A DNA stretch of 64,000 nt from Amycolatopsis sp. EV170708-02-1 (GTDB taxonomy: Bacteria > Actinomycetota > Actinomycetes > Mycobacteriales > Pseudonocardiaceae): contig NZ_CP092497.1 in the NCBI RefSeq assembly GCF_022479115.1, forward strand, positions 5,952,001 to 6,016,000, given 5' to 3'. The position numbers were made by a program, and so were the translations under genes. Below the pieces are notes generated by a model, which did no database searches, had not been told where the DNA came from, and saw only the letters and a list, made by a program, of their open reading frames with translations. Below are positions 1 through 64,000 of this stretch, piece by piece. The first letter of the stretch is position 1. Every line of letters starts with the position of its first letter.

Positions 1-1
1 C

Positions 2-997
2 ATCGACTTCGGCATCGCCCGCGCGATCGAGGGCAATCACGAACTGACCTCGACGGGCTCGATCATCGGCTCGCCGGGTTTCATGTCGCCCGAGCAGGCT
101 CTGGGTGCCGGCCTCACGCCGGCCAGCGACGTGTTCTCCCTGGGCGCGATGCTGGTGATGGCCGCCGTCGGCCACGGGCCGTTCGCTGGGAACTCGACAC
201 CGCAGATCCTTTACAACGTCGTGCACGCCACGCCCCGGCTCGACGGCGTCCCGATGCCGTTGCGTGCCCTGCTGGGCGCCTGCCTCGACAAAACGCCGTC
301 ACGTCGGCCGGAGCCGCGGCAGATCCTGGACGCGGTCGCGGGTGCGTCCACCGCGCTCGGCTGGCTACCGCCACCGGTCGCGATGGCCGCTGACCAGCAC
401 CGCGCGCAGGCGCGCGCGTTGGTCACCGGAACTCCGGCTCCGAAGAAACGAATGCGCGCCACGAGATGGGTTCTCGCGGCCCTGCTCACGGTGCTGGTAG
501 TGGCCGGTGGTGTGTTCACCGCCATCCAGCTCGGGTCACCGGGTGAGCTTCCCGCCGCCTCCTACGACCGGATGCCCGGCTGGTGCCGCAACTTCACCCC
601 GGACGCGCTGCGCACCGTGTCGGTGGCGCATCCGTATCCCGAGGCCACCGGCGAACACGGCTCCACGGTCAGCTGCGAGTGGATCGGCGAGCCCAACGTG
701 AACCACTTCTATGTCTCCCGTTCCGCCGTGGACGACGCGCCCGGCGAGTTCGAGCGCCGAGCGTCCAACGAAGGCTTTTACCAGGCCTCAGGCAGCACCG
801 TCGGCACTGGCTGCCGGTGGAAGCACAGCGGCCGGGCCGGCGAACTGACCGTGGAACTGCTCGCCCACGACGCCCATGCGCTGGTCAACATCAAGTTCGC
901 CAGCGACCGCCTCGACATGGGCAACGAGGCCGACATCGAAAAAGCACGCCAGCTCCTGCTCCCTCTCGCGAACACCGCGTTGACCAGCGGCAGTTGA
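2..997 (+). CDS. Transmembrane serine/threonine protein kinase, 5' end outside window
   Basis: The reading frame is open from base 2 and lacks its start. It begins in the kinase activation segment: a DFG motif lies in the first codons and an SPEQ motif (the APE equivalent) about 25 residues later. The rest of the C-lobe follows, then a basic linker, one membrane segment (around bases 475-540, preceded by KKRMR) and an extracellular domain of about 135 residues with three cysteines (WCRNF, SCEW, GCRW). This is the standard PknB/Stk layout of actinobacteria: cytoplasmic kinase, single helix, external sensor. The external part has no PASTA repeat and resembles small DUF3558-type lipoprotein domains only in style. 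The stop is followed 87 bp later by a gene pair with type VII secretion motifs, so the kinase may act on or with that system (inference). Confidence 0.85.
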   Translation: MDFGIARAIEGNHELTSTGSIIGSPGFMSPEQALGAGLTPASDVFSLGAMLVMAAVGHGPFAGNSTPQILYNVVHATPRLDGVPMPLRALLGACLDKTPSRRPEPRQILDAVAGASTALGWLPPPVAMAADQHRAQARALVTGTPAPKKRMRATRWVLAALLTVLVVAGGVFTAIQLGSPGELPAASYDRMPGWCRNFTPDALRTVSVAHPYPEATGEHGSTVSCEWIGEPNVNHFYVSRSAVDDAPGEFERRASNEGFYQASGSTVGTGCRWKHSGRAGELTVELLAHDAHALVNIKFASDRLDMGNEADIEKARQLLLPLANTALTSGS

Positions 998-1084
998 CTG
1001 TCAGCCGAATGAAAGCGCTCTGTGAGCGGTCCTCGGTTAGCGTCGCGGCGTTGACAGTCCGTGAGTTTCAGGGGGAGCACGAAC

Positions 1085-1525
1085 GTGACACCATCGACGG
1101 CCAAGCCGGCCACCGGAAAAGGACCGGTCGGCGGCGGAAAGCAGTTCGGTACCGACCTGCACCGGCTCTACCGCGCGGGGCGAGTGCACCTGCCCGACTT
1201 CGCCATCAAGTACGCCGCCGGCACCGCACTGATCCATCAGGCGGGCCAGGGCTTGTCGGCTCTGCGCGAAACCTGCCCGAACCTGCTGGCCCTCACCTAC
1301 CTGAGGCAGCTTCAGGAGGAACTGCAGGAAGGGATGCGCGTCACCGCGATCAGCGTGCACGACGCCGGCGAAGCCCTGGTGAAAGCCGCCGAAGCCTACG
1401 CCAAGTCCGACGACGACGCGCAGGCCGAGTTCAAGAAGCTGATGGCCGATCCGGCCCACCGGGCGGTGCTCGACCGCGGTCCCGCGCCGGGACGCCAGTG
1501 GCAGGCCCCGCCGACGGCCCGGTGA
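1085..1525 (+). CDS. Small helical protein with type VII (ESX) secretion motif YxxxD
   Basis: 146 residues from a GTG start chosen because GGGGGAG lies 7 bases upstream; a longer in-frame start at 1061 has no such site. The protein is predicted helical and lacks cysteines. It carries YAKSD near residue 105, matching the YxxxD/E export signal of ESX/WXG100 partner proteins, and a Pro-rich end. The downstream gene overlaps it by four bases (GTGA) and encodes a protein with a WNG motif. One partner with WxG and the other with YxxxD/E is the known bipartite signal of heterodimeric ESX substrates. I do not recognise a named family. Confidence 0.65.
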   Translation: MTPSTAKPATGKGPVGGGKQFGTDLHRLYRAGRVHLPDFAIKYAAGTALIHQAGQGLSALRETCPNLLALTYLRQLQEELQEGMRVTAISVHDAGEALVKAAEAYAKSDDDAQAEFKKLMADPAHRAVLDRGPAPGRQWQAPPTAR

Positions 1526-2583
1526 GGACGGAAATGTTCGGCGTAACCAGCCACGAGGCTTTTGTTGATTCCCTCGATCGACTTTCCGATTTGCTCCACG
1601 ATGTCCTGGTGATGGACGGTGCCGCCGAGGTGGTCAAGGAGCCGCCGTTCAACAAGGACGTCCTGGTCAAGAATTTCGCGCCGCAGAGCCGCAGCGGCTG
1701 CCAGTATCTGGTCAGGGCTCCGGGGCTGATGACGACCCGGATCGACGGAACCGATGCGCGCAAGGAGTTCGAAGAGGCCCTTTCGTGGGTCAGTGCCGTC
1801 GCGGACGGCAAAGCGGCCGCCGTGGTCCAGGAAGTCAAGGACACCCTGGAACCGATCATGCTGCTGGACTCCGCCCACGTCCAAGAGACCCATCGCCTGC
1901 TCACGGAGGCATGGGAGATATCCCGGTATCCACCGGAGGACTTCGCTGACCTGAAAACCCACGACGACGCCTGGAACGGCGACGCGGCCGACGAGTTCTT
2001 CGGCAACTTCTACCAGCCGCTCCACGGCGTCCGGCAGAACCACGCCAAGGTCGTCCACGAACTCGCGAAACTGCTGGGCGCCACCAACATCGCCATCGAC
2101 CGGATCCAGCAGGACATCTTGTCCTGGCTCGACGGCGAGGAGGTGACGCTGAAAGCCATCCTGGCCACGACGGTCGCCAAGCCGAAGGGCACCCCCTCGT
2201 ACAAGGTGTGGAAGCGCATCGGCGCGATCACCTCCGTGGTCGGACCAGTCCTGGCAAGTCCCACGAATGTGGGTGCGGGCCTGTTCCAGGCCGTGGCCGC
2301 CCTTCCGTCCGCCATCGGCGAGCTGACCGAGCCGGAAGTCGTGACAGGCCAGGCAAGTCCGGCGCCCGACACGATCGTCAACTACATCCCGGAGCAAGCC
2401 GCCGAACTGCGACGGGACTTCTTCGAAGCAGGCGAGGCGATCACAGCCGAGGCGACGAAGATCCTGTCGGAGATCCATGGCCACCAGGAGTACGGCGACT
2501 TCGCCGTCCGGCGGCCGAGCATGGCAGACGGCGTCGACGGGCGCGGATTCCATCACAGGTCGGTCGCCGGGTCCTACGACTGA
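1522..2583 (+). CDS. WXG100-like helical protein, probable ESX substrate partner
   Basis: 353 residues. The GTG start overlaps the upstream TGA (GTGA), implying coupled translation; an ATG at 1534 is an alternative. A WNG motif at residue about 151, followed by DAADEFFGNF and a long helix, resembles the helix-turn-helix centre of WXG100 proteins, embedded here in a longer chain like the LXG or EspB-type substrates. A short Gly/Ala/Pro-rich hydrophobic stretch (about residues 235-265) separates this from the C-terminal part. No toxin catalytic motif is visible. With the preceding YxxxD protein it likely forms a secreted pair; no ESX ATPase (EccC) is present in the window. Confidence 0.6.
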   Translation: MRTEMFGVTSHEAFVDSLDRLSDLLHDVLVMDGAAEVVKEPPFNKDVLVKNFAPQSRSGCQYLVRAPGLMTTRIDGTDARKEFEEALSWVSAVADGKAAAVVQEVKDTLEPIMLLDSAHVQETHRLLTEAWEISRYPPEDFADLKTHDDAWNGDAADEFFGNFYQPLHGVRQNHAKVVHELAKLLGATNIAIDRIQQDILSWLDGEEVTLKAILATTVAKPKGTPSYKVWKRIGAITSVVGPVLASPTNVGAGLFQAVAALPSAIGELTEPEVVTGQASPAPDTIVNYIPEQAAELRRDFFEAGEAITAEATKILSEIHGHQEYGDFAVRRPSMADGVDGRGFHHRSVAGSYD

Positions 2584-2767
2584 TCCAGTGACCTCGGAAG
2601 TCCGAATCCGCTGCGGGCGCACCGCCACGGCCGCAGGTCGTCGCGGCTTCCGCGCGGTTGGTCCGTGAGAGGGCGTGACCGGAGCGGACCTGTTCGCCTT
2701 GATGAACGCCGGAGCGTGGACCCGCACCCCCCTCGGGTAGACGCCTCCCGCCGAGGGGACTTCCGTG

Positions 2768-3757
2768 TCACCGCAGCCAGCCGGTGACTTCTTCGATGAA
2801 CCGGGTCCTGCCTTTCCCGGGCCGGTCCAGGTGCACATGGTGCGTGGCGCCTTCCAGTGTCACGGCGCGCACCTCCCTCGCCGCGGTCAGGTCCCCGGCC
2901 AGTGCCGTCAGATCGGCAGGCCGCGACCAGAAGTCGTACTCGGCGCGCAGCACGAGCGTCCGCGCGCGGATCCGATGTGCGTCCCAGAGCTGGGTGCCGT
3001 TCGCCAGCCGGTGGCTGTCGGCCATGGCGCCCGTCGGGGCGCGGAAGCTCGGCGGCTCGCGGTCCGCGGACGTGGGATCGCTCGCCAGCGCCGCATCCAC
3101 ATAGGACTGAGCGACGCGCGGGTCACGCCATTCGGTCTTGTCCGGCACTGGGATGCTGGAGTCCCACGCGGGCAGCAACTGGGCTCCCGTGCTCAGCCGG
3201 TACGCCCCGGAGGGCGGCGGTCCGCCGAACAGCGGGTGACCCACGGTGGCACCGTAGAGACTGCTGTGCACCACCAGGTTCGCGACCCGGTGCGGGTACT
3301 CGCTCGCGTACCACGCCGCCCAGTGCCCGCCGGTCGCCCAGCCGACGAGGTCCACGCGGCCGGACCGCAACCACCGCACCACCGCCTCGATGTCCTTGAC
3401 TGCCTGCTCACCGGTCACCACGGGCGGGTTCGCCTCGGGTGGCTCGGTCATGGCAGGTGGGCGGGTCGAGCCGCCGTAACCGGTGGCGTCCATGACGATC
3501 ACGCGACGCCCTTCCCTCGCCAGATCCTCGGCGAGCGACCCGCCCGCCACCGGGAGGTCGAACGACGCGACGCCGGGCACCCGCGCGCCGTGCACCAGGA
3601 TCACCGGCCGGGCCCGCTTCGCCGAGTCGAGCCGCACTTCACGAACGTGGAGCGTGCCCGCGCCGCCAGGGATGTCCCAGTCGGCGCGCACGAGGTGATC
3701 CGGCGCCGACGCGGGCATGACAGTGGTCAACAACGCTACGACAAGACTTCGGAGCAT
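2768..3757 (-). CDS. Exported alpha/beta-hydrolase-fold protein lacking the nucleophile serine
   Basis: 329 residues from the ATG at 3757. The first 18 residues form a signal peptide (hydrophobic core, then ASA). The alpha/beta hydrolase fold is clear: oxyanion-hole HGAR, a strand-turn-helix elbow, an acid-containing EYDFW and a late histidine in THHVH. The elbow reads GWATGG where the family has GxSxGG, so the nucleophile serine is alanine; I checked the codon (gcg) in the DNA. It is either a non-catalytic binding protein, uses another residue, or is inactivated. It is divergent from a LysR regulator 75 bp away, which typically controls such a neighbour. Confidence 0.8.
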   Translation of the reverse strand: MLRSLVVALLTTVMPASAPDHLVRADWDIPGGAGTLHVREVRLDSAKRARPVILVHGARVPGVASFDLPVAGGSLAEDLAREGRRVIVMDATGYGGSTRPPAMTEPPEANPPVVTGEQAVKDIEAVVRWLRSGRVDLVGWATGGHWAAWYASEYPHRVANLVVHSSLYGATVGHPLFGGPPPSGAYRLSTGAQLLPAWDSSIPVPDKTEWRDPRVAQSYVDAALASDPTSADREPPSFRAPTGAMADSHRLANGTQLWDAHRIRARTLVLRAEYDFWSRPADLTALAGDLTAAREVRAVTLEGATHHVHLDRPGKGRTRFIEEVTGWLR

Positions 3758-3793
3758 GCCGCCAGGATGCCGCCGCCGGAGACCGGTTCGCCT

Positions 3794-3807
3794 ATTCTGT
3801 ACATAAT
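3794..3807. promoter_or_regulatory. Candidate LysR operator between divergent genes
   Basis: The 75-bp gap between the hydrolase and lysR genes contains ATTCTGTACATAAT, an imperfect palindrome (6 of 7 pairs) centred on TGTACA, and a T-N11-A pattern (3793 and 3805) as expected for LysR-type sites. It is the only AT-rich dyad in the gap. Function is inferred from position. Confidence 0.4.
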
Positions 3808-3832
3808 CGACCCCCATTGATCTGGTGCCGAT

Positions 3833-4717
3833 ATGGATCTCAAACACCTGCGTGCCGCCGTCGCGGTCGCCGACCACCTGCACTTCGGCCGGGCGGCCGT
3901 CGCGCTCGGCATCGCGCAGCCACCGCTTTCCCAGCAGATCAAGGCTCTCGAGACCGAGCTGGGCGTGACATTGTTCGAGCGCAGCACCCGGACGGTGCAC
4001 CTGACCCCGGCGGGCGAGGCGTTCGTGGCCGACGCCCGTACGGCACTGTCCATGGTGGACAGTGCCATACGCGGGGCGCGGGCGGCGGGGCGCGGGGAGA
4101 CCGGCGAGCTGGCGATCGGCATGGTCGGGTCGGCGGTGGCCCACCCGCTGCCCGCGATCGTCCGTGCTTTCCGCGCCCGCTACCCGGACGTGACCCTGAC
4201 CTTTCATGTGCTGCCCACGGTCACGCAGGTCGAGCGGCTCCGAGTGGCAGCACTCGACCTCGGTCTGCTGCGCCCGCCCCTGCCCAGTCCCGCCGATGAC
4301 CTCGAACTGGTCTCCGTCTCTCGTGAACCACTCGTGGCGGTCCTGCCGAACGATCACCGGCTCGCCGGCAGGCGCCGCCTCGCGGTCAGCGCCCTCGCCG
4401 ACGAGCCGTTCGTGCTGTTCCCACGCGTGCTCGGGCCTGGCCTGTACGACGAGATCACCGCACTGTGCAGACGCGGCGGCTTCACACCGAACGTCACCCA
4501 GGAAGCAGTGCAACTTCAGACGATCGTGGGCCTGGTCGCGGCGGGCTGCGGTGTCAGCATCCTGCCCGGCTCGGCCGCCCAGCCCCGGCACGAGGTGGTG
4601 TTCGTGCCGGTCAGCCCTCTGGTCCGGCTGGTGGACCTGGCGATCGCCCTGCCGAAGGCGAACCGCTCCGTCGGAGCGACCAACTTCACCGCGCTCGCGA
4701 AGGATCTGACCCGGTGA
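3833..4717 (+). CDS. LysR-family transcriptional regulator
   Basis: 294 residues, the usual LTTR length. The N-terminal winged helix-turn-helix is typical (LKHLRAAVAVADHLHFGRAA, then QPPLSQQIKALE and LFERS). The remainder is a periplasmic-binding-protein-like effector domain (about residues 90-294) with the usual DLGLLR and VAAGCGVSILP segments. It is transcribed away from the exported alpha/beta hydrolase and probably controls it and itself. The effector is unknown; the hydrophobic small-molecule type typical of aromatic or acid-sensing LTTRs is only a guess. Confidence 0.9.
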   Translation: MDLKHLRAAVAVADHLHFGRAAVALGIAQPPLSQQIKALETELGVTLFERSTRTVHLTPAGEAFVADARTALSMVDSAIRGARAAGRGETGELAIGMVGSAVAHPLPAIVRAFRARYPDVTLTFHVLPTVTQVERLRVAALDLGLLRPPLPSPADDLELVSVSREPLVAVLPNDHRLAGRRRLAVSALADEPFVLFPRVLGPGLYDEITALCRRGGFTPNVTQEAVQLQTIVGLVAAGCGVSILPGSAAQPRHEVVFVPVSPLVRLVDLAIALPKANRSVGATNFTALAKDLTR

Positions 4718-5083
4718 CGACGCTGCGCCACAGGGCGTGGCGAAGGCTTCAGTCGGTGCGGGATCCGACGCCGGACTGATCACCCAGCTCGGAAACGGCG
4801 GCGCCGGATTGGCAGAGCTTCGTCCGCCTGGGTGCGTCCTCAGCCTGCTCGCCCTGGGACCGCCCACGGCGACGAGGTCGAACTCAGCGCAGACCGCGAC
4901 CAGGCCCGCGAAGCGACCGATCTTGCCATCACTCATCGGGACCGGAGCGCCGTACCTGCATCTGTCGTCGATACGGCCGAGATGAGAGGCTGCAGGCCGT
5001 CGAACTTCCACGCGAGTCTTGCGGCACCGATGATCACGCGGCAGGACCGGCGCTTGGCGACCAGATCCGCGTAAGGAGCGCCG
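4718..5083. other. 366-bp stretch without a convincing gene
   Basis: Open frames exist on both strands (for example 82 codons on plus from 4737), but none has a good ribosome site or a recognisable domain. Two minus-strand stretches (about 4930-5090 and 4830-4940) read as protein-like but are in different frames, so they may be debris of an old gene. No hairpin terminator was seen. Confidence 0.4.
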
Positions 5084-5752
5084 ATGAACAAGGAGTCACC
5101 GACTGGCGAGCGCAATCCTCGGAGTGCGGGCTGGTCGTGGTTGACATCGCCCGACGGCGTCATCCTCGACGGTGGCGCCCTGACTTTCGTCCGTCACACG
5201 AGCGTGACCGACGTGTTCCGCGGGTTCGACATCGACCCCGGCTCAGCCAGAACGATGACCGCGAAGCAGGCATTGGCAGACCCGGTACTGCGCACCGCAG
5301 GGTTCGACGAGGGCCCTCAATGGATCCGCGTTGCCGAATCAGGCGACTGGACGGTCGCCGTGGAATATTTTCAGCAGAAGACCCATGTCGACGGCATCTC
5401 CAGCCATCTGGCCAAGGACACCGATGTCGTCTACATCGCCGCCAACGAATCCGAGCCCGCGGTCGTCACCTGGCTCTCACGCGGCGAATACGTCTTCGCC
5501 TTCGAGTGCGGGGCTTCCTACGACTCTCGTGGAGGGCGCCGCCGCCACATGTTCGATGACGCGATGTCCGACGCCGGTCTTCTGGAATTCGGCTCGGGAG
5601 CGTCGATCGGTGACTGCGCGATCGCGATGATGACGATCCTGGGACAGCACCATGGATTCACCCTCACCCCGGCGACAGTCGCCGGACCGCTCCCCACCGC
5701 CTATCGAACCCACCGTTACGCGCCACCACCGCCCGCTTTCGACCGCGGCTGA
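5084..5752 (+). CDS. DUF6461-like hypothetical protein
   Basis: 222 residues starting ATG, with AAGGAG 7 bases upstream. The layout (short N-terminal strand region, DVFRGFDIDP, a central WTVAVEY segment, then VYIAANESEPAVVTW and FAFECG) resembles the DUF6461 family of actinobacterial cytoplasmic proteins, often found near type VII or immunity-like genes. I assign this from pattern memory only. No signal peptide or membrane segment. The C-terminus is Pro-rich. Flanked on both sides by apparently degraded sequence. Confidence 0.5.
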   Translation: MNKESPTGERNPRSAGWSWLTSPDGVILDGGALTFVRHTSVTDVFRGFDIDPGSARTMTAKQALADPVLRTAGFDEGPQWIRVAESGDWTVAVEYFQQKTHVDGISSHLAKDTDVVYIAANESEPAVVTWLSRGEYVFAFECGASYDSRGGRRRHMFDDAMSDAGLLEFGSGASIGDCAIAMMTILGQHHGFTLTPATVAGPLPTAYRTHRYAPPPPAFDRG

Positions 5753-6016
5753 GCCCGGCCAGAACGACAAGAAACCCCTTCTTCGTCCTGCCTCACGACA
5801 GTGGTGAACAGGGTCAGCAGTGACCGCTGCCCTCAGTCGATCTACGGGCCCATCATGCAGGGACCACTTCCAGACGGTCTTTCTTGTCAGTCTTGGACGA
5901 AAGCCCCGCGCCCGCCCTCTGGCCGTATCGTCAGAACTACGTATCCGCGTGCGACGGCCTTGTTCCCGCGGACCCCGGCGCTGTTTGGATCAACCCTCGG
6001 AACCCGGGAGATCGTG

Positions 6017-6201
6017 ATGCGCCGAACACGGTCGCTGCTGACCACGCTGACCGTCGCCATCGCGGCGCTGGGCCCACCGCCATCCGGACCGCGGTGGTAC
6101 TGGCCGACTTCGGCGGGAAAACGGTAGATCCCGGACCGCGCTACCGCGGTTGGCTCACAGACACCTATTTCGGCTCCGCCGACTCACCGCGCTCCTACTA
6201 G
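6017..6201 (+). pseudogene. Remnant of a secreted protein gene (signal peptide plus frameshifted fragment)
   Basis: An ATG at 6017 with GGGAG 7 bases upstream opens a good signal peptide (MRRTRSLLTTLTVAIAAL). The frame then runs into nonsense and stops at 6127. In another frame a protein-like stretch (TAVVLADFGGKTVDP, then YRGWLTDTYFGS) continues to a TAG at 6201. The second stretch recalls the N-terminal part of secreted M6-type metalloproteases (VxxVDF...). The simplest reading is a deletion plus frameshift that left only the gene's beginning. The flanking 5753-6016 holds nothing recognisable. Confidence 0.4.
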
Positions 6202-6230
6202 TGTCGTGACCTCCCTGCTCCGCGTCCGTA

Positions 6231-7886
6231 TCAGCACCGCTGCAGCCAGGCCGCCGTGTCCGGTGGCAGCGACCCGTCGCCGTCGAGCGGCCCGGACACC
6301 AGCAGAGGGCTGCAGCCGCCTGGGAGCGGGACAGGCCGGTAGGACAGGTTGATCATGCACAGCAGTCCATCGCCTCGTTCGAAGAGGAGAGTGCCGTCCG
6401 GGCCGTCGTGCCAGCGGAAATCCTCGGTTCTCAACGCGGCGTTCGTCCTGCGCAGGCGCAGTGCCGCGCGGTACAGGTGGAGCATGGAGGCGGGGTCGGC
6501 CTGGTTGCTGTCGACGGTGTAGGACTTCCAGTCCCGGGGTTGCGGAAGCCACGGGGTGGTTCCGGGTTCCCCGAAACCGAAGGGTGGTGCGTCACCGCTC
6601 CACGGCAGTGGGACTCGGCAGCCGTCCCGGCCGCGGAGGGTGTGGCCGGAGCGTTCCCAGGTGGGATCCTGGAGAGCGGTTTCGGGTAGGTCTTCGACCT
6701 CGGGGAGGCCGAGTTCTTCGCCTTGGTAGATGTAGGCGCCGCCGGGCAGGGCCAGCGTCAGCAGGGCGGCGGCTCGGGCGCGGCGTGTGCCGAGGACGTG
6801 GTCGGACGGGTGGCCTTGGTCCCGCATCGGGGTGGTCACCCCGGTGTAGACGCGGCCGTAGCGGGTGACGTGCCGGGTCTCGTCGTGATTGGACAGCACC
6901 CACGTCGCGGGGGCGCCGACGGTGGCGAGATCGGTGATGCTGCGGTCGATGACCTTTCTCAGTTCGGTGGACTCCAAGGGGCATTTGAGGAAGTCGAAGT
7001 TGAACGCCGTGTGCAGTTCGTCCTTGCGCAGGTAGGCGGCCAGCCGTCCGGGGCGAACGTGCGCCTCGGCCACGAAGACGCGGCCGCCGGGGTAGTCGTC
7101 CGCGATGGCCCGCCAACCGCGGAAGATGTCGTGGACACCCTCACGGTCCCAGTGTGGATGGTCTTCTTGGCCCTCCGCGGCCAGCACGGAGAATTCCGAC
7201 ATGCCCAGATCGGGTAGCGCGGGGTCTTTGACCATGCCGTGGGCCACGTCGATGCGGAAGCCGTCGACGCCGCGGTCGAACCAGAACCGCAGGATCGACT
7301 CGAATTCGTCACGGACGGCGGGGTTGTCCCAGTTGAGATCGGGCTGGGCGGGCGCGAACAGGTGCAGGTACCACTGGCCGTCCTCGGTCCGGGTCCAGGT
7401 GGGACCGCCGAAGGCCGCGTGCCAGTCGTTGGGAGGCAGGGAACCGTCCGGGCCCCTGCCCTCGCGGAACACGTACCGCTCCCGTTCCGGGGAGCCGGGT
7501 CCCGCGGCCAGCGCCTGCTGGAACCAGGGGTGCTGGTCGGAGGTGTGGTTGGGGACGATGTCCAGGATCACGCGCAGGCCGGCTTCGTGGGCCTCGGCGA
7601 TCAGCTGTTCGGCTTCGCCGAGAGTGCCGTAGACGGGGTGGACGTCGCGGAAGTCGGAGACGTCGTATCCGCCGTCGGCCAGCGGCGAGGGGTACCAGGG
7701 ATTGATCCAGATCGCGTCGACCCCGAGGTCGGCCAGGTATCGCAGGCGGGAGCGCAAGCCGGTGACATCGCCGACCCCGTCGCCGTTCCCGTCGGCGAAA
7801 CTACGGATGTACACCTGGTAGATCACCGCGTTGCGCCACCAGGATTCGTTCGCGTCGACCACGTTTCTCCGTTCAGGAATGTCCAT
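6231..7886 (-). CDS. GH13 alpha-glucosidase (oligo-1,6-glucosidase/maltase type)
   Basis: 551 residues, cytoplasmic (no signal peptide). All four GH13 regions are intact: region I DIVPNHTS (about 109-116), region II GFRIDVAHG with nucleophile D213, region III VFVAEAHV with acid/base E274, region IV VLSNHDE with D335. It hydrolyses the non-reducing glucose of imported maltose- or isomaltose-type oligosaccharides. I chose the ATG at 7886; an upstream in-frame GTG at 7910 would overlap the permease gene. It is the last gene of the binding protein-permease-permease operon, 7 bp after the second permease, so it processes what that system imports. Confidence 0.92.
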   Translation of the reverse strand: MDIPERRNVVDANESWWRNAVIYQVYIRSFADGNGDGVGDVTGLRSRLRYLADLGVDAIWINPWYPSPLADGGYDVSDFRDVHPVYGTLGEAEQLIAEAHEAGLRVILDIVPNHTSDQHPWFQQALAAGPGSPERERYVFREGRGPDGSLPPNDWHAAFGGPTWTRTEDGQWYLHLFAPAQPDLNWDNPAVRDEFESILRFWFDRGVDGFRIDVAHGMVKDPALPDLGMSEFSVLAAEGQEDHPHWDREGVHDIFRGWRAIADDYPGGRVFVAEAHVRPGRLAAYLRKDELHTAFNFDFLKCPLESTELRKVIDRSITDLATVGAPATWVLSNHDETRHVTRYGRVYTGVTTPMRDQGHPSDHVLGTRRARAAALLTLALPGGAYIYQGEELGLPEVEDLPETALQDPTWERSGHTLRGRDGCRVPLPWSGDAPPFGFGEPGTTPWLPQPRDWKSYTVDSNQADPASMLHLYRAALRLRRTNAALRTEDFRWHDGPDGTLLFERGDGLLCMINLSYRPVPLPGGCSPLLVSGPLDGDGSLPPDTAAWLQRC

Positions 7887-7893
7887 TGTGTAC

Positions 7894-8721
7894 TTAGCCT
7901 TTGACCGCACCCTGCAGCAGGGCCTTGACGAAATGGCGTTGCAGGAAGAGGAACACGATGATCGTGGGGGTCATGATCAGCAGGGCTCCGGCGTTCAGCA
8001 GGACCTGGTCGGTGCTGTACTTGGTGGTGAAGGCCTGCAGCGCGCCGGCCATGGTGCGTTGCTCCGGATCGTCGATGAGCACGAGCGCGAGCAGGAACTG
8101 GTTCCAGGTGGACAGGAACATCAGCAGGCACAGGGACGCGATCGCGGGCCGGGCGAGCGGCAGGTGGATGTGGACCAGTGCGCGCCAGGAGCCCGCGCCG
8201 TCGATGCCGGCGGCTTCCGTCAATTCCCGCGGGACGTTGGCGAAGTGGGCCCGCATCCAGAAGATCGCGAAGGGCATGTTCAGTCCGATCAGCGGCAGGA
8301 TCAACGACCACTGGGAGCCCAGCAGTCCCATTTCCTTGTTCTGTTCATAGAGCGGCACGATGACGATCTCGTACGGCAGGGTCAGGGTCAGGACGAGCAC
8401 CGTGTAGAAGACGCGGCCGAGCGGGATCTTCAGGATGACGATCGCGTACGCGGCCATCGTCGAGATGAGCACCGCCGCCGGGACCACGCCGAGCACGATC
8501 AGCGTGCTGGACCGCAGCAGTGTCGTGATGTTGGCGACGTTCCAGGCGTCGACGAAGTTGTGCCATTGCGGGTCGGTGGGCCAGCTCAAACCGCTGGGGA
8601 ACGTGCCTTGTGGCGAGAGCGCCGCGCTGACCATGCTCAGCAGCGGGACGACCGAGTAGAGCGCGGCTCCCGCGATGAGGATGACTCCGGGCGCGCGTCG
8701 GCTCATGGTCTGTGCGGGCAT
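7894..8721 (-). CDS. ABC sugar transporter permease, MalG/UgpE type
   Basis: 275 residues with six membrane segments. The EAA loop that docks to the ATPase is EAAGIDGAGSWRALVHI followed by LPL, matching the EAAxxDGA consensus of carbohydrate (CUT1) permeases. The start at 8721 is 2 bp after the stop of the first permease; an ATG at 8706 is also possible. No ATPase gene belongs to this operon, as is common in actinobacteria where a shared MsiK-type ATPase energises several sugar importers. Confidence 0.9.
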   Translation of the reverse strand: MPAQTMSRRAPGVILIAGAALYSVVPLLSMVSAALSPQGTFPSGLSWPTDPQWHNFVDAWNVANITTLLRSSTLIVLGVVPAAVLISTMAAYAIVILKIPLGRVFYTVLVLTLTLPYEIVIVPLYEQNKEMGLLGSQWSLILPLIGLNMPFAIFWMRAHFANVPRELTEAAGIDGAGSWRALVHIHLPLARPAIASLCLLMFLSTWNQFLLALVLIDDPEQRTMAGALQAFTTKYSTDQVLLNAGALLIMTPTIIVFLFLQRHFVKALLQGAVKG

Positions 8722-8723
8722 GC

Positions 8724-9689
8724 CTACTTCTCCCGGAACAGGCGCTGGAGGGGCGCGATGACGGCGATCACGATCAGGCTGAGGACGACGGCGAGCGCGG
8801 ACGCCGCGCCGAGGCGGCTGTCGTTGAAGGCGAGGTTGTAGACCGCGACGCCCGGGACCATCGTTTGCGTGCCAGGACCGCCTTGGGTGGAGAGGTACAC
8901 GACGTCGAAACTGGCCAGCGCGGCGATGATCGTGATGGTGACGCAGACACCGATCTCGTTGCGCAGCCCGGGAAGGGTGACCGCACGGAACTGGCGGAGC
9001 GGTCCGGCACCGTCGATGCGCGCGGCCTCGTACAGGCTTCCGTCGATCCTGCCGATCCCGGCCAGCAGCAGCATCGTGCACAACCCGGTGGACAGCCAGG
9101 TGCCGATGAAGCCGACCGCGGTCAGCGACCAGGAGAAGTCGGCCAGCCAGGAACGGGCCAGTGAGCCGAGACCGACGGCGCGCAGCACCTGGTTGACCAC
9201 GCCGTTGTCGGAGTACATCCACGTCCAGGCCACACCGGCGGCGGCGCCCGGGATGATCTGTGGCAGGAAGAGCAGCGTCCGCGCCACCGCACCGGTGAAC
9301 CGGCCACGGAGGTCACGCAGGACGGACGCGGTGAGCAGCGCCAAGCCCACCGGCAGGACGGTGAAGAACAGGATCAGATAGAAGGCGTGTGCCAGGGAGG
9401 AAATCTGCTCGGGGTCGGTGAACACCTCGACGTAGTTGTCCAGACCGACCCACGTGGAGGCTCCGACGCCGTCCCAGTCGTAGAAGGAGTACTGGATCGA
9501 CATCAGTACCGGGCGGAAGCTGAAGACGCCGTAGAAGGCCAGTGCCGGCAGGGCGAAGAGCCAGCCCGTCCACCGCGTGCCCCGGAACGGGCGCCGGATT
9601 CTGGCGGCGGTGACCTTTTCCCGGCTGCCGGCGTTCCGGTTTCCGACGGGGAGGAGGTCGTGTGGTTTCGCCGGTTGCATGGTCGTCAT
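8724..9689 (-). CDS. ABC sugar transporter permease, MalF/UgpA type
   Basis: 321 residues: a cytoplasmic N-terminus of about 45 residues, then six membrane segments, with an EAA motif (EAARIDGAGPLRQF, then TLPGL). Its ATG overlaps the stop of the binding-protein gene (ATGA), so the two are translationally coupled. Partner of the MalG-type permease just downstream. Confidence 0.9.
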   Translation of the reverse strand: MTTMQPAKPHDLLPVGNRNAGSREKVTAARIRRPFRGTRWTGWLFALPALAFYGVFSFRPVLMSIQYSFYDWDGVGASTWVGLDNYVEVFTDPEQISSLAHAFYLILFFTVLPVGLALLTASVLRDLRGRFTGAVARTLLFLPQIIPGAAAGVAWTWMYSDNGVVNQVLRAVGLGSLARSWLADFSWSLTAVGFIGTWLSTGLCTMLLLAGIGRIDGSLYEAARIDGAGPLRQFRAVTLPGLRNEIGVCVTITIIAALASFDVVYLSTQGGPGTQTMVPGVAVYNLAFNDSRLGAASALAVVLSLIVIAVIAPLQRLFREK

Positions 9690-11071
9690 TTGCCACTCTT
9701 GAGGGCGTCGGCGTAGGTAGCCTGAAGGGTCTTGACCATCGCGGCCGGCTCGACCTTGCCGGACATCAGCAGCTGGAGCTGCTGGGTGAGCTTCGTGTCG
9801 ACGGCGGGTGCGGAGTTCTGCAGCCAGCTGTCGAAACCGTTGTCGGCGGCGATGGCCGCGTAACCGGTCTGGATCTGGTCGGTCAGATTCGCCGACAGTG
9901 ACGGCGCCGGTTTGCCTGCCGGGCCAGACAGGAGCGCGGCATATCCGTTGCCGACCGCGACCTTCGCCGCTTCCGGCGTGGTGAGGAAGTCCAGGAACAA
10001 GGCGGCGGCGTCCTTCTGCTTGCTACGGGCGGCGATGGAGAACGCGAGCGTGTTGCTGGTCATCCCGGCGTACTTCCCGCCCATGTCGGCCGGTGGCATC
10101 GGGAACACCCCGTACCTGCCCTCGAAGTTCTTGTCGAGGGTCTGCACGATCCAGCTGCCCTGGAAGAAGAACAGGCCCTTGCCGCCGGTGAACCTGCCGT
10201 ACGACGCCTCCTGGTTGAGGGCGTTGACGTCGGCATCGAAGTATCCGGCCCGGACCCACTTCCGCAGGGTCTCCGTGGCTTTCACCGCCGCCGGGGAATC
10301 CAGGGTGGCGCCCGGTTTGTGGTGCACGAGGTCGCTGAGCGCCTGGGCACCGAGGTAGTCGCCGAGCAGCAGGTTGTACAGGTGGCCGACGAGACCGTCC
10401 TGATTGGAGGCGACGATCGGGGTGATCCCGGCGTTCTTCGCCTTGTCCAAAAGGGTTTCGAGTTCGCCGATGCTCGACGGCGGGGCCGTCATGCCGATCC
10501 GGGCGGCCAGGTCCCTGTTGTAGAAGACGCCGGTCAGCGGTCCGGCCGAGCCACCGGCCTGGTACAGCGGACCGGAGCCGATCACCCCGTTCGACACCCG
10601 GCCGGGGGCCAGTGCGGATGCGGGGACCTTCTCGCTCCAGCCGTAGGCCTTGTCGTAGGCGTCGAGATCGGTGAGCAGATTGTCCTTGACACCGCCGAGG
10701 AGGTCGTAGGGCTGCACGATGTCCGGCGGCGAGTCGGAGGCGAGCAACCTCGGCAGCACGGTGTTGAAGTTGGTGTCCGCCTCGACCCGCAGCTTCACCG
10801 TGATCTTCGGGTACTTGGCGTGGAAGGCGTCGGCCAGGCCCTGCTCGTAGGCCTGGAGCCCGGCAGCGGAGAACAGCGTCAGCGTCGCCGGGGTGTCGCC
10901 GGCAGCGGTGTTCACCACCGTCGGCGTCGCGTCGGCCGGTGTGCCGGCACCCGAGCCGGGCGCGCCGCACGACGCCAACGCGACCAGCGCGGTGGCCGCC
11001 ACGGCCATCAGCGATCCACGCACGCGCCGGACGGCGGTGCCCGGCTGGGCCGGGGACGGGTGCTCCAGCAT
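9686..11071 (-). CDS. Extracellular sugar-binding lipoprotein of ABC importer
   Basis: 461 residues from an ATG preceded by GGAGG (4 bases). A basic N-region, a hydrophobic helix and a lipobox (LASC) mark it as a lipoprotein anchored outside the membrane. The body is a family 1 solute-binding protein (CUT1 type): TLTLFSAAGLQAYEQGLADAF near the N-terminus, GGKGLFFFQGSW in the middle, and many aromatic residues suited to sugar stacking. First gene of the operon with two permeases and a GH13 glucosidase, so an alpha-glucoside such as maltose, isomaltose or trehalose is the likely ligand (inference). Confidence 0.9.
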   Translation of the reverse strand: MLEHPSPAQPGTAVRRVRGSLMAVAATALVALASCGAPGSGAGTPADATPTVVNTAAGDTPATLTLFSAAGLQAYEQGLADAFHAKYPKITVKLRVEADTNFNTVLPRLLASDSPPDIVQPYDLLGGVKDNLLTDLDAYDKAYGWSEKVPASALAPGRVSNGVIGSGPLYQAGGSAGPLTGVFYNRDLAARIGMTAPPSSIGELETLLDKAKNAGITPIVASNQDGLVGHLYNLLLGDYLGAQALSDLVHHKPGATLDSPAAVKATETLRKWVRAGYFDADVNALNQEASYGRFTGGKGLFFFQGSWIVQTLDKNFEGRYGVFPMPPADMGGKYAGMTSNTLAFSIAARSKQKDAAALFLDFLTTPEAAKVAVGNGYAALLSGPAGKPAPSLSANLTDQIQTGYAAIAADNGFDSWLQNSAPAVDTKLTQQLQLLMSGKVEPAAMVKTLQATYADALKSGK

Positions 11072-11164
11072 GATGCCTCCTCGCATCCTGCGGCTGCCGT
11101 TCACGCTCGGCAGACGAAGTCTCTGCGTGCTTCCCGGCGACCACGAGACCTGGGCGGCCAGCTC

Positions 11165-11179
11165 ATCGGAAGCGTTTCC
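11165..11179 (-). promoter_or_regulatory. LacI-family operator before the uptake operon
   Basis: On the minus strand this reads GGAAACGCTTCCGAT, a near-palindrome around a central CG, as bound by LacI/PurR-family repressors. The identical 15-mer occurs on the plus strand in front of the divergent lacI gene. Confidence 0.65.
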
Positions 11180-11188
11180 GTTGCTGAA

Positions 11189-11217
11189 ACAGTGGGCGCC
11201 ATCACCAAGCCTGTCAA
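11189..11217 (-). promoter_or_regulatory. Candidate promoter of the glucoside uptake operon
   Basis: On the minus strand TTGACA (11217-11212) is followed after 17 bp by CACTGT (11194-11189). The predicted start point falls at the edge of the LacI-type operator at 11179-11165, so bound repressor would block initiation. The -10 match is weak, the -35 is perfect. Confidence 0.45.
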
Positions 11218-11320
11218 GTAACGAACGCGTAACGCGCACGCTACATGGACTTACGATGAAGTCGTCTCACCTACCCATTCGCACGAGAAGTAAGCAGCTC
11301 GCTCGCCCGTGCATCAAAAT

Positions 11321-11335
11321 GGAAACGCTTCCGAT
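11321..11335 (+). promoter_or_regulatory. LacI-family operator before the lacI gene (autoregulation)
   Basis: GGAAACGCTTCCGAT ends 20 bases before the lacI start codon and is identical to the operator facing the uptake operon, so each divergent unit has the same site in the same orientation relative to its gene. Control of both by the adjacent repressor is the natural inference. Confidence 0.65.
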
Positions 11336-11355
11336 AGTGGGTTAACCTTCCGGAC

Positions 11356-12375
11356 ATGGCGCAGAACCTCGCGAAGATCAACATGGCGGACGTGGCCCGC
11401 GCGGCCGGCGTCTCGATGGCCACCGCGTCCCGGGCACTCAACAACGAGAGCGGCGTCGCGGAAGCGACCCGGCGCCGCGTTCTCGCGATCGCGGAAGAAC
11501 TGTCCTACGTCGTGTCGCCCGAGGCGTCGCGCCTGGCCGGCGGCGCCACCGGCCGGGTCGCGGTGGTCGTCCCGCACCTCTCCCGCTGGTACTTCGGCGC
11601 ACTCCTCGAGGGCTTGGAATCGGTGCTGCGCGCCGCCGACCTGGACGTGCTGCTGTACCACGTCGGCGGTATCGACGACCGCCACGACTTCTTCCACCGC
11701 CTGCCCGCCAGGCGCAAGGTCGACGCCGTCGTCGTCCTTGCCTTCCCTGTCGAAGAAGAAGAACAACGCCGGCTGTCACTCATGGGCGTCACCATCATCG
11801 CCGCGGGCGGGCAGCACGCGCCGTACCCGAACGTGTCCATCGACGACGAGACCGCCGGCCGCCAGGCCATGGACCACCTGCTTTTCCTGGGACACCGCCG
11901 CATCGCCATGATCGCCGCGGTCGACCCCGACCAACCGGACGACGAGCAACCCTCCGGCCGCTCCAACGCCTATCACGCGGCCTTGCGCGAGGCGGGGATC
12001 CCGTTCGACGAGCGTCTCGTCGTCACCGTCGACTGGGGTGGCGCCGAAGGAGCGGACGCGATGGCGAAGCTGCTCAGCCAGCCTCAGCCCCCCACCGCCG
12101 TCTACGCCCACTCCGACGAGGTCGCCCTCGGCGCCGTCCGTACCCTGCGCCGCTCCGGGCTGCGCGTCCCCGACGACATCTCCGTGATCGGCATCGACGA
12201 CCATCCCCTGGCCGAACTGACCGACCTCACCACCGTCCGCCAGCCCGTCCGGCAGCAGGGCGAACTCGCCGGACGGATGCTCATGGACATCCTCCGCGGC
12301 GACCGGACGGACCACGACGTCGTGGTACCGACCCAGCTCGTCATCCGCGGCAGCACGGCACCGCCACGCACCTGA
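11356..12375 (+). CDS. LacI-family repressor of the alpha-glucoside operon
   Basis: 339 residues. The N-terminal helix-turn-helix and hinge are typical (MADVARAAGVSMATASRALN, then EATRRRVLAIAEELSY). The rest is a periplasmic-binding-protein-like sensor domain ending with the usual LTTVRQPVRQQGELAGRML. It is divergent from the uptake operon and has the same 15-bp operator in front of both units. Inducer is presumably the imported sugar or its product. Confidence 0.93.
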   Translation: MAQNLAKINMADVARAAGVSMATASRALNNESGVAEATRRRVLAIAEELSYVVSPEASRLAGGATGRVAVVVPHLSRWYFGALLEGLESVLRAADLDVLLYHVGGIDDRHDFFHRLPARRKVDAVVVLAFPVEEEEQRRLSLMGVTIIAAGGQHAPYPNVSIDDETAGRQAMDHLLFLGHRRIAMIAAVDPDQPDDEQPSGRSNAYHAALREAGIPFDERLVVTVDWGGAEGADAMAKLLSQPQPPTAVYAHSDEVALGAVRTLRRSGLRVPDDISVIGIDDHPLAELTDLTTVRQPVRQQGELAGRMLMDILRGDRTDHDVVVPTQLVIRGSTAPPRT

Positions 12376-12409
12376 GCGGCTCGCCGCAGTACCGGTCTAG
12401 AGTGAACAC

Positions 12410-13417
12410 ATGGCGCGGGTGACCTTACGGGACGTGGCCGCGCGCGCGGGGGTGTCCCGAGCGACGGCATCACTCGTCCTGCGAGGAACCGGACGGGTCT
12501 CGGACGAGACACGGCAACGCGTCATGGACACCATGGCCGAGCTGGGCTACGTCTACGACCGTGTCGCCGCGTCGTTACGCACTCAGCGCGCACCCTTCGT
12601 CGGCGTGGTGATCACCAACATCACGAACCCCTTCTTCGGCGAACTCTTCAAGGGACTGGAAGCGGCACTGCTGGAATCCGGGTTCATGCCCTTGGTCGCC
12701 AGCACGAGCGACGATCCGAAGCGGCAGGACGAAGTGCTCACCATGCTGCGGGAGCACCAGGTCGCCGGACTGGCCGTCGTACCCGCCACCGGCTCCGACT
12801 CGGTGCTGCTGGATCGATTGACCACCTGGGGCATCGGCCACATCCTGATGACCAGATACCTCAAGGACGGGCACGCGACCTACATCGGCGCGGACGACGT
12901 GCGCGGCGGGCAACTCGCCGGTGAACACCTCGTCGGACACGGCTGCCGCAAGCTCGCCTACATCGGCGGTCCCGTGACGATGGTGTCACGGCACGACAGG
13001 CTCACCGGATTACGTCAGGCAGCGGCCGACGCCGGGCTGCACGAGGCGGACGTGATCGACCTGCCGGGTGAGACCAGCGGCCCGGGCGGCCTCTCATTGG
13101 GGCGACGGCTGCTCGAACTCGACGAACTCCCGGACGGAATCCTGTGCCACAGCGACAATGTCGCCTTCGGCCTGTCCCGGGCGCTCCATGACCAAGGAAT
13201 GGCCGACCTGCCGGTCATCGGGTACGACAACATCAGCAGCGCCGCGTTGTGGCAACCACCGCTGACCACGGTGGACACGCACGCCCACGCACTGGGCCGT
13301 CAGGCAGCCGAGATTCTGCTCCAGCGCATGGAACTGCCGGCCGCTCCGTCAGTGGTGACCTGGACACAACCCGAACTCGTCGTGCGCCGGTCATGCGGAT
13401 GCCACAAGCCCTCTTGA
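12410..13417 (+). CDS. LacI-family repressor, probable regulator of the adjacent ABC-lyase operon
   Basis: 335 residues with a canonical LacI DNA-binding head (VTLRDVAARAGVSRATAS, then ETRQRVMDTMAELGY) and sensor domain. It lies 34 bp after the first lacI gene on the same strand but is clearly a separate paralogue with a different recognition helix (SRATASLVLR versus SMATASRALN). The next promoter begins inside its own stop codon, and two perfect palindromes with a central CG follow, so it probably represses the downstream transporter-lyase operon. The effector is unknown. Confidence 0.9.
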   Translation: MARVTLRDVAARAGVSRATASLVLRGTGRVSDETRQRVMDTMAELGYVYDRVAASLRTQRAPFVGVVITNITNPFFGELFKGLEAALLESGFMPLVASTSDDPKRQDEVLTMLREHQVAGLAVVPATGSDSVLLDRLTTWGIGHILMTRYLKDGHATYIGADDVRGGQLAGEHLVGHGCRKLAYIGGPVTMVSRHDRLTGLRQAAADAGLHEADVIDLPGETSGPGGLSLGRRLLELDELPDGILCHSDNVAFGLSRALHDQGMADLPVIGYDNISSAALWQPPLTTVDTHAHALGRQAAEILLQRMELPAAPSVVTWTQPELVVRRSCGCHKPS

Positions 13418-13442
13418 CAGCGCCACCCGAGCTGTCTGTAAT
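13414..13442 (+). promoter_or_regulatory. Near-consensus sigma70 promoter of the ABC-lyase operon
   Basis: TTGACA (13414-13419, overlapping the lacI stop codon) and TGTAAT (13437-13442) are separated by exactly 17 bp. That is 11 of 12 matches to consensus, unusually good for such a GC-rich genome. The predicted start near 13449 lies just before two repressor-type palindromes. Confidence 0.7.
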
Positions 13443-13457
13443 AGTGCGCACATCTGC

Positions 13458-13501
13458 TAGATCGATCTATCACCACCGTCAGTGATCGATAGATCGATCT
13501 A
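13458..13501. promoter_or_regulatory. Twin perfect palindromic operators TAGATCGATCTA
   Basis: TAGATCGATCTA occurs at 13458-13469 and again at 13490-13501. Each is a perfect 12-bp palindrome with the central CG expected for LacI-family operators. The 32-bp repeat distance is three helical turns, so two repressor dimers would sit on the same face. Both lie immediately after the predicted transcription start and before the binding-protein gene. Confidence 0.7.
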
Positions 13502-13560
13502 CCAATCGATTGTCCGACTGTTCGTGCTCGCGGACGGTCGCCCTGCAAAGGAGCAGTCAT

Positions 13561-14598
13561 ATGCCTCGTCGGGCGCTCAGCTCCGCCATCGCAGCGCTCG
13601 CCCTGGTCCTGTCGATGGCCGGATGCGGGCTCAGCACCACGGCGGCGAACGATTCCGTGACCATCTACGCCTCCCGGCCCAAGAACATCGCCGATCGGGT
13701 GGTCGCTCGGTTCGAGGCGGCGAATCCGCAATACAAAGGCAAGGTCAAGATGCTGACGATGGGCGCTCAGGAGGTTCTCGAGCGGGTCCGGGCCGAGGCC
13801 GGCCGCCCCCAGGCCGACATCTGGTGGGGCGGCACGTCGCAACAGTTCGAACAAGGTGTCGCGGCGGGCCTTCTGGCACCGATGCCCTCGGCCGCGGCTC
13901 GGCGAGTGCCCTTGGCGTACCACGGGCGGAACGATCTGTGGCTCGGCGAAATGCGGATGGCGCAGGTCATTTTCTACAACCGGGACATGCTGACCCCCGA
14001 GCAGGCGCCGAAGGACTGGGACGACCTCGTGACTCCCGCTTTCCGGGACAAGGTCCTGATCCGTGACGTCGCGGCCTCCGGCACCATGCGCAGTGCCTTT
14101 TCAGCGATGGTCGATCGGAGCTTCGCCCGCACGGGCAGCCCGGAGCAGGGCTACGAGTGGTTGCGGGCGCTCGACGCCAACACCAAGGAGTACGTGCCGA
14201 ATCCATCCGATCTCTATCTGCGGGTACAACGGCGCGAAGCACCGGTCAGCGTATGGAATCTGCAGGACATCCTGGTCCAGCAGAAAAAAGGAGCTCCGTT
14301 CACCCCGGTGATACCGGCCTCGGGGGCGCCCATCCTGATTGACGGGGTCGGGAAGGTCAAAGGGGGCCCGAACGGTGCCGCCGCCGACGCCTTCGTCGAT
14401 TTCCTGTTCCAGGAACCGATCCAGCAGGAACTCGCCGAGACCTCGTTCCAGATCCCGACACTGCGCCTCTCACGCGAGCCCGCCTGGCTCACCGCGATCG
14501 GCTTGAAGGAGATGCCGGTCGATTGGGCGACGGTGAACCAGCGAGAGCACGAATGGATCACCTACTGGAGCGAACACATCAAAGGACACCGGCGCTGA
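13561..14598 (+). CDS. Substrate-binding lipoprotein, Fe(III)/2-aminoethylphosphonate-type ABC importer
   Basis: 345 residues from an ATG with AAAGGAG 8 bases upstream. The signal sequence ends in the lipobox MAGC. The body matches the bacterial solute-binding family around AfuA/FbpA/PhnS: VTIYASRP at the first strand, ADIWWGGTSQQF, a VIFYNRDML hinge and DWDDLVTPAF. No ligand can be read from the sequence; the iron-ligand tyrosine pair of FbpA is not evident. First gene of a four-gene unit ending with a lyase, so a small organic acid or amino-acid-like compound is more likely than iron (inference). Confidence 0.85.
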   Translation: MPRRALSSAIAALALVLSMAGCGLSTTAANDSVTIYASRPKNIADRVVARFEAANPQYKGKVKMLTMGAQEVLERVRAEAGRPQADIWWGGTSQQFEQGVAAGLLAPMPSAAARRVPLAYHGRNDLWLGEMRMAQVIFYNRDMLTPEQAPKDWDDLVTPAFRDKVLIRDVAASGTMRSAFSAMVDRSFARTGSPEQGYEWLRALDANTKEYVPNPSDLYLRVQRREAPVSVWNLQDILVQQKKGAPFTPVIPASGAPILIDGVGKVKGGPNGAAADAFVDFLFQEPIQQELAETSFQIPTLRLSREPAWLTAIGLKEMPVDWATVNQREHEWITYWSEHIKGHRR

Positions 14599-14645
14599 AT
14601 GAGTTCCCCTTGTCAACCCGTTTCGGATCTATCACGGAGCTGTGA

Positions 14646-15704
14646 ATGATTCCCGTCAGGCTCGACCAGGTCAGCAAGACCTACGCGAACAACACCCCCG
14701 CCGTGAGCATGGATGTCACCATCGAGAAGGGGGAGTTCTTCACTCTCCTCGGCCCATCCGGCTGCGGAAAGTCGACGATGCTCCGAACGATCGCGGGATT
14801 CGTCCAGCCGACCACCGGACGCGTTTACTTCGGCGAGCGCGATGTGACGCGCACTCCCCCACATCGCCGCGACACCGGGATGGTCTTCCAGAACTACGCG
14901 CTCTTCCCGCATCTGACCGTCGCTCAGAACGTGGCGTACGGCCTGACTGTCCGTAAGGTCACCAAGGCCGCGCGGGAATCCCGCGTCGAGCGCGCGCTGG
15001 ATCAGGTCGGCCTCACCGGCTATGGAACACGCCGCATCGATCAGCTTTCCGGCGGCCAGCAGCAACGTGTCGCACTGGCCCGCGCGGTCGTGATCGAACC
15101 CGCCGTGCTGCTGCTGGACGAACCGCTGTCGAATCTCGACGCGAAGCTGCGAGAGGAGACCCGCGCCCAGATCCGCGAAGTCCAGCGGAATGCCGGAATC
15201 ACCGCCGTGTATGTCACCCACGACCAGTCCGAAGCGATGGCGATGAGCGACCGGATCGCGGTCCTCGAAGGCGGGAAGGTCCACCAGGTCGGCACGCCGA
15301 GGGAGATCTACCACCAGCCCGAGACCGCGTTCGTCGCCAAATTCATCGGCCGTAGCAACGTATTGCCCGCGGAGCTCGGCGCGGTCGGCGCCGAGCGCAC
15401 CACCGTGGTGCTGCCGGGCGGGATCAAGCTGGCGGTGCGGACGCCAGGGAACAAGCCGATCCATGGGACAAGCGTCGGCGTGTCCCTGCGCCCGGAAGCG
15501 CTGGCCTTCTGCGACCCGGCCGACGGGTTGCTGCGAGGCACGCTGACCAGTGAGGAGTTCACCGGCGCGACCAGTTCCTACGACGTCGCCGTCGGCGACC
15601 TCACCGTCACCGTCACCGGCGACGCACAGCGGGGCGGCCCGCGACAAGGAGACACTGTCGGCCTCACCACCGACCCGGAACGCGCCTGGCTGGTGTCACT
15701 GTGA
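14646..15704 (+). CDS. ABC transporter ATP-binding protein (PotA/FbpC-like, with TOBE domain)
   Basis: 352 residues. Walker A GPSGCGKST (36-44), Q-loop in GMVFQNYALFPH, signature LSGGQQQRV, Walker B LLLDEPLSNLD and the switch histidine in VTHDQSEA are all intact. About 120 C-terminal residues form the regulatory TOBE region seen in spermidine, iron and phosphonate importers. The stop overlaps the start of the permease gene by four bases (GTGA). Confidence 0.93.
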   Translation: MIPVRLDQVSKTYANNTPAVSMDVTIEKGEFFTLLGPSGCGKSTMLRTIAGFVQPTTGRVYFGERDVTRTPPHRRDTGMVFQNYALFPHLTVAQNVAYGLTVRKVTKAARESRVERALDQVGLTGYGTRRIDQLSGGQQQRVALARAVVIEPAVLLLDEPLSNLDAKLREETRAQIREVQRNAGITAVYVTHDQSEAMAMSDRIAVLEGGKVHQVGTPREIYHQPETAFVAKFIGRSNVLPAELGAVGAERTTVVLPGGIKLAVRTPGNKPIHGTSVGVSLRPEALAFCDPADGLLRGTLTSEEFTGATSSYDVAVGDLTVTVTGDAQRGGPRQGDTVGLTTDPERAWLVSL

Positions 15705-17455
15705 GCACTCAAACCCTCGAGCCCGCCCCCGAATCGACGTCGTCGTCCGCCCGAAGGCGGCTGTCGGCCCGCGCCACGAGCAGCGACCGGTTCATCTACT
15801 TCCTCGCCGCCCCGGTCCTGTTCGTATTGCTGTTGTTCGTCGTCGTCCCGATGGGACAGACAATGCTCGCCAGCGTCGACGGCGGCGCCGCCGACAATTA
15901 CGCGAGCTTTCTCGATGGCGCGTCAGGCGAGGCGCTGCTGCTGTCGGTCGGCACCTCGCTCGCCTCGGTACTGTCCTGTGGGCTGGTGGGTACCGTCCTC
16001 GCGATCCTGCTCGCTCGCTTCGACTTCCCCGGCAGACGGGTTCTCGAAGTCGTCGCCGTTCTGCCGATGGCGTTGCCGCCGTTGATCGGCGCGGTCTCGT
16101 TCGTGCTGCTCTACAGCGAAACCGGCATCGTCCCCAGGGCACTCGCCGAGTGGTTCGGCCTCTCCCCCGCCGACACGGCGGTCACCGGCGTCGCCGGTGT
16201 TCTCCTCGTGCACACCTTCACGATGTACCCGTTCTTCTATCTGTCCGTCTCCGCCGGTCTCGCCGGCCTGGATCCCTCACTCGAAGCAGCCGCGGCCAAC
16301 CTCGGCGCCGGCCGGGCGAGGGTGTGGCGAACGGTGATCCTGCCGATGCTCACCCCGGCCCTCGTGTCCGGAGCATTGCTCACCTTCATGATCTCGATGG
16401 CGTCCTTCACCGCGCCGCAGCTGTACAACGTCCCCACGCTGACGATGCAGATCGTCTCGACGCGCACCTCGGGCAACGAAGGCCTCGCCGCGGCACAAGC
16501 CACAGTGCTGTCCTTGGTGTCGATCGTCTTCCTCGTGTCGATGCGCTGGTATCAGGGTCGACGCGTACACCGCAGCCTGTCCAAGGGAAGTCAGCTCGAC
16601 CGCACCGTCACACGCGGTCCGGCGAGGATCGCCGCGTTAGTCGGCAGCGCACTGCTCACGGTCGTGCTGATGGCACCGATTCTGGTGATCGTGCTGGTGT
16701 CGCTGTCGGTCGACGCCTCGTGGACCACACAGGTCCTCCCCGAGCGGTACACGTTCGACAACTTCACCGGGATCTTCACCGACCCGGGCAGTCTGCTGCC
16801 GATTTCAGTGAGCGTCCAGATGAGCCTGCTCGCCACCGGGGTCGCCATCGTCATCGGCGCGATCGCCGCCTGGGTGGTGGCCCGCTGGAAGCGGCTCGGC
16901 GGGACCGTGCTGGACATCATGGTGATGCTGCCGTGGGCCCTGCCGGGAACCGTGATCGGCGTCAACCTGATCACCGCCTTCAACGAACCTCAGCCCGGCA
17001 ACCTCGGCCTGACCCTCGTCGGCACGCTGTGGATCCTGCCCGCGGCCTACTTCGTCCGCTACGTACCGCTGATCTTCCGTTCGACCGGAGCAGCGCTCGA
17101 CCAGATCTCCCCGTCGCTGGAGGAGGCCGCGCGCAACCTCGGGGCCGGACCGGTGCGAGTCCTGCGGACTGTCACCTTCCCGCTGGTCGCGCGAGGAGTG
17201 CTGGCGGGCGCGCTGCTCGCGTTCATCGACGGCGTCGGCGAATACGTGGCTTCGGTGGTGATCTATCCGGCCGGGCTCGCCCCCATGTCGGTCGAGATCT
17301 ACAACCGGATCTATTCGTCGCAGTTCGGTTCCGCCGCCGCCTACGGAACGCTGCAGATCGTGCTCATCCTCGTCGTGCTGATCGTCTCGAACCGGCTCAA
17401 AGCAGGACGACGGGACTCGTCCGGCGCGGCACTCACCGCCGCTCCCGCCTCGTGA
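15701..17455 (+). CDS. Fused double-domain ABC permease (FbpB/ThiP type)
   Basis: 584 residues, about 12 membrane segments, made of two homologous permease halves. Each half carries an EAA loop: EAAANLGAGRARVWRTVILP and EEAARNLGAGPVRVLR. One polypeptide therefore forms the whole channel, as in the iron, thiamine and some phosphonate importers. GTG start overlapping the ATPase stop; 35 bp before the lyase gene. Confidence 0.92.
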   Translation: MSTQTLEPAPESTSSSARRRLSARATSSDRFIYFLAAPVLFVLLLFVVVPMGQTMLASVDGGAADNYASFLDGASGEALLLSVGTSLASVLSCGLVGTVLAILLARFDFPGRRVLEVVAVLPMALPPLIGAVSFVLLYSETGIVPRALAEWFGLSPADTAVTGVAGVLLVHTFTMYPFFYLSVSAGLAGLDPSLEAAAANLGAGRARVWRTVILPMLTPALVSGALLTFMISMASFTAPQLYNVPTLTMQIVSTRTSGNEGLAAAQATVLSLVSIVFLVSMRWYQGRRVHRSLSKGSQLDRTVTRGPARIAALVGSALLTVVLMAPILVIVLVSLSVDASWTTQVLPERYTFDNFTGIFTDPGSLLPISVSVQMSLLATGVAIVIGAIAAWVVARWKRLGGTVLDIMVMLPWALPGTVIGVNLITAFNEPQPGNLGLTLVGTLWILPAAYFVRYVPLIFRSTGAALDQISPSLEEAARNLGAGPVRVLRTVTFPLVARGVLAGALLAFIDGVGEYVASVVIYPAGLAPMSVEIYNRIYSSQFGSAAAYGTLQIVLILVVLIVSNRLKAGRRDSSGAALTAAPAS

Positions 17456-17490
17456 CGGCCGACCTCTGAAGAAGGCAGGACAACGACATC

Positions 17491-18873
17491 ATGACCGAAC
17501 GCTTCACCGCGGGACGGGTACCCGAAGCGGGGATCGCGGAACTGTTCGCGACACCGGCTCGCTGGCAGGCATGGCTCGACGTCGAGGCAGCGCTGGCTCG
17601 CGCGCAGGCGGAGCTCGGTATCATCCCCGAACCGGCCGCGAAAGCCATCTCCGAAGTGTGCACGCTGGACCGCCTCGACCTCGCGCGAATCCAGGACGGC
17701 ATCGCGCGGACCAGCCATCCGCTGATGCCGCTGATCACCGAGCTGGCCACCGCTGCCGGTGAACCGCACGGCAGGTGGGTCCATTGGGGCGTCACCACCC
17801 AGAACATCACCCAGACCGGAGACGTGCTGGTCATTCGCCGCGCCCACGAGAAGCTCCTCGGGATGCTCAGCGAACTGCTGAGGTCGCTGGCGGACCTCAC
17901 CGAACGCGGCGCCGACATGGTGATGGCGGGCAGGACCCACGGCCAGCACGCCGTGCCGATCACGTTCGGCCTCAAAACCGCCTCGTGGCTGGACGAGCTG
18001 GGCCGGCACATCGTTCGGCTGAGACAGCTGGCCCCTCGCCTGTTCGTCGCCATCATCGGTGGCGCGGTCGGGAACTTCGCGTCACTCGGCGCCCGTGGCC
18101 CCGGCCTCCAAAGCGCCGTCGCCGACCGTCTCGGCCTCGCCTCGATGCTTGTGCCCGCCCGGAACATCAGTGACCATTTCGCCGAGTTCACCGGCGTTCT
18201 CGGCCTGCTCGCCGGTACCTGCGGTCGCATCGGGCGCGAGATCTACACCCTGATGAAGACCGAGTACGGCGAAGTCGAGGAGCCCGTGCCGCCAGGTACC
18301 GTCGGCAGTTCCACCATGCCACAGAAGCGAAACCCCCAGCTGTGCCAGGACATCATCGGGATCACCGCCGAGATCCGGGCCTTGGTGCCACTCGCCCTGG
18401 AGGCCATGGGCAACGAACACGAGGCGGACCACGCGCCGTCGATGATGTTCGACGTCGTCCGACGCTCGTGTGTGCTGACCGGCGACGCACTGACCCGGAT
18501 CTCCGTCGTCACCGGCGGGCTCACGCTCCACCCGGACCGTATGCGAGCCAACCTCGGCCTCACCGGTGGCGCGATCAGCGCCGAAGCCATCATGCTCGAA
18601 CTGGGCAGCACGATCGGACGGCAGACGGCACACGAAATCGTCTACGAGGCCGCCCAAACCGCGGCCGCCACGGGCCAACGGTTCGTCGACCTGGTGAAAG
18701 CCGACTCCCGGATCACCGATCACCTCTCCCCCGCCGCCCTCACCGCGATCCTCGATCCATCCGAGCACACCGGGCTTTCCGCCGCCATCGCGCACGGCAG
18801 TGCCGCCGACGCACGAACGGTCGCCGTCGAACTCGAAAGTGTGGGCAGCGGCGACTCGGACTGCCACGGCTGA
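17491..18873 (+). CDS. Class II fumarase/aspartase-superfamily lyase (PurB/CMLE-like)
   Basis: 460 residues. It shows the three conserved regions: C1 near GVTTQNITQTGD (with GRTHGQHAVPITFG following) and the signature loop GSSTMPQKRNP at 272-282, whose second serine is the catalytic base. Spacing and motifs are closest to adenylosuccinate lyase and 3-carboxy-cis,cis-muconate cycloisomerase. No purine or protocatechuate genes are nearby; instead it is the last gene of an importer operon under a LacI regulator, so it probably cleaves (or cyclises) the imported compound, releasing fumarate or a similar product (inference). The last 15 residues are disordered. Confidence 0.85.
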   Translation: MTERFTAGRVPEAGIAELFATPARWQAWLDVEAALARAQAELGIIPEPAAKAISEVCTLDRLDLARIQDGIARTSHPLMPLITELATAAGEPHGRWVHWGVTTQNITQTGDVLVIRRAHEKLLGMLSELLRSLADLTERGADMVMAGRTHGQHAVPITFGLKTASWLDELGRHIVRLRQLAPRLFVAIIGGAVGNFASLGARGPGLQSAVADRLGLASMLVPARNISDHFAEFTGVLGLLAGTCGRIGREIYTLMKTEYGEVEEPVPPGTVGSSTMPQKRNPQLCQDIIGITAEIRALVPLALEAMGNEHEADHAPSMMFDVVRRSCVLTGDALTRISVVTGGLTLHPDRMRANLGLTGGAISAEAIMLELGSTIGRQTAHEIVYEAAQTAAATGQRFVDLVKADSRITDHLSPAALTAILDPSEHTGLSAAIAHGSAADARTVAVELESVGSGDSDCHG

Positions 18874-19052
18874 ACGGCCGGTCAAGCGTGCCGAGCATGG
18901 CTTCTTTCGGTCACTTGTCCTACGCGTTCGACGGAAGTGTCGACCTGGCCGCGCGGTTCATCGGCCACCACTACCGGTGATCGAAGGCTTGTTCCTCCGA
19001 ATGGGCGAATGCGGGTTAAACTGATCATCCGTCGTACGGAGTCGGATGTGAG
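18874..19052. other. Intergenic, with a short C-terminal gene fragment
   Basis: A 27-codon stretch (18900-18980, starting MASFGHLSYAF and ending FIGHHYR) has coding-like codon use but no ribosome site; it may be the tail of a lost gene. The region marks the beginning of the decayed accessory zone. Confidence 0.3.
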
Positions 19053-19493
19053 GTGGACGTGCTGTCATCCGCGCCGGTCTCGGCCGAGTCGACCAGCTAT
19101 GTCGGCCGTGCCCAGGAGGGCGCCGCGATACGCCGGTTGCTCGGCCAGGCACGGCTGGTGACGCTCGCGGGTCCCGGCGGGGTGGGCAAGACGAGGCTGG
19201 CGGCCAGGGTCATGCGGGACTCCGTCCGGGCCTTCGAGCACGGCGCGGTGTTCGTGGAGCTGGCCCCGGTGCGAGACGGCGCGCTCGTGGCGAACCTGGT
19301 CGCGGACCGGCTCGGGCTTCAGGATCGGTCCGACGCGTCGGCGACGCGCATCGTGATCGAACATCTGCGGCACCAGACGCGGCTGCTGGTACTGGACAAC
19401 TGCGAACACGTCATCGACGCCTGCGCCGGGTTCGTCGCGGAAATCCTGGCCGAATGCCCCCGGGTGGTGGTGCTGGCCACCAGCAGGCAGTAG
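19053..19493 (+). pseudogene. Truncated NB-ARC/LuxR-type regulator ATPase domain
   Basis: 146 codons. The product begins like large AfsR/LAL-type regulators: SYVGRAQEGAAIRRLL, Walker A AGPGGVGKTRLA, Walker B-type LLVLDNCEHV and VVVLATSRQ. Intact relatives run for 700 or more residues beyond this point; here a TAG follows LATSRQ at once. The remaining nucleotide-binding lobe cannot act as a regulator on its own. GTG start, weak ribosome site. Downstream sequence does not continue the gene in any frame I could follow, so the break is a deletion or insertion boundary, not a point nonsense change. Confidence 0.7.
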
Positions 19494-19992
19494 CAACTTC
19501 CCGGACGAGCCGAAAGCCGGACAGCTCCAGCCCGCGCAGCGGAGGAACCCGAGCTGACCGGCGCGACCGTGTACGAAGCTGCCGACAAGCCCTCCCTCGG
19601 CGGAGGCCGCTGGTACGTCCTACCCGACACACCACCTACAACCGGCCCTTCGAAGATGCTCCTCGCCCCGCCCTCGTCGCCGCATCCACCCTGCGGGACA
19701 TGCCCACCTGGAGCGCATTGGCGAGCTAGCCCTCGCACCATGAGGACTCCTACCGAGTGGCGCACACCAATCTGTGCTAAATCGGCCAGTCGCGCAAGGT
19801 CCAGCTCGACGCCCTTGATGTCCCCTGCCATGTCGACCAGAAACGTCTCCACCCGTTTGCGCGACGATGAAGGTCACGACCGACGATGCGCGGCCCGGAG
19901 CCGCCAGTCCACCTGCGCTGCCGCTCTCGACGTCTTCGTCAGTGAAGCGGCTGCCTGAGCTGACCCGGGCTGTGATGTGGTGAACCGCGATC
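19494..19992. other. Decayed sequence without intact gene
   Basis: About 500 bp. A minus-strand stretch around 19720-19850 (frame beginning METFLVDMAGDIKG) reads like protein, and the sequence upstream of it on the same strand (RASSVVTFIVAQ) is in another frame, which suggests an old gene with frameshifts. I cannot name it. No repeat or hairpin seen. Confidence 0.35.
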
Positions 19993-20556
19993 GTGATCGC
20001 GATCCTAACCGCGGGTGTCGTGACCGTGCTGTGGTGGCCGATCACGGCCGGACTCACCGGCGCGGACCTAGTCAAGGCCCGCCTCGATGCGCTGAAGATC
20101 GGGCTCAGCATCGGTGTCGGCAGCGGCAGCGTGGTCGCGCTCTACCTCGCCTGGCGCCGCCAGCGCTCCACCGAAGCCGACCTCGACAACCGCGAACGCG
20201 CTCTCGCCCAGCAATACGAAGTCCTCGCCCACCAACAAACCGTCGCCGCCACCAGACAGGCACAGCAGGAGCGTGTCGCCGACGACGCCCGCGAACGCCG
20301 GATCACCGAGCTGTGCACCAAAGCCGTCGAGCAACTCGGTTCCGATAAGGCTCCGGTCCGTCTCGGTGGACTCTACGCGTTGGAGCGCCTCGCTCAGAAC
20401 AACGAAACCCAGCGTCAGACCATCGTCAACGTCGGACACCATGGCGTTTTATCGACGCCGAATCGCCTCAGCAACACTGCCTCGACGGTGGCCAGCTCGC
20501 ACCCTAGGGCATTACGTTCCTCTGCCTGGACTTGGACCAGAAATCCTGCAGGGTAA
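19993..20556 (+). pseudogene. Truncated pentapeptide-repeat-family membrane protein gene
   Basis: The first about 145 residues are a common actinobacterial N-terminus: one membrane segment, a coiled-coil-like stretch (ERALAQQYEVLAHQQ), then RITELCTKAVEQLGS and VRLGGLYALERLAQN. In intact proteins this leads into a long pentapeptide-repeat domain. Here homology stops after RQTIVNV (near 20430) and about 40 unrelated residues follow to a stop. The repeat domain is missing. Confidence 0.6.
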
Positions 20557-20800
20557 CTGCTTCGACCCACGCCCCTGTTCTCGATGGCAAATACTTGAGA
20601 CAGCCTTGTCCCCGAATGGCGGGTTTCATGGAGTTAGAGGATGCGAACCCGTTGCGCACCCGACAGACACGGCGCGCTTGACCAGAGCCCATCACCCGAG
20701 CGTAGATCTAGGTGGACATTGTTCGCATTATCGGGCAGGGCAGCCGAAGGGTAGAGATGTCACCACAAGAACAGCCACTTCTTTTGCGAACGGGTGCGGC
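20557..20800. other. Lower-GC stretch between pseudogene and recombinase unit
   Basis: No gene recognised. The local base composition is less GC-rich than the rest of the window (for example around 20590-20610 and 20715-20740), in line with acquired DNA. It would hold the promoter of the recombinase unit. Confidence 0.35.
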
Positions 20801-21070
20801 GTGAGTACGCAGCACCCGGCTGGGCGACGGGATCCTGCCGGGCCAGGACGTGTGGGTCGCCCCAGCAGGAATCGCTTGGCGTCGCGAGCAGTCGGCGTCT
20901 ACGGCGCCGAACGTGCTTGGACATTTGCTACCGAAGTGCGCCATGTCGAACCAGACGCCTGGCTGAGACAGCAGTTAGCGACCGTATTCCAGGAACTCGT
21001 GACATGGGCCCACCGCCGGAAGAGCAGCGGTTCATCGACGGAATACGAAGACCAGGCGAGGACTTCATGA
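20801..21070 (+). CDS. Small hypothetical protein coupled to the serine recombinase
   Basis: 89 codons from GTG 20801. The TGA stop overlaps the recombinase ATG (ATGA), the usual sign of coupled translation, which is the main support for this frame. The C-terminal half is helical (DAWLRQQLATVFQELVTWA). No family recognised; the ribosome site is weak and the real start could be further in. Possibly a recombination directionality factor or simply a leader ORF. Confidence 0.4.
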   Translation: MSTQHPAGRRDPAGPGRVGRPSRNRLASRAVGVYGAERAWTFATEVRHVEPDAWLRQQLATVFQELVTWAHRRKSSGSSTEYEDQARTS

Positions 21071-22938
21071 GCACCGAAAAGGAGCGGACTCAGGACGGCG
21101 CCATGAAGAAACCAACTGGCACGCACGGTCTCAGCGATCTCGCGCGTTCTCCCTTCGGTCTGCCGCTCGCGCTTCACGCCAAAGACGTTCGGGTCGCCTG
21201 GGCCGGCCGGACATCCACCGAGGAGCACCAGGATCCCCGCCAGTCGCTGTTGCGACAACTCGACCGCTCGAAGTCCGCTCTGCCCGAGTCGTGGGTCGTG
21301 GTATGCCACTTCTACGATGTGGAATCCGGGCGTATGGAGCTCGAGCGGCGCGGCCGGGGTACTGGCTATGAACGTTTCGACATCCCTATCGCCCGAGACG
21401 GTGGCATAGCGGATCTGCTGTCCGAGGCGAAGCAGCCGGACCGCCGGTTCGATGTGGTGATCTGCGAGTCCATGTCCCGGATCGCGCGGAAAATGTATGA
21501 AACCTTGTCCGTCGAGCGAGAACTCGAACGCGCCGAGGTTCCCGTCTTCGCATCCAACGAGCCAATCCTGCTCTCAGGCGGCCGAGCCCAGCAAATCCTG
21601 CAACGCCGGATCAACCAGTCGGTCGCCGAGTACGAAGTCCTGAACATGCTGGAGCTGTCGTGGGGTGGCACCTGCACCCACGTCCGCGAGGGCTACAACA
21701 TCGGCAAACCGCCCTACGGGTACCGCGCGAAGACCCTGCGCCACCCCAATCCCGCCAAAGCCGAGAAAGGGCTCACGAAGACACGCCTGGAGCCAGACGG
21801 AGAACAAGCGAAAACCGTGGCCTTGATCGCTAAGTGGCGATACCACGAAGCACTGGGTTTCGACACGATCGCCGAGCGCCTGAATCAGGGCACCGACGAG
21901 CACCCGCCCCCACAGCCACCTGGCGGAAGCCGGGCGCGGGGCGCGTGGTCGAAGTCCAGCGTCGCCGACATCCTGAAGAACCCGAAATACACGGGGTACC
22001 AGGTGTACAACCGGCGAGCGCGCCGCAGCCGTGGCGCACGAAACCGCCAGAACTCTCCAGAGATGTGGGTATGGTCCCCCGAACCCGCGCACGAGCCGCT
22101 CATCCCCAAGTGGATGTTCGACGAGATGACCGCCACCAGAACCCAACGCCAAGGATCACGCGACGGCGCCGGACTGAAGCAGGATCCGCGCTCGCGGCGA
22201 ACCTACGTGCTGCGCAGCCGCGTCACCTGTGATTGCGGCCGCCGCATGATGGGCATGGTGCGCAAATCCGGCGTCTACTACCGCTGCCACCCGGCAGGCA
22301 ACAACCGTGGACGACCGGACAAGCACGAGGGCCACCCGCCCACCGTCTACATCCGCGAAGACCTCATCCTCGAACAAGTGGAAGCCTTCTTCAACGAGCG
22401 CCTGTTCGGCACAGAACGGCACGCACTGCTACTCGCCGATCAAGACGACAGCCGAACCGACAAGCAAAAGGACACGGAGCGTCGGCGGCAAGCACTGCAG
22501 AAGAAGATCGCCGACGCCGCTCGAAAAAAAGACAACCTGCTACGCCAAGCAGAAAACGCGGACCCCGACGACCCCTTCACCCAAGGCCTCAGACAGCGTT
22601 ACAACGAGGTGTTCAACGAGCGCAAGACACTCCTCGAAGCCTTAAGCCGAATCACCGAAGATGCGGAGGCCCACGGTCCATCGAACTTGGACCAAGCGAA
22701 CCTGCTGGACGCTTTGCCATACCTGAAGGCCAACCTGCGCCACGCCCCAGCAGACCTGCTACACCGCCTGCTCGACCTGACCCAGCTCACGATCAAGGTC
22801 GACTACAAGAACGACCGAGCGACGATCACGGCCACCCTGCCCGCCGATCCAGCCTCGATCACATCCATCGGCGACACCGCTTCGCAGCAAAGCTGCGCAG
22901 GTGGGAGCGAATGTGCATCCTGCGTGTGCCCCCGGTGA
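21067..22938 (+). CDS. Large serine recombinase (site-specific integrase)
   Basis: 623 residues. The resolvase domain starts at about residue 40 with the catalytic serine in GRTSTEE (S50), and includes CESMSRIARKMYE. The recombinase domain follows (GYNIGKPPYGY, KNPKYTGYQVYNRR), then a zinc ribbon (CDCGRR...YYRC), and a long coiled-coil region (RRQALQKKIADAARKK). All parts of a large serine integrase are present and the frame is open. The last codons and the stop lie inside the 3' end of the minus-strand tRNA gene, so the element end appears to be the tRNA. Start chosen by overlap with the preceding ORF; an in-frame start further upstream is less likely. Confidence 0.9.
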   Translation: MSTEKERTQDGAMKKPTGTHGLSDLARSPFGLPLALHAKDVRVAWAGRTSTEEHQDPRQSLLRQLDRSKSALPESWVVVCHFYDVESGRMELERRGRGTGYERFDIPIARDGGIADLLSEAKQPDRRFDVVICESMSRIARKMYETLSVERELERAEVPVFASNEPILLSGGRAQQILQRRINQSVAEYEVLNMLELSWGGTCTHVREGYNIGKPPYGYRAKTLRHPNPAKAEKGLTKTRLEPDGEQAKTVALIAKWRYHEALGFDTIAERLNQGTDEHPPPQPPGGSRARGAWSKSSVADILKNPKYTGYQVYNRRARRSRGARNRQNSPEMWVWSPEPAHEPLIPKWMFDEMTATRTQRQGSRDGAGLKQDPRSRRTYVLRSRVTCDCGRRMMGMVRKSGVYYRCHPAGNNRGRPDKHEGHPPTVYIREDLILEQVEAFFNERLFGTERHALLLADQDDSRTDKQKDTERRRQALQKKIADAARKKDNLLRQAENADPDDPFTQGLRQRYNEVFNERKTLLEALSRITEDAEAHGPSNLDQANLLDALPYLKANLRHAPADLLHRLLDLTQLTIKVDYKNDRATITATLPADPASITSIGDTASQQSCAGGSECASCVCPR

Positions 22939-23000
22939 GATTCGAACTCACACTGGACGGGTTTTGAATCCGTTGCCTCTGCCAGTTGGGCTACGGGGCG
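22927..23000 (-). tRNA. tRNA-like gene, anticodon CAA (Leu), short variable loop
   Basis: On the minus strand a cloverleaf is readable: D arm with GCC/GGC stem, anticodon loop TTCAAAA (anticodon CAA at 22966-22964), variable region of only five bases, and a perfect T arm GTGAG-TTCGAAT-CTCAC. The 3' acceptor strand is CGGGGGC plus discriminator A, no encoded CCA. Oddities: leucine tRNAs normally have a long variable arm; the anticodon stem has an A-C mismatch at its last pair; and the 5' acceptor strand pairs over only five bases, as though one C were missing. It may be a functional non-standard tRNA or a damaged copy. Confidence 0.6.
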
Positions 23001-23172
23001 GTGCTTGGTGAACTTTACGGGATCACGGGAGCGCGCCGTTCGCCGGGCCCGGGAGTGTGACGACCGTCTGACGTGGTGAACGCCATCTAGCCGTCTGGAT
23101 CGTTCCCGGTAGGCTTCAGGTTCGCGGACAGACCGCGAGCCGAACTGCCCGACGACCTTCAGGAGGACCCCG

Positions 23173-23784
23173 GTGACCGAGCAGGCTGCCGAGGCCAATG
23201 GTGCCGTCGCCGCACCCCAGCGACGGGTGCTCGTGGCCGAAGACGAGGCCCTCATCCGTTTGGACCTCGTCGAGATGCTCCGCGAAGAGGGCTACGAGGT
23301 GGTCGGTGAGGCCGGGGATGGCGAGCAGGCCATCAACCTGGCCACCGAGTTGAAGCCCGACCTGGTGATTCTCGACGTCAAGATGCCGAAGCTCGACGGT
23401 ATCGAGGCCGCTTCCAAGATCACCGGCGACCGGATCGCGCCGGTCGTCATCCTGACCGCGTTCAGCCAGCGCGACCTCGTCGAGCGGGCCAGGGACGCGG
23501 GCACGATGGCGTATCTGGTCAAGCCGTTCGCCAAGCGTGACCTGGTGCCTGCCATCGAGCTGGCCGTGAGCCGGTTCGCCGAGCTCCAGGCGCTCGAGTC
23601 CGAGGTCGCGGGCCTCACGGACCGGCTCGAGACGCGCAAGGTCATCGACCGCGCCAAGGGGCTGCTGATGAGCCGTCAGGGGCTCACCGAGCCGGACGCG
23701 TTCCGGTGGATACAGCGCACCGCGATGGACCGCCGGACCACGATGAAGGCGGTCGCCGAGGCCGTCGTCGAGAGCATCGGCTGA
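23173..23784 (+). CDS. pdtaR: Response regulator with ANTAR RNA-binding output domain (PdtaR)
   Basis: 203 residues, GTG start with AGGAGG upstream. Receiver domain (about 18-135) with acidic pocket EDE (23-25), phosphorylation site D68 in LVILDVKMP, T95 and K117. The C-terminal ANTAR domain (about 140-198; VIDRAKGLLMSRQGLTEPDAF) binds dual-hexaloop RNA and acts by antitermination. Closely resembles mycobacterial PdtaR (Rv1626), usually activated by the histidine kinase PdtaS, which is not adjacent here. A strong hairpin terminator follows. Confidence 0.9.
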   Translation: MTEQAAEANGAVAAPQRRVLVAEDEALIRLDLVEMLREEGYEVVGEAGDGEQAINLATELKPDLVILDVKMPKLDGIEAASKITGDRIAPVVILTAFSQRDLVERARDAGTMAYLVKPFAKRDLVPAIELAVSRFAELQALESEVAGLTDRLETRKVIDRAKGLLMSRQGLTEPDAFRWIQRTAMDRRTTMKAVAEAVVESIG

Positions 23785-23797
23785 CGAACCCGCGAAG

Positions 23798-23829
23798 AAG
23801 GCCACCTCCGATGGCGGAGGTGGCCTTTT
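23798..23829. terminator. Strong intrinsic terminator
   Basis: A perfect 13-bp stem (arms 23798-23810 and 23815-23827, AAGGCCACCTCCG and its complement), loop ATGG, followed by a T run (CCTTTTCC). It sits between convergent pdtaR and the phosphatase gene and would serve pdtaR; A residues before it give it partial bidirectional character. Confidence 0.9.
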
Positions 23830-23835
23830 CCGTGT

Positions 23836-25053
23836 TCAGAGACCGCTCGCCAGCCGCATCACCCAGTAGACGTCGGTGTTCTCGACGGTGCCACCCAGCC
23901 GGGTGGCACCGGGGCCTTCGGCGGTGACCGGGGTGTCGGCGCCGGTGTGGTCGTGCGTCGTCCAGTCCACTGTGAACCGCAGGTTCGAACCGGGTACGTC
24001 GAAAGGACCGTCCTGGTCGGGATCGGTGTCAGAGGCGTCGTGGTTCTCGATGCTCAATCCGCCTGTCTCGTGGTCGCCGCCGATGATCACCAGCGTGTCG
24101 GGGTGCGCGCGGACGAACCGCAGGACATCGGCGACGGTGGCGTCGAGGGCGCGGCCCGCGTCGATCACGCCGTGCGCGTTGTTCTCGTGCGACATCCCGT
24201 CGGTCCCCTCTTCCTCCAGGAACAGGAAGAAGCCGCGCGGGTTCTTCGAGAGGGTGTCCAGCGCCTTGCGCGCCATCTGCTGGAGCGGCACCCGCGGCGC
24301 GTACTTCCCGACGCCGTCCGGCCCGTAGTCGACCATGTCCTCGTTCGCGAACAGGCCGAGGATCCGGTCCGCCCGCGTGGTCCGCAGTTCGTCGCCGTCG
24401 CGCACGTAGGTGTAGCCCGTTCGCTGCGCGCGTTCGACCAGGTTGCCGTACGGGCTGCGGCTCTCCTCCCCCGGTTTGTCCGGCCAGAGCCCGGGGTTCC
24501 CCTTCGGATACCACCAGTCCTCGCCGCCGCCGAGCAGGACGTCCGGGCGGCTGTTCTCGATGTACTGCTTCGCGATGTCGCTCTGCGAGTCCCGGCTGGG
24601 CACGTGCGCCGCGAAGGCCGCCGGCGACGCGCCCGTCACCTGCGCGGTGGTGACCAGGCCGGTCGACTTCCCCGCCCGTTTCGCCCGTTCGAGGATGGTT
24701 TCCAGCGGGCGTCCGTGGCCGTCCACCCCGACCGCGCCGTTGCGTGTCTTGTGCCCGGTCGCGAGGGCGGTGGCCGCCGCGGCGGAGTCGGTGACGATCT
24801 CGTCGGGGTCGGCCGAAGACGTCCGCACGAGACCGGTGGCCGCGAGTCCGTCCATCGCGAGCCTGCCGTTCTTGCCCTTGAGCGCCAGCCGGAGCAGATC
24901 CCGCTGGCCGAGGCCGAGGCCGTCGCCCTGGATGTAGATGATGTTGCGCGCCGGCCGCGCGCCGGACCCCGCCGTCGTCGTGTCCGCGACGGCGGCCGAG
25001 CCACCGCACAAGACCACCAGAACCGCCGCCACCGCAAGACCACGTCCGCGCAC
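23836..25053 (-). CDS. Secreted alkaline phosphatase (PhoA family)
   Basis: 405 residues, GTG start with GGAGG 4 bases upstream. A signal peptide (about 24 residues) is followed by the metal-site motif IIYIQGDGLG (D44), the phosphorylated serine in VTDSAAAATA (S90) and the second metal cluster GGDHETGG near residue 330. These give a two-zinc phosphomonoesterase that works outside the cell, scavenging phosphate. A 19-bp palindrome lies 15 bp upstream of the start. Confidence 0.93.
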   Translation of the reverse strand: MRGRGLAVAAVLVVLCGGSAAVADTTTAGSGARPARNIIYIQGDGLGLGQRDLLRLALKGKNGRLAMDGLAATGLVRTSSADPDEIVTDSAAAATALATGHKTRNGAVGVDGHGRPLETILERAKRAGKSTGLVTTAQVTGASPAAFAAHVPSRDSQSDIAKQYIENSRPDVLLGGGEDWWYPKGNPGLWPDKPGEESRSPYGNLVERAQRTGYTYVRDGDELRTTRADRILGLFANEDMVDYGPDGVGKYAPRVPLQQMARKALDTLSKNPRGFFLFLEEEGTDGMSHENNAHGVIDAGRALDATVADVLRFVRAHPDTLVIIGGDHETGGLSIENHDASDTDPDQDGPFDVPGSNLRFTVDWTTHDHTGADTPVTAEGPGATRLGGTVENTDVYWVMRLASGL

Positions 25054-25067
25054 ATCGCCTCCAGTTT

Positions 25068-25086
25068 GTTAGGAATCTTTCCTAAC
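25068..25086. promoter_or_regulatory. Palindrome GTTAGGAATCTTTCCTAAC before the phosphatase gene
   Basis: Perfect 8-bp arms around a 3-base centre, directly upstream of the phosphatase start. A 19-bp sequence with the same arms and spacing occurs before the GH5 cellulase gene (63256-63274). Shared position before two exported hydrolases suggests a common repressor; my recollection is that similar palindromes precede actinomycete polysaccharide-hydrolase genes. Confidence 0.6.
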
Positions 25087-25330
25087 AGAGATGAGGGGCT
25101 CGTTCAACCGCGCAGAATGCCCGCGTCGTGCGCGCGGTTCGCGCAGACAGCTCGGCGAGGATGCGGCTGACGTGGATCTTCACCGCGCCGTTCGACAGCC
25201 GCAGCTCCCCGCGCGGCGTCCTCGTACGCGGCCAGATCGGTGACATGGGCACGGTCGAGACAGTTGACGACGGTGAGCGCTCGTCGGCGGGCTCGCGCCG
25301 GAAAAGTGAGTTTCGCGGAGATCAGCGAGC
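25082..25330 (-). pseudogene. Remnant of a LuxR/NarL-type regulator (C-terminal HTH)
   Basis: On the minus strand ELRLSNGAVKIHVSRILAEL (25207 downwards) matches the second half of a LuxR helix-turn-helix (LSxxTVKxHVSRILxKL), ending at a TAG at 25082. The first half of the domain (RARRRALTVVN) is in another frame just upstream, so at least one frameshift separates them. No receiver domain remains. Confidence 0.5.
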
Positions 25331-25599
25331 GGAGACCGCTCGGGGGCGCAGCGCGTGCTCAGGTTCGTCCACTTTGGTCACCGGCGCCGACACTTCTTTG
25401 CGACCTGGGACATCCAACCCGTGCGCACGACCCTCGACGGCGGGAAAGGCCACGGGACCAGGCCGAAAGGCATACCCACGATCGATGAGATCCAGACCAC
25501 ACGATCGGGTCGTGACGATCTTCGCGCGGCTGGGTCTATGGAGTGTGGAAGCGAAGAACTTCCACCGCAGGCAACGGAATCCGAACCGAGGAGATCGCG
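25331..25599. other. Upstream region of the Asp23 stress operon
   Basis: No gene. Should hold the operon promoter; a repeated ACGATCGGGTCGTGACGATC-like dyad occurs near 25502-25521, and GGAG precedes the first start codon. No clear -35/-10 pair recognised. Confidence 0.35.
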
Positions 25600-26064
25600 A
25601 TGACGAACACCGCCACCACCGCCAAGCCGAGCTCGAACTCCACCGCCGCGGGCGAGAACAGCGCGCTCGTCTCCACGCAGGGCGTGACCACGATCGCCGA
25701 CACCGTCGTGCAGAAGGTCGCGGGCCTCGCGACCCGTGAGATCACCGGTGTCCACGCACTGGGCGGCGGCGCCGTGCGGGCGTTCAACGCGCTGCGCGAG
25801 CGCATCCCGGGCGCCACCGCGTCCGCCGGGCAGGGCGTCTCCGTCGAGGTCGGCGAGCGCCAGGCCGCGGTCGACCTGCAGATCGTCGTCGAATACGGCG
25901 TCGCGATCGCGGACCTCGCGAAGTCGGTGCGCCGCAACGTGATCGGCGCGGTCGAGCAGATGACCGGGCTCGAGGTCGTCGAGGTCAACATCAACGTGTC
26001 CGACGTGCACATCCCGGGCGACGACGACGCCGACGACAACACCGAGTCCGGCCGCGTCCAGTGA
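25600..26064 (+). CDS. Asp23/Gls24-family envelope stress protein (first copy)
   Basis: 154 residues, ATG with GAGGAG upstream. After about 25 low-complexity residues comes the Asp23 domain: TTIADTVVQKVAGLATREITGVHAL, then VEVGERQAAVDLQIVVEYG and RRNVIGAVEQMTGLEVVEVNI. The tail is acidic (GDDDADDN). In firmicutes Asp23 is held under the membrane by AmaP; the same set (Asp23, DUF2273, Asp23, DUF6286, AmaP) is co-transcribed here. Confidence 0.9.
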   Translation: MTNTATTAKPSSNSTAAGENSALVSTQGVTTIADTVVQKVAGLATREITGVHALGGGAVRAFNALRERIPGATASAGQGVSVEVGERQAAVDLQIVVEYGVAIADLAKSVRRNVIGAVEQMTGLEVVEVNINVSDVHIPGDDDADDNTESGRVQ

Positions 26065-26105
26065 CCATCGGCGCCGGTCCGCGCCAGACAGCAAGGAGAA
26101 CGTTC

Positions 26106-26282
26106 ATGAACGCCACCCAACTCGGCCTGTTGACCGGTCTCGTGCTCGGCGTGGCCGGCGCGTTCGGCGGCTTCGGCGCCTTCCTCGTCGTGCTCGTGCT
26201 CGCCGCGCTCGGCCTGCTGGTCGGCCGGTTCCTCGACGGCAAGCTCGACCTTTCGGCCCTGGCAGGCCGCGACAGGGGCTGA
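26106..26282 (+). CDS. DUF2273 small membrane protein
   Basis: 58 residues; the ATG at 26106 has AAGGAG 8 bases before it, whereas the longer in-frame start overlaps the previous gene without a ribosome site. Two hydrophobic segments (GLVLGVAGAFGGFGAFL, VVLVLAALGLLVGRFL) and the ending GKLDLS are the standard DUF2273 pattern, a constant companion of actinobacterial Asp23/AmaP genes. Confidence 0.88.
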   Translation: MNATQLGLLTGLVLGVAGAFGGFGAFLVVLVLAALGLLVGRFLDGKLDLSALAGRDRG

Positions 26283-26287
26283 TCGCC

Positions 26288-26674
26288 ATGACGACCATGA
26301 CCGCCGCCGCGCCCGCAACGGACGGGCGCGGCGCGCTGACCGTGGCCGACGGCGCCGTCGAACGGCTCGCCACGCGGGCCATCACCGAACTCGAAGGTGT
26401 CGGCGGCGCGGCCTCCCGGGTGCTCGGGATCGCGGTCGGCGCCGAAGACCTCGACCGGGGCGCCAAGGTGAGCGCGCACGTCACCGGTTCGACGACCACA
26501 TTGGACGTCCGGCTCTCGGTGAAGTACCCGCTTTCGGTGCGAGCCACCACCGAGACCGTGCGAGAACACCTGATCCGCCGCGTCGGCGGGCTCTCGGGCC
26601 TGACCGTCACACGGGTCGACATCACCGTCACGGCCCTGCACTCCGCCGAGACCGAAACGAGGAGGGTCCGATGA
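26288..26674 (+). CDS. Asp23/Gls24-family envelope stress protein (second copy)
   Basis: 128 residues. Shorter and more diverged than the first copy, but with the same order: AVERLATRAITELEGVGG, a central beta segment (TTTLDVRLSVKYPL) and a final VTRVDITVTAL strand. Stop overlaps the next gene by four bases (ATGA), so translation is coupled. Confidence 0.85.
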   Translation: MTTMTAAAPATDGRGALTVADGAVERLATRAITELEGVGGAASRVLGIAVGAEDLDRGAKVSAHVTGSTTTLDVRLSVKYPLSVRATTETVREHLIRRVGGLSGLTVTRVDITVTALHSAETETRRVR

Positions 26675-27198
26675 AACGGCGTCCCCGCCGCAGCGTCCCG
26701 GCCGTGCTGGTCGCCCTCGTGGTGCTCGCCGGATGTGTCCTGGCCGCCGCCGTCGCGATCCAGACGATCGCCGGGGAGAAACCGTGGATCCGCTACGACA
26801 CCGTCGCGTCCGCGCTGCACGACATCCGGTGGAGTGATCCCCTTCCGGCGATCGCCGGCGGCGTGGTCGCGCTGCTCGGTCTGCTGCTCCTCGTGAGCGG
26901 GATCGTGCCGGGAAAGCCGACCGTGCTGCCGCTCGATGGCGGCACGGATTCAGGCGCCTCCCGGCGCAGCTACCGATCGACCCTGCGCACTGCGGCATCC
27001 ACTGTGGACGGTGTCTCGACGGCGAAACTGAAGGTGAAGCGGCGCGGGATCGTCTCGGTGGTGACCACCGGGCGGACGAACACCGCCGGGCTCGCCGACG
27101 CCGTCCGCGCGGCCATCGAGCACCGCCTCGCCCAGATCGGCCCCGCCACCGTTCCCGCCGTGCGGGTCCGGGTCAAGGCCACCAGGAGCGCGTCATGA
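26671..27198 (+). CDS. DUF6286 membrane protein of the Asp23/AmaP operon
   Basis: 175 residues with two membrane segments (about 10-32 and 65-85) and an alkaline, Arg/Lys-rich soluble C-terminal domain (KLKVKRRGIVSVV) that recalls the AmaP C-terminus. Coupled on both sides by ATGA-type overlaps. Structural role at the membrane inferred from the operon. Confidence 0.8.
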   Translation: MKRRPRRSVPAVLVALVVLAGCVLAAAVAIQTIAGEKPWIRYDTVASALHDIRWSDPLPAIAGGVVALLGLLLLVSGIVPGKPTVLPLDGGTDSGASRRSYRSTLRTAASTVDGVSTAKLKVKRRGIVSVVTTGRTNTAGLADAVRAAIEHRLAQIGPATVPAVRVRVKATRSAS

Positions 27199-27761
27199 CC
27201 GACCTCAACCGTCCCGCCCGGCTGAACCGCACCCTCCTGGTGCTGACCGGGCTCGTGCTGATCGCCGGTGGCGGGTTCGCCGTCGGCACCCATTTCGGCC
27301 GGATCCCGCTGCTCGATCCCGGCACCACGCTCGTCCCCGGCACCGCCATGCCACCCGGCTGGGTCTGGTACGCCGTCGCCGGCGGCGCGGTGCTCGTCGG
27401 CCTGCTGGCCCTGCGCTGGCTGATCGCGCAGCCCGTCCGCAAACCCAAGTCCCACACCTGGCGCTTCGAGCAGGACACCGGCCGGACCGCGCTGGCCGCG
27501 AGCACCGCGGTGGAACCCTTCACGGCGGAGGTCGCGACCTATCCCGGCGTCCACGCCGCGCACGCCACGCTCGGCGGCACCCAGGACGCGCCGGTGCTGG
27601 CCGTGGTGCTGAGCGCCGAACAGGACGGTGATCTGGCCGCCATCCGCGAGCGGATCGCCGAAGAAGGCCTGCCGCGCTTGCGCCAGGCGCTGGATCTCGC
27701 CGAGCTTCCGACGACCATCGAGTTCCGCTTCTCCGCGAAGGCCGGTCCCCGCATCCAGTGA
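27195..27761 (+). CDS. amaP: Alkaline shock membrane anchor protein AmaP
   Basis: 188 residues with two membrane segments (about 12-32 and 56-76) and a cytoplasmic C-terminal domain (about 100-185) carrying the AVVLSAEQDGDL and LPTTIEFRF parts. It would anchor the Asp23 proteins beneath the membrane during envelope stress. Last gene of the five-gene unit. Confidence 0.85.
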   Translation: MTDLNRPARLNRTLLVLTGLVLIAGGGFAVGTHFGRIPLLDPGTTLVPGTAMPPGWVWYAVAGGAVLVGLLALRWLIAQPVRKPKSHTWRFEQDTGRTALAASTAVEPFTAEVATYPGVHAAHATLGGTQDAPVLAVVLSAEQDGDLAAIRERIAEEGLPRLRQALDLAELPTTIEFRFSAKAGPRIQ

Positions 27762-27822
27762 GAAGTTTCCGCTGCGGGCCTGCCGGGAAGACGCGTACTA
27801 CGACCGATGAAGGAGCGTCCGC

Positions 27823-28758
27823 ATGTCCGCTGTGACCCGAGCCGCCGACACCGTGCTCGACCGGACCCTGCTCGGGTACGGCAACATCGGATACCTCCTG
27901 CGCCGGAAGTGGTGGCCGGAGGATCCCGCGCCGGACGCGCTCGCGGGCAAGGTCGCCGTGGTGACCGGCGCGAAGGCGGGCCTGGGCAAGGCGACGGCCA
28001 TCGGCCTGGCGAAGCTGGGCGCGACCGTCCGCATCGCGATCCGCGGCGACGGCGAAACCGCTCGCGCCGAGATCGAACGCGCCGTCCCCGGTTCGCGGAT
28101 CATCGTCGACCAGTGCGACGTCAGCCTGATCTCGTCCGTCCGCGACTACGCCAAGGATCTCGATGGCGAGGTCGACGTCCTCGTGCACAACGCCGGGGTC
28201 ATGCCCGCGGAACGGACGGAGACGGCCGAGGGCAACGAACTCATGCTGGCCACGCACGTGCTCGGCCCGCATCTGCTCACCGCGTCGCTCCGGCCGAAGC
28301 TCGCCGGCGGCGCGAGGGTGATCTGGGTCAGCTCCGGTGGCATGTACGGCCAGCCGCTGCGCGCCGAAGACCTGCAGTACCGCCGCGACGAGTACAAACC
28401 GGCCGCCGGCTACGCGCGCACCAAACGGATGCAGGTGGTGCTCGCCGAGCTCTGGGCGGACCGCCTGGACGGTTCCGGGGTCACCGTGCACAGCGCCCAT
28501 CCCGGCTGGGCCGACACGCCGGGGGTCGCGACCGCCCTGCCGGCGTTCCGGAAGCTGACGCGCCCGCTCCTGCGGAACCCCGAGCAGGGCGCGGACACGT
28601 TCGTCTGGCTCGCCGCCGCCGGGGAACCGGGCCGGTACAACGGCATGTTCTGGCACGACCGTGTCCAGCGCCCGACGCACTATCTCCGCAAGACCCGGGA
28701 AACCGCCGCGCAGCGCCGGGAACTCTGGCAGGCCTGCGAGCGGCTGACCGGGCTCTAG
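27823..28758 (+). CDS. Short-chain dehydrogenase/reductase (retinol dehydrogenase-like)
   Basis: 311 residues. Rossmann glycine motif TGAKAGLG (48-55), NAG in VHNAGVMP (122-129), catalytic S170/S171 region and YARTK with Y197 and K201. The N-terminal extension of about 40 residues and the ending (QACERLTGL) are those of the DHRS/WW-oxidoreductase-like subfamily. NAD(P) partner and substrate are unknown. It is convergent with the anti-sigma gene: the two stop codons share the bases CTAG. Confidence 0.88.
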   Translation: MSAVTRAADTVLDRTLLGYGNIGYLLRRKWWPEDPAPDALAGKVAVVTGAKAGLGKATAIGLAKLGATVRIAIRGDGETARAEIERAVPGSRIIVDQCDVSLISSVRDYAKDLDGEVDVLVHNAGVMPAERTETAEGNELMLATHVLGPHLLTASLRPKLAGGARVIWVSSGGMYGQPLRAEDLQYRRDEYKPAAGYARTKRMQVVLAELWADRLDGSGVTVHSAHPGWADTPGVATALPAFRKLTRPLLRNPEQGADTFVWLAAAGEPGRYNGMFWHDRVQRPTHYLRKTRETAAQRRELWQACERLTGL

Positions 28759-29450
28759 GCCAGATCCACCATGGCGACCGCCGGAACCGTCGGCGCGGGC
28801 GACCCGCCGGCGGGTTCCGCGGTGATGCCGACCCGGTCGATCCCGTCCGGCAGGTCCGCGAGGACCGGCCGAGTCCGTTGTGGACTGTCCGGCGCCAGCA
28901 GACCGGCGGAATGCACCCCGCTCTTTCCGATGAGCCACACCTGATACACCTTGCCCGCCGCCAAGGGCGGGAGGTCACCGGCCAGTACGACGATCTTGCC
29001 CTGGCTCCGCGAGGTCACCACCGTGGTCGTCCCGCGTTCGGCGCCCCTCACGGTCGAGGCGTCGGGCGCGGCGAGCACGGCGTCGACGCCGGTCAGCTGC
29101 GGTCGCGCGGGGTCGGTGCCCGTGGTCACCAGACCGAACACCAGCGCTCCGACGGCGGCCGCCGCGGCACCCCAAAGGGCGACGCGTGTCTTCACGGCCC
29201 CGCCGCGACGCGCGACCGCGGGCGACCACTGACGGGTTTGGGATACCCGCGTGAGCGTCGCTTCCCGCAGTCTCGGCGGCGGCGCGGTGGCCAGCCCCCT
29301 TCCCAACCGCGCGGCGGTCTCCCGGAGTTCCCGGACCTCCTGGCCGCACGCGGGACAACCCCGCAGATGCCGTTCGAACGCCGCGGCCTCTTCCACCGGG
29401 ACGGCGTCCAAGGCGTAGGCCCCGGTCAACGTGTGCAGCTCGGCGGTCAT
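28755..29450 (-). CDS. Zinc-binding transmembrane anti-sigma factor (RskA family)
   Basis: 231 residues. The N-terminal zinc anti-sigma motif HLRGCPACG (HxxxCxxC) lies at about 28-36. One membrane helix (about 96-118) and an extracellular RskA domain (VYQVWLIGKSG, SAGLL) follow. It holds the adjacent ECF sigma factor inactive until cleaved. Its ATG overlaps the sigma gene stop (ATGA). Confidence 0.92.
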   Translation of the reverse strand: MTAELHTLTGAYALDAVPVEEAAAFERHLRGCPACGQEVRELRETAARLGRGLATAPPPRLREATLTRVSQTRQWSPAVARRGGAVKTRVALWGAAAAAVGALVFGLVTTGTDPARPQLTGVDAVLAAPDASTVRGAERGTTTVVTSRSQGKIVVLAGDLPPLAAGKVYQVWLIGKSGVHSAGLLAPDSPQRTRPVLADLPDGIDRVGITAEPAGGSPAPTVPAVAMVDLA

Positions 29451-30043
29451 TGCCCCACCCCCAAGCAGTCGCGCAGCCGGATCAGGCCGTCGCGGATACG
29501 GGTCTTCACCGTGCCGGGCGCGGTGTCGAGTACTTCCGCGACCTCCGGGTACGTGCACCCGTTGTAGTAGGCCAGCACCACCGATTCGCGTTGCAGGTCG
29601 GTCAGCGCGGACAGGCACTGGCGCACCCGCTGCTGCTCCAGGTTGCTGATCGTCGATTCGGCGACCTCGTCGAAGGGGCGCCGGAAATCGAGCCTGCCCG
29701 CGCGATCGTCCCGGTCGAGCGCGGCCTGATGCGACCGCACCCTGTCCACCGCCCGCCGGTGCGCGATGGTGAGCACCCAGGCCAGCGTGCTCCCCTTGCC
29801 CGGTTTGAACCGCGCGGCCGTCCGCCACACCTCCACCAGGACCTCTTGAGTGACCTCCTCGGCGAACGTGCCGTTGCGCACGACCCTGTTCACCACGCCC
29901 CACACCGGCCCCGCCACGACGTCGTACAGATCGGCGAACGCCTGTTCGTCGCCGGCCGCGACCCGTTGCATCAAGCTCGTCTCGGCGGGCTCCGTTCCGG
30001 TGCCGCCACTTCCGCGCGGACTCGTCCGCACACCCTCGACCAT
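29447..30043 (-). CDS. ECF sigma factor, SigK-like
   Basis: 198 residues; ATG 30043 with GGAGG 7 bases upstream. Region 2 (FADLYDVVAGPVWGVV, EEVTQEVLVEVW) and region 4 (LTDLQRESVVLAYYNGCTYPEVAEVL, TVKTRIRDGL) are complete. Paired with an RskA-type anti-sigma factor as in mycobacterial SigK/RskA. Target genes not visible in the window. Confidence 0.92.
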   Translation of the reverse strand: MVEGVRTSPRGSGGTGTEPAETSLMQRVAAGDEQAFADLYDVVAGPVWGVVNRVVRNGTFAEEVTQEVLVEVWRTAARFKPGKGSTLAWVLTIAHRRAVDRVRSHQAALDRDDRAGRLDFRRPFDEVAESTISNLEQQRVRQCLSALTDLQRESVVLAYYNGCTYPEVAEVLDTAPGTVKTRIRDGLIRLRDCLGVGQ

Positions 30044-30137
30044 CAAGCCGCCTCCACCTCACCCGACGCCCGGCTACGCGGTTGCCATGGCGTCCGGGAG
30101 GGATTCGGTGCCGAGAGCGGATCGGACTGGTCCGGAG

Positions 30138-30605
30138 CTAAGCCTGTTCTTCGAGCACGTTGTCCATTGTGGACTTCAGCTGCCGCAGGAAGCCCTCGAA
30201 GCGTTCGATCTCCTCCGGCGGATACTCCGCCACGAGCGCCGCGAGCCCGGCGCTGAACGGCCCGAAGAACTCCCGCGCGGGCGCCTGGATGTCGGTGCCG
30301 CTGCGCAGGGTCACCACCCGGCGGTCGGTGTTCTCCCTGGTCCGCACCACGTAGCCGAGGTTCTCCAGCCGGTTGAGCAGGTTCGTGGTCGCGCCGGAGG
30401 TCAGTGCGATGCGTTCGCCGAGCCGGGCAGGCGACAACGGTGATCCGGTGTCTTCGGCGTAGAGGATCTCCACAAGCGCGGCGGCGTCGGTGGCGTGCAG
30501 CCCGAGCCAGTCCGCGAACCGGCGGGTGAACTCGGTGTAGTTCGCGCCGAAGCTCCGGAGGCCGTCCAGGAGCGACGCGCTCCGCGCCGCGACATCGTCC
30601 GCCAT
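30138..30605 (-). CDS. MarR-family transcriptional regulator
   Basis: 155 residues, ATG with GAGG upstream. The winged helix is typical (LSPARLGERIALTSGATTNLLNRLENLGYVVR, then RVVTLRSG as the wing). Divergent from the P450 gene with an 86-bp gap containing a promoter and a dyad, so it probably controls that gene. Confidence 0.88.
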   Translation of the reverse strand: MADDVAARSASLLDGLRSFGANYTEFTRRFADWLGLHATDAAALVEILYAEDTGSPLSPARLGERIALTSGATTNLLNRLENLGYVVRTRENTDRRVVTLRSGTDIQAPAREFFGPFSAGLAALVAEYPPEEIERFEGFLRQLKSTMDNVLEEQA

Positions 30606-30627
30606 CACCCCTCCTCGGTTCCGTGCT

Positions 30628-30667
30628 TTGACAACCTACCGGCCACAAATATACCTTCATGGTGAAG
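30628..30667 (+). promoter_or_regulatory. Promoter and candidate MarR operator before the P450 gene
   Basis: TTGACA (30628-30633) and TATACC (30650-30655) with a 16-bp spacer point toward the P450 gene. The perfect dyad CTTCATGGTGAAG (30655-30667) begins at the -10 and covers the expected start point, a good place for repression by the divergent MarR protein. Confidence 0.55.
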
Positions 30668-30691
30668 CTACTTTCTCATGAAGGAGTTCTT

Positions 30692-31798
30692 GTGCTCCCC
30701 GCCCCGTTCGCCGCGTCGACCCGCGGCATCACCGAACCCGACCCGGTGCGTCCCGCGCTGCGTGCCGCCGGTCCCCTCGTCGAAGTGGCCGCCCCCGAGG
30801 GCGGAAGCGCGTGGATCGTCACCGAGGAGGCGCTGGCCCGCGAAGTCCTCTCCGACCCGCGCATCGCCAAGGATCCGGCGCTGGCCCCTGCGGGCTGGAC
30901 CCAGCTCGAACAGACCGCCGCCGAACAGCCGTCCCTCACCACACTGGACGGGCCTGAACACACGCGTTTGCGGCGAGCGCACGCCCCACTGCTGAGCGCC
31001 AAACGGATCCAGGCTCAAGCGGACCGGATCCACCGGATCGCGCGCGCCCTGCTGACGGAACTCGGCGGCGGGACCGTCGACCTCATGGACGGCTTCTCCA
31101 CCCGGTTCCCGCTCACCGTGCTGCTCGACCTGCTCGGCATCCCGCTCGCCCTGCTCGACACCGCCGTCGACGCCTGCCGCCGCATGTCGGACCCCGAGCC
31201 GGGCGCCCAGGGCAAGGCCATCGCCGCGATCGCGGACCTCGCCGCCGCGGGACTGACCCCGAACCGGACGGGGCTCGCGACGGAACTGCGCGACAGCCTT
31301 CCACCCGGGACGTCCGAAAAGGACCTGCGGTATCACCTGTTCGCGTTGATCTTCGCCGGACAGCTGACCACCGACGCCTCGATCGGTTTCCTGATCTCGC
31401 GGCTGCTGAACGGGGACAAGGCCTCCGTGAACGACCTCGTCCGCGAAACGCTCAAGGACCATCCGCCCGCGCCGTTCACGCTCTGGCGGTTCACCACCGA
31501 GGAACTCGACCTCGCCGGGATCCGGCTCCCCGCCGGAGCGCCGGTGCTCGTCGACATCCAGGGCATCAACACGGACCCGGAGAGGAGACCGGGTCCGGAC
31601 CTGACTTTCGGCGCGGGGCCGCACTTCTGCGTCGGCGCCCAGCTCGCGCAGCTCGAACTGCGGGCGGTGGCGACGGTGCTGCGCACGGACTTCCCCGAAG
31701 CCCGGCTCGCCGTGCCGTACCGCGAACTCCGGCAGACGTTCCTCGGCGGCATCCAGGGCACGCGGCTCACCGGCCTGCCGGTACGGCTGCACAGCTGA
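30692..31798 (+). CDS. Cytochrome P450 with altered ExxR and I-helix motifs
   Basis: 368 residues from GTG 30692, which has AAGGAG 6 bases before it. The heme loop FGAGPHFCVG is intact (C313 ligates iron). Two otherwise conserved features differ: the K-helix motif is ETLK (E252, K255) instead of ExxR, and the I-helix reads AGQLTT (222-227) where the acid of AGxE/DT is leucine. The chain is also 30-40 residues shorter than usual bacterial P450s. Alternative or non-monooxygenase chemistry is possible. Divergent MarR regulator; no ferredoxin nearby. Confidence 0.88.
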   Translation: MLPAPFAASTRGITEPDPVRPALRAAGPLVEVAAPEGGSAWIVTEEALAREVLSDPRIAKDPALAPAGWTQLEQTAAEQPSLTTLDGPEHTRLRRAHAPLLSAKRIQAQADRIHRIARALLTELGGGTVDLMDGFSTRFPLTVLLDLLGIPLALLDTAVDACRRMSDPEPGAQGKAIAAIADLAAAGLTPNRTGLATELRDSLPPGTSEKDLRYHLFALIFAGQLTTDASIGFLISRLLNGDKASVNDLVRETLKDHPPAPFTLWRFTTEELDLAGIRLPAGAPVLVDIQGINTDPERRPGPDLTFGAGPHFCVGAQLAQLELRAVATVLRTDFPEARLAVPYRELRQTFLGGIQGTRLTGLPVRLHS

Positions 31799-31799
31799 A

Positions 31800-31836
31800 C
31801 CGGGCCGGGGCGCGGGAAACCGCCGCCCCGGCCCGG
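31800..31836. terminator. Hairpin terminator between convergent genes
   Basis: Perfect 13-bp GC-rich arms (31800-31812 and 31824-31836) around an 11-base loop. It lies 1 bp after the P450 stop and 8 bp before the end of the csbD-like gene; no T run, so it may act as a bidirectional GC-hairpin terminator. Confidence 0.75.
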
Positions 31837-31844
31837 AAGGACCG

Positions 31845-32051
31845 CTACTTCTTGAAGGTGTCGCGGATCTTGTCCGCCGCGTCGCCGACGGCGTCCTTCA
31901 CGTTTTCGACGGCGCCCTTGAGACCGGCCTTCGCCTGGTCCGCCTGACCTTCCGCGCGCAGTTCGTCGTTGCCGGTGGCGTCGCCGGCGGCCTCCTTGGC
32001 CTTACCGCCGAACTCCTCGGCCTTGTTGCTGATCTTGTCGCCCAACGACAT
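31845..32051 (-). CDS. CsbD-family stress protein
   Basis: 68 residues. MSLGDKISNKAEEFGGKAKE, GDATGNDELRAEGQADQ and the Lys-rich helix ending are the CsbD signature: small, highly charged, disordered-to-helical stress proteins of unknown mechanism, often under general stress sigma control. I chose the ATG at 32051; an upstream in-frame start adds a non-homologous stretch. Confidence 0.88.
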   Translation of the reverse strand: MSLGDKISNKAEEFGGKAKEAAGDATGNDELRAEGQADQAKAGLKGAVENVKDAVGDAADKIRDTFKK

Positions 32052-32136
32052 CGCGTCCTCCTCCGGATCGTGCGGCTTACGTCCGGAGGACAAACGAAGA
32101 TCGGGATTCGTCACGCGCACGGACGGGTGATCGCCC

Positions 32137-33021
32137 TCACCGGAGCAGAGACGTCACCGCGTCGGCGAACGCCTCAGGCGCCTCCTGAGGAACGTTGTGC
32201 CCCACCCCCGGCAGCACCCGATGCTCGTACGGCCCGGTGAAGTACTCGCGGTCGCCCTCGGCACCGGGCCCGCCGATGCCGTCGTCCCCGCTCTCCAGCA
32301 CGACCGTCGGCACCGTGATCGCCGGTTCCCCCGCGATCAGGTCTTCGAGCGCCTGATACCGCGGATCACCCTCCGCCAGACCGAACCGGTGCCGGTACGA
32401 ATGGATGACGACGTCGACGAAGTCCGGGTTGTGGAGGCTGGGGGCGCTCGCCGGGAACGCCGTGCCGGCACCGGCCCAGGTCGGCGACCAGGTGCGCCAC
32501 AACAGGGCGCACAGCTCGTCGCGATTCTCCGTCAGCCCGCGGCGGCCGCGCTCGGAATGGAAGTAGTACTGATACCAGTAGGTGCGTTCCCATTCCGGCG
32601 GCGCCGGTTCCCCGGCGTAAGCGAGGTTCTGGACGTTGTAGCCGTCCACCGACACCAGTCCGCGCACGCGCTCGGGCCGGAGCGCGGCCACGATACAGGC
32701 CGCGCGGCCGCCCCAGTCGTAGCCGGCGACGACGGCGTCTTCCAACCCCAGCGCGTCCATGAACTCGATCAGGTCCTGCGCGAGCGCGGCCTGCTGCCCG
32801 GAGCGGGGCGTGGCGTCGTCGAGGAACCGCGTCCCGCCGAAGCCGCGGAGATACGGGACGTACACCGAGGCGCCGTCCGCCGCGAGGACCGCGGCGACCT
32901 CGTCGTAGGCACGGACGTCGTACGGGAAGCCGTGCAGCAGGACCACCGGCGGCCCGCCCGCGTCGCCGAGGTGCTCGTATTCGATCTCCAAGACCGGGGT
33001 GGCGACACGCTTCGTGGCCAT
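32137..33021 (-). CDS. Alpha/beta hydrolase with aspartate nucleophile (epoxide hydrolase/dehalogenase type)
   Basis: 294 residues. Oxyanion motif HGFP (30-33), nucleophile elbow AGYDWGG with D102, and the final histidine in GVGHNVPQE. An Asp nucleophile places it among epoxide hydrolases and haloalkane dehalogenases; the HGFPYD start favours epoxide hydrolase. Its ATG overlaps the upstream ATP-binding protein stop (TGATG), so the two form an operon. Confidence 0.85.
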   Translation of the reverse strand: MATKRVATPVLEIEYEHLGDAGGPPVVLLHGFPYDVRAYDEVAAVLAADGASVYVPYLRGFGGTRFLDDATPRSGQQAALAQDLIEFMDALGLEDAVVAGYDWGGRAACIVAALRPERVRGLVSVDGYNVQNLAYAGEPAPPEWERTYWYQYYFHSERGRRGLTENRDELCALLWRTWSPTWAGAGTAFPASAPSLHNPDFVDVVIHSYRHRFGLAEGDPRYQALEDLIAGEPAITVPTVVLESGDDGIGGPGAEGDREYFTGPYEHRVLPGVGHNVPQEAPEAFADAVTSLLR

Positions 33022-33569
33022 CAGCCGGACCAGCCGCTCAACCTCGTCAAAAGCCGTTCCAGGACTTCGGGATCGGCGCCGACGGGCTCACCGGAGACGG
33101 GTTCGTCCACCAGCGTGCGCCGGTCGCCTCGCCTCGGCAGCCGGACCTGTCCGGCGGACAGGCCACCGGGCAGCGGCAGCTCGCACCAGACGGTCACGCC
33201 GCCGGTCGCGCTCGGCGCCACCCCGGTCCGCTCGCCGGGCGCGGGCGTCGGCACGGGAAGCCCGTCCAGCTCGTGGTCGACCTCGATGACCAGCACGTCC
33301 GACCGCAGGCGCAATCTCAGCGTCAGGAACGGCGGCTCCTTCGGATCGGCCGCGTCGACCAGCGTGCCCACCAGTCTGGCGGCGGCGGTCTTCGCCTGAT
33401 CGAGCAACGGCCGCAGGGACCAATCCGACAAGATGAGACGGACGAAGAGCTCGGAGCACAACACGGCGTTCGGTTGTGCCACCAGCCGGAGGTCGTCCAC
33501 CTGGGAAGTGCGCGCGCTCAAACCAAGGCCTTCCTCGTCGACGTGCGAGCGTGCATCATGCCACTCCAT
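33021..33569 (-). CDS. HATPase-like ATP-binding protein (regulatory)
   Basis: 182 residues. NAVLCSELFVRLILSDW and LLDQAKTAAARLVGTLV followed by beta strands (LTLRLRLRSDVLVIEVDH) resemble the N-box region of histidine-kinase-like ATPases found as free regulators in actinobacteria. The ATP-lid glycines are poorly kept, so this may be a degenerate member. Start uncertain (ATG 33569 has no ribosome site). Confidence 0.55.
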   Translation of the reverse strand: MEWHDARSHVDEEGLGLSARTSQVDDLRLVAQPNAVLCSELFVRLILSDWSLRPLLDQAKTAAARLVGTLVDAADPKEPPFLTLRLRLRSDVLVIEVDHELDGLPVPTPAPGERTGVAPSATGGVTVWCELPLPGGLSAGQVRLPRRGDRRTLVDEPVSGEPVGADPEVLERLLTRLSGWSG

Positions 33570-33659
33570 CCGGTGAACCCGTCGATCAACCCTTTGGTCC
33601 AGTGAAGCGAAGCGGGTTTGGCTCTGTCCATCGGGCCAAACGGCGCGCACAGTGACCTC

Positions 33660-34271
33660 GTGAGCATCGCCTTCCTGATCACCACGCTGGTCGTGGTCGC
33701 CACGCCCGGCACCGGCGTGGTCTACACCCTTTCCGCCGGGCTGGCCCGCGGGAGACGCGCGAGCGTCCTCGCCGCGACCGCCTGCACCCTCGGCATCGTC
33801 CCCCACATGATCGCCGCGATCACCGGCCTCGCCGCGCTGCTGCACGCGAGCGCGGTGGCGTTCGAAATCCTGAAGTACCTCGGTGTGGCGTACCTGCTCT
33901 ACATGGCGTGGGCGACGCTGAAGGATCGGGAAGCCATCGTCGTGGAGGGCGATCCCGAACCCGCGTCGGCGCTGCGGACGATCACCTCCGGTGTGCTGAT
34001 CAACGTCCTGAACCCGAAGCTGACGCTGTTCTTCTTCGCGTTCCTGCCCCAGTTCGTCCCGGCGGGCGAGCCCGGTTCGCTTCCCCGGATGCTGCTGCTG
34101 AGCGGGGTGTTCATGCTGGCGACGTTCGTGGTGTTCAGCGTGTACGGCGTCCTCGCCGCCGGCGTGCGGCACCACGTCCTTTCCCGGCCGCGCGTGCTCG
34201 CCTGGCTCCGGCGGGTCTTCGCCGGTTCCTTCGCCGCGCTCGGCGTCAAACTCGCATTCACCACCCAGTAG
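33660..34271 (+). CDS. LysE/RhtB-family amino acid exporter
   Basis: 203 residues from GTG 33660 (a TTG further upstream is less likely). Six membrane segments with the family start FLITTLVVVATPGTGVVYTLSAGL and the middle FxxGxLINxLNPKxxLFFxAFLPQF pattern (GVLINVLNPKLTLFFFAFL). Exports amino acids or derivatives; substrate unknown. Confidence 0.9.
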   Translation: MSIAFLITTLVVVATPGTGVVYTLSAGLARGRRASVLAATACTLGIVPHMIAAITGLAALLHASAVAFEILKYLGVAYLLYMAWATLKDREAIVVEGDPEPASALRTITSGVLINVLNPKLTLFFFAFLPQFVPAGEPGSLPRMLLLSGVFMLATFVVFSVYGVLAAGVRHHVLSRPRVLAWLRRVFAGSFAALGVKLAFTTQ

Positions 34272-34282
34272 ACAGGCCCGGT

Positions 34283-34930
34283 ATGCGACTCCAGCACCAC
34301 CCGGAAATCCGCTCCGCCCACCCCGGCCTCGCCGTCGGCACGCTCCGAGCCGCCGGGATCACCCCGGAACTGCCGGTCGATCTCGAGAAGTTCGTCGCGC
34401 GGGCGACGCGACGGCTCTCGGACGGCCCGGAGTCCGAGTTCCCCGAGATCCAGGCGTGGCGGCGGGCGTTCGCCAAGATGGGCCTGAAGCCGACGCAGTA
34501 CCGCTGCGCGTCGGAGTCGTTGCTGCGCAGGCTGCGGAAGGAAGGCACGCTCCCCCGCATCCATCCGGTGATCGACCTCTGCAACGCGGTTTCGGTCGCC
34601 TACGCCATCCCGGTGGCGGTGCTCGACGTCGCGAAGATCAGCGGCTCGCTGGAAGTCCGCCACGCGCGAGGCGACGAGAAGTACGTGACCTTCGCCGGCA
34701 CGGTCGAGCAGCCGAACCCGGGCGAGGTGATCTTCGCCGACGAGGACGGTCAGGCCCACGCGCGGCGCTGGACGAACCGGCAGAGCGGGCACTCCGCGGT
34801 CTCCGCCACGACGTCCGACGTGCTGATCGTTTCCGAAGGGCTGCACGCGACGGCGGCGGAGGACGTCCGGCTGCTGATCGAGGCCATCGCGGGCGAACTC
34901 GCCGCGGCGGGCGTCGTCACGAGGCCTTGA
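34283..34930 (+). CDS. B3/B4 domain protein (PheT-like tRNA-binding fold)
   Basis: 215 residues. The domain seen as B3/B4 in phenylalanyl-tRNA synthetase beta chains is present as a stand-alone protein: EIQAWRRAFAKMGLKPTQYRCASESLLRRL, then LPRIHPVIDLCNAVSVAYAIPVAVLD. Such free proteins may edit mis-charged tRNA or tRNA-like substrates. It overlaps the convergent ku gene by 14 bp. It follows the LysE exporter by 11 bp, probably co-transcribed. Confidence 0.8.
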   Translation: MRLQHHPEIRSAHPGLAVGTLRAAGITPELPVDLEKFVARATRRLSDGPESEFPEIQAWRRAFAKMGLKPTQYRCASESLLRRLRKEGTLPRIHPVIDLCNAVSVAYAIPVAVLDVAKISGSLEVRHARGDEKYVTFAGTVEQPNPGEVIFADEDGQAHARRWTNRQSGHSAVSATTSDVLIVSEGLHATAAEDVRLLIEAIAGELAAAGVVTRP

Positions 34931-35846
34931 GCGCCTTCTCCAGACTCGCGCGGGTCATCTTCGACCGTCCCTTGATGTCCCGTTCCCTCGCCAGCTTGTC
35001 CAGATCCGCCTTCGACAACGAGGACAGGTCCTTCTTCGGCGCGGCCTTCTTCGCCCCGGACTTCTTCTTGGCCTTCCCGCTCTCCACGCTCTTCGAAAGC
35101 GCCTCGAACAGGTCGACGACCTTCGTCGGCTCCCCGGGTTCGGTGGCCGGCGTGATGGTGTCGCCCTTCTTCTTGGCCTTGATCAGCTCCCGCACGCGGT
35201 CGGTGTAGGTGTCGCGGTACTCCTCGGGGCGCCAGTCGTCGCTCATCGCGTCGATCAGGTTGACGGCCATGTCGAGTTCCTTGCCGCGCGCCTTCGCCTT
35301 GCCGGGCAGATCCGGCAACTGCTCGGCGGGATCCCGCAGGTCGGCCGCGAAATGGAGGGTGTTGAGCACCATCACGCCGTCGCCGGAGCGCACCAGCGCC
35401 AGGTACTCGCGGCCGCGCATGACGAATTTGGCGATCCCGGCCTTGCCCGAGGAATCCATCGCCTCGAGCAGCAGCGCGTACGGACGCTCGAACTCGTCCT
35501 TCGCGGGCGCGAGCCAATAGGTCTTGTCGAAGAACATCGGGTCGATGGCGTCCAGCTCGACGAAGCTTTCGATGTCGAGCGACTTCGAGCGACCGGGCGC
35601 GATCTCGTCCAGTTCCTCCGGCTCGACGACGACGTACTCGCCGCTGTCGAGTTCGTAACCCTTGACGATGTCCTCGTAGCCGACTTCCTCGCCGGTGCGC
35701 TCGTTCACCCGCCGGTACCGGATGCGGTCCTCGGTGCCGCGCTGGAACTGGCGGAAGTGCACCGTATGGTCTTCGACCGCGCTGTACAGACGGACCGGCA
35801 CGGTCACCAGACCGAGCGAAAGCGAACCGCTCCAGACCGGGCGCAT
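34917..35846 (-). CDS. ku: Ku protein, non-homologous end joining
   Basis: 309 residues. The conserved Ku core runs from MRPVWSGSLSLGLVTVPVRLYSA to about 255; YEDIVKGYEL, DPMFFDKTYWLAP and FVMRGREYLALVR are present. The C-terminal extension is Lys-rich (KAKKKSGAKKAAPKK) and ends in a SAP-like helix pair (LSKADLDKLARERDIKGRSK). Homodimeric Ku threads onto DNA ends and recruits ligase LigD, which is not adjacent here. ATG 35846 chosen over GTG 35852 by spacing to AGGAG. Confidence 0.93.
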   Translation of the reverse strand: MRPVWSGSLSLGLVTVPVRLYSAVEDHTVHFRQFQRGTEDRIRYRRVNERTGEEVGYEDIVKGYELDSGEYVVVEPEELDEIAPGRSKSLDIESFVELDAIDPMFFDKTYWLAPAKDEFERPYALLLEAMDSSGKAGIAKFVMRGREYLALVRSGDGVMVLNTLHFAADLRDPAEQLPDLPGKAKARGKELDMAVNLIDAMSDDWRPEEYRDTYTDRVRELIKAKKKGDTITPATEPGEPTKVVDLFEALSKSVESGKAKKKSGAKKAAPKKDLSSLSKADLDKLARERDIKGRSKMTRASLEKALKAS

Positions 35847-35905
35847 GGGCACACACTCCTCTCCTCCAGCGACTGGTACCCGCGATCGCGGCGGATCACA
35901 CCTGG

Positions 35906-36184
35906 TCAGAGGCTGAAGGCGAGGGACTGCAGCAGGACGACCCCGAGGAACACGAGGGTGAAGGCGAGGTCGAACGCCACGCCACCGGCCCGCACCGGGC
36001 GGACCACCCGGCGGACCGGCGCCAGCACGGGCTCGGTCAGCCGATGGGCGAAGTCGCGGACCCGGAACGCCCAGCCGGGCAGCCGGGTGGCGAGGTTGAC
36101 GGCCCAGTCCAGCAGCATCCGGACGATGAGCACGACCAGGAACAGGGTGAGCAGGACACCTACAAGATCACCAAGAGCACTCAT
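35906..36184 (-). CDS. YggT-family membrane protein
   Basis: 92 residues with two membrane segments (about 6-28 and 68-90) joined by a basic loop containing LTEPVLAPVRRVVRP, the YggT signature. Usually part of the cell division or osmotic tolerance neighbourhood; isolated here beside ku. Confidence 0.85.
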   Translation of the reverse strand: MSALGDLVGVLLTLFLVVLIVRMLLDWAVNLATRLPGWAFRVRDFAHRLTEPVLAPVRRVVRPVRAGGVAFDLAFTLVFLGVVLLQSLAFSL

Positions 36185-36615
36185 GACGGCACACTCCTCT
36201 TCGGTCCAGTGTGCCGCGCTTTGCTGGGAGCAACCTGTGACAGGAAAAAAGGGCTACCAGGGCGGTTGGCCACCCCCAGTACGAAGGCCAACCGCCGCGG
36301 AGCCCCTACACACGGTTCGGCGCGCTGCCCCGTCGCTCCGACCCGCCAGCTGTGCCACCAGCTTTCCAAGGGCCTGCATCGGAATTACATCGGCTCTCCA
36401 CCGCCGGACATCCGCGCAGATCAGGGGTCGTGGGGCGTAGAATCGGGAAGGTTTCAGGGCACGCCCGCGCACGCTCGTTAGGCCGAATGCAGTACGGCGC
36501 ACCCCGCGCCGATCTGGCTGGAGGCCGAAGCGGTGGGCTAGGGTGCCGATCAGCCGGCGAACGGACTGGAGGTAGTGCGTGAGCACGCTCACGGCCTCGG
36601 ACGACATAGTCGCAT
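36185..36615. other. 431-bp intergenic region between divergent yggT and SARP genes
   Basis: No gene recognised. It holds a perfect 11-bp inverted repeat (36261-36271 and 36286-36296) with a 14-base loop. On the minus strand this is followed after about 10 bases by TTTTTT (36251-36246), so it could terminate leftward transcription or act as a leader element. Promoters of both flanking genes must be here but I could not pick them out. Confidence 0.45.
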
Positions 36616-39528
36616 ATGACCGCTGATCGTCTACCCGATTCGGCGGGATCGCCTCGAACCGCCGTCCACAGTTCCCAGCTCGGCTTTTCCGTTCTCGGCC
36701 CGCTCGAAGCCGAGGTCGACGGTGTCCCCGTCCGGCTGGGCGGACGCCGTGAACAGCGGCTCCTCGCCGCCCTGCTGATCAACGCGGGGCGGTTGGTCCC
36801 GGTGTCGTACCTGATCGGCACGATGTGGCCCGAAAACCCGCCGAAGACCGCGGTCCGCCAGGTCAGCAACGCGATCGCGCGGCTGCGGCACGACCTCGGG
36901 GTGGCCCGGTCGGCCGTGGTCACCACCGGTTCGGCGTACCGCGTCGTCATCAGCAGCGCCTCGCTCGACTCGGCCCGTTTCGAAGCCGACTACAACCAGG
37001 GCGCCGAACTCCTGGCGGCCGGGCTGATCTCCCAGGCGGCCGCCAAACTGGCCGACGCGCTCTCGCTCTGGCGCGGCCCGGCGTTCGACGGTCTCGAAGG
37101 CGACGCCATCGAGCAGACGGCACGACGCCTCGACGAAGAACGGCTCGCCGCCTGTGAGCTCCTCATCGGCGCCAGGCTCCGGCTCGGCGAGACCGAGGCG
37201 GCGGCTCGCGAGGCTTTCGACCTCGCCGCCTGGCATCCCACCCGCGAGACCCTGCAGTGCCTCACCATGCTCGCGCTCTACCGGGCGGGCCGCGGCGCCG
37301 ACGCGCTCCGGACGTTCGACCGGACCAGGATCGCGCTCGCCGAGGAACTCGGCGTCGATCCGAGCGCCGAGCTGAGCGCGCTCCACCAGCAGATTCTGCG
37401 CGCCGACACCGAACTGATGGAGGACGGCGCCCTCGTCCGGTACGGCGTCGGCGGGCTCCGGGCCGGAATGGACACCGGCGGGCGACGCGAGGACGCGGAC
37501 GCGCAGAAGGCGCTCTTCCCCCGTCCCGCCCAGCTGCCCGCGGACCTCCCCGCGTTCGGCGGCCGCGCCGCGGAACTGCGGACCGTCCTCGAGATCGGCC
37601 AGGACGGCTCCTCGGCGGGGCCGCGGCTGATCGCGATCGACGGTATGCCCGGGGTCGGGAAGACCGCGCTGGCCGTCCACGCCGCGCACCGGCTCGCCCC
37701 GCTGTTCCCGGACGGGCAGCTGTTCGTGAACCTCGAAGGGTTCTCCCCGGCCGGAGACCCCGTCGACCCGGGGACCGCGCTCGAAGCGCTGCTGCGGTCC
37801 CTCGGCATCCAGGGTTCGGACATCCCCGCCGGGACCGAACAGCGCGCGGCGTTGTTCCGCAGCTGCCTCGCCGGCAAACGTGTGCTCCTGGTGCTGGACA
37901 ACGCCATCGGGGCGACGCAGGTGAGCCCGCTGCTGCCCGGTGCGGCGAGCTGCTGCGTGCTGATCACCAGCCGCACCCGGCTCGTGGACCTCGACGGCGC
38001 CGAACTGCTCTCGCTGGAACCGTTCAGCCGGGCCGACGCGGTGGACCTGCTCGGCCGGATCGTCGGGCCGTCCCGGTTGAAGCGGGAGTCCCCGGACGCG
38101 GCCGACCAGGTCGCGAGCCTGTGCGGCGATCTCCCGCTCGCGCTGGCCGTCACGGCGAGCAGGCTGCGCGCGCGGGCGTCGTGGACGCTCGACTTCGTCG
38201 CCAGGCAGCTGCGCGACGAGCGGAACCGGTTCGGCGAGCTCACCGCCGGCGAACGCGACGTCGCGGGCGCGTTCCGGGTGTCCTATCTGAACTTGAGCGA
38301 AACCGAACGGCGGGTGTTCCGCCGGTTGAGCCACCATCCCGGCGCCGCGTTCGATCTCCACTCGACCGCGGCCCTGGCCGAAGTCGACCTCGCCGAAGCC
38401 CGGCGGCTCGCCGAACGCCTCGTCGACGTGAACCTCCTGCGCCAGCCGTCGATGGACCGCTACGAGATGCACGACCTCCTCCGCAGCTACGGTCGCGAGC
38501 TCCTGCTCGCCGAGGAGCCCGAACACCAGCGCGAGGCGATGATGCGGCGGCTGTTCGACTACTACCGCTGCACCGTCGCGGCCGCTATGGACTTCATCGA
38601 CCCGGATTCCGAGGAGGAGCCGGGCGGCCTCGAGGTGCCGAAGAGCGAGTTCGGACAGTCCTTCGCCGACTACGACCAAGCCGCGCACTGGATGGACGCG
38701 CAATGGCAGAACGTGCTGCCGGTGGCCGTCGCGATGAACAACCACCAGCAGTACTCGGACCTGGTGCCCTTCTGTTCGGCCGTGTGGCGCTACTTCGACA
38801 ACCGCGGCTACTACCGGCAGGCCAGAGAGCTGGAGACCCTCGCCCTGTCCGCCGCGCGGGTCACCGGGAACGTGGTCCTCGAGTACCAGGCCCTGCACAT
38901 GTACGCGCTGACCCTGTGGCGGCTCAACGAGTTCACCGAGGCGAACCGCCTGTTCAACGAGGTGTTCGAGCTGGCCGCGACCACCGGCGACATCCGGATG
39001 CAGTGCCGGGCCAGGGGCAACTCGGGGGTCACCCACTGGCTCAAGGGCGAGTCGGACGAGGCGATCGAACACCTCGGCTGGGTCCGCGAGACCGCCCATG
39101 CCCACGGCAGCGTGCTCATCGAGGCCCGCGCCAGGCACCGGATCGGGCTGATCCACACCGAGAGCAGGCGCTATCCCGAAGCCGCCGAGGAACTCGACCA
39201 GGCACTGCGACTGGCGCAGGAGAACGAATCCCCCGATCTCGAGGCGGAATGCTTTCTCGCCCTCGGTATCAATTCGCGCGGACTCGGCGACGGCGCGCTC
39301 GCGGTCAGCCAGTTGCGGACGGCGGTGGAAGTGCTCGAATCGACCGGGAATCGCAGCATGCTGCCCATCGCCCACAAGGAGATGGCGTTCGCGTTCGACA
39401 TTCTCGGTGATCGGCTGAATGCGGACCGTCATCGCCGGTTCGCATTGCGCCTCTACACCGATCTCGGCATTTCCGAGTCACCCGAGGTTCGTGAACTCAA
39501 ACAGCGCCTGAACGATTACTCGGCGTAA
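36616..39528 (+). CDS. AfsR-like SARP regulator with NB-ARC ATPase and TPR domains
   Basis: 970 residues. An OmpR-type winged helix (about 18-110; VRLGGRREQRLLAALLINAG, RQVSNAIARLR) and BTAD (about 115-265) form the SARP head. An NB-ARC domain follows with Walker A GMPGVGKTA (343-351), LLVLDNAIG and CVLITSRTRL, then a winged-helix linker (VAGAFRVSYLNLSETE), and about 300 C-terminal residues of TPR-like helices. SARPs activate secondary metabolite genes by binding 11-bp-spaced direct repeats; the large form integrates ATP and a protein or ligand signal. It is 81 bp upstream of a small peptide gene and a SagB-type dehydrogenase on the same strand, and very probably their activator. Confidence 0.92.
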   Translation: MTADRLPDSAGSPRTAVHSSQLGFSVLGPLEAEVDGVPVRLGGRREQRLLAALLINAGRLVPVSYLIGTMWPENPPKTAVRQVSNAIARLRHDLGVARSAVVTTGSAYRVVISSASLDSARFEADYNQGAELLAAGLISQAAAKLADALSLWRGPAFDGLEGDAIEQTARRLDEERLAACELLIGARLRLGETEAAAREAFDLAAWHPTRETLQCLTMLALYRAGRGADALRTFDRTRIALAEELGVDPSAELSALHQQILRADTELMEDGALVRYGVGGLRAGMDTGGRREDADAQKALFPRPAQLPADLPAFGGRAAELRTVLEIGQDGSSAGPRLIAIDGMPGVGKTALAVHAAHRLAPLFPDGQLFVNLEGFSPAGDPVDPGTALEALLRSLGIQGSDIPAGTEQRAALFRSCLAGKRVLLVLDNAIGATQVSPLLPGAASCCVLITSRTRLVDLDGAELLSLEPFSRADAVDLLGRIVGPSRLKRESPDAADQVASLCGDLPLALAVTASRLRARASWTLDFVARQLRDERNRFGELTAGERDVAGAFRVSYLNLSETERRVFRRLSHHPGAAFDLHSTAALAEVDLAEARRLAERLVDVNLLRQPSMDRYEMHDLLRSYGRELLLAEEPEHQREAMMRRLFDYYRCTVAAAMDFIDPDSEEEPGGLEVPKSEFGQSFADYDQAAHWMDAQWQNVLPVAVAMNNHQQYSDLVPFCSAVWRYFDNRGYYRQARELETLALSAARVTGNVVLEYQALHMYALTLWRLNEFTEANRLFNEVFELAATTGDIRMQCRARGNSGVTHWLKGESDEAIEHLGWVRETAHAHGSVLIEARARHRIGLIHTESRRYPEAAEELDQALRLAQENESPDLEAECFLALGINSRGLGDGALAVSQLRTAVEVLESTGNRSMLPIAHKEMAFAFDILGDRLNADRHRRFALRLYTDLGISESPEVRELKQRLNDYSA

Positions 39529-39534
39529 TTAGCC

Positions 39535-39582
39535 GTTCTGCTCCGGTACTCTGTTGGCGTAGGTATATTCGCTTGACCGGAG
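39535..39582 (+). promoter_or_regulatory. Candidate SARP-type promoter of the peptide gene
   Basis: GTTCT (39535) and GTACT (39546) are 11 bp apart, the spacing SARP proteins use, followed by the -10-like TATATT (39564-39569). An inverted repeat CTCCGGT (39541-39547) and ACCGGAG (39576-39582) brackets this. Each piece alone is weak; location between the SARP gene and its likely target is the main argument. Confidence 0.35.
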
Positions 39583-39609
39583 TAACCGTTCACGGAGAGG
39601 ATCAACGGC

Positions 39610-39729
39610 ATGCACGATGAGGACGACGAGGAGTTCTTGTACGAGCTCGAAGCGGAGTACAAGGCGCAGAGCACCTGGGGCGGGTTCGAGCCGCCGCACG
39701 GCGGGCCTCCTTTCCGCTCGCGACGCTGA
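39610..39729 (+). CDS. 39-residue putative RiPP precursor peptide
   Basis: ATG preceded by GGAGAGG, 40 codons to TGA. Residues 1-20 are leader-like: 9 acidic residues and the pattern FLYELEAEY. Residues 21-39 are core-like: W23, GG, F26, PP, H30, GG, PP, F35 and a basic end with R36, R38 and R39. There is no cysteine and only S21, T22 and S37 as hydroxyl residues. The gene lies between a SARP regulator and a SagB-type dehydrogenase, 53 bp before the latter. The acidic leader/basic core split, the ribosome site and the partner enzyme support a ribosomal peptide precursor; the modification is unknown. Confidence 0.6.
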   Translation: MHDEDDEEFLYELEAEYKAQSTWGGFEPPHGGPPFRSRR

Positions 39730-39782
39730 ATGACCTGAAGTATTCGGAAAGTATTACTGGGGACTGGGGCGCAAGACATTCG

Positions 39783-40856
39783 ATGCTGGTCAGGGTTTCC
39801 TCATGCGGAACGCTCTATTGGTCCGATGGTGACGTCGTCTGGGACGATCACCTCGGACATCGCCAGCTCAAACTCGCCGAAGGAACCGAACGTGTCCTGC
39901 GATGGTTCAGTTCTTGGCGAGAACCGGAATCGGTCCGCGACGCGGATGAGAATCCCGAGATCGGGGAAAGGCTCGTCCGTATCGCGCGAGCGATGATCCG
40001 GTACGAAGTACTGGTGGTGAAAGGTTCTCACCGGCAACAACGCGAAGAAGAGATCCTTCGCGATTGGGGTCCTTGGGGAACGTCCGCGCGGGCGTTTCAC
40101 TTCGGCACCCGCTCGTTGCGCGAGACCGAGTTCACGACCAGCGAAACGACGGCGAAAACCTTGCTGGAGAAGGCGAAGGTCAGCCCTCCGCCTTCTCCAG
40201 TGAGGCCGTCGGGCGAGCACCACACGATCGCGCTGCCCGAACCGTCACCGGAACCACTGAACACGATCGGGCTCGGCGACGCGCTGAGCCGGCGCAGAAG
40301 TGTCCGCGAGTTCGGTGAAGAACCCTTGCGGCTGCCCGATTTGAGCGCGCTTCTCACGGCGGCCAGGGCGACGAGGCCGGAAACGCATCCCGACATCCCC
40401 GCCACCGGGAACGTCTTCAAGACGAGCCCTTCGGGCGGGGCGCGGCATCCGACAGAGGTGTACGTCTACGCGAGGAACGTCGAGGGCCTGGCCCAGGGCG
40501 TCTACCACTACGACGGCTTCCGGCACGGCCTCACCCCGCTGGACGGCAAGATCGACGACGACCAGCTGATCGCGCTCGCCGGCGACCAGCAGTGGGCTGG
40601 GAACGCGGGCGCGCTGCTGATCTACACCAGCGTCATCGAGCGGAACCAGTGGAAGTACCCGGTGAGCCGCACGTACCGCGTGCTGCTGATGGACGTCGGC
40701 CACCTCAGCCAAACCGTGTACCTGCTGGCGACCGCGCTGGGCCTGAACGTCACGTTCACCGCCGCGCTTCGCGACGAACTGGTCGAGGACCTCCTCGGCT
40801 GCGATCCCGCGAACGAGCTGGTGCTCGGGATGTCGGTGGTCGGCACTCGCCGGTGA
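39783..40856 (+). CDS. SagB/ThcOx-type flavin dehydrogenase
   Basis: 357 residues. The C-terminal nitroreductase-fold domain (about 165-357) has the FMN-phosphate motif RRSVREF (171-177), the SagB hallmark SPSGGARHPTE (215-225) and LLMDVGHLSQTVYLLATALGLN. The N-terminal 110 residues form a separate small domain (VWDDHLGHRQLKLAEGTERVLRWF) like that of SagB/BcerB proteins, which may recognise the peptide. Known family members oxidise azolines to azoles or act on other peptide bonds with FMN. No YcaO cyclodehydratase is present. Follows the small peptide gene on the same strand. Confidence 0.88.
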   Translation: MLVRVSSCGTLYWSDGDVVWDDHLGHRQLKLAEGTERVLRWFSSWREPESVRDADENPEIGERLVRIARAMIRYEVLVVKGSHRQQREEEILRDWGPWGTSARAFHFGTRSLRETEFTTSETTAKTLLEKAKVSPPPSPVRPSGEHHTIALPEPSPEPLNTIGLGDALSRRRSVREFGEEPLRLPDLSALLTAARATRPETHPDIPATGNVFKTSPSGGARHPTEVYVYARNVEGLAQGVYHYDGFRHGLTPLDGKIDDDQLIALAGDQQWAGNAGALLIYTSVIERNQWKYPVSRTYRVLLMDVGHLSQTVYLLATALGLNVTFTAALRDELVEDLLGCDPANELVLGMSVVGTRR

Positions 40857-40865
40857 CGGCGGTTG

Positions 40866-40994
40866 ATGCTGTTCGGCGGCGGAGGCGCCTGGCCGGATTT
40901 CGGCGGCGGCTCTTCGCGGCCGCCGCGGGATCGCGCGGGCATGGCGCCGGGCCTGGCTCCGGGCCTGGCGGGGCATCGAAGAAGTACGTCGTGA
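40866..40994 (+). CDS. Possible second small peptide gene
   Basis: An ATG 10 bp after the dehydrogenase stop opens 43 codons. The product is Gly-rich at first (MLFGGGGAWPDFGGGSSR), then PPR and a Gly/Ala/Pro tail. Third codon positions are mostly G or C over the first 33 codons. It shares WxxF plus GG and PP with the core of the 39-residue peptide, but has no acidic leader and only a weak ribosome site (GGCGG). An overlapping GTGA-started frame exists but is Arg-rich and shadow-like. Low confidence. Confidence 0.3.
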   Translation: MLFGGGGAWPDFGGGSSRPPRDRAGMAPGLAPGLAGHRRSTS

Positions 40995-41007
40995 TGGCGG
41001 TCCTTGA

Positions 41008-41040
41008 TCAACCCGTTGCCGCTTTTCGGCGACGGGTTGA
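41008..41040. terminator. Hairpin after the peptide/dehydrogenase unit
   Basis: 14-bp stem (41008-41021 with 41027-41040, one G-T pair) with loop CTTTT. No T run follows, but it is the strongest hairpin downstream of the dehydrogenase and likely ends that transcript. Both small peptide candidates lie upstream of it. Confidence 0.6.
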
Positions 41041-41215
41041 ACGGCGAGGTTCGTCCGAGCCGCCAGGTTCCTCGGTGAGGGGTTCGTGGGGCAGTCAGCT
41101 GATATCGAGCCGGGTTCTCTGGTGAGCGCATGGCCGTTTTCCGGCAACCGGGTCACGGTGGCGCCGCACAGGTCCCTCCATGCGGCCGATAGCGATCGCA
41201 ACGCACGACAACGAC

Positions 41216-41594
41216 TCAGAATGGTGACTCGTCAGCGCGGGGTGCGCGCAGTGGCGGGTGAGCCGTCGTAGCTCTGTCCGGTGGGTTTGGTGATGGTGAG
41301 GGGCCCATCCAGCCGGGTTTGTCGTTCAGGCATCGACCAGCTCGGTATCGGCGGTATGACCACCGAATTGCCAGGGCGACGAGTGGTCGAGGTCGCAGGC
41401 CTGGGATGCGGTGGCTGCCGGGTCTTCGGTACTCACGGTCCCTGCCCCGTCGCCAATTCCTGACAACGCCATCGTCGTTTTCCGGCAACAGCTCAGAACC
41501 CGCACGAACTCGTCCGCTCCAGCCATGGGTCGATACCGATCCCGCCCGAGGTCGAGAACCTGCCCCGAGGACGGGCCGGTGATCCGCCGCAGCA
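41216..41594 (-). pseudogene. Decayed 3' copy of the neighbouring DUF222/HNH gene
   Basis: On the minus strand the segment matches the end of the intact HNH gene: SGQVLDLGRDRYRPMAGADEFVRV, then after an interruption QACDLDHSSPWQFGGHTADTELVD, and finally a tail ending ESPF like PPPF in the intact gene. The arginine/cysteine part of the HNH region is replaced by a 52-bp repeat, and frameshifts are present. It is thus a partial duplicate, not a functional nuclease. Confidence 0.7.
41448..41499. repeat. 52-bp repeat, copy A (inside HNH pseudogene)
   Basis: Begins CGTCGCCAATT and ends GGCAACAGCTCAGAAC. It matches copy B at 41620-41671 at 46 of 52 positions, same orientation. It interrupts the pseudogene exactly in the HNH coding region. 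Confidence 0.75.
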
Positions 41595-41619
41595 GCAACA
41601 ACATCCACATCCCCCGACC

Positions 41620-41671
41620 CATCGCCAATCCCCGACAACACCGTCGTCGTTTTCCGGCAACGGCTCAGAAC
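41620..41671. repeat. 52-bp repeat, copy B (at 3' end of intact HNH gene)
   Basis: Its last bases (GCTCAGAAC) contain the stop codon of the intact HNH gene read on the minus strand, so the repeat consists of the gene terminus plus 44 bp of flank. A 14-bp core, CGTTTTCCGGCAAC, recurs once more at 41134-41147. Confidence 0.75.
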
Positions 41672-42903
41672 GGCGGTGGTTCCTCGGCGCGGGGTTGGCG
41701 CAGTGGCGGAGGTGAGCTGTCGTACCTCTGCCCCGTAGGTGTGGTGATCGTGAGGGTTCCGTCGGGGCCTAGTCGGTAGTTCCAGCCGGGTTCGTCTTTC
41801 AACCGGTGGTCGCGGCGGCACAGATCGACCAGCTCGGTATCGGCGGTATGCCCGCCGAACTGCCACGGCAGCGAATGATCAAGGTCGCAGGCCTGCGCCA
41901 CACGGTGACAACCGGGTCTTCGGCACTCCCGATCCCGCACCCGCACGAACTCGCCCAGGCCCGCCGTCGGCCGATACCGGTCACGGCCCAAGTCGAGGAC
42001 CTGTCCGGAGAGTGGGTCGGTGATGATCCGCCGCAACACCGTATTCGGCCCAGAAGCGATCTCCCGCGCCAGTGAGGCGGGGATGTGCCCGTGTCCGGCC
42101 AGCTCCGCGGGATCATCGTTCAACCCCAGATACGTGTGCAGGTCCATATAGAGGAACACCTCCGACCGCTCACTCGTCCCACCCTGACCACCCAGCAGAA
42201 GATCAAGAGCGACATCCGCCCGCAGCTGGTCCAGCGTGCGTGTCTCGCCACCGGCCCGTAGCGCGCGTGCCTCGCGGTCGATGCGGGTGTAGGCGGCGGC
42301 GACTTTCTCCACCGGCCCGTCTTCGACCTCGATGGAGGCCACTCCGGTCTCCCCCTGCCGCACCGTCAACCGGCGCCCGCCACGATTCCGCTCAGCCCGC
42401 CGCGCCGCACCCTCACGGTCGGCCATCATCGCCGCGTGATTCGCCGCCTTCCGGATCTGATCAGAGTTTCTGTCCGGCAGCCGGTCCTCCAACACCGCAT
42501 CCACCGCGCGGGCGTCCTCATCGGAAAGCCAGGCGGTGGCGGCGGCGACTTTCATCGCTCCGAAGCCGCCCACCTTCCCCCGGTCCAGCAGCCCCAGCGT
42601 GCACGGCAGGCGGGTGGTCAACGCCTCAGCCGTCGACACCAGACCGGCAGCGTGACCGTCCACAACGGACAGAGCGAGCGCAACCTCCTGCACCACACTG
42701 CCGGCCCCATCACGATGACGGCTCAACCGCCCCAGCGCACGGAACCGGACCGCCTCCAACCGTGCGATCCCCTCCGACGCCGCCACCGCGGCATCAATGG
42801 CATCGTTGTCCCCCAACGAATCCAGTGAAGCATTGACCTCCCGAAGAGCATCCGACGACGTGATTTCCTTCAATAGCGCCACAGTGGCGTTGAGAGTGTC
42901 CAC
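41665..42903 (-). CDS. DUF222/13E12-family protein with C-terminal HNH nuclease domain
   Basis: About 412 residues from GTG 42903 (start uncertain; no good ribosome site). A long DUF222 helical region (about 1-250; ALTTRLPCTLGLLDRG, RTLDQLRADVALDLLLGG) is followed by an HNH domain: CRRPGCHRVAQACDLDHS with H/N-type metal residues and LVDLCRRDHRLKDEPGW. This 13E12-type family is multi-copy in actinobacteria and behaves like mobile or selfish DNA; function unproven. A decayed partial copy lies immediately downstream. Confidence 0.85.
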   Translation of the reverse strand: MDTLNATVALLKEITSSDALREVNASLDSLGDNDAIDAAVAASEGIARLEAVRFRALGRLSRHRDGAGSVVQEVALALSVVDGHAAGLVSTAEALTTRLPCTLGLLDRGKVGGFGAMKVAAATAWLSDEDARAVDAVLEDRLPDRNSDQIRKAANHAAMMADREGAARRAERNRGGRRLTVRQGETGVASIEVEDGPVEKVAAAYTRIDREARALRAGGETRTLDQLRADVALDLLLGGQGGTSERSEVFLYMDLHTYLGLNDDPAELAGHGHIPASLAREIASGPNTVLRRIITDPLSGQVLDLGRDRYRPTAGLGEFVRVRDRECRRPGCHRVAQACDLDHSLPWQFGGHTADTELVDLCRRDHRLKDEPGWNYRLGPDGTLTITTPTGQRYDSSPPPLRQPRAEEPPPF

Positions 42904-42949
42904 ACACAGAACGTACAACCGACCACCGACAGTTTCCGACGAGAGCGAC

Positions 42950-43645
42950 TCAGACCAGTCCGGAAGCCAGAAACTGTGGCACGGCAACACAATCAACCTG
43001 CTCCGCCAGCCAAAACTCCCCCTCTTCAACGGAAATCGCCCCCACCCGGACCGCGACCTCCACCAGCCCGCGAACGAACGATTCCCCGCCGAGAAACCCG
43101 ACGACCGCCTCCACCGAGACATCACGAAACCCGCATCCGGTGAGCAGCCGCCGAAACCCGCGCGCGATCCGGGGCGCGGCGATCACCGAAGCCCGGGCAC
43201 GCACGATCTCCCGCGTCAGCGCCGGATAGGAGGAGTCGATCATCAGGCCTTCCCAATCGGGCCCGGACAAGACGATCCGTCCACCTGGGACCAGAACCCG
43301 CCGCGCCTCCGCGAGAGCGAGCTCCGGCTCCGCCAGTTCGTGGAACACCTTGTCCGCCCGGTAGCCCGCGAACCCGCCCTCCACTGGCAGCGCGCAGGCG
43401 TCGCCGAGCAGGAAATCCCCCTCAGGCGACCGGCGACGCGCTTCGTCGATCATCTCGGCCGAGAGGTCGACGCCGGTAGCGCGGAAACCCCGCGACGACA
43501 ACTCCGAGACTGCCAGCCCGGCGCCGCAGCCGACGTCGATCACCGCGTCACCCGGTTCGAGCCGGAGCAGTTCGTAGGTCCGGGCCCGCAGTTCGGCGGC
43601 TCCCGGCAGGGCATCGGCGGCGTCGAGCCGCTGCAACATGGACAT
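42950..43645 (-). CDS. SAM-dependent methyltransferase (class I)
   Basis: 231 residues. SAM-binding motif VIDVGCGAGLAV at about 36-47, acidic VDLSAEMID, GDACALPV and the post-motif RVLVPGGRIVLSGP. Methylated substrate unknown; UbiE/Coq5-like in pattern. Divergent from a MerR-type gene with only 28 bp between the start codons, so the regulator probably controls it. Confidence 0.88.
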   Translation of the reverse strand: MSMLQRLDAADALPGAAELRARTYELLRLEPGDAVIDVGCGAGLAVSELSSRGFRATGVDLSAEMIDEARRRSPEGDFLLGDACALPVEGGFAGYRADKVFHELAEPELALAEARRVLVPGGRIVLSGPDWEGLMIDSSYPALTREIVRARASVIAAPRIARGFRRLLTGCGFRDVSVEAVVGFLGGESFVRGLVEVAVRVGAISVEEGEFWLAEQVDCVAVPQFLASGLV

Positions 43646-43673
43646 ACCCCGGATCGTCCGACTTAATGACGAC

Positions 43674-44054
43674 ATGAAGTCAAGCACCTTGAGCGTCGGC
43701 GAGGTCGCGGAGCGCTTCGGCCTGGCGACGCACGTCCTGCGCCATTGGGAATCCGTGGGCCTGCTCAAGCCGGCGCGGACGGGCGATCGGCGGCGGTACG
43801 ACGACAACGACCTCTACCGGATCGCGATCATCCTGCGCGCGAAGGAAGCGGGGCTGAGCCTCGACGGCATCCGCGAGATGTTCCAGAAGCCCAGCGAGCG
43901 CGAAGCGATCCTCAAGCACCACAAGCAGGAACTCGAGCGACGTATCGCGACCGCGCAGGCCTCGCTGGCGATCATCGACTGTGCTCTCGGATGCGAGCAC
44001 GACGACTTCACCCAGTGCGCGCATTTCCGGGAGGCGGTGGCACGGGCCGGTTGA
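43674..44054 (+). CDS. MerR-family regulator with Cys/His-containing tail
   Basis: 126 residues from ATG 43674. HTH and wing are typical (LSVGEVAERFGLATHVLRHWESVGLLKP, RRRYDDNDLYRI), followed by a dimerisation helix and a C-terminal CEHDDFTQCAHF segment that could bind metal or sense redox. Shares a 28-bp promoter gap with the divergent methyltransferase gene. Confidence 0.88.
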   Translation: MKSSTLSVGEVAERFGLATHVLRHWESVGLLKPARTGDRRRYDDNDLYRIAIILRAKEAGLSLDGIREMFQKPSEREAILKHHKQELERRIATAQASLAIIDCALGCEHDDFTQCAHFREAVARAG

Positions 44055-44079
44055 TCCCGGGCCCGCGCCACCGTCCCGC

Positions 44080-44667
44080 TCAGCCGAGCAGCGCGCGCAT
44101 TTCGGTGATCTCGGCCTGCTGACCGTCGATCACCTTCTGCGCCAAGGCTTTCACCTCGGCGTTACTACCCTGCCGCAGCGCGGTCTTCGCCATTTCGAGC
44201 GCGCCTTCGTGATGCTTGACCATCATCTCCAGCCACTGCTTGTCGAAGGCGGCGTCCTTGGCCTTGCCGAGTTTCGCGAGATCGTCCTCGGTCATCATGC
44301 CGGACGCCGAGCCGTGTCCGGAGTGCTCGCCCGACGGCGCCACTCCCCAGCCCTTCAACAATCCGTTCAGCTGCTGGATCTCCGGATCCTGCGCCTTCTG
44401 GATCCGGGCGGCGAGGTCGACGACCTTCGCGTTCCGGGTGCGGCCGTCGACGAGTTTCGCCATCGCGAGCGCCTGTTCGTGATGCGGGATCATCCCTTGC
44501 GCGAACGTGACGTCGGCCTGGTTGTGGCCGGCATGCTGGGGGGCCGGCGCCTTCACGGTGGACATGTCGTGCCCGGTGGAAGCGGTGTCGGAGCTGGCGC
44601 ATCCGGTGAGCACGGCGAAGGAGGCCAGGGCGGCGAGTGCCGCTCCGACCAGTTTCCTGCTGGTCAT
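44080..44667 (-). CDS. DUF305 lipoprotein, His-rich
   Basis: 195 residues. Signal sequence with lipobox LTGC. Two ferritin-like half motifs: FAQGMIPHHEQALAMAK and QWLEMMVKHHEGALEMAK, the DUF305 hallmark, plus His/Met-rich stretches (EHSGHGSASGMM). Exported metal-associated protein; copper or another soft metal is usual for the family. Third gene on this strand after arsR and a DUF6153-like gene. Confidence 0.88.
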   Translation of the reverse strand: MTSRKLVGAALAALASFAVLTGCASSDTASTGHDMSTVKAPAPQHAGHNQADVTFAQGMIPHHEQALAMAKLVDGRTRNAKVVDLAARIQKAQDPEIQQLNGLLKGWGVAPSGEHSGHGSASGMMTEDDLAKLGKAKDAAFDKQWLEMMVKHHEGALEMAKTALRQGSNAEVKALAQKVIDGQQAEITEMRALLG

Positions 44668-44714
44668 GGTTCTTCCTCGAATCGGTTTCGGGCAGGGCGG
44701 GACGAACCCGCCTG

Positions 44715-45086
44715 TCACACCCGCAACACGCAGAGGAGGGACAAATTCTCCGGTACCGGTCTCCAGCGGGGCGGATCACGGCCCGACGCCGAACCGCCCG
44801 CCCGCCGTGACTTCCACGTCGCCGCCGTCCGTCCATCGCGTACGAGCAGCCAGGTGACGATCAGCAGCACACCCGCGGCGAGCACCGCGAGGCACAGGTG
44901 CAGTCCACTGTGTCCACCGTCGTCGTGCGAAGGCGTGTCCGCGCAACAGGGATCCGCCATCGCGACCGCGGAGTGCCCCGCGTCGTGGCCGGACTCGGCG
45001 ACGACGTGGTGCATGCCGACGAGCCCCAGCGCCACCACGCACAGCAGCAGCCACCGCAGGACGGCCGGGCGCGAGGACTGGGTCAC
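44715..45086 (-). CDS. DUF6153-like membrane protein with His/Cys cluster
   Basis: 123 residues, GTG start. Two membrane segments (about 8-28 and 62-82). The stretch between them faces outside and is rich in possible metal ligands: HHVVAESGHDAGH, DPCCADTPSHDD and HSGLHLC. It begins 19 bp after the arsR stop and 47 bp before the DUF305 gene, so the three probably form one metal-response operon. The DUF6153 name is from pattern memory. Confidence 0.7.
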   Translation of the reverse strand: MTQSSRPAVLRWLLLCVVALGLVGMHHVVAESGHDAGHSAVAMADPCCADTPSHDDGGHSGLHLCLAVLAAGVLLIVTWLLVRDGRTAATWKSRRAGGSASGRDPPRWRPVPENLSLLCVLRV

Positions 45087-45105
45087 GGCTCCACCGTAGC
45101 CGGAT

Positions 45106-45477
45106 TCAGCGCGCCGCCGGACGGTGGGGTTTCGCCGCCGAATGCAGTGCCGGGATGTCGCGATCGATGTGGTCGGCGTGGAACAACGCCTGCGCGAGCA
45201 GGCCACGGACGTGATCGTTGGCCGCCGAGTAGTAGACGAACGTCCCCTCACGGCGGCCTTTCACCACGCCCGCGAGCCGCAGTTTCGCGAGGTGCTGGCT
45301 GACCGCCGTCGGCGCCGCGCCCGCCAGCTCCGCGAGACAGGCGACCGAGGACTCGCCCTGCAGGAGCGCCCAGAGGACCTTCACCCTCGTCGGATCCGCG
45401 AGCAGCCGGAACGTCTCCGCGGCCAGGTGGACCTGCTCCTCGGTGGGCATCTCGAAATCCGGAACCGACTCGTGCAT
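45106..45477 (-). CDS. ArsR/SmtB-family metal sensor, CzrA/NmtR-like
   Basis: 123 residues. Winged helix with APTAVSQHLAKLRLAGVV and the wing RREGTFVYYS. The alpha5 zinc site of CzrA (DxH...HxxH) is present as N87, H89, H100 and H103 in NDHVRGLLAQALFHADH, so only the first acidic ligand is changed (Asp to Asn). A lone Cys (C47) sits where alpha3 sensors have a pair. Best read as a zinc (or cobalt/nickel) repressor controlling the divergent CDF exporter. Confidence 0.85.
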   Translation of the reverse strand: MHESVPDFEMPTEEQVHLAAETFRLLADPTRVKVLWALLQGESSVACLAELAGAAPTAVSQHLAKLRLAGVVKGRREGTFVYYSAANDHVRGLLAQALFHADHIDRDIPALHSAAKPHRPAAR

Positions 45478-45484
45478 ACCAGGA

Positions 45485-45532
45485 GGATAGCCGCTATCCT
45501 TCTGGCTGCGTACCTGCATGACTGCGCAGGTA
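45485..45532. promoter_or_regulatory. Two palindromes in the arsR-CDF divergent promoter
   Basis: GGATAG-CCG-CTATCC (45485-45499) and TACCTGC-N8-GCAGGTA (45511-45532) lie side by side in the 75-bp gap. The second, with 7-bp arms, has the size of an ArsR-family 12-2-12 type operator. Both flank the expected promoters, so the adjacent sensor can shut off both directions. Confidence 0.55.
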
Positions 45533-45552
45533 TCAGAACAGTGAGGTGGAAG

Positions 45553-46539
45553 ATGCCCGGGCATGGACACAGTCATGGCCACCAGCCTGCGAAGAGCCGT
45601 CTCCGGCACCTTCTGACCCCGCACAGCCACGACAGCGCAGACCGCGTCGACAGCGCGTTGGAGACCAGCAAACGCGGCGTCCGGACGCTGATCTGGTCGT
45701 TCGCCGCCCTGTTCCTCACCGCCGTCGTCCAGCTCGCGCTCGTGCTGATCACCGGATCGGTGGCCTTGCTCGGCGACACGATCCACAACTTCGCCGACGC
45801 GCTGACCGCGCTCCCGCTCGGTATCGCCTTCCTGCTCGGCCGCCGCGCCGCCACCCGCCGCTACACCTACGGGCTCGGCCGCGCCGAAGACCTGGCCGGT
45901 GTGCTCGTCGTGCTGCTCATCGCCGCTTCGGCCTTCCTCGCCGGGTACGAATCCGTGCAGCGGCTGCTCGATCCGCGGCCGGTCCAGCATCTGTGGGTGG
46001 TCGCGGCGGCGGGGGTCATCGGCTTCGCGGGCAACGAACTCGTGGCCCGGTATCGGATCACCGTCGGCCGCGAGATCGGCTCGGCCGCACTGGTCGCGGA
46101 CGGCCTGCATGCCCGCACCGACGGGTTCACGTCGCTCGCCGTCGTGCTCGGCGCCGTCGGGGTGGGGCTGGGGTTCCCGATGGCCGACCCGATCATCGGT
46201 CTCGCCATCACCGTCGCGATCCTGTTCGTCCTGCGCGACGCGGCCAAGGAGGTCTTCCGCCGCCTGATGGACGCCGTCGACCCGGCCGACGTCGATCGTG
46301 CCGAACACGCGGCCGCCGAGGTCCCCGGCGTGCTCGGCACGCGGGACCTGCGGATGCGCTGGATCGGGCACAGTCTGCGCGCGGAGCTGGCGGTGTCGGT
46401 CGAGGCGGGGCTGACGGTCACCGAGGCGCACCGCCTTGCCCACCGCGTCGAGGCGCGGCTGCGTGAGGTCCTCCCGCGTCTCGCGGAAGCGGTCGTGCAC
46501 ACCGAACCGGTGAACGCCCATGAGATCGTCAGCGGGTGA
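45553..46539 (+). CDS. Cation diffusion facilitator, zinc/cadmium-type exporter
   Basis: 328 residues. His-rich start (HGHSHGH, 4-10), six membrane segments, and both transport-site motifs in HxxxD form: HNFAD in TM2 (78-82) and HARTD in TM5. That arrangement is characteristic of Zn/Cd-selective CDFs rather than the DxxxD Mn/Fe type. The C-terminal cytoplasmic domain (about 225-320) is present. Divergent ArsR-type sensor upstream. Confidence 0.9.
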   Translation: MPGHGHSHGHQPAKSRLRHLLTPHSHDSADRVDSALETSKRGVRTLIWSFAALFLTAVVQLALVLITGSVALLGDTIHNFADALTALPLGIAFLLGRRAATRRYTYGLGRAEDLAGVLVVLLIAASAFLAGYESVQRLLDPRPVQHLWVVAAAGVIGFAGNELVARYRITVGREIGSAALVADGLHARTDGFTSLAVVLGAVGVGLGFPMADPIIGLAITVAILFVLRDAAKEVFRRLMDAVDPADVDRAEHAAAEVPGVLGTRDLRMRWIGHSLRAELAVSVEAGLTVTEAHRLAHRVEARLREVLPRLAEAVVHTEPVNAHEIVSG

Positions 46540-47582
46540 CGCCGTCCGACAACGACATCCGCGCCGTCCGTGCCCGCGCGCAACTGCTGACCGAGCCGGC
46601 CGCGGACGTGCTCACCGTCGCCACCTCCGTCGCCGCCGTCCAGGCGCAAGCGACGCCTGCCGCGCGGCTCGCCTTCCGGGCCCGTAGCCGGGGCCTGACC
46701 GCGCAGGACGTCGACGCGTCCCGCGAGGTGGCGCGCACCTGGCTGATGCGCAAGACGCTCCACTCGGTACCGACGGTGGATCTCCGCTGGCTGAACCGCC
46801 TGTTCGGGCCGCGAAACGTCCAGGCGGGGCAGGGCCGCCGCCGGCAGCTGGGCCTCACCGACGAACTCTGCGACCGAGCGCTCGACAAGCTCCAGGATCT
46901 CTTGCCCGGCAAGGCACTCACCCGCCAAGAGATCCTCGACGGCTTGGCCGCCGACGGCATCGCGCTCGACGCGAAGTCTCAGGCCCCGGCCCATCTCCTG
47001 GCGTATGCGGCCAATCGCGGGTTGCTGTGCCGGGGCCACGACGCCGGGACAGAGCCGACGTACGTGCTCCTCGACGAATGGACCACCGAAGACCATGCCC
47101 CGGCGGAACCGCATACCGAGCTCGCCCACCGGTACCTGACCGCGTACGGCATCGCGACCGCCGAGGACTTCGGTGCTTGGTCCGGGCTCCCGCTCGGACT
47201 CTGCCGCAAGGCTTTCGCCGCACTGGATCTCGTGCCCGCCGGTGGCGGTTTCGCGCTTGCGCGGACCGAGCTGACCGCTCTTCCCTGTCCGCCGCGTCTG
47301 CTCGGCGCCTTCGACACGTACCTGCTGGGCTACCGCGACCGCGATCTGCTCCTCGATCCGGCCGAGGCGAAACGCGTCAACGCCGGTGGCGGGATGATCG
47401 CGCCGACCGTACTCGTCAACGGCCGGATCGCCGGAACCTGGCACACCAAGCGGACCGCGAAGCAGACGAAGGTCGTCGTGGAGCCCTTCGCCGTGCTTCC
47501 TCGATCCGCCATCACCGGGCTGGAGTCCGAAGTGGACGATTACGGCCGCTTCCTCGGCGAGACGACCGTCCTCGTCATTTGA
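46536..47582 (+). CDS. Winged helix DNA-binding domain protein (HTH_42 type)
   Basis: 348 residues; GTG overlapping the CDF stop (GTGA). The pattern [22 protein letters not shown] near the N-terminus and later [11 protein letters not shown] and GTWHTKR match the HTH_42 family (relatives of AlkX/DUF1006), thought to act in DNA repair (interstrand crosslink glycosylase type) or regulation. Co-transcribed with the metal exporter by overlap. Overlaps the convergent epoxide hydrolase gene by 8 bp. Confidence 0.75.
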
Positions 47583-48732
47583 GGGACCGGAAGAACTCCC
47601 GTACGTCCGAGACCAGGATCTCGGGCTCTTCCAACGCCGCGAAATGCCCGCCGCGATCGACGTCGGTCCATCGCACGATCGTGTGGGCGTGCTCGGAGTA
47701 CCGCCGGATCCCGACATCGTGCGCGAAGATCAGCGCCGCCGTCGGCACGCCGGAGTTCTTCTCGACGGCTCCCCAGGTCTCTGCCTGCGCGTAGCCGACG
47801 TACGCGGACGAAGCAGCCGTGCCGGTCAGCCAGGTGAACATGACGTTGGTCAGCAACCGGTCCCTGCCGATGATCTCCTCCGGCAGCGTGGGGCGCGGAT
47901 GCGTCCACTCGCGGAACTTGTCCATGATCCAGGCCAGCTGCGCGACCGGGGAGTCGACGAGCCCGTAGCCGAGGGTCTGCGGCCGCGTCGACTGGATCGC
48001 GATGTAGCCGAACTCCTCCTGCATGAAAGCGCCGATCCGCTTGATGCGGTCACGTTCGACGTCGGTGAGCGAAGCGAGTTCCTCGTCCGACAGCGACATC
48101 GGGGGCATCGGTGTCAGCCCGCCGTTGACGTGCACGCCGATCACCTTGTCCGGCGCGGTCCTGGCCACCTCCGGCGACACCGAGGCGCCGAGGTCGCCGC
48201 CCTGCACGCCGTAGCGTTCGTATCCGAGCCGGCGCATCAGTTCCGCCCACGCCCGGCCGATCCGCGGCATGGTCCATCCGGAATCCGAGACAGGGCCCGA
48301 GAAACCGAAGCCCGGAAGCGACGGGATCACGAGGTGGAACGCGTCCGCCGGGTCGCCGCCGTACGCTTTCGGGTCCGTGAGCGGACCGATGACGTCGAGG
48401 AACTCCACGACCGACCCCGGCCAGCCGTGCGTGAGGACCAGCGGCGTCGCATCGGCTTCCGGCGAGCGCACGTGCAGGAAGTGGATCCGTTGCCCGTCGA
48501 TGACCGTGGTGAACTGCGGGTGGCGGTTGATCTCGCGTTCGGCGGCGCGCCAGTCGTAGCCGTCGCGCCAGTATTCGGCGAGTCCGCGCAGCCAGGTCAC
48601 CGGCACTCCGGTGTCCCAGCCGTCGCCGGGGAGCGGCGCGGGCCAGCGCGTGCTGTCGAGCTTCGCGTGCAGCTCGTCCAGCTGCTCCTGGGGGATGTCG
48701 AGGCGGAAGGGGCGGATCTCGGTGTTTTCCAT
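47575..48732 (-). CDS. Epoxide hydrolase with N-terminal EHN domain
   Basis: 385 residues. The EHN domain (about 4-108; [25 protein letters not shown]) precedes the alpha/beta hydrolase core: oxyanion HGWPG (102-106), nucleophile elbow QGGDLGA (D180), and late histidine [10 protein letters not shown]. This is the microsomal-type bacterial epoxide hydrolase. No cofactor; location cytoplasmic. Confidence 0.92.
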
Positions 48733-48810
48733 AAAGCCCACGTTACGAGGGATTGCGGACAGTTTCGGTCCTCGATCAGGAAGACATTCCGGATGCGGGA
48801 GGATTCGCTC

Positions 48811-49203
48811 GTGACGGACAAGTACTTGGCATACGGCAGGCTCATCCGCGACGGAAAGATCCTGTTCATCCGGCGGCAGCCGTCGTCGTTCCTGGGCGGC
48901 CGCTGGGAACTGCCGGGCGGGACCGTCGAGCCCGGCGAGCGCCCCGCCGAGACCGTGGTCCGCGAGTTCGCCGAGGAGACCGGGCTGACCGTCCACGTCA
49001 CCGGCGAACGCGGCACCCACAGCTGGGACGACGTCGCCGGCAGGCCGATGCGGATCCACGCCGCGGTGTACGCGCTCGCCGAGGAGGATCCGGGCGAGGT
49101 CGTGCTCGACCCCGAGGAACACGACGCCTTCGTCTGGTGCGCCCGGGACGAGGCCGCGGAGCTCGACCTCGCGGAGCACTTCAGGCGAGCACTCGAGGAC
49201 TGA
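48811..49203 (+). CDS. Nudix hydrolase
   Basis: 130 residues from GTG 48811 (GGGAGG 8 bases upstream; the ATG at 48793 lacks one). Complete Nudix box [22 protein letters not shown] (GX5EX7REUXEEXGU). Similar in size to 8-oxo-dGTP/dNTP sanitising (MutT-like) enzymes. The 3' end overlaps the convergent MFS gene by 23 bp. Confidence 0.92.
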
Positions 49204-50386
49204 CTCCCAGACCGGGCTTCGGCCTGGTCCGCTCCGCCCAGCGGACGGCGGGCGCGGTGAGCGTCCCCGCCAGCAGGAACAACCCGCCCAGCACCACCCA
49301 GCCAGCCGTCCCGCCGACCAGGATCAGACCGGTCAGCAGAACCGGGCCGAGCATCCGGGCGATGGCCGTCCCCGCACCGAATAGCCCTTGGTACTGCCCT
49401 TGTTTGCCGTCGGGCGCGAGACCGAAGCCGATCTCCCAGGAGCCCGCCGCCTGCGCCATCTCCCCCACCACCTGCAGCGCGGCCCCCGCGAGCAGGACCA
49501 GCGCCGCCGCCCACGCGGAATCACCCATGGCGGAGAACGAGAAGATCAGGCAGGAGACGAAAAGCAGCAGCCCCGCGTGCCGGACGTAGCGGGAGGCGCC
49601 ACGCAGGCCGGTCACGCCGCGCGCCACCCGCACCTGGAACACCACCACACTCGCCGTGTTGAGCACCAGCATCGCCGAGACCAGCCAGCTCGGCGCCGCG
49701 GTCCGGGTCGAGATCCACAGCGGGAGGACCAGGCTGAACAGCGGCAGGTAGAGCAGCATGATCATGTTGAGCAGCGCCAGAAGCGCGTACGGGCGGTCGC
49801 GGAGGACGGCCACGGACGGCTCACCCGCCCGGATGGGCACCGGAGCGACCGAAGGCACTTTGCGGAGCATGAAAGCCGCGGCGACGAAGGTCAGCGCGTC
49901 GACGACGAACACGGTAAGGAACGCTTCCCGCGTCCCGATCGCCAAGGCGATCCCACCGAGCGCCGCGCCGATCGCGATCCCCGCATTGGACATCGCCTGC
50001 AACCGGGCGCGGAACGTGGTGCGCTCGGCGGGGTCGATCAGACCGGCGAGCAGTGCCTGCCGTGCCGCGCCGAGACCGCATTGGAAACAGGCGTAGACAC
50101 AGGCCGCGATCACGAACGCGAAGACCGAGCCCACGAAGAGGAACGCCGTGACCGACGCGGCCGTGCCCAGCGCGAGCAGGACGGCCGTGCCCTTCGGCCC
50201 GCGGCGGTCGGCCAGCTGCCCCAGGGCGACCCCGGCCACCGAGCCGACCGCCCAGCCCACGGTGAGGCCGAGTCCCACCTGCGCGGGCGAAAGCCCGACG
50301 ATCAGCGTGAAGTACAGCGCCGAGCTGACGTAGTAGGCGCCGTCGCCGACGGAGCTGATCAGCTGAGCCGAGGTCAGTCGCTTCAT
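49181..50386 (-). CDS. MFS transporter (DHA-type, 12 membrane segments)
   Basis: 401 residues with 12 predicted helices and the loop 2-3 motif [11 protein letters not shown] (G-x-x-x-D-R-x-x-x-K-type). Drug/metabolite exporter in character. Divergent from a MocR/PdxR-type regulator with an 80-bp gap containing a repeated CCAATAT. Confidence 0.88.
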
Positions 50387-50424
50387 ACGCTCAACCTAAG
50401 CACCGGATTGGCCACATCCCAGCG

Positions 50425-50455
50425 CCAATATCCGTCAATCCGGTTGGACCAATAT
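50425..50455. promoter_or_regulatory. Direct repeat CCAATAT before mocR-like gene
   Basis: CCAATAT at 50425-50431 and 50449-50455, 24 bp apart on the same strand, in the gap between the MFS and MocR-type genes. MocR proteins bind direct repeats, and the sequences are the only AT-rich pair in the gap. Confidence 0.45.
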
Positions 50456-50466
50456 AGGCTCGGCAC

Positions 50467-51888
50467 GTGCCGTTCCACATCAGCCTCGACGGGCACGCCG
50501 ACCTGGCCGCGCGGATCTACCGCCAGCTCCGCGACGGCATCCTCGACGGACGCCTGCGCGCCGGGGAACGCCTGCCGCCGACCAGGGAACTGGCCCGCGA
50601 GCTCGACGTCTCGCGCAACACCGTCGCGGTCGCCTACGAACGGCTGACCGCCGAAGGCTTCCTCGACAGCCATGTCGGACGCGGGACCTTCGTCAGCCCC
50701 GGCTTCGTGGCACGTGCGAAGCGCGCCGCGCCCGCGGGCACCGGGGTGCGGCCCATCGCGCGGTGGAGTTCGCCGCCGGGCCCCGTCGGCGACGACCGGC
50801 CCGAGTTCGACTTCCGGGTCGGCGCCCCGGATCCGGCCCTGTTCCCGTTGCGGACCTGGCGACGGCTGGTCAACCAGGCACTCCGGCCCTCGCTGCTGCC
50901 ACCATCGGGGTACGCCGACCCCGCCGGGCTCGAAGCGCTGCGGGTGGCGATCGCCCGGCACATCGGCGCCGCCCGATCCGTGCGAACCGGCGCCGAGGAC
51001 GTCCTGGTCACCCAAGGCGCGCAACAGGCCCTCGACCTGATCGGCCGGGTCTTGATCGAACCCGGCACGCGTGTCGCCGTCGAAGACCCCGGTTATCCCC
51101 CGGCCGAGCGGCTTTTCACCGCTCACGGCGCCCGGATCGTGAAGGTGCCGGTGGACGCCGAAGGCCTCGACGTCACCGCGCTGACGAAGGGCACCCGTCT
51201 GATCTATACGACGCCCTCGCACCAGTTCCCGCTCGGTACGCCGATGTCACTCACCAGGAGGACGGCGTTGCTGGCGTGGGCGGAACGGAACGACGCGGTG
51301 ATCATCGAGGACGACTACGACAGCGAGTACCGCTTCTCCGATCGGCCGCTCGAACCGCTCCAAAGCCTGGACCACGACGGCAGGGTGCTCTACGTCGGAT
51401 CCTTCTCGAAAACCCTGCTTCCCTTGCTGCGTCTGGGTTTCCTCGTCGCGCCCGGCTCACTGCGCCCGGCGTTGCGGCAGGCGAAGCAGCTCATGGACTG
51501 GCACGGGGACCTCGTCACGCAATCGGCGTTGGCGAGCTTCATCGACGAGGGGCTGCTCGCCCGCCACGTACGCAAGGCCACCCGGGAGTATTCGGCGCGA
51601 CGAGACCGGATCCTGGCCTTCGTCCGCGACGAGCTGCGAGACTCGCTGGAGATCGTTCCTTCCAGCGCCGGGCTCCATCTGTGCGCGCCGGTCTCTCCAC
51701 ACGCGACGGTCACTGTGGACGGTGCGGTCGCCGCGGCGGCTCGGGCCGGAGTCGCCGTCGAAAGCCTGTCCACGTACGGAGGAACACGCGGCGGCCTGGT
51801 GATCGGCTACGGCCTGGTCGGTTCCGGCCGCATCGACGAAGGGCTCGCCCGGCTCGGAGAGTGCTTTTCCGGTTCCGGAATGCCCTGA
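50467..51888 (+). CDS. MocR/PdxR-type regulator (GntR HTH fused to aminotransferase-fold domain)
   Basis: 473 residues. GntR winged helix first ([35 protein letters not shown]), then a class I aminotransferase-fold domain with the PLP lysine in SFSKTL (residue about 318) and the N-terminal EDPGYPP and [13 protein letters not shown] or an amino acid binds there as signal; the enzyme activity is usually lost. Divergent from the MFS gene, which it probably controls. GTG start. Confidence 0.9.
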
Positions 51889-52012
51889 ACGACCCTGTCA
51901 TGACATCCGATCGCCGCGGGACGCCGAAAACTGTCGTACCCCGGTGGTCTCCTCTTCCCAGGCGACAGCGGGCCCGTCCGGGGCCGCGCGCGAAGCAGAG
52001 GAGGAAAGTCCC

Positions 52013-52456
52013 ATGGCCGGAGAAACGGTGCTCACGGTGATCGGCAACCTGACGACCGATCCGGAGCTGAAGTTCACCCCGTCGGGAGCCGCGGTCGCGA
52101 ACTTCACGGTCGCGTCGACACCCCGCGTCCTGGACCGCGCGAGCGGGGAATGGCGCGACGGAGACCCGCTGTTCCTGCGCTGCGCGCTGTGGAAGCAGGC
52201 CGCGGAGAACCTGGCCGAGTCGCTCACCAGGGGGACGAGGGTGATCGTGCAGGGCAGGCTGAAACAGCGATCGTTCGAAACCAAGGAGGGCGAGAAACGC
52301 ACGGTGGTGGAGCTCGACGTCGACGAGATCGGCCCGTCGCTGCGGTATGCCACGGCGAAGGTGAACAAAGCGGGCCGGAGCTCGGCCGGCACGCCGTCGG
52401 ACGGCGCGTGGGAGCGAACGCCGGTGGCCGCCGGAAATCCGGAACCGCCCTTCTGA
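52013..52456 (+). CDS. ssb: Single-stranded DNA-binding protein (short paralogue)
   Basis: 147 residues; ATG with GAGGA 7 bases upstream. OB fold (2-105) with [17 protein letters not shown], and [21 protein letters not shown]. The usual long Gly-rich linker is almost absent and the C-terminal tip is NPEPPF rather than DDDIPF: still ends PPF but short of acids. An SsbB-type second copy is likely, the essential ssb being elsewhere. Confidence 0.93.
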
Positions 52457-52497
52457 CCGGGGCGGTTTCCCTCTCGGGAGGGAGCGATCTCCCTCCC
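52443..52497. terminator. Tandem hairpins at the ssb 3' end
   Basis: AACCGCCC (52443-52450) pairs with GGGCGGTT (52460-52467) and is followed by TTT; then GGGAGGGAG-CGAT-CTCCCTCCC (52476-52497) forms a perfect 9-bp stem. The first stem begins inside the ssb coding end. Confidence 0.7.
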
Positions 52498-52529
52498 GCG
52501 CGTCAGGCGGTCACGCACCTCCGGCTCGG

Positions 52530-53570
52530 ATGCTGGAGGGCGTGAACACGACCACGATCGTCACGGAACTCGGGCTGGACCCGGCCCTCGAGGGGCACGT
52601 GGAATTCGCCGCCGAACTCCGCACCGGGCTCGCCCGGGTCGAGGAAAGACTTCAGGAGGTGTTGCGCAGCCCAGGTCATCCGGAGCTCACCGAAGCCGCC
52701 ACCCATCTCGTCCGCGCGGGCGGAAAGAGGCTTCGCCCGTTGATGGCGTTGGCCGGAGCCGCGTTCGGCGACGGGCGGGACGAGGCGATCTCGGCGGCCG
52801 TACTCGTCGAGCTGGTCCATGTGGCGACGCTCTACCACGACGACGTCATGGACGAGGCGCCGATGCGGCACGGGGTCACCAGTGCGAACTCCTTGTGGGG
52901 GAACAAGAAAGCCGTCTTGGTCGGAGATTACGTGCTCGCCTGCGCGGCGCGGGTCGGTGCCGGGCTCGGCGACTACGCGTTGCGCTCGCAGGCGGAGACG
53001 TTCGGCAGGCTCGTGCGCGGCCAATTCCTGGAGACGACAGGGCCGTTCGAAGACTGCGGCCGTCACGCACCGTACGAGCACCACATCCAGGTGATGGCGG
53101 ACAAGTCCGCGTCGCTGATAGCGATGGCGGGCAGGCTCGGCGCGCAAGTGTCGGGCGCGGATGAGCGGACCATCGAAACGTTGGGCCAGTACGGCGAACT
53201 GATCGGCGTGGCGTTCCAGATCTCCGACGACGTGCTCGACATCTCGGCGTCCACCACCGACCTCGGCAAGTCCGCGGGTACGGATCTCCGCGAAGGCATC
53301 GTCACCTTGCCGATGCTTCACGCGCTCGACGACGACGGGCCCGGCGCGGCTCGGCTGCGCGAGATCATCGGGCACGGGCCGGTTTCCGATCCGGCGGTCC
53401 GCCGGGAGGCGTTGGGGCTCCTGCGCGAGTCCGCCGGCGTCGTGCGTGCCCTGGCCGAAGCCCACGGGTACGCCTCGAAGGCGAGGGACCTCGCGCTGAG
53501 CCTTCCCGACCGGCCGGCCAGAGCGTTGCTGGTCGGCCTTTCGGCGTTCGTGGTCGACCGCGGCGAATAG
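52530..53570 (+). CDS. Polyprenyl diphosphate synthase
   Basis: 346 residues. Both aspartate-rich motifs are intact: first DDVMD (in HDDVMDEAPMRHG) and second DDVLD (in QISDDVLDISAS), with GGKRLRP early and KKAVLVGDY between. Condenses isopentenyl diphosphate with an allylic diphosphate; the small residues before the first motif (ATLYHDDVMD) suggest a long-chain (quinone side-chain) product (inference). Cytoplasmic or membrane-associated. Confidence 0.92.
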   Translation: MLEGVNTTTIVTELGLDPALEGHVEFAAELRTGLARVEERLQEVLRSPGHPELTEAATHLVRAGGKRLRPLMALAGAAFGDGRDEAISAAVLVELVHVATLYHDDVMDEAPMRHGVTSANSLWGNKKAVLVGDYVLACAARVGAGLGDYALRSQAETFGRLVRGQFLETTGPFEDCGRHAPYEHHIQVMADKSASLIAMAGRLGAQVSGADERTIETLGQYGELIGVAFQISDDVLDISASTTDLGKSAGTDLREGIVTLPMLHALDDDGPGAARLREIIGHGPVSDPAVRREALGLLRESAGVVRALAEAHGYASKARDLALSLPDRPARALLVGLSAFVVDRGE

Positions 53571-53606
53571 GCGCACGGTGCCCGAAACCAGGGTTACAGT
53601 GGCGGA

Positions 53607-53915
53607 ATGACCACCGAAACCCTGGAAAACGTCGAAGGCCGCGACATCGGCTCCGGAGTCTCGATCATCCGCGAACGGACCGACGTCGACGGGTCCGGAC
53701 CGAGGCTGCACCAGCACCCGTATCGCGAAACCTTCGTCATCATCCGCGGCCGGGCCAGGTTCACCATCGGCGATTCCGAGCGCGAAGGAGGGGCGGGCGA
53801 CGTCCTGGTCGTGCCCGCGGACACCCCGCACAAGTTCGCCGTGATCGGCCCGGAAGTCTACGAAGCCGTCCACATCCACGAAAGCGACCATTTCATCACC
53901 GAATGGCTCGAGTAA
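53607..53915 (+). CDS. Cupin-domain protein
   Basis: 102 residues forming one cupin barrel: LHQHPYRETFVIIRGRARF (metal H-x-H-x-E pattern) and GDVLVVPADTPHKF (second histidine). Metal-binding; function not evident. 36 bp after the polyprenyl synthase stop. Confidence 0.85.
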   Translation: MTTETLENVEGRDIGSGVSIIRERTDVDGSGPRLHQHPYRETFVIIRGRARFTIGDSEREGGAGDVLVVPADTPHKFAVIGPEVYEAVHIHESDHFITEWLE

Positions 53916-54008
53916 TTCTGTCGCACGCCAGAAAACCCTTTCCCGGGCTAGAATCCGACGACGTGCTCGTGGCCGGGCGGGCACCCGAGGCGACGGGAAC
54001 CGGGAACC

Positions 54009-54635
54009 GTGACCGACGTGGCGGACCGCAGCGGCGACAAGACCCGCCAGGTGGACAGATTCGACCAACGGCGCGCGCAGCTGGCGATGTCGGCGCTGGT
54101 CACCTTGTCCGAACTGGGCTACGCGCGCACGAGCCTGCGGGAGATCGCGCAGAACTCCGAGTTCTCCCACGGGGTACTGCACTACTACTTCCGGAACAAG
54201 GCCGAGCTGATCACGTACTGCGTCAAGCAGTACAAGGCCGAATGCGTCACCCGGTACGACCGGATAGTCGAGACCGCGGAAACGGCCGAAGCGTTGAAGA
54301 CGGCCTTCGGTGCCGCGACGGCCGCCACGCTGCGTGAAAACGCCCGGCTGCACAGGCTCTGGTATGACCTGCGCAACCAAAGCCTGTTCGAGAAGCTGTT
54401 CCAGGCCGATGTGCTAGCGATCGACGAGACACTCGAACTGATGATCTGGCGGGTCGTGTCCCGGTACGCGGAGCTGCTGGGCAAGCCCACGGATTTCGCA
54501 CCATCGACGACGTACGCGCTCTTCGACGGCCTGTTCCAGCAGGGCCTGCTGAAACACCTCGCCGGCCGGGAGGACGCGGCGAGGTGCCTTCAGGATTCGG
54601 TCGAGCAGGTGCTGACGCGGCTCTTCACCACTTGA
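54009..54635 (+). CDS. TetR-family regulator
   Basis: 208 residues, GTG start. HTH in the N-terminus (LSELGYARTSLREIAQNSEFSHGVLHYYFRNKAELITYC). The rest is a ligand-binding helical domain. Convergent with the next membrane protein gene (11-bp overlap). Confidence 0.9.
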   Translation: MTDVADRSGDKTRQVDRFDQRRAQLAMSALVTLSELGYARTSLREIAQNSEFSHGVLHYYFRNKAELITYCVKQYKAECVTRYDRIVETAETAEALKTAFGAATAATLRENARLHRLWYDLRNQSLFEKLFQADVLAIDETLELMIWRVVSRYAELLGKPTDFAPSTTYALFDGLFQQGLLKHLAGREDAARCLQDSVEQVLTRLFTT

Positions 54636-55575
54636 TGGTCGGATACCAGATGACGCCGGTCCGGCCGAGCACCCGCAGGTCCCAGTACAGCAGCGTGAAC
54701 GTCCCGGCGACCAGCAACGCCGCACCGGTCACCACGGCGATCCGGGTGGGCTTCGCGAGCATCCACCGCTGCAGCCGCCCGCCCGTGCCGTGGGTGAGCA
54801 GCAGGAACAACAGCGCCATCACCAGGATGTTGCCGACCGATTGGAGGGCGAACGCGGCCGCGCCGTAGAAGACGTTGTGGCTTTCGGCCGCGCTGCGGAA
54901 CATCATCCGGAACAGCGGGAACGGCCTGCCGATCAGGAACCCGCCGATGAGCGCGCCCATCAGCACCAGCGGCGCCGACGGGAACCGGCGGGTGAGCCCG
55001 GCGATCGGGTTGCGGACGACGCCGACGGAAGCCAGGCCCAGCACGATGAACACGATCCCGATCACGCCGTAGACGATCATCGACTGGATGTTCCGCGGCG
55101 TGAGCCCGCCCGGCGACGAGACGGTCGAGAACTGCGGCATCCGGGTGCCCACGAGCGCGACGACGACGCCGTACACCACGGAAACCGTCAACATCCCCGC
55201 CGCGATCCAGCCCAGCGGCTTCAAGGTGTCGATGAACTTCGGCCGCCCGGTGGCTCCTCCGCCGACAAGCGGGGCGACGGCACCGAAAGCGGCGATGTTG
55301 CACGCGGTGAACGTCCCGGCGAGGCCCGAGACGAACGCGAAGAACGTTCCGGCCAGCACTCCGCCGATCGGGGTCGCCTTGGCGTCGTGCCCCAGCAGGG
55401 TGTTGGCGACGCTGTCCCCGATCACACTGTCCACAAAAGGCGCCGACCAGATCACCGTCAGCGCGAAGCCGGCGAGAACGGACCAGAGGATCACTCGCCA
55501 TCGGTGTTCCGGATACGGTCCGGAGCCGAGGAAATGCGCTCGCGGGGAAACGGGAGCGCGTTCGGTCACGGACAT
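54625..55575 (-). CDS. Multi-pass membrane protein, function unknown
   Basis: 316 residues with about seven or eight membrane segments. One segment pair contains SGLAGTFTACNIAAFGAVAPL with a conserved-looking Cys, which faintly recalls DsbD/CcdA-type electron carriers (C in a membrane helix after Gly-rich turn), but only one such cysteine is seen, so I do not assign that function. First residues are cytoplasmic and hydrophilic. Confidence 0.65.
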   Translation of the reverse strand: MSVTERAPVSPRAHFLGSGPYPEHRWRVILWSVLAGFALTVIWSAPFVDSVIGDSVANTLLGHDAKATPIGGVLAGTFFAFVSGLAGTFTACNIAAFGAVAPLVGGGATGRPKFIDTLKPLGWIAAGMLTVSVVYGVVVALVGTRMPQFSTVSSPGGLTPRNIQSMIVYGVIGIVFIVLGLASVGVVRNPIAGLTRRFPSAPLVLMGALIGGFLIGRPFPLFRMMFRSAAESHNVFYGAAAFALQSVGNILVMALLFLLLTHGTGGRLQRWMLAKPTRIAVVTGAALLVAGTFTLLYWDLRVLGRTGVIWYPTIKW

Positions 55576-55766
55576 TCGTACCTCCAGCGGCTGGTGGCTT
55601 CCCCCCGCTGTTCATCGTTGTGCCGTGATCCGGGCCGCGCCACCTCCAAAGTGCCGATCCGCCCTTGGTCCGACCGGCTCCGGGCAATCCGCCGCGTGAG
55701 TGGAGCGTCACCGGGTCTCGTGGGATCATCGTCGGACGCGTGCGGCTACCGAACCTGCGGAGGGCG

Positions 55767-56636
55767 ATGGACTTCGACGAGGTCGCGGACGAGCTCTACG
55801 CCGGCGATCCGGCCGAGTTCGTCGCGATGCGCAACCAGCGGGCGAAAGAGGCCAAGGCGGCGGGCGACGCGGCCTTGGCCGAGCGTATCCGCGCCCTGCG
55901 GAAGCCGACACTCGCGGCCACGATCCTCAACCGCCGCGCCGGGTCCCCCGAGCTGGCGGAGCTGGCCAGGCTGGGCGACGATCTCCGCAAGGCGCATTCG
56001 GCGCTGGCCGGTGAAGACCTGCGCAAGCTGGCCCGGCGGCGCCAGGAGCTGGTGAACGGGATCCTGCGGGACGAACGTTCGATGAGCGAATCCGTCAGCC
56101 GCGAAGTCGAAGCCACCCTCGAAGCCGTCGTGGCCGATCCCGCAGTGGCGGCGCTCGCCCTGGCCGGACGGCTCAGCAGCGGCGCGGACAGCTCCGGCGA
56201 CCAATGGCTGACCAGCGGGTTCATCCCGCAGCCGAAGCGGAAACCCGCCCCGGAGCGCGAAAAGCCCGCCACGGTGTCGCATTTGGACGATCGGCGGAAG
56301 GCGAAACGCGCGGCCGCCGAAAAGGCCGAACAGGAGCGGATCGACAAGGCCCGCGAAGAGGCCGAACGCGAACAGAAGCGGGTGGCGGAGTTCAACCGGC
56401 TCCGGCGCGAGGCGGCCGATCTCGCCAAGGCCCGCAAGCAGGCCGAGATCGACCTTTCCCGCGCCGAACGCCGGGCCGAAAAGGCCACGGAGAAGGCGAA
56501 CGACCTCCGGCGACGGCTCGCCGACGCCGAACTCGAGGAAGAGACGGCGAACGGTGAGACCGCGGCCGCGCAGACCGTCTTGGACGATCTGCGCGCCGAG
56601 GCCGACCGTATCGACGAAGCCCTCGAACAGTTCTAA
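55767..56636 (+). CDS. Coiled-coil hypothetical protein
   Basis: 289 residues; ATG with GGAGG 3 bases upstream (GTG 55740 also possible). The first half is a conserved globular segment (FVAMRNQRAKEAKAAGDAALAERIRALRKPTLAATILNR, as in many actinobacterial unknowns); the second half is a long Lys/Glu/Ala coiled coil (KAEQERIDKAREEAEREQ and on). No enzyme motif. Overlaps the convergent membrane gene by 4 bp. Confidence 0.8.
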   Translation: MDFDEVADELYAGDPAEFVAMRNQRAKEAKAAGDAALAERIRALRKPTLAATILNRRAGSPELAELARLGDDLRKAHSALAGEDLRKLARRRQELVNGILRDERSMSESVSREVEATLEAVVADPAVAALALAGRLSSGADSSGDQWLTSGFIPQPKRKPAPEREKPATVSHLDDRRKAKRAAAEKAEQERIDKAREEAEREQKRVAEFNRLRREAADLAKARKQAEIDLSRAERRAEKATEKANDLRRRLADAELEEETANGETAAAQTVLDDLRAEADRIDEALEQF

Positions 56637-57196
56637 GCCGGCTGCCGGTCACGAAGCCGCGTGGCGGTCACCCGGCGCCCGTACGGCGTCTTGCCGCCCG
56701 GCTTGTACACCGACAGCACGGTCATGGTCACGTACATCGTCGTGGACACGATGATCGGGTAGAACCCGTCCACGCGACGGCCCATTTCCACGAACGCACC
56801 GTCCATAGTGGACTCGGCGGCGGCCGCCAGCTCCCTCATCCCCGGCAGCAGGGAGAACAGGGTCAGCCCGGCGGCGATCAGGGTCAGCACGAGTTTGATC
56901 GCGACCCATTTGTACCTGACCAGTCCCCATTTCGTGCCGACGCTGAGCACGATCCCGCTGACCAGGGCGGTCATGCTCACCGGCAGCAGCAGGTAGCCGC
57001 CGACCTGCTCCATCATCAGGATGGCGGCGTGCTGACGCCGGGCGTCGTCGGTGAACACGGAGGTGAAGGTCAGGACCGCGTTCACCATGGTGATCCCGAG
57101 CCAGCCGAGCGAAGACACGACATGGACGACGAGGACGAGTTTCCGCCACCGCGGGGTGAGCGTCATCGGCGGTCGCCGCACTGTGGAAGTACTCAT
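56633..57196 (-). CDS. DUF2269-type integral membrane protein
   Basis: 187 residues with four membrane segments, beginning LTPRWRKLVLVVHVVSSLGWLG, a heme-like or redox membrane family pattern with a His in the first helix. A start at 57166 (MTLTPRW) is also possible. Role unknown. Confidence 0.7.
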   Translation of the reverse strand: MSTSTVRRPPMTLTPRWRKLVLVVHVVSSLGWLGITMVNAVLTFTSVFTDDARRQHAAILMMEQVGGYLLLPVSMTALVSGIVLSVGTKWGLVRYKWVAIKLVLTLIAAGLTLFSLLPGMRELAAAAESTMDGAFVEMGRRVDGFYPIIVSTTMYVTMTVLSVYKPGGKTPYGRRVTATRLRDRQPA

Positions 57197-57253
57197 GCGA
57201 CCAGTGTTTCCGCCGGTGGCGCTCCCGTCGTCCGTCGTGGAGCGGCACCTCGC

Positions 57254-57765
57254 CTACGTATAACGGAGTACGAGCCCGCGGACGTAGGCCGCCTGCCCGG
57301 CGTGCTGGAGATCGTCGGAAAGCACGCTGACCAGGCGAACCCCGAGGCTGACCGGCGGATCCCACGCCTCGTCGACGATACGGTCGAGGTCGGCCTCGCC
57401 GAGTCCGGCGACCCAGGCCGCCGTCGCCTCGTGCACCGCGTCGTAGTACCCGGTCAGCAGGTCGGCGGAGCCGACACGGACCGCCTCGACGTCCTCGGGG
57501 CGATGTCCGTAGCCGATGTCCGACGCCGGGAAGGGCAGCCCGAAGCGGCCGACCCAGTCCTGCGCGGTCCAGATCTGCTCGGTGCCCATCAGATCGGCGA
57601 CGTGATCGTCCTGCACCCTGGCCAGATGCCACACCAGCCACGCGATCGTGTTCGCGCCCGGCGCCGGGCTCGCGATCAGCTGGTCGGCGTTCAGCCCTCG
57701 ACGGCGTCGTGCACCACTTCCTGGACGCGGCCGAACCCGTCGGCCACCACTTCGGCCAGTTTCAT
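57254..57765 (-). pseudogene. DinB-family protein gene with a single-base frameshift
   Basis: The frame starts at 57765 (MKLAEVVADGFGRVQEVVHDAVEG) and hits TGA at 57693. Adding one C (GAGGGC[C]TGAAC) restores LNADQLIASPAPGANTIAWLVWHLARVQDDHV and the rest to 57254. The restored product would be about 170 residues, a mycothiol-type DinB/DUF664 protein with the H residues in HLARVQDDHV and DDLQHAG. The missing base leaves only 24 codons translatable. It is paired with a divergent arsR gene, the usual regulator. Confidence 0.8.
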
Positions 57766-57832
57766 CGATTCCCCTTCCTGCGTCTGCGGCCCACGATGCC
57801 ACCGCGAGGTGACCCCGGCCTTGCAACCTTGA

Positions 57833-57842
57833 CTTATATAAG
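57833..57842. promoter_or_regulatory. Palindrome CTTATATAAG upstream of arsR
   Basis: Perfect 10-bp palindrome CTTATATAAG, right after TTGACT (57829-57834), in the gap between the divergent dinB-like pseudogene and the arsR gene. A small, AT-rich dyad as expected for an ArsR operator. Confidence 0.45.
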
Positions 57843-57864
57843 CCCAGGCCGTGATAGTTGCCGG

Positions 57865-58206
57865 ATGCACGCGTTCGACGTCCTCGGGGATCCGGTGCGC
57901 CGCCGGATCCTGGAACTGCTGGCGGGCGGGGAACAGAGTTCCGGCGACGTGACCACGGTGGTCCGCGCCGAATTCGGGATCTCTCAGCCCGCGGTGTCCC
58001 AGCATCTGCGCGTCCTGCGCGAAAACGGCTTCACCACGGTCCGCGCCGAGGGCGCACGGCGGCTGTACTCGGTCGATCCGGGCCCGCTCAAGGAGATCGA
58101 CGGCTGGCTGGAACAGTACCGGCGGTTCTGGGCCGGACCGCTCGACGCGCTCGCCACCGAGATCGCCCGCGGCCGCCGCGAACGCCGGAAGGCGACCGAG
58201 GACTAG
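57865..58206 (+). CDS. ArsR-family regulator
   Basis: 113 residues. [49 protein letters not shown] and the wing [10 protein letters not shown] are present. No metal-binding cysteines, so a non-metal member of the type that accompanies DinB or SRPBCC genes. Its divergent DinB-type partner is frameshifted. Confidence 0.9.
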
Positions 58207-58259
58207 GCCGGGCCCTGGCCGCGCGGGGACTGTCGGACCCCGCCCCTAGAATCGTCCGG

Positions 58260-60092
58260 GTGGCAGCCCCCGACATCGGTACCTCGGAAGCCCTTGAAAC
58301 GCTGAACCGCGTCTTCGGTTACGACGACTTCCGCGGCGACCAGCACGCCATCGTCGAACACGTCATCGCAGGCGGTGACGCGCTCGTCCTCATGCCCACC
58401 GGCGGCGGGAAGTCGCTGTGCTACCAGATCCCCGCGCTGGTGCGGCCGGGCGTCGGCGTGGTGATCTCGCCGCTGATCGCGTTGATGCAGGACCAGGTCG
58501 ACGCGCTGCGCAACCTCGGCGTGCGCGCGGGGTTCCTGAACTCGACGCAGGATTACGCCGAGCGGAACAGGGTCGAGGCCGCGTTCCTCGCCGGCGAGCT
58601 GGACCTGCTGTACCTGGCGCCGGAACGGCTTTCGGTCGAGTCGACGGTGCGCCTGCTCGACCGCGGCAAGATCTCGCTCTTCGCGATCGACGAGGCGCAC
58701 TGCGTCTCCCAGTGGGGTCACGACTTCCGGCCCGACTACCTGATGCTGTCCGCAGTGCACGAGCGCTGGCCGGACGTGCCGAGGATCGCACTCACCGCCA
58801 CCGCCACGAAGGCGACGCACGCCGAGATCGCGTCCCGGCTCAACCTGGAGGACGCGCGGCATTTCGTCGCGAGCTTCGACCGGCCGAACATCCAGTACCG
58901 GATCGTCGGCAAGAACTCGCCGCAGCGGCAGCTGCTGGAGCTGCTGCGCACCGAGCACAAGGGCGACGCGGGGATCGTCTACTGCCTTTCCCGGAACTCG
59001 GTGGAGAAGACCGCGGACTTCCTGGTGGAGAACGGGATCCCGGCGGTGCCCTATCACGCCGGGCTCGACGCGCGGACCCGCGCGAAGCATCAGTCGCGGT
59101 TCCTGCGCGAAGACGGGCTGATCGTCGTCGCGACGATCGCGTTCGGCATGGGCATCGACAAGCCCGACGTCCGGTTCGTCGCGCATCTGGACCTGCCGAA
59201 GTCCGTCGAGGGCTACTACCAGGAGACCGGTCGCGCGGGCCGCGACGGGCTGCCGTCGACGGCGTGGCTGGCGTACGGCCTCCAGGACGTCGTCCAGCAA
59301 CGCAAGATGATCGACACCTCGGAGGGATCCGACGCGCACAAGCGGCAGCTGAGCGCCCATCTCAACGCGATGCTGGCGCTGTGCGAGACGGTCGAATGCC
59401 GCCGTGTGCAGGTGCTGAGCTACTTCGGGCAGCGGAGCGAGCCCTGCGGCAACTGCGACACCTGTCTGGCACCGCCGGAGACCTGGGACGGCACGATCCC
59501 GGCCCAGAAGCTCCTCTCGACCATCGTCCGGCTGCAGAACGAGCGGCGCCAGAAGTTCGGCGCCGGGCAGATCATCGACATCCTGCTCGGCAAGTCGACC
59601 CCGAAGGTGACCCAGCATCGGCACGACACTTTGAAGGTCTTCGGGATCGGCACGGAGCTGAAGGAGCCGGAGTGGCGGGCCGTCGTGCGGCAGCTCCTGG
59701 CGCAGGGGCTCGCGGCGGTCGAGGGCGACTACGGCTCGCTGGTGCTCACCGAGGGCAGCGCGGAGGTACTGAACGGGACGCGGAAGGTCCAGCTGCGGCG
59801 CGAGCCGGAGCGGGCGGCGAAGGCCGCGGCCCGCTCCAGCGCGAAGAAGGCCGCGGCCGCCGACATGCCCGCCGAGGCGGCGCCGGTGTTCGAGCTGCTG
59901 CGGTCGTGGCGGGCCGCGGCGGCGAAGGAGCAGGGCGTGCCCGCGTACGTGATCTTCCACGACGCGACCCTGCGCCAGATCGCCACCAAACGGCCGTCCA
60001 CGCTGCAGGAGCTGGGCACCGTCAGCGGCGTCGGCGAGAACAAGCTCGCGAAGTACGGCGAGCAGATCCTCGAGACGCTCGCCGAGGCTTAG
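58260..60092 (+). CDS. recQ: ATP-dependent DNA helicase RecQ
   Basis: 610 residues from GTG 58260. Motif [21 protein letters not shown] box with the following [12 protein letters not shown] aromatic loop, helicase C with [16 protein letters not shown] and [10 protein letters not shown], the RQC zinc site (CNCDTC-like CGNCDTC) and an HRDC domain at the end (about 530-610). Full RecQ architecture. The 5' part is just after the arsR gene. Confidence 0.95.
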
Positions 60093-60307
60093 TGCTCGTA
60101 GGGCCGGCGCGGCGGCCGTCCGGTCATCCCGTCCACCTTGCGCACCGCGCCGTCGATCTGGCTGTGGTACTTGCCCTTGGTCTTGTGGTCGACGAAGGTC
60201 GCGGCCTTGTTCACGGCCTTGGAGACCTTCTCGGGGTTCTTCCGCACGTAGGCGCGCACGGCCCCGGCGGTGCCGGCCAGGGCGGTCAACTTCCGCAGTA
60301 GAGCCAC
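60089..60307 (-). CDS. Small Lys-rich protein (MT0933-antitoxin-like)
   Basis: 72 residues, basic, with [40 protein letters not shown], the pattern of the MT0933-type antitoxin family. No toxin gene is adjacent. Stop overlaps the RecQ stop region by 4 bp (convergent). Confidence 0.75.
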
Positions 60308-60448
60308 GATGGTCCCTTTCCTCGGGTCGTCTGGTTGTCCTGCTCAACGACCGGTGACGGCCCTAGGGTTCCCCGCCGGGAGCCGAATCACTCATTCCGC
60401 CGGAAAACGGGGCGCGCGGCGAGGGCCTTGACCACTAAATTCGTGCTC

Positions 60449-61423
60449 ATGCGGGATCTTTCGCTGCTGCCCAAGGCCCATCTGCACGTCCACCTGGAGA
60501 GCACCATCCGGCCGGACACGCTCCGTGACATCGGCGAGGCGAACGGCATCGCCGTCCCCGCGGAGCAGCCCGTCTTCGACGGATTCCGCGCGTTCGGTGA
60601 CTACAACGGGCTGCTGCGGTCCTGCCTGCGGAGGCCGGAGGACTTCGAACGGGTGGCGCGTGAGTTCTGCGAGGACCAGGTCGCGGACGGCGTCCGCTAC
60701 GCCGAAGTCACCTTCACTGCGGCCTCGCACGGCGAACGGCTGGGCGAGCCGGACATGCCGCTGGCGTCCGTCCTCAAAGGACTGTCGGCGGGTGCCGCCG
60801 AGTACGGGCTCCACTGGCGGATGATCCTGGACCATTCGCGCCGCCGTCCGGTCGAACGCGCCCGGCTCACCCTCGACCTCGCTCGCCGGTACGCCCCGGA
60901 CGGGGTGTTCGCGATCGGTCTCGCCGGGGAGGAGAAGTATCCGCTCGCGCCGTTCGCCGGGATCTGCGACGAGGCCGAGGAGGCGGGGCTGCACCTGATC
61001 CACCACGCCGGGGAGGAGGCCGGCCCGGCCAGCATCCGCGAGGCGCTGGAGGTCGGGCACAGCGAACGGATCGGCCACGGCATCCGGATCCTGGAGGATC
61101 TCGCGCTGGTCGCCGAAGTGCGGGAACGCGGTATCGCGCTGGAGGTCTGCCCGTCGTCGAACGTGATGCTCGGGCTCGTGCCGTCGTTCGAGGAGCACCC
61201 GCTCCCCCGGCTGGTCGACGCCGGGCTCGTGGTCACCCTCAGCACCGACGTCCCTTCGATCACCGGAACGACGCTGACCGACGAGTTCCTGCGCACCCGG
61301 GAGGCGTTCGCCTACCACGATCACGCGCTCGCCGGACTCGCCCGCGCGTCGGTCGACGCGTCCTTCGCGCCCGCCGAGCTCAAGCGTTCCCTCCACGCGG
61401 AGATCGACGCCTGGCTCTCCTGA
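60449..61423 (+). CDS. Adenosine deaminase-family protein
   Basis: 324 residues. Metal-binding HLHVHLEST (the first HxH pair), HHAGEEA, SERIGHG (H in the 5th motif) and LSTDVPSI (the late D). The motif after HVHL is EST where ADA has DG, so it may be an adenosine deaminase-like purine deaminase with a changed specificity. ATG 60449; a longer N-terminal in-frame stretch is not homologous. Confidence 0.88.
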   Translation: MRDLSLLPKAHLHVHLESTIRPDTLRDIGEANGIAVPAEQPVFDGFRAFGDYNGLLRSCLRRPEDFERVAREFCEDQVADGVRYAEVTFTAASHGERLGEPDMPLASVLKGLSAGAAEYGLHWRMILDHSRRRPVERARLTLDLARRYAPDGVFAIGLAGEEKYPLAPFAGICDEAEEAGLHLIHHAGEEAGPASIREALEVGHSERIGHGIRILEDLALVAEVRERGIALEVCPSSNVMLGLVPSFEEHPLPRLVDAGLVVTLSTDVPSITGTTLTDEFLRTREAFAYHDHALAGLARASVDASFAPAELKRSLHAEIDAWLS

Positions 61424-61431
61424 CGCGATCA

Positions 61432-61479
61432 GTCCTCTGGATGCGGTACTTGCGCGTGCAAGTACCGCATCCAGAGGAC
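61432..61479. repeat. Perfect 22-bp hairpin repeat, copy 1
   Basis: Arms 61432-61453 and 61458-61479 are perfect complements with a GCGT loop. Between the convergent deaminase and GH5 genes, so it can work as a terminator. The ends CAGTCCTCT...AGAGGACGAAACGCG recur at 63343-63400 on the other side of the GH5 gene, same orientation. Confidence 0.85.
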
Positions 61480-61492
61480 GAAACGCGAGGGG

Positions 61493-63196
61493 TCAGCCGG
61501 TCGGGAAGTCGTCCGGCGTGCGGATGCGGTCCCGCACCCAGACCCCGGCGGGCTTCAGCATCGAAGTGCCGGTGAAGGAGTTCCCGGCGCAGGTTCCGGT
61601 CTTGAACACGGCACCGGAGCGGAAGTCGTCGGAGAAGTTCCAGTTCGTCCAGCCGATCTTCTTGGCGGCCAGCAGATCCAGATACCTCTGCGAGTACGTG
61701 AAGTCGTTCCCGCCGTCACCCGTGTAGGTCTGGGTGCCGAATTCCGTGACGAACACCGGGAGCTTGTCGGCCGTCCGCGCCAGCGCGTCGTAGTGCTCGT
61801 CCTGGTGCGACGCGGCGTAGAAGTGGAACGTGTACATGATGTTGGTGGCGTTGACGGGGTTGTTCAGGATGTCGGTCTCGTCGCGCTGGTCGGAGACGCC
61901 GAAGGTCGACCAGCCGTGCGTACCGAGGAAGACGACGCTGTCCGGGTCCTGGGCCCGGATCACCGGGATGACCTCTTCGGCGTACCGCTTCACGTCCGCC
62001 CAGCTGACGCCGTTCGGTTCGTTCGCGACGTCGTAGATGATGTTGACCTTGTCCTTGTGCCGCTGGGCGATCTCGGTGAAGAAGGTCTTCGCGAGGTGGG
62101 TGTTCACGTTCGGGTCGCCCGGGTCGAGCTGGTGCCAGTCGACCAGGACGTACATCCCGCGTTTCGTCGCCTCTTCGATGTAGTTGTGCATCATGTCGGT
62201 GAACTTGCGCGGGTTGCTCTCGTAGCCGTCGTCCTGGATGTACATGGCGACGCGCAGGATGTCGGCCTTCCAATCGTTGGCCAGCGCGTCCAGCGAGGCG
62301 GTCTTCACGCACTGGCTGTACCACTGGATCCCGTGCGTGCTCATCCCCCGCAGCTGGATGGGCTTGCCGTACTGGTTGCACAGTTTGACGCCGCAGACGT
62401 GGAGCTTCCCGTTGATGGACACCGGTGTCCCGGTGCCGCACGCCGGCGTGGTGGCGGAGACGGTGTTGCTCGGCGCGGACGTGTTGCCCGCCGCGTCGTA
62501 GGCGACCACCGTGAACGAGTAGGCCGTCGACGCGGCGAGACCGGACACCGTCGCGGGCGGATTCACCGTCGTGGCGACGGTTTGCCCGTTCCGGAGGACG
62601 CGGTACCCGGCGACGCCGACGTTGTCGGCCGACGCCTGCCAGGTCAGGGTCACGCTGCCGCAGGTCACGTTCGACGCGCTGGGCGACCCCGGCGCCGACG
62701 GGGCTTCGGTGTCGTTCGAGCCGCCGCTGCCTTCGACCGATAGCGAGTCCGCGTTGGGGCCGCCGTTCGCCGTGACGGCGGTGGTGCGGATCTTGTTGCT
62801 GCCCGCGGCGAGGTTCACCGTGGTGGTCACGGTGCGCCAGGTCGTCCACGCGCCGGTGCCGGCGAAGCCGAGGTCGTCGACGGCGATGGAGCCGTTGACG
62901 GTGATGTCGAGCGGGCGGTTGGCGGTGGTGCCGTTGGCGTAGCGGAAGGTCAGCGTGTGCTGCCCCGCCTGCGCCGCGTTGACGGTGTACTCGACGTAAC
63001 TACCGGTGACGTTCTCGTAGTTGACGAAGCCGGATCCGGTGAAACCGGTGTGATTCGATTCGACCGCGCCGCGCGAGATCGTCGCGTCCTCGGATTCGTA
63101 GCGGACGGGAGCCGCGGAAGCGGCCTGGGCGGAGATCGGGACCGAGGCGGCCGCGAGCACCGCGACCAGCGCCGCCCGCCATCTTGGGCGTACCAC
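61493..63196 (-). CDS. Secreted GH5 cellulase with CBM35-like and FN3 domains
   Basis: 567 residues, GTG start with GGAGG 7 bases upstream. Signal peptide (about 1-28), carbohydrate-binding module (CBM6/35 type; about 30-155: YESEDATISRGAVESNHTGFTGSGFVNY), Ser/Gly linker, one fibronectin type III domain (about 168-255), then the GH5 catalytic domain: acid/base in DVANEPNG (NEP) and nucleophile E in VFVTEFGTQ. Endo-beta-glucanase. A 19-bp palindrome precedes it, and two hairpin repeats flank the gene. Confidence 0.93.
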   Translation of the reverse strand: MVRPRWRAALVAVLAAASVPISAQAASAAPVRYESEDATISRGAVESNHTGFTGSGFVNYENVTGSYVEYTVNAAQAGQHTLTFRYANGTTANRPLDITVNGSIAVDDLGFAGTGAWTTWRTVTTTVNLAAGSNKIRTTAVTANGGPNADSLSVEGSGGSNDTEAPSAPGSPSASNVTCGSVTLTWQASADNVGVAGYRVLRNGQTVATTVNPPATVSGLAASTAYSFTVVAYDAAGNTSAPSNTVSATTPACGTGTPVSINGKLHVCGVKLCNQYGKPIQLRGMSTHGIQWYSQCVKTASLDALANDWKADILRVAMYIQDDGYESNPRKFTDMMHNYIEEATKRGMYVLVDWHQLDPGDPNVNTHLAKTFFTEIAQRHKDKVNIIYDVANEPNGVSWADVKRYAEEVIPVIRAQDPDSVVFLGTHGWSTFGVSDQRDETDILNNPVNATNIMYTFHFYAASHQDEHYDALARTADKLPVFVTEFGTQTYTGDGGNDFTYSQRYLDLLAAKKIGWTNWNFSDDFRSGAVFKTGTCAGNSFTGTSMLKPAGVWVRDRIRTPDDFPTG

Positions 63197-63255
63197 TTTG
63201 TGCCTCCTTCAGAAGCGTCGTTGCGTTCCGTGAAGCAGGGGCGCGGCGAGCCCTT

Positions 63256-63274
63256 GTTAAGAAACCTTCCTAAC
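63256..63274. promoter_or_regulatory. Palindrome GTTAAGAAACCTTCCTAAC before the GH5 gene
   Basis: Same 8-3-8 architecture and nearly the same arms as the palindrome before the alkaline phosphatase gene (25068-25086); one arm base differs. Located 60 bp before the start codon. Confidence 0.6.
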
Positions 63275-63344
63275 GCGGACCAGTCTCACCATTCGGGTGA
63301 AGCGCTGTCAACAGGGCAAACGGGGCGATCGCACCCCGCATTCA

Positions 63345-63392
63345 GTCCTCTACTTGCGGTAGTTGCACGCGCAAGGACCGCGTTCAGAGGAC
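63345..63392. repeat. Imperfect hairpin repeat, copy 2
   Basis: GTCCTCT (63345-63351) pairs with AGAGGAC (63386-63392), inner arms GCGGTAGTTGC and GCAAGGACCGC differ at two pairs. The right flank GAAACGCG matches copy 1. Lies between the GH5 upstream region and the next gene. Confidence 0.8.
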
Positions 63393-63468
63393 GAAACGCG
63401 GGGTGGGCCGGGTCACCCGGACGGCGGGCCACACAAGTTCTCCACATTCGTCACGTACCGTGGAACCG

Positions 63469-64000
63469 GTGACCGCTTCGTCCCCTTCGGCACTGGATCT
63501 CATGGACCAGTGGCAACCACCGCCCAGGAAACGTGGCCCGCGTGGCTGCGTGATGCTCGCGCTCCTGGTCGTTGGCGCCTTGGTCGCCGGTGCCGTCTGG
63601 GTCGTGATCAGCCTCAACGACCGTGAACCGGTGCCGGTCAAACCGGCATTCGAGGTCCCCGCGCTCAAGCCGGCCCCGCGTTCGGCCATCCCCGGCGACG
63701 CCGGACCGCTGCCCGCGGAGCCCGCGAAGGACGCGTGGATCGCGAAGGTGTCGGAGAACACGGACATCCCCTCCCGCGCGCTGCGGGCGTACGTGAACGC
63801 CGCCGAAAAGACCGCGAAGACCACTCCGCGGTGCGAAATCACCTGGGCGACCATCGCCGGGATCGGCCGGACCGAGTCACAGCACGCCCGGCACGACGGT
63901 TCCCGCGCCGGTGAGGACGGCGTGGTGACGCCGCCGATCATCGGTATCCCGCTCGACGGCTCCCCCGGGGTGCTGGCGGTCGTCGACACCGACAAGGGCG
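63469..64000 (+). CDS. Membrane-anchored lytic transglycosylase-like protein, 3' end outside window
   Basis: At least 177 residues, GTG start at 63469. A short cytoplasmic N-terminus with PPPRKRGPRG, one membrane helix (about 27-48), a Pro-rich linker, then IPSRALRAYVNAAEKTAKTTPRCEITWATIAGIGRTESQHARHDG: the lysozyme-like glycosidase fold with the catalytic glutamate in GRTES. It cuts or remodels peptidoglycan at the outer membrane face. The gene continues past the window edge. Confidence 0.85.
   Translation, partial: MTASSPSALDLMDQWQPPPRKRGPRGCVMLALLVVGALVAGAVWVVISLNDREPVPVKPAFEVPALKPAPRSAIPGDAGPLPAEPAKDAWIAKVSENTDIPSRALRAYVNAAEKTAKTTPRCEITWATIAGIGRTESQHARHDGSRAGEDGVVTPPIIGIPLDGSPGVLAVVDTDKG

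Follow-up and report, generated by a model that had tools for sequence, protein, structure and literature searches.

A conserved peptide-SagB pair behind a SARP-type activator in Amycolatopsis: a probable compact RiPP-type unit without a YcaO neighbor

Three genes follow one another on the plus strand of the 64,000-nucleotide stretch of Amycolatopsis DNA analysed here (the window), which belongs to a 9.66 Mb genome on a single contig. The first encodes a SARP-type activator of 970 residues (36616..39528), the second a precursor-like peptide of 39 residues, MHDEDDEEFLYELEAEYKAQSTWGGFEPPHGGPPFRSRR (39610..39729), and the third a SagB/ThcOx-type FMN dehydrogenase of 357 residues (39783..40856), as laid out in a first-pass annotation. 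Pfam finds Trans_reg_C (28.5 bits) and BTAD (136.2 bits) in the activator, both over cut-off, together with NB-ARC and TPR domains; it has the winged-helix DNA-binding and BTAD domains of a SARP and the full SARP/NB-ARC/TPR architecture first ascribed to it. The unit is flanked by a Ku gene (34917-35852) on one side and, further on, by cation-efflux and AlkZ-like genes (45124-47582) on the other. When the AlkZ-like gene was used as a query, 22 matches were obtained in 80 genomes, 18 of them at 81% identity or above, all in genomes that also carry the locus, and 4 at 50-54%.

The annotation had carried the locus to 40994, which is too far: the DNA behind SagB varies from genome to genome in a 19-genome comparison, and the stretch 40857-40994 is unconserved and is not a gene. 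An ORF at 40863-40994, considered as a fourth gene, was rejected for its lack of conservation in the same 19 genomes. A motif behind SagB, TTTTCGGCGACGG (41023-41035), has similar sequences, judged by eye, at the equivalent place in several relatives; its longer form occurs once in the host genome, and this repeat-like downstream motif is not abundant. Pfam was run on 20 ORFs of the window, among them those of the unit, and detected no radical SAM enzyme or P450 in the unit or the scanned neighbors; the earlier claim of their absence holds for that neighborhood, but a P450-like gene lies 4.8 kb upstream of the unit, on the far side of Ku (30659-31798). Pfam scans and neighbor comparison likewise showed no protease or exporter in or beside the unit in its class (class A, below).

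The peptide gene is preceded by GGAGAGG (39594..39600), with 9 bases between this sequence and the ATG, bearing out the good ribosome site noted for this tiny gene; it is identical in 18 of 19 orthologous loci, with GTAGAGG in the remaining one (L027). Searching 80 genomes of the genus with SagB (P0003, E <= 1e-40) returned relatives in 23, comprising 19 orthologues (88-100% identity, the host's own included), one protein at 55% and three at 33-36%; the SagB of A. keratiniphila is 96% identical to that of the window. The annotation had made its reading depend on conservation of the small ORF among relatives of the dehydrogenase, and the peptide is found in all 19 orthologous class A loci, at about -180 to -50 relative to SagB. 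Across 171 pairs from these 19 genomes, the host included, the peptide gene has a pS of 0.240 and a pN of 0.060 (ratio 0.25, compared with 0.17 for the SagB gene), its variable columns number 10, 11 and 30 at codon positions 1, 2 and 3, and length differences among orthologues are whole codons. Among the 17 equally long copies the frame-0 ratio is 0.18, smaller than in any of 200 column shuffles (mean 0.89, minimum 0.36), and the two shifted frames have pN greater than pS (pS/pN 0.042/0.090 and 0.048/0.073). An overlapping 38-residue frame at 39617 was rejected, the other frames having no coding pattern. No Pfam family was found for the peptide (P0002), and no NCBIfam family for it, for six proteins of 64-81 residues from distant loci, or for five peptides. 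The 39-residue peptide is a conserved protein, stably paired with SagB, and the locus has the conserved short precursor gene beside a modifying enzyme that is expected of a RiPP.

Conservation within the peptide falls into two parts. E8, F9, L10, E12, E14, A15, E16 and Y17 are invariant in the first half, and W23, G24, F26, two prolines, one glycine, a PPF and an arginine in the second. On this pattern, residues 1-19 (39610..39666), which are acidic and contain EFLxE(L/I)EAEY, would form a leader, and residues 20-39 (39667..39726), with invariant W23, F26 and F35, a core, the boundary being placed tentatively. Cysteine, reported as missing from the window peptide, is absent from all 19, and no column is invariant for Ser, Thr or Cys; the L027 peptide has Gln-Gln at the position of Ser-Thr in the others.

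The dehydrogenase was correctly recognised as SagB-type, scoring 125.5 bits against the SagB family peptide dehydrogenase model TIGR03605 (cut-off 78.4). Its nitroreductase domain (residues 169-352, 40287..40838; PF00881, 73.2 bits) has the FMN nitroreductase fold in a ThcOx-type layout, and W290-K291-Y292 (40650..40658) aligns with the WKY of ThcOx. In an alignment with 45 relatives W290 and Y292 are invariant and K291 is replaced by R in some; following the azoline dehydrogenase literature, we take the Lys-Tyr pair to be catalytic. The N-terminal region (residues 1-97) is modelled by AF2 with a pLDDT of 94.5, and the first 7 Foldseek rows obtained with it are RRE chains complexed with leaders, with no E-value below 0.001. 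From AF2, Foldseek and VIA, residues 1-80 (39783..40022) are predicted to form an RRE-like leader-binding domain, the kind of domain that a RiPP cluster should contain, and the enzyme as a whole is predicted to join a leader-binding fold to a ThcOx-like FMN domain. Fold matches include ThcOx, McbC and cyclodipeptide oxidases; PflD is not among them.

A wider collection of 128 loci was reduced to 93 SagB representatives under 93% identity. The slot before SagB holds an assigned short peptide in 48 of these, in eleven classes (A, A', A'' and B to I), an ATP-grasp gene in 26 (class K), longer upstream proteins in 5 (class J) and nothing assigned in 11 (class x), and 3 (L083, L130, L143) were placed by SagB clade only. 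Class labels on the tree were assigned by us from peptides and neighbors, with L083, L130, L143 and L098 labelled by the position of their SagB; of the 13 groups tested in this way, ten (A, A' and B to I) are single clades, and K, J and x are not, needing 3, 3 and 6 changes. A motif, [AVI]FE-x(2,7)-Y, is present in 14/14 peptides of classes A', A'', B, D and F, and a looser form chosen after the peptides had been seen, [FLI]E-x(2,7)-Y, in 5/5 of class A, 2/6 of C, 0/5 of E and 0/1 of G. With one peptide per class, the motif, again a post hoc pattern, was found in 6 of 9; shuffling gave 1.3 on average and a count as high in 5 of 5000. Cysteine is absent from 42 of the 48 assigned peptides. Aromatic residues occupy 41 of 154 places in the last 14 positions of the eleven class I peptides, against 2 of 150 before them; class H peptides have no W, F or Y in the C-terminal half, which means that not every member of the family can rely on aromatic chemistry.

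The neighbors of SagB differ between classes. Surrounding genes vary between genomes in the seven class I loci read (L139-L142, L144, L146, L147), as if the peptide and SagB move alone as two genes. One MFS gene cluster, identified by Pfam on two members, lies behind SagB in all loci read of classes B (4/4), C (6/6) and F (3/3) and in none of class A. Class D, from Nonomuraea (L059, L072, L073), consists of peptide, SagB, YcaO, TfuA and MFS genes, the set being read on L072. In class K an ATP-grasp gene precedes SagB; TIGR04187, the ATP-grasp ribosomal peptide maturase model, was the best match for 5/5 tested (89-109 bits, cut-off 350), and a conserved short ORF of 37-54 residues (MSLEELAAQLRRGEIEDRALAEYAAEY..) precedes the ATP-grasp gene in 12/12 inspected loci. 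This cluster is absent beside class A SagB, which accordingly lacks the mark of a graspetide locus. The unit is less isolated than the annotation supposed: it is one of a broad SagB family in which the enzyme is elsewhere paired with different peptides or with ATP-grasp, YcaO-TfuA or racemase-like genes.

Several further features of the family were observed. A second SagB clade (L031, L139-L142, L144, L146, L147, L152, L154, L155) has peptides upstream of SagB that loosely follow MRxIxMKARPVVRxxR with a W/F/Y-rich C-terminus, often with a perfect ribosome site, and a related clade (L029, L030, L134, L137, L138) has peptides ending in ..RRKKTRGNLLSNHPA or similar. At L138 the pair is preceded by an MFS-like gene and by a permease and an ATPase that resemble an iron-type ABC system; a like permease and ATPase, judged from sequence, occur at L143. 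These neighbors suggest a metal-related role. Peptides at L090, L092, L093 and L151 contain one or two cysteines (for example ..DDYDQELTCLEPP..); at the first three an alanine-racemase-like gene follows SagB, together with an MFS gene. The class D peptides have no cysteine. SagB directly follows an ATP-grasp maturase-like gene at L053-L058, L060-L071, L074, L075, L077, L091, L095, L100 and L109, an order judged from the gene tail at L094, L135 and L136, and L053 has a JmjC-type gene behind SagB. ORFs at Rhodococcus ATP-grasp loci look similar to the peptides of class E from Hoyosella, although an ATP-grasp gene of this kind was not seen next to the latter. At four loci from Actinomycetota, Pseudomonadota and Bacteroidota (L099, L102, L106, L108), the protein upstream of a distant SagB relative ends in YxYxG(D/N)TCC(A/V). 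The L049 locus is of the Kibdelosporangium/Umezawaea type. Upstream and downstream scans in Microbispora and Dactylosporangium (class x) did not turn up a short ORF preceded by a ribosome site.

Linkage to a SARP recurs in part of this family. With the window SARP as query against 82 loci, two of which were dropped as duplicates (L157 = L043, L158 = L081), a SARP was found near 23 of 24 loci in five classes (11/11 A, 2/2 A', 1/1 A'', 4/4 B and 5/6 C), compared with 1/27 of class K and 0/29 of the others, some of which have short flanks in which a SARP could be missed (e.g. L059, L092, L094, L102). Because the eleven loci of class A form a single syntenic lineage and are not independent, the five classes weigh more than the count of loci. 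A class B SARP (L052) has the same domains as that of the window, and the host genome contains 46 BTAD matches, or ~0.1 expected per 21 kb. Between activator and peptide lies an 81-base gap (39529..39609) containing a block that, by eye in 19 genomes, appears as conserved as the genes themselves; the gap is likely to be a promoter or operator belonging to the peptide-SagB pair. No sigma-70-type promoter consensus was found in 36300-41300.

We propose that the SARP would activate the two genes behind it and that the acidic half of the peptide would act as a leader that binds the RRE-like domain of SagB, as fold and conservation suggest. The FMN domain could then remove two hydrogens from one residue of the Trp/Gly/Phe/Pro half; the most plausible chemistry would be alpha,beta-dehydrogenation at W23, F26 or F35, with a change of -2 Da. 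Leader removal and export would have to be served by genes elsewhere in the genome. Leader docking followed by two-electron oxidation of an aromatic core residue is the scheme that gives each conserved part a role. The unit might instead perform another two-electron change, such as an aromatic crosslink or an oxidative decarboxylation, given that sequence fixes neither the target residue nor the chemistry and that the C-terminal halves of classes H and E differ. We consider this unlikely, as known peptide oxidases of the nitroreductase fold form C=C or C=N bonds, among them ThcOx, McbC and the cyclodipeptide oxidases. PflD is described as having a C=C-type product, dehydroPhe, in passages of PMC12636437.

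It is less probable still that SagB belongs to a small-molecule or NRPS pathway, in which it might convert a siderophore oxazoline to an oxazole, with the peptide a bystander or regulator. BmdC, an NRPS oxidase, also carries the N-terminal fold of the window enzyme, and according to passages of PMC7413640 the presence of SagB-like genes in Nocardia goes with the formation of an oxazole in nocobactins. Set against this, none of the 20 window ORFs scanned with Pfam has an NRPS domain, the peptide is conserved, the peptide-SagB slot recurs, and the peptide classes are clade-bound.

The place of YcaO can be judged from three comparisons. The host genome encodes one YcaO (Pfam model), ~1 Mb from the locus, in keeping with the annotation, which had found none there; a weak, sub-threshold nitroreductase match (21.9 bits) lies 1.3 kb from it. 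One or more YcaO genes are present in each of the 20 Amycolatopsis genomes searched, of which 19 belong to class A and one, G032, to class A''; it is for this reason possible that class A receives YcaO help in trans. YcaO is absent from 12 of 43 other family genomes, several of them drafts (Pfam model; classes D and x included), namely 5/5 of class E, 1/4 of B (L052), 1/4 of F, one of H and four of I, with none from class A; it is thus no general requirement of the SagB family. A YcaO that proved a constant close partner elsewhere would have told against the annotation. Among the SagB loci examined, it adjoins SagB in three only, all of class D, as detected with a short local model built from three sequences and insensitive to remote YcaO. 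A split azole pathway, in which a YcaO from another part of the genome installs azolines in the peptide for SagB to oxidise, as the usual partnership of the two enzymes and the YcaO genes of all 20 Amycolatopsis genomes might suggest, is very improbable, and we reject it as the main reading on the composition of the 19 peptides, the distance of the host YcaO, which has its own weak nitroreductase match nearby, and the YcaO-free genomes of the family. With no cysteine, no invariant Ser or Thr, and related pairs in YcaO-free genomes, a cyclodehydratase would not be needed.

The lone SagB probably oxidises the 39-residue peptide beside it. The initial reading is partly supported: the peptide is conserved, YcaO is no constant neighbor, SARP linkage recurs and a leader-binding fold is predicted, and we hold with reasonable confidence that the locus is a compact RiPP-type unit in which a SARP controls a leader-guided peptide oxidised by a lone SagB without YcaO. 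Much more tentatively, these loci may represent a distinct Actinomycetota RiPP class in which a single RRE-fused FMN dehydrogenase acts alone to mature a peptide of 22-47 residues, installing alpha,beta-dehydro aromatics (dehydroTrp or dehydroPhe) or an aromatic crosslink, the simplest members being the SARP-controlled three-gene unit and the two-gene islands of class I with W/Y/F-rich C-termini. Genome mining reads SagB-type oxidases as azole makers that require YcaO; conserved peptide-SagB pairs in YcaO-free genomes suggest a further role for the family, and systems of two or three genes are small enough to allow a direct test of it. If leader-guided Trp/Phe dehydrogenation by a lone enzyme is confirmed, it would provide a simple biocatalyst and make visible many short-peptide loci that are easily overlooked. 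Related pairs across many bacteria point to a little-explored route to modified peptides.

Among openly licensed PMC papers, no title or abstract concerns a SARP-peptide-SagB unit. The window enzyme shares its FMN nitroreductase domain with the ThcOx/McbC/SagB azoline dehydrogenases of cyanobactins and TOMMs, and resembles ThcOx in its WKY motif, its full-length fold match and a predicted counterpart of the peptide-clamp (RRE) domain described for ThcOx in passages of PMC5108345. Unlike those systems, the unit has no YcaO encoded with the dehydrogenase and its peptide no conserved heterocyclisable residue. The top-scoring profile for the whole enzyme is TIGR04511, the putative peptide maturation dehydrogenase of NCBIfam, yet its 170.8 bits fall under the cut-off of 240. 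Class K loci resemble the branch 6 ATP-grasp loci of a graspetide survey, in passages of which a SagB-like nitroreductase adjoins the predicted precursor (PMC8939145), and by eye their short ORFs have an ..AEYAAEY.. stretch somewhat similar to the window peptide; the window class differs in lacking ATP-grasp, and the SARP-peptide-SagB unit is not described in those passages. The closest chemical parallel proposed here is with PflD, an MNIO-nitroreductase fusion from the pfl/pos RiPP clusters of Pseudomonas whose nitroreductase domain, as described in passages of PMC12636437, effects a -2 Da change at Phe to give Z-dehydroPhe without YcaO, and whose authors regard YcaO-unassociated nitroreductases as rare and functionally uncharacterised. 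This 2025 report leaves the locus less isolated than first supposed. The shared feature would be a nitroreductase that works on a ribosomal peptide independently of YcaO, modification of the peptide being proposed in our case. By description, PflD is fused to an MNIO and accompanied by a HEXXH enzyme, a GNAT and a large leader, whereas the window enzyme is fused to an RRE-like domain and has a 39-residue peptide and a SARP as neighbors. The unit is made of ordinary parts in an unusual, conserved arrangement, and is a variant of RiPP-type maturation rather than a new kind of system.
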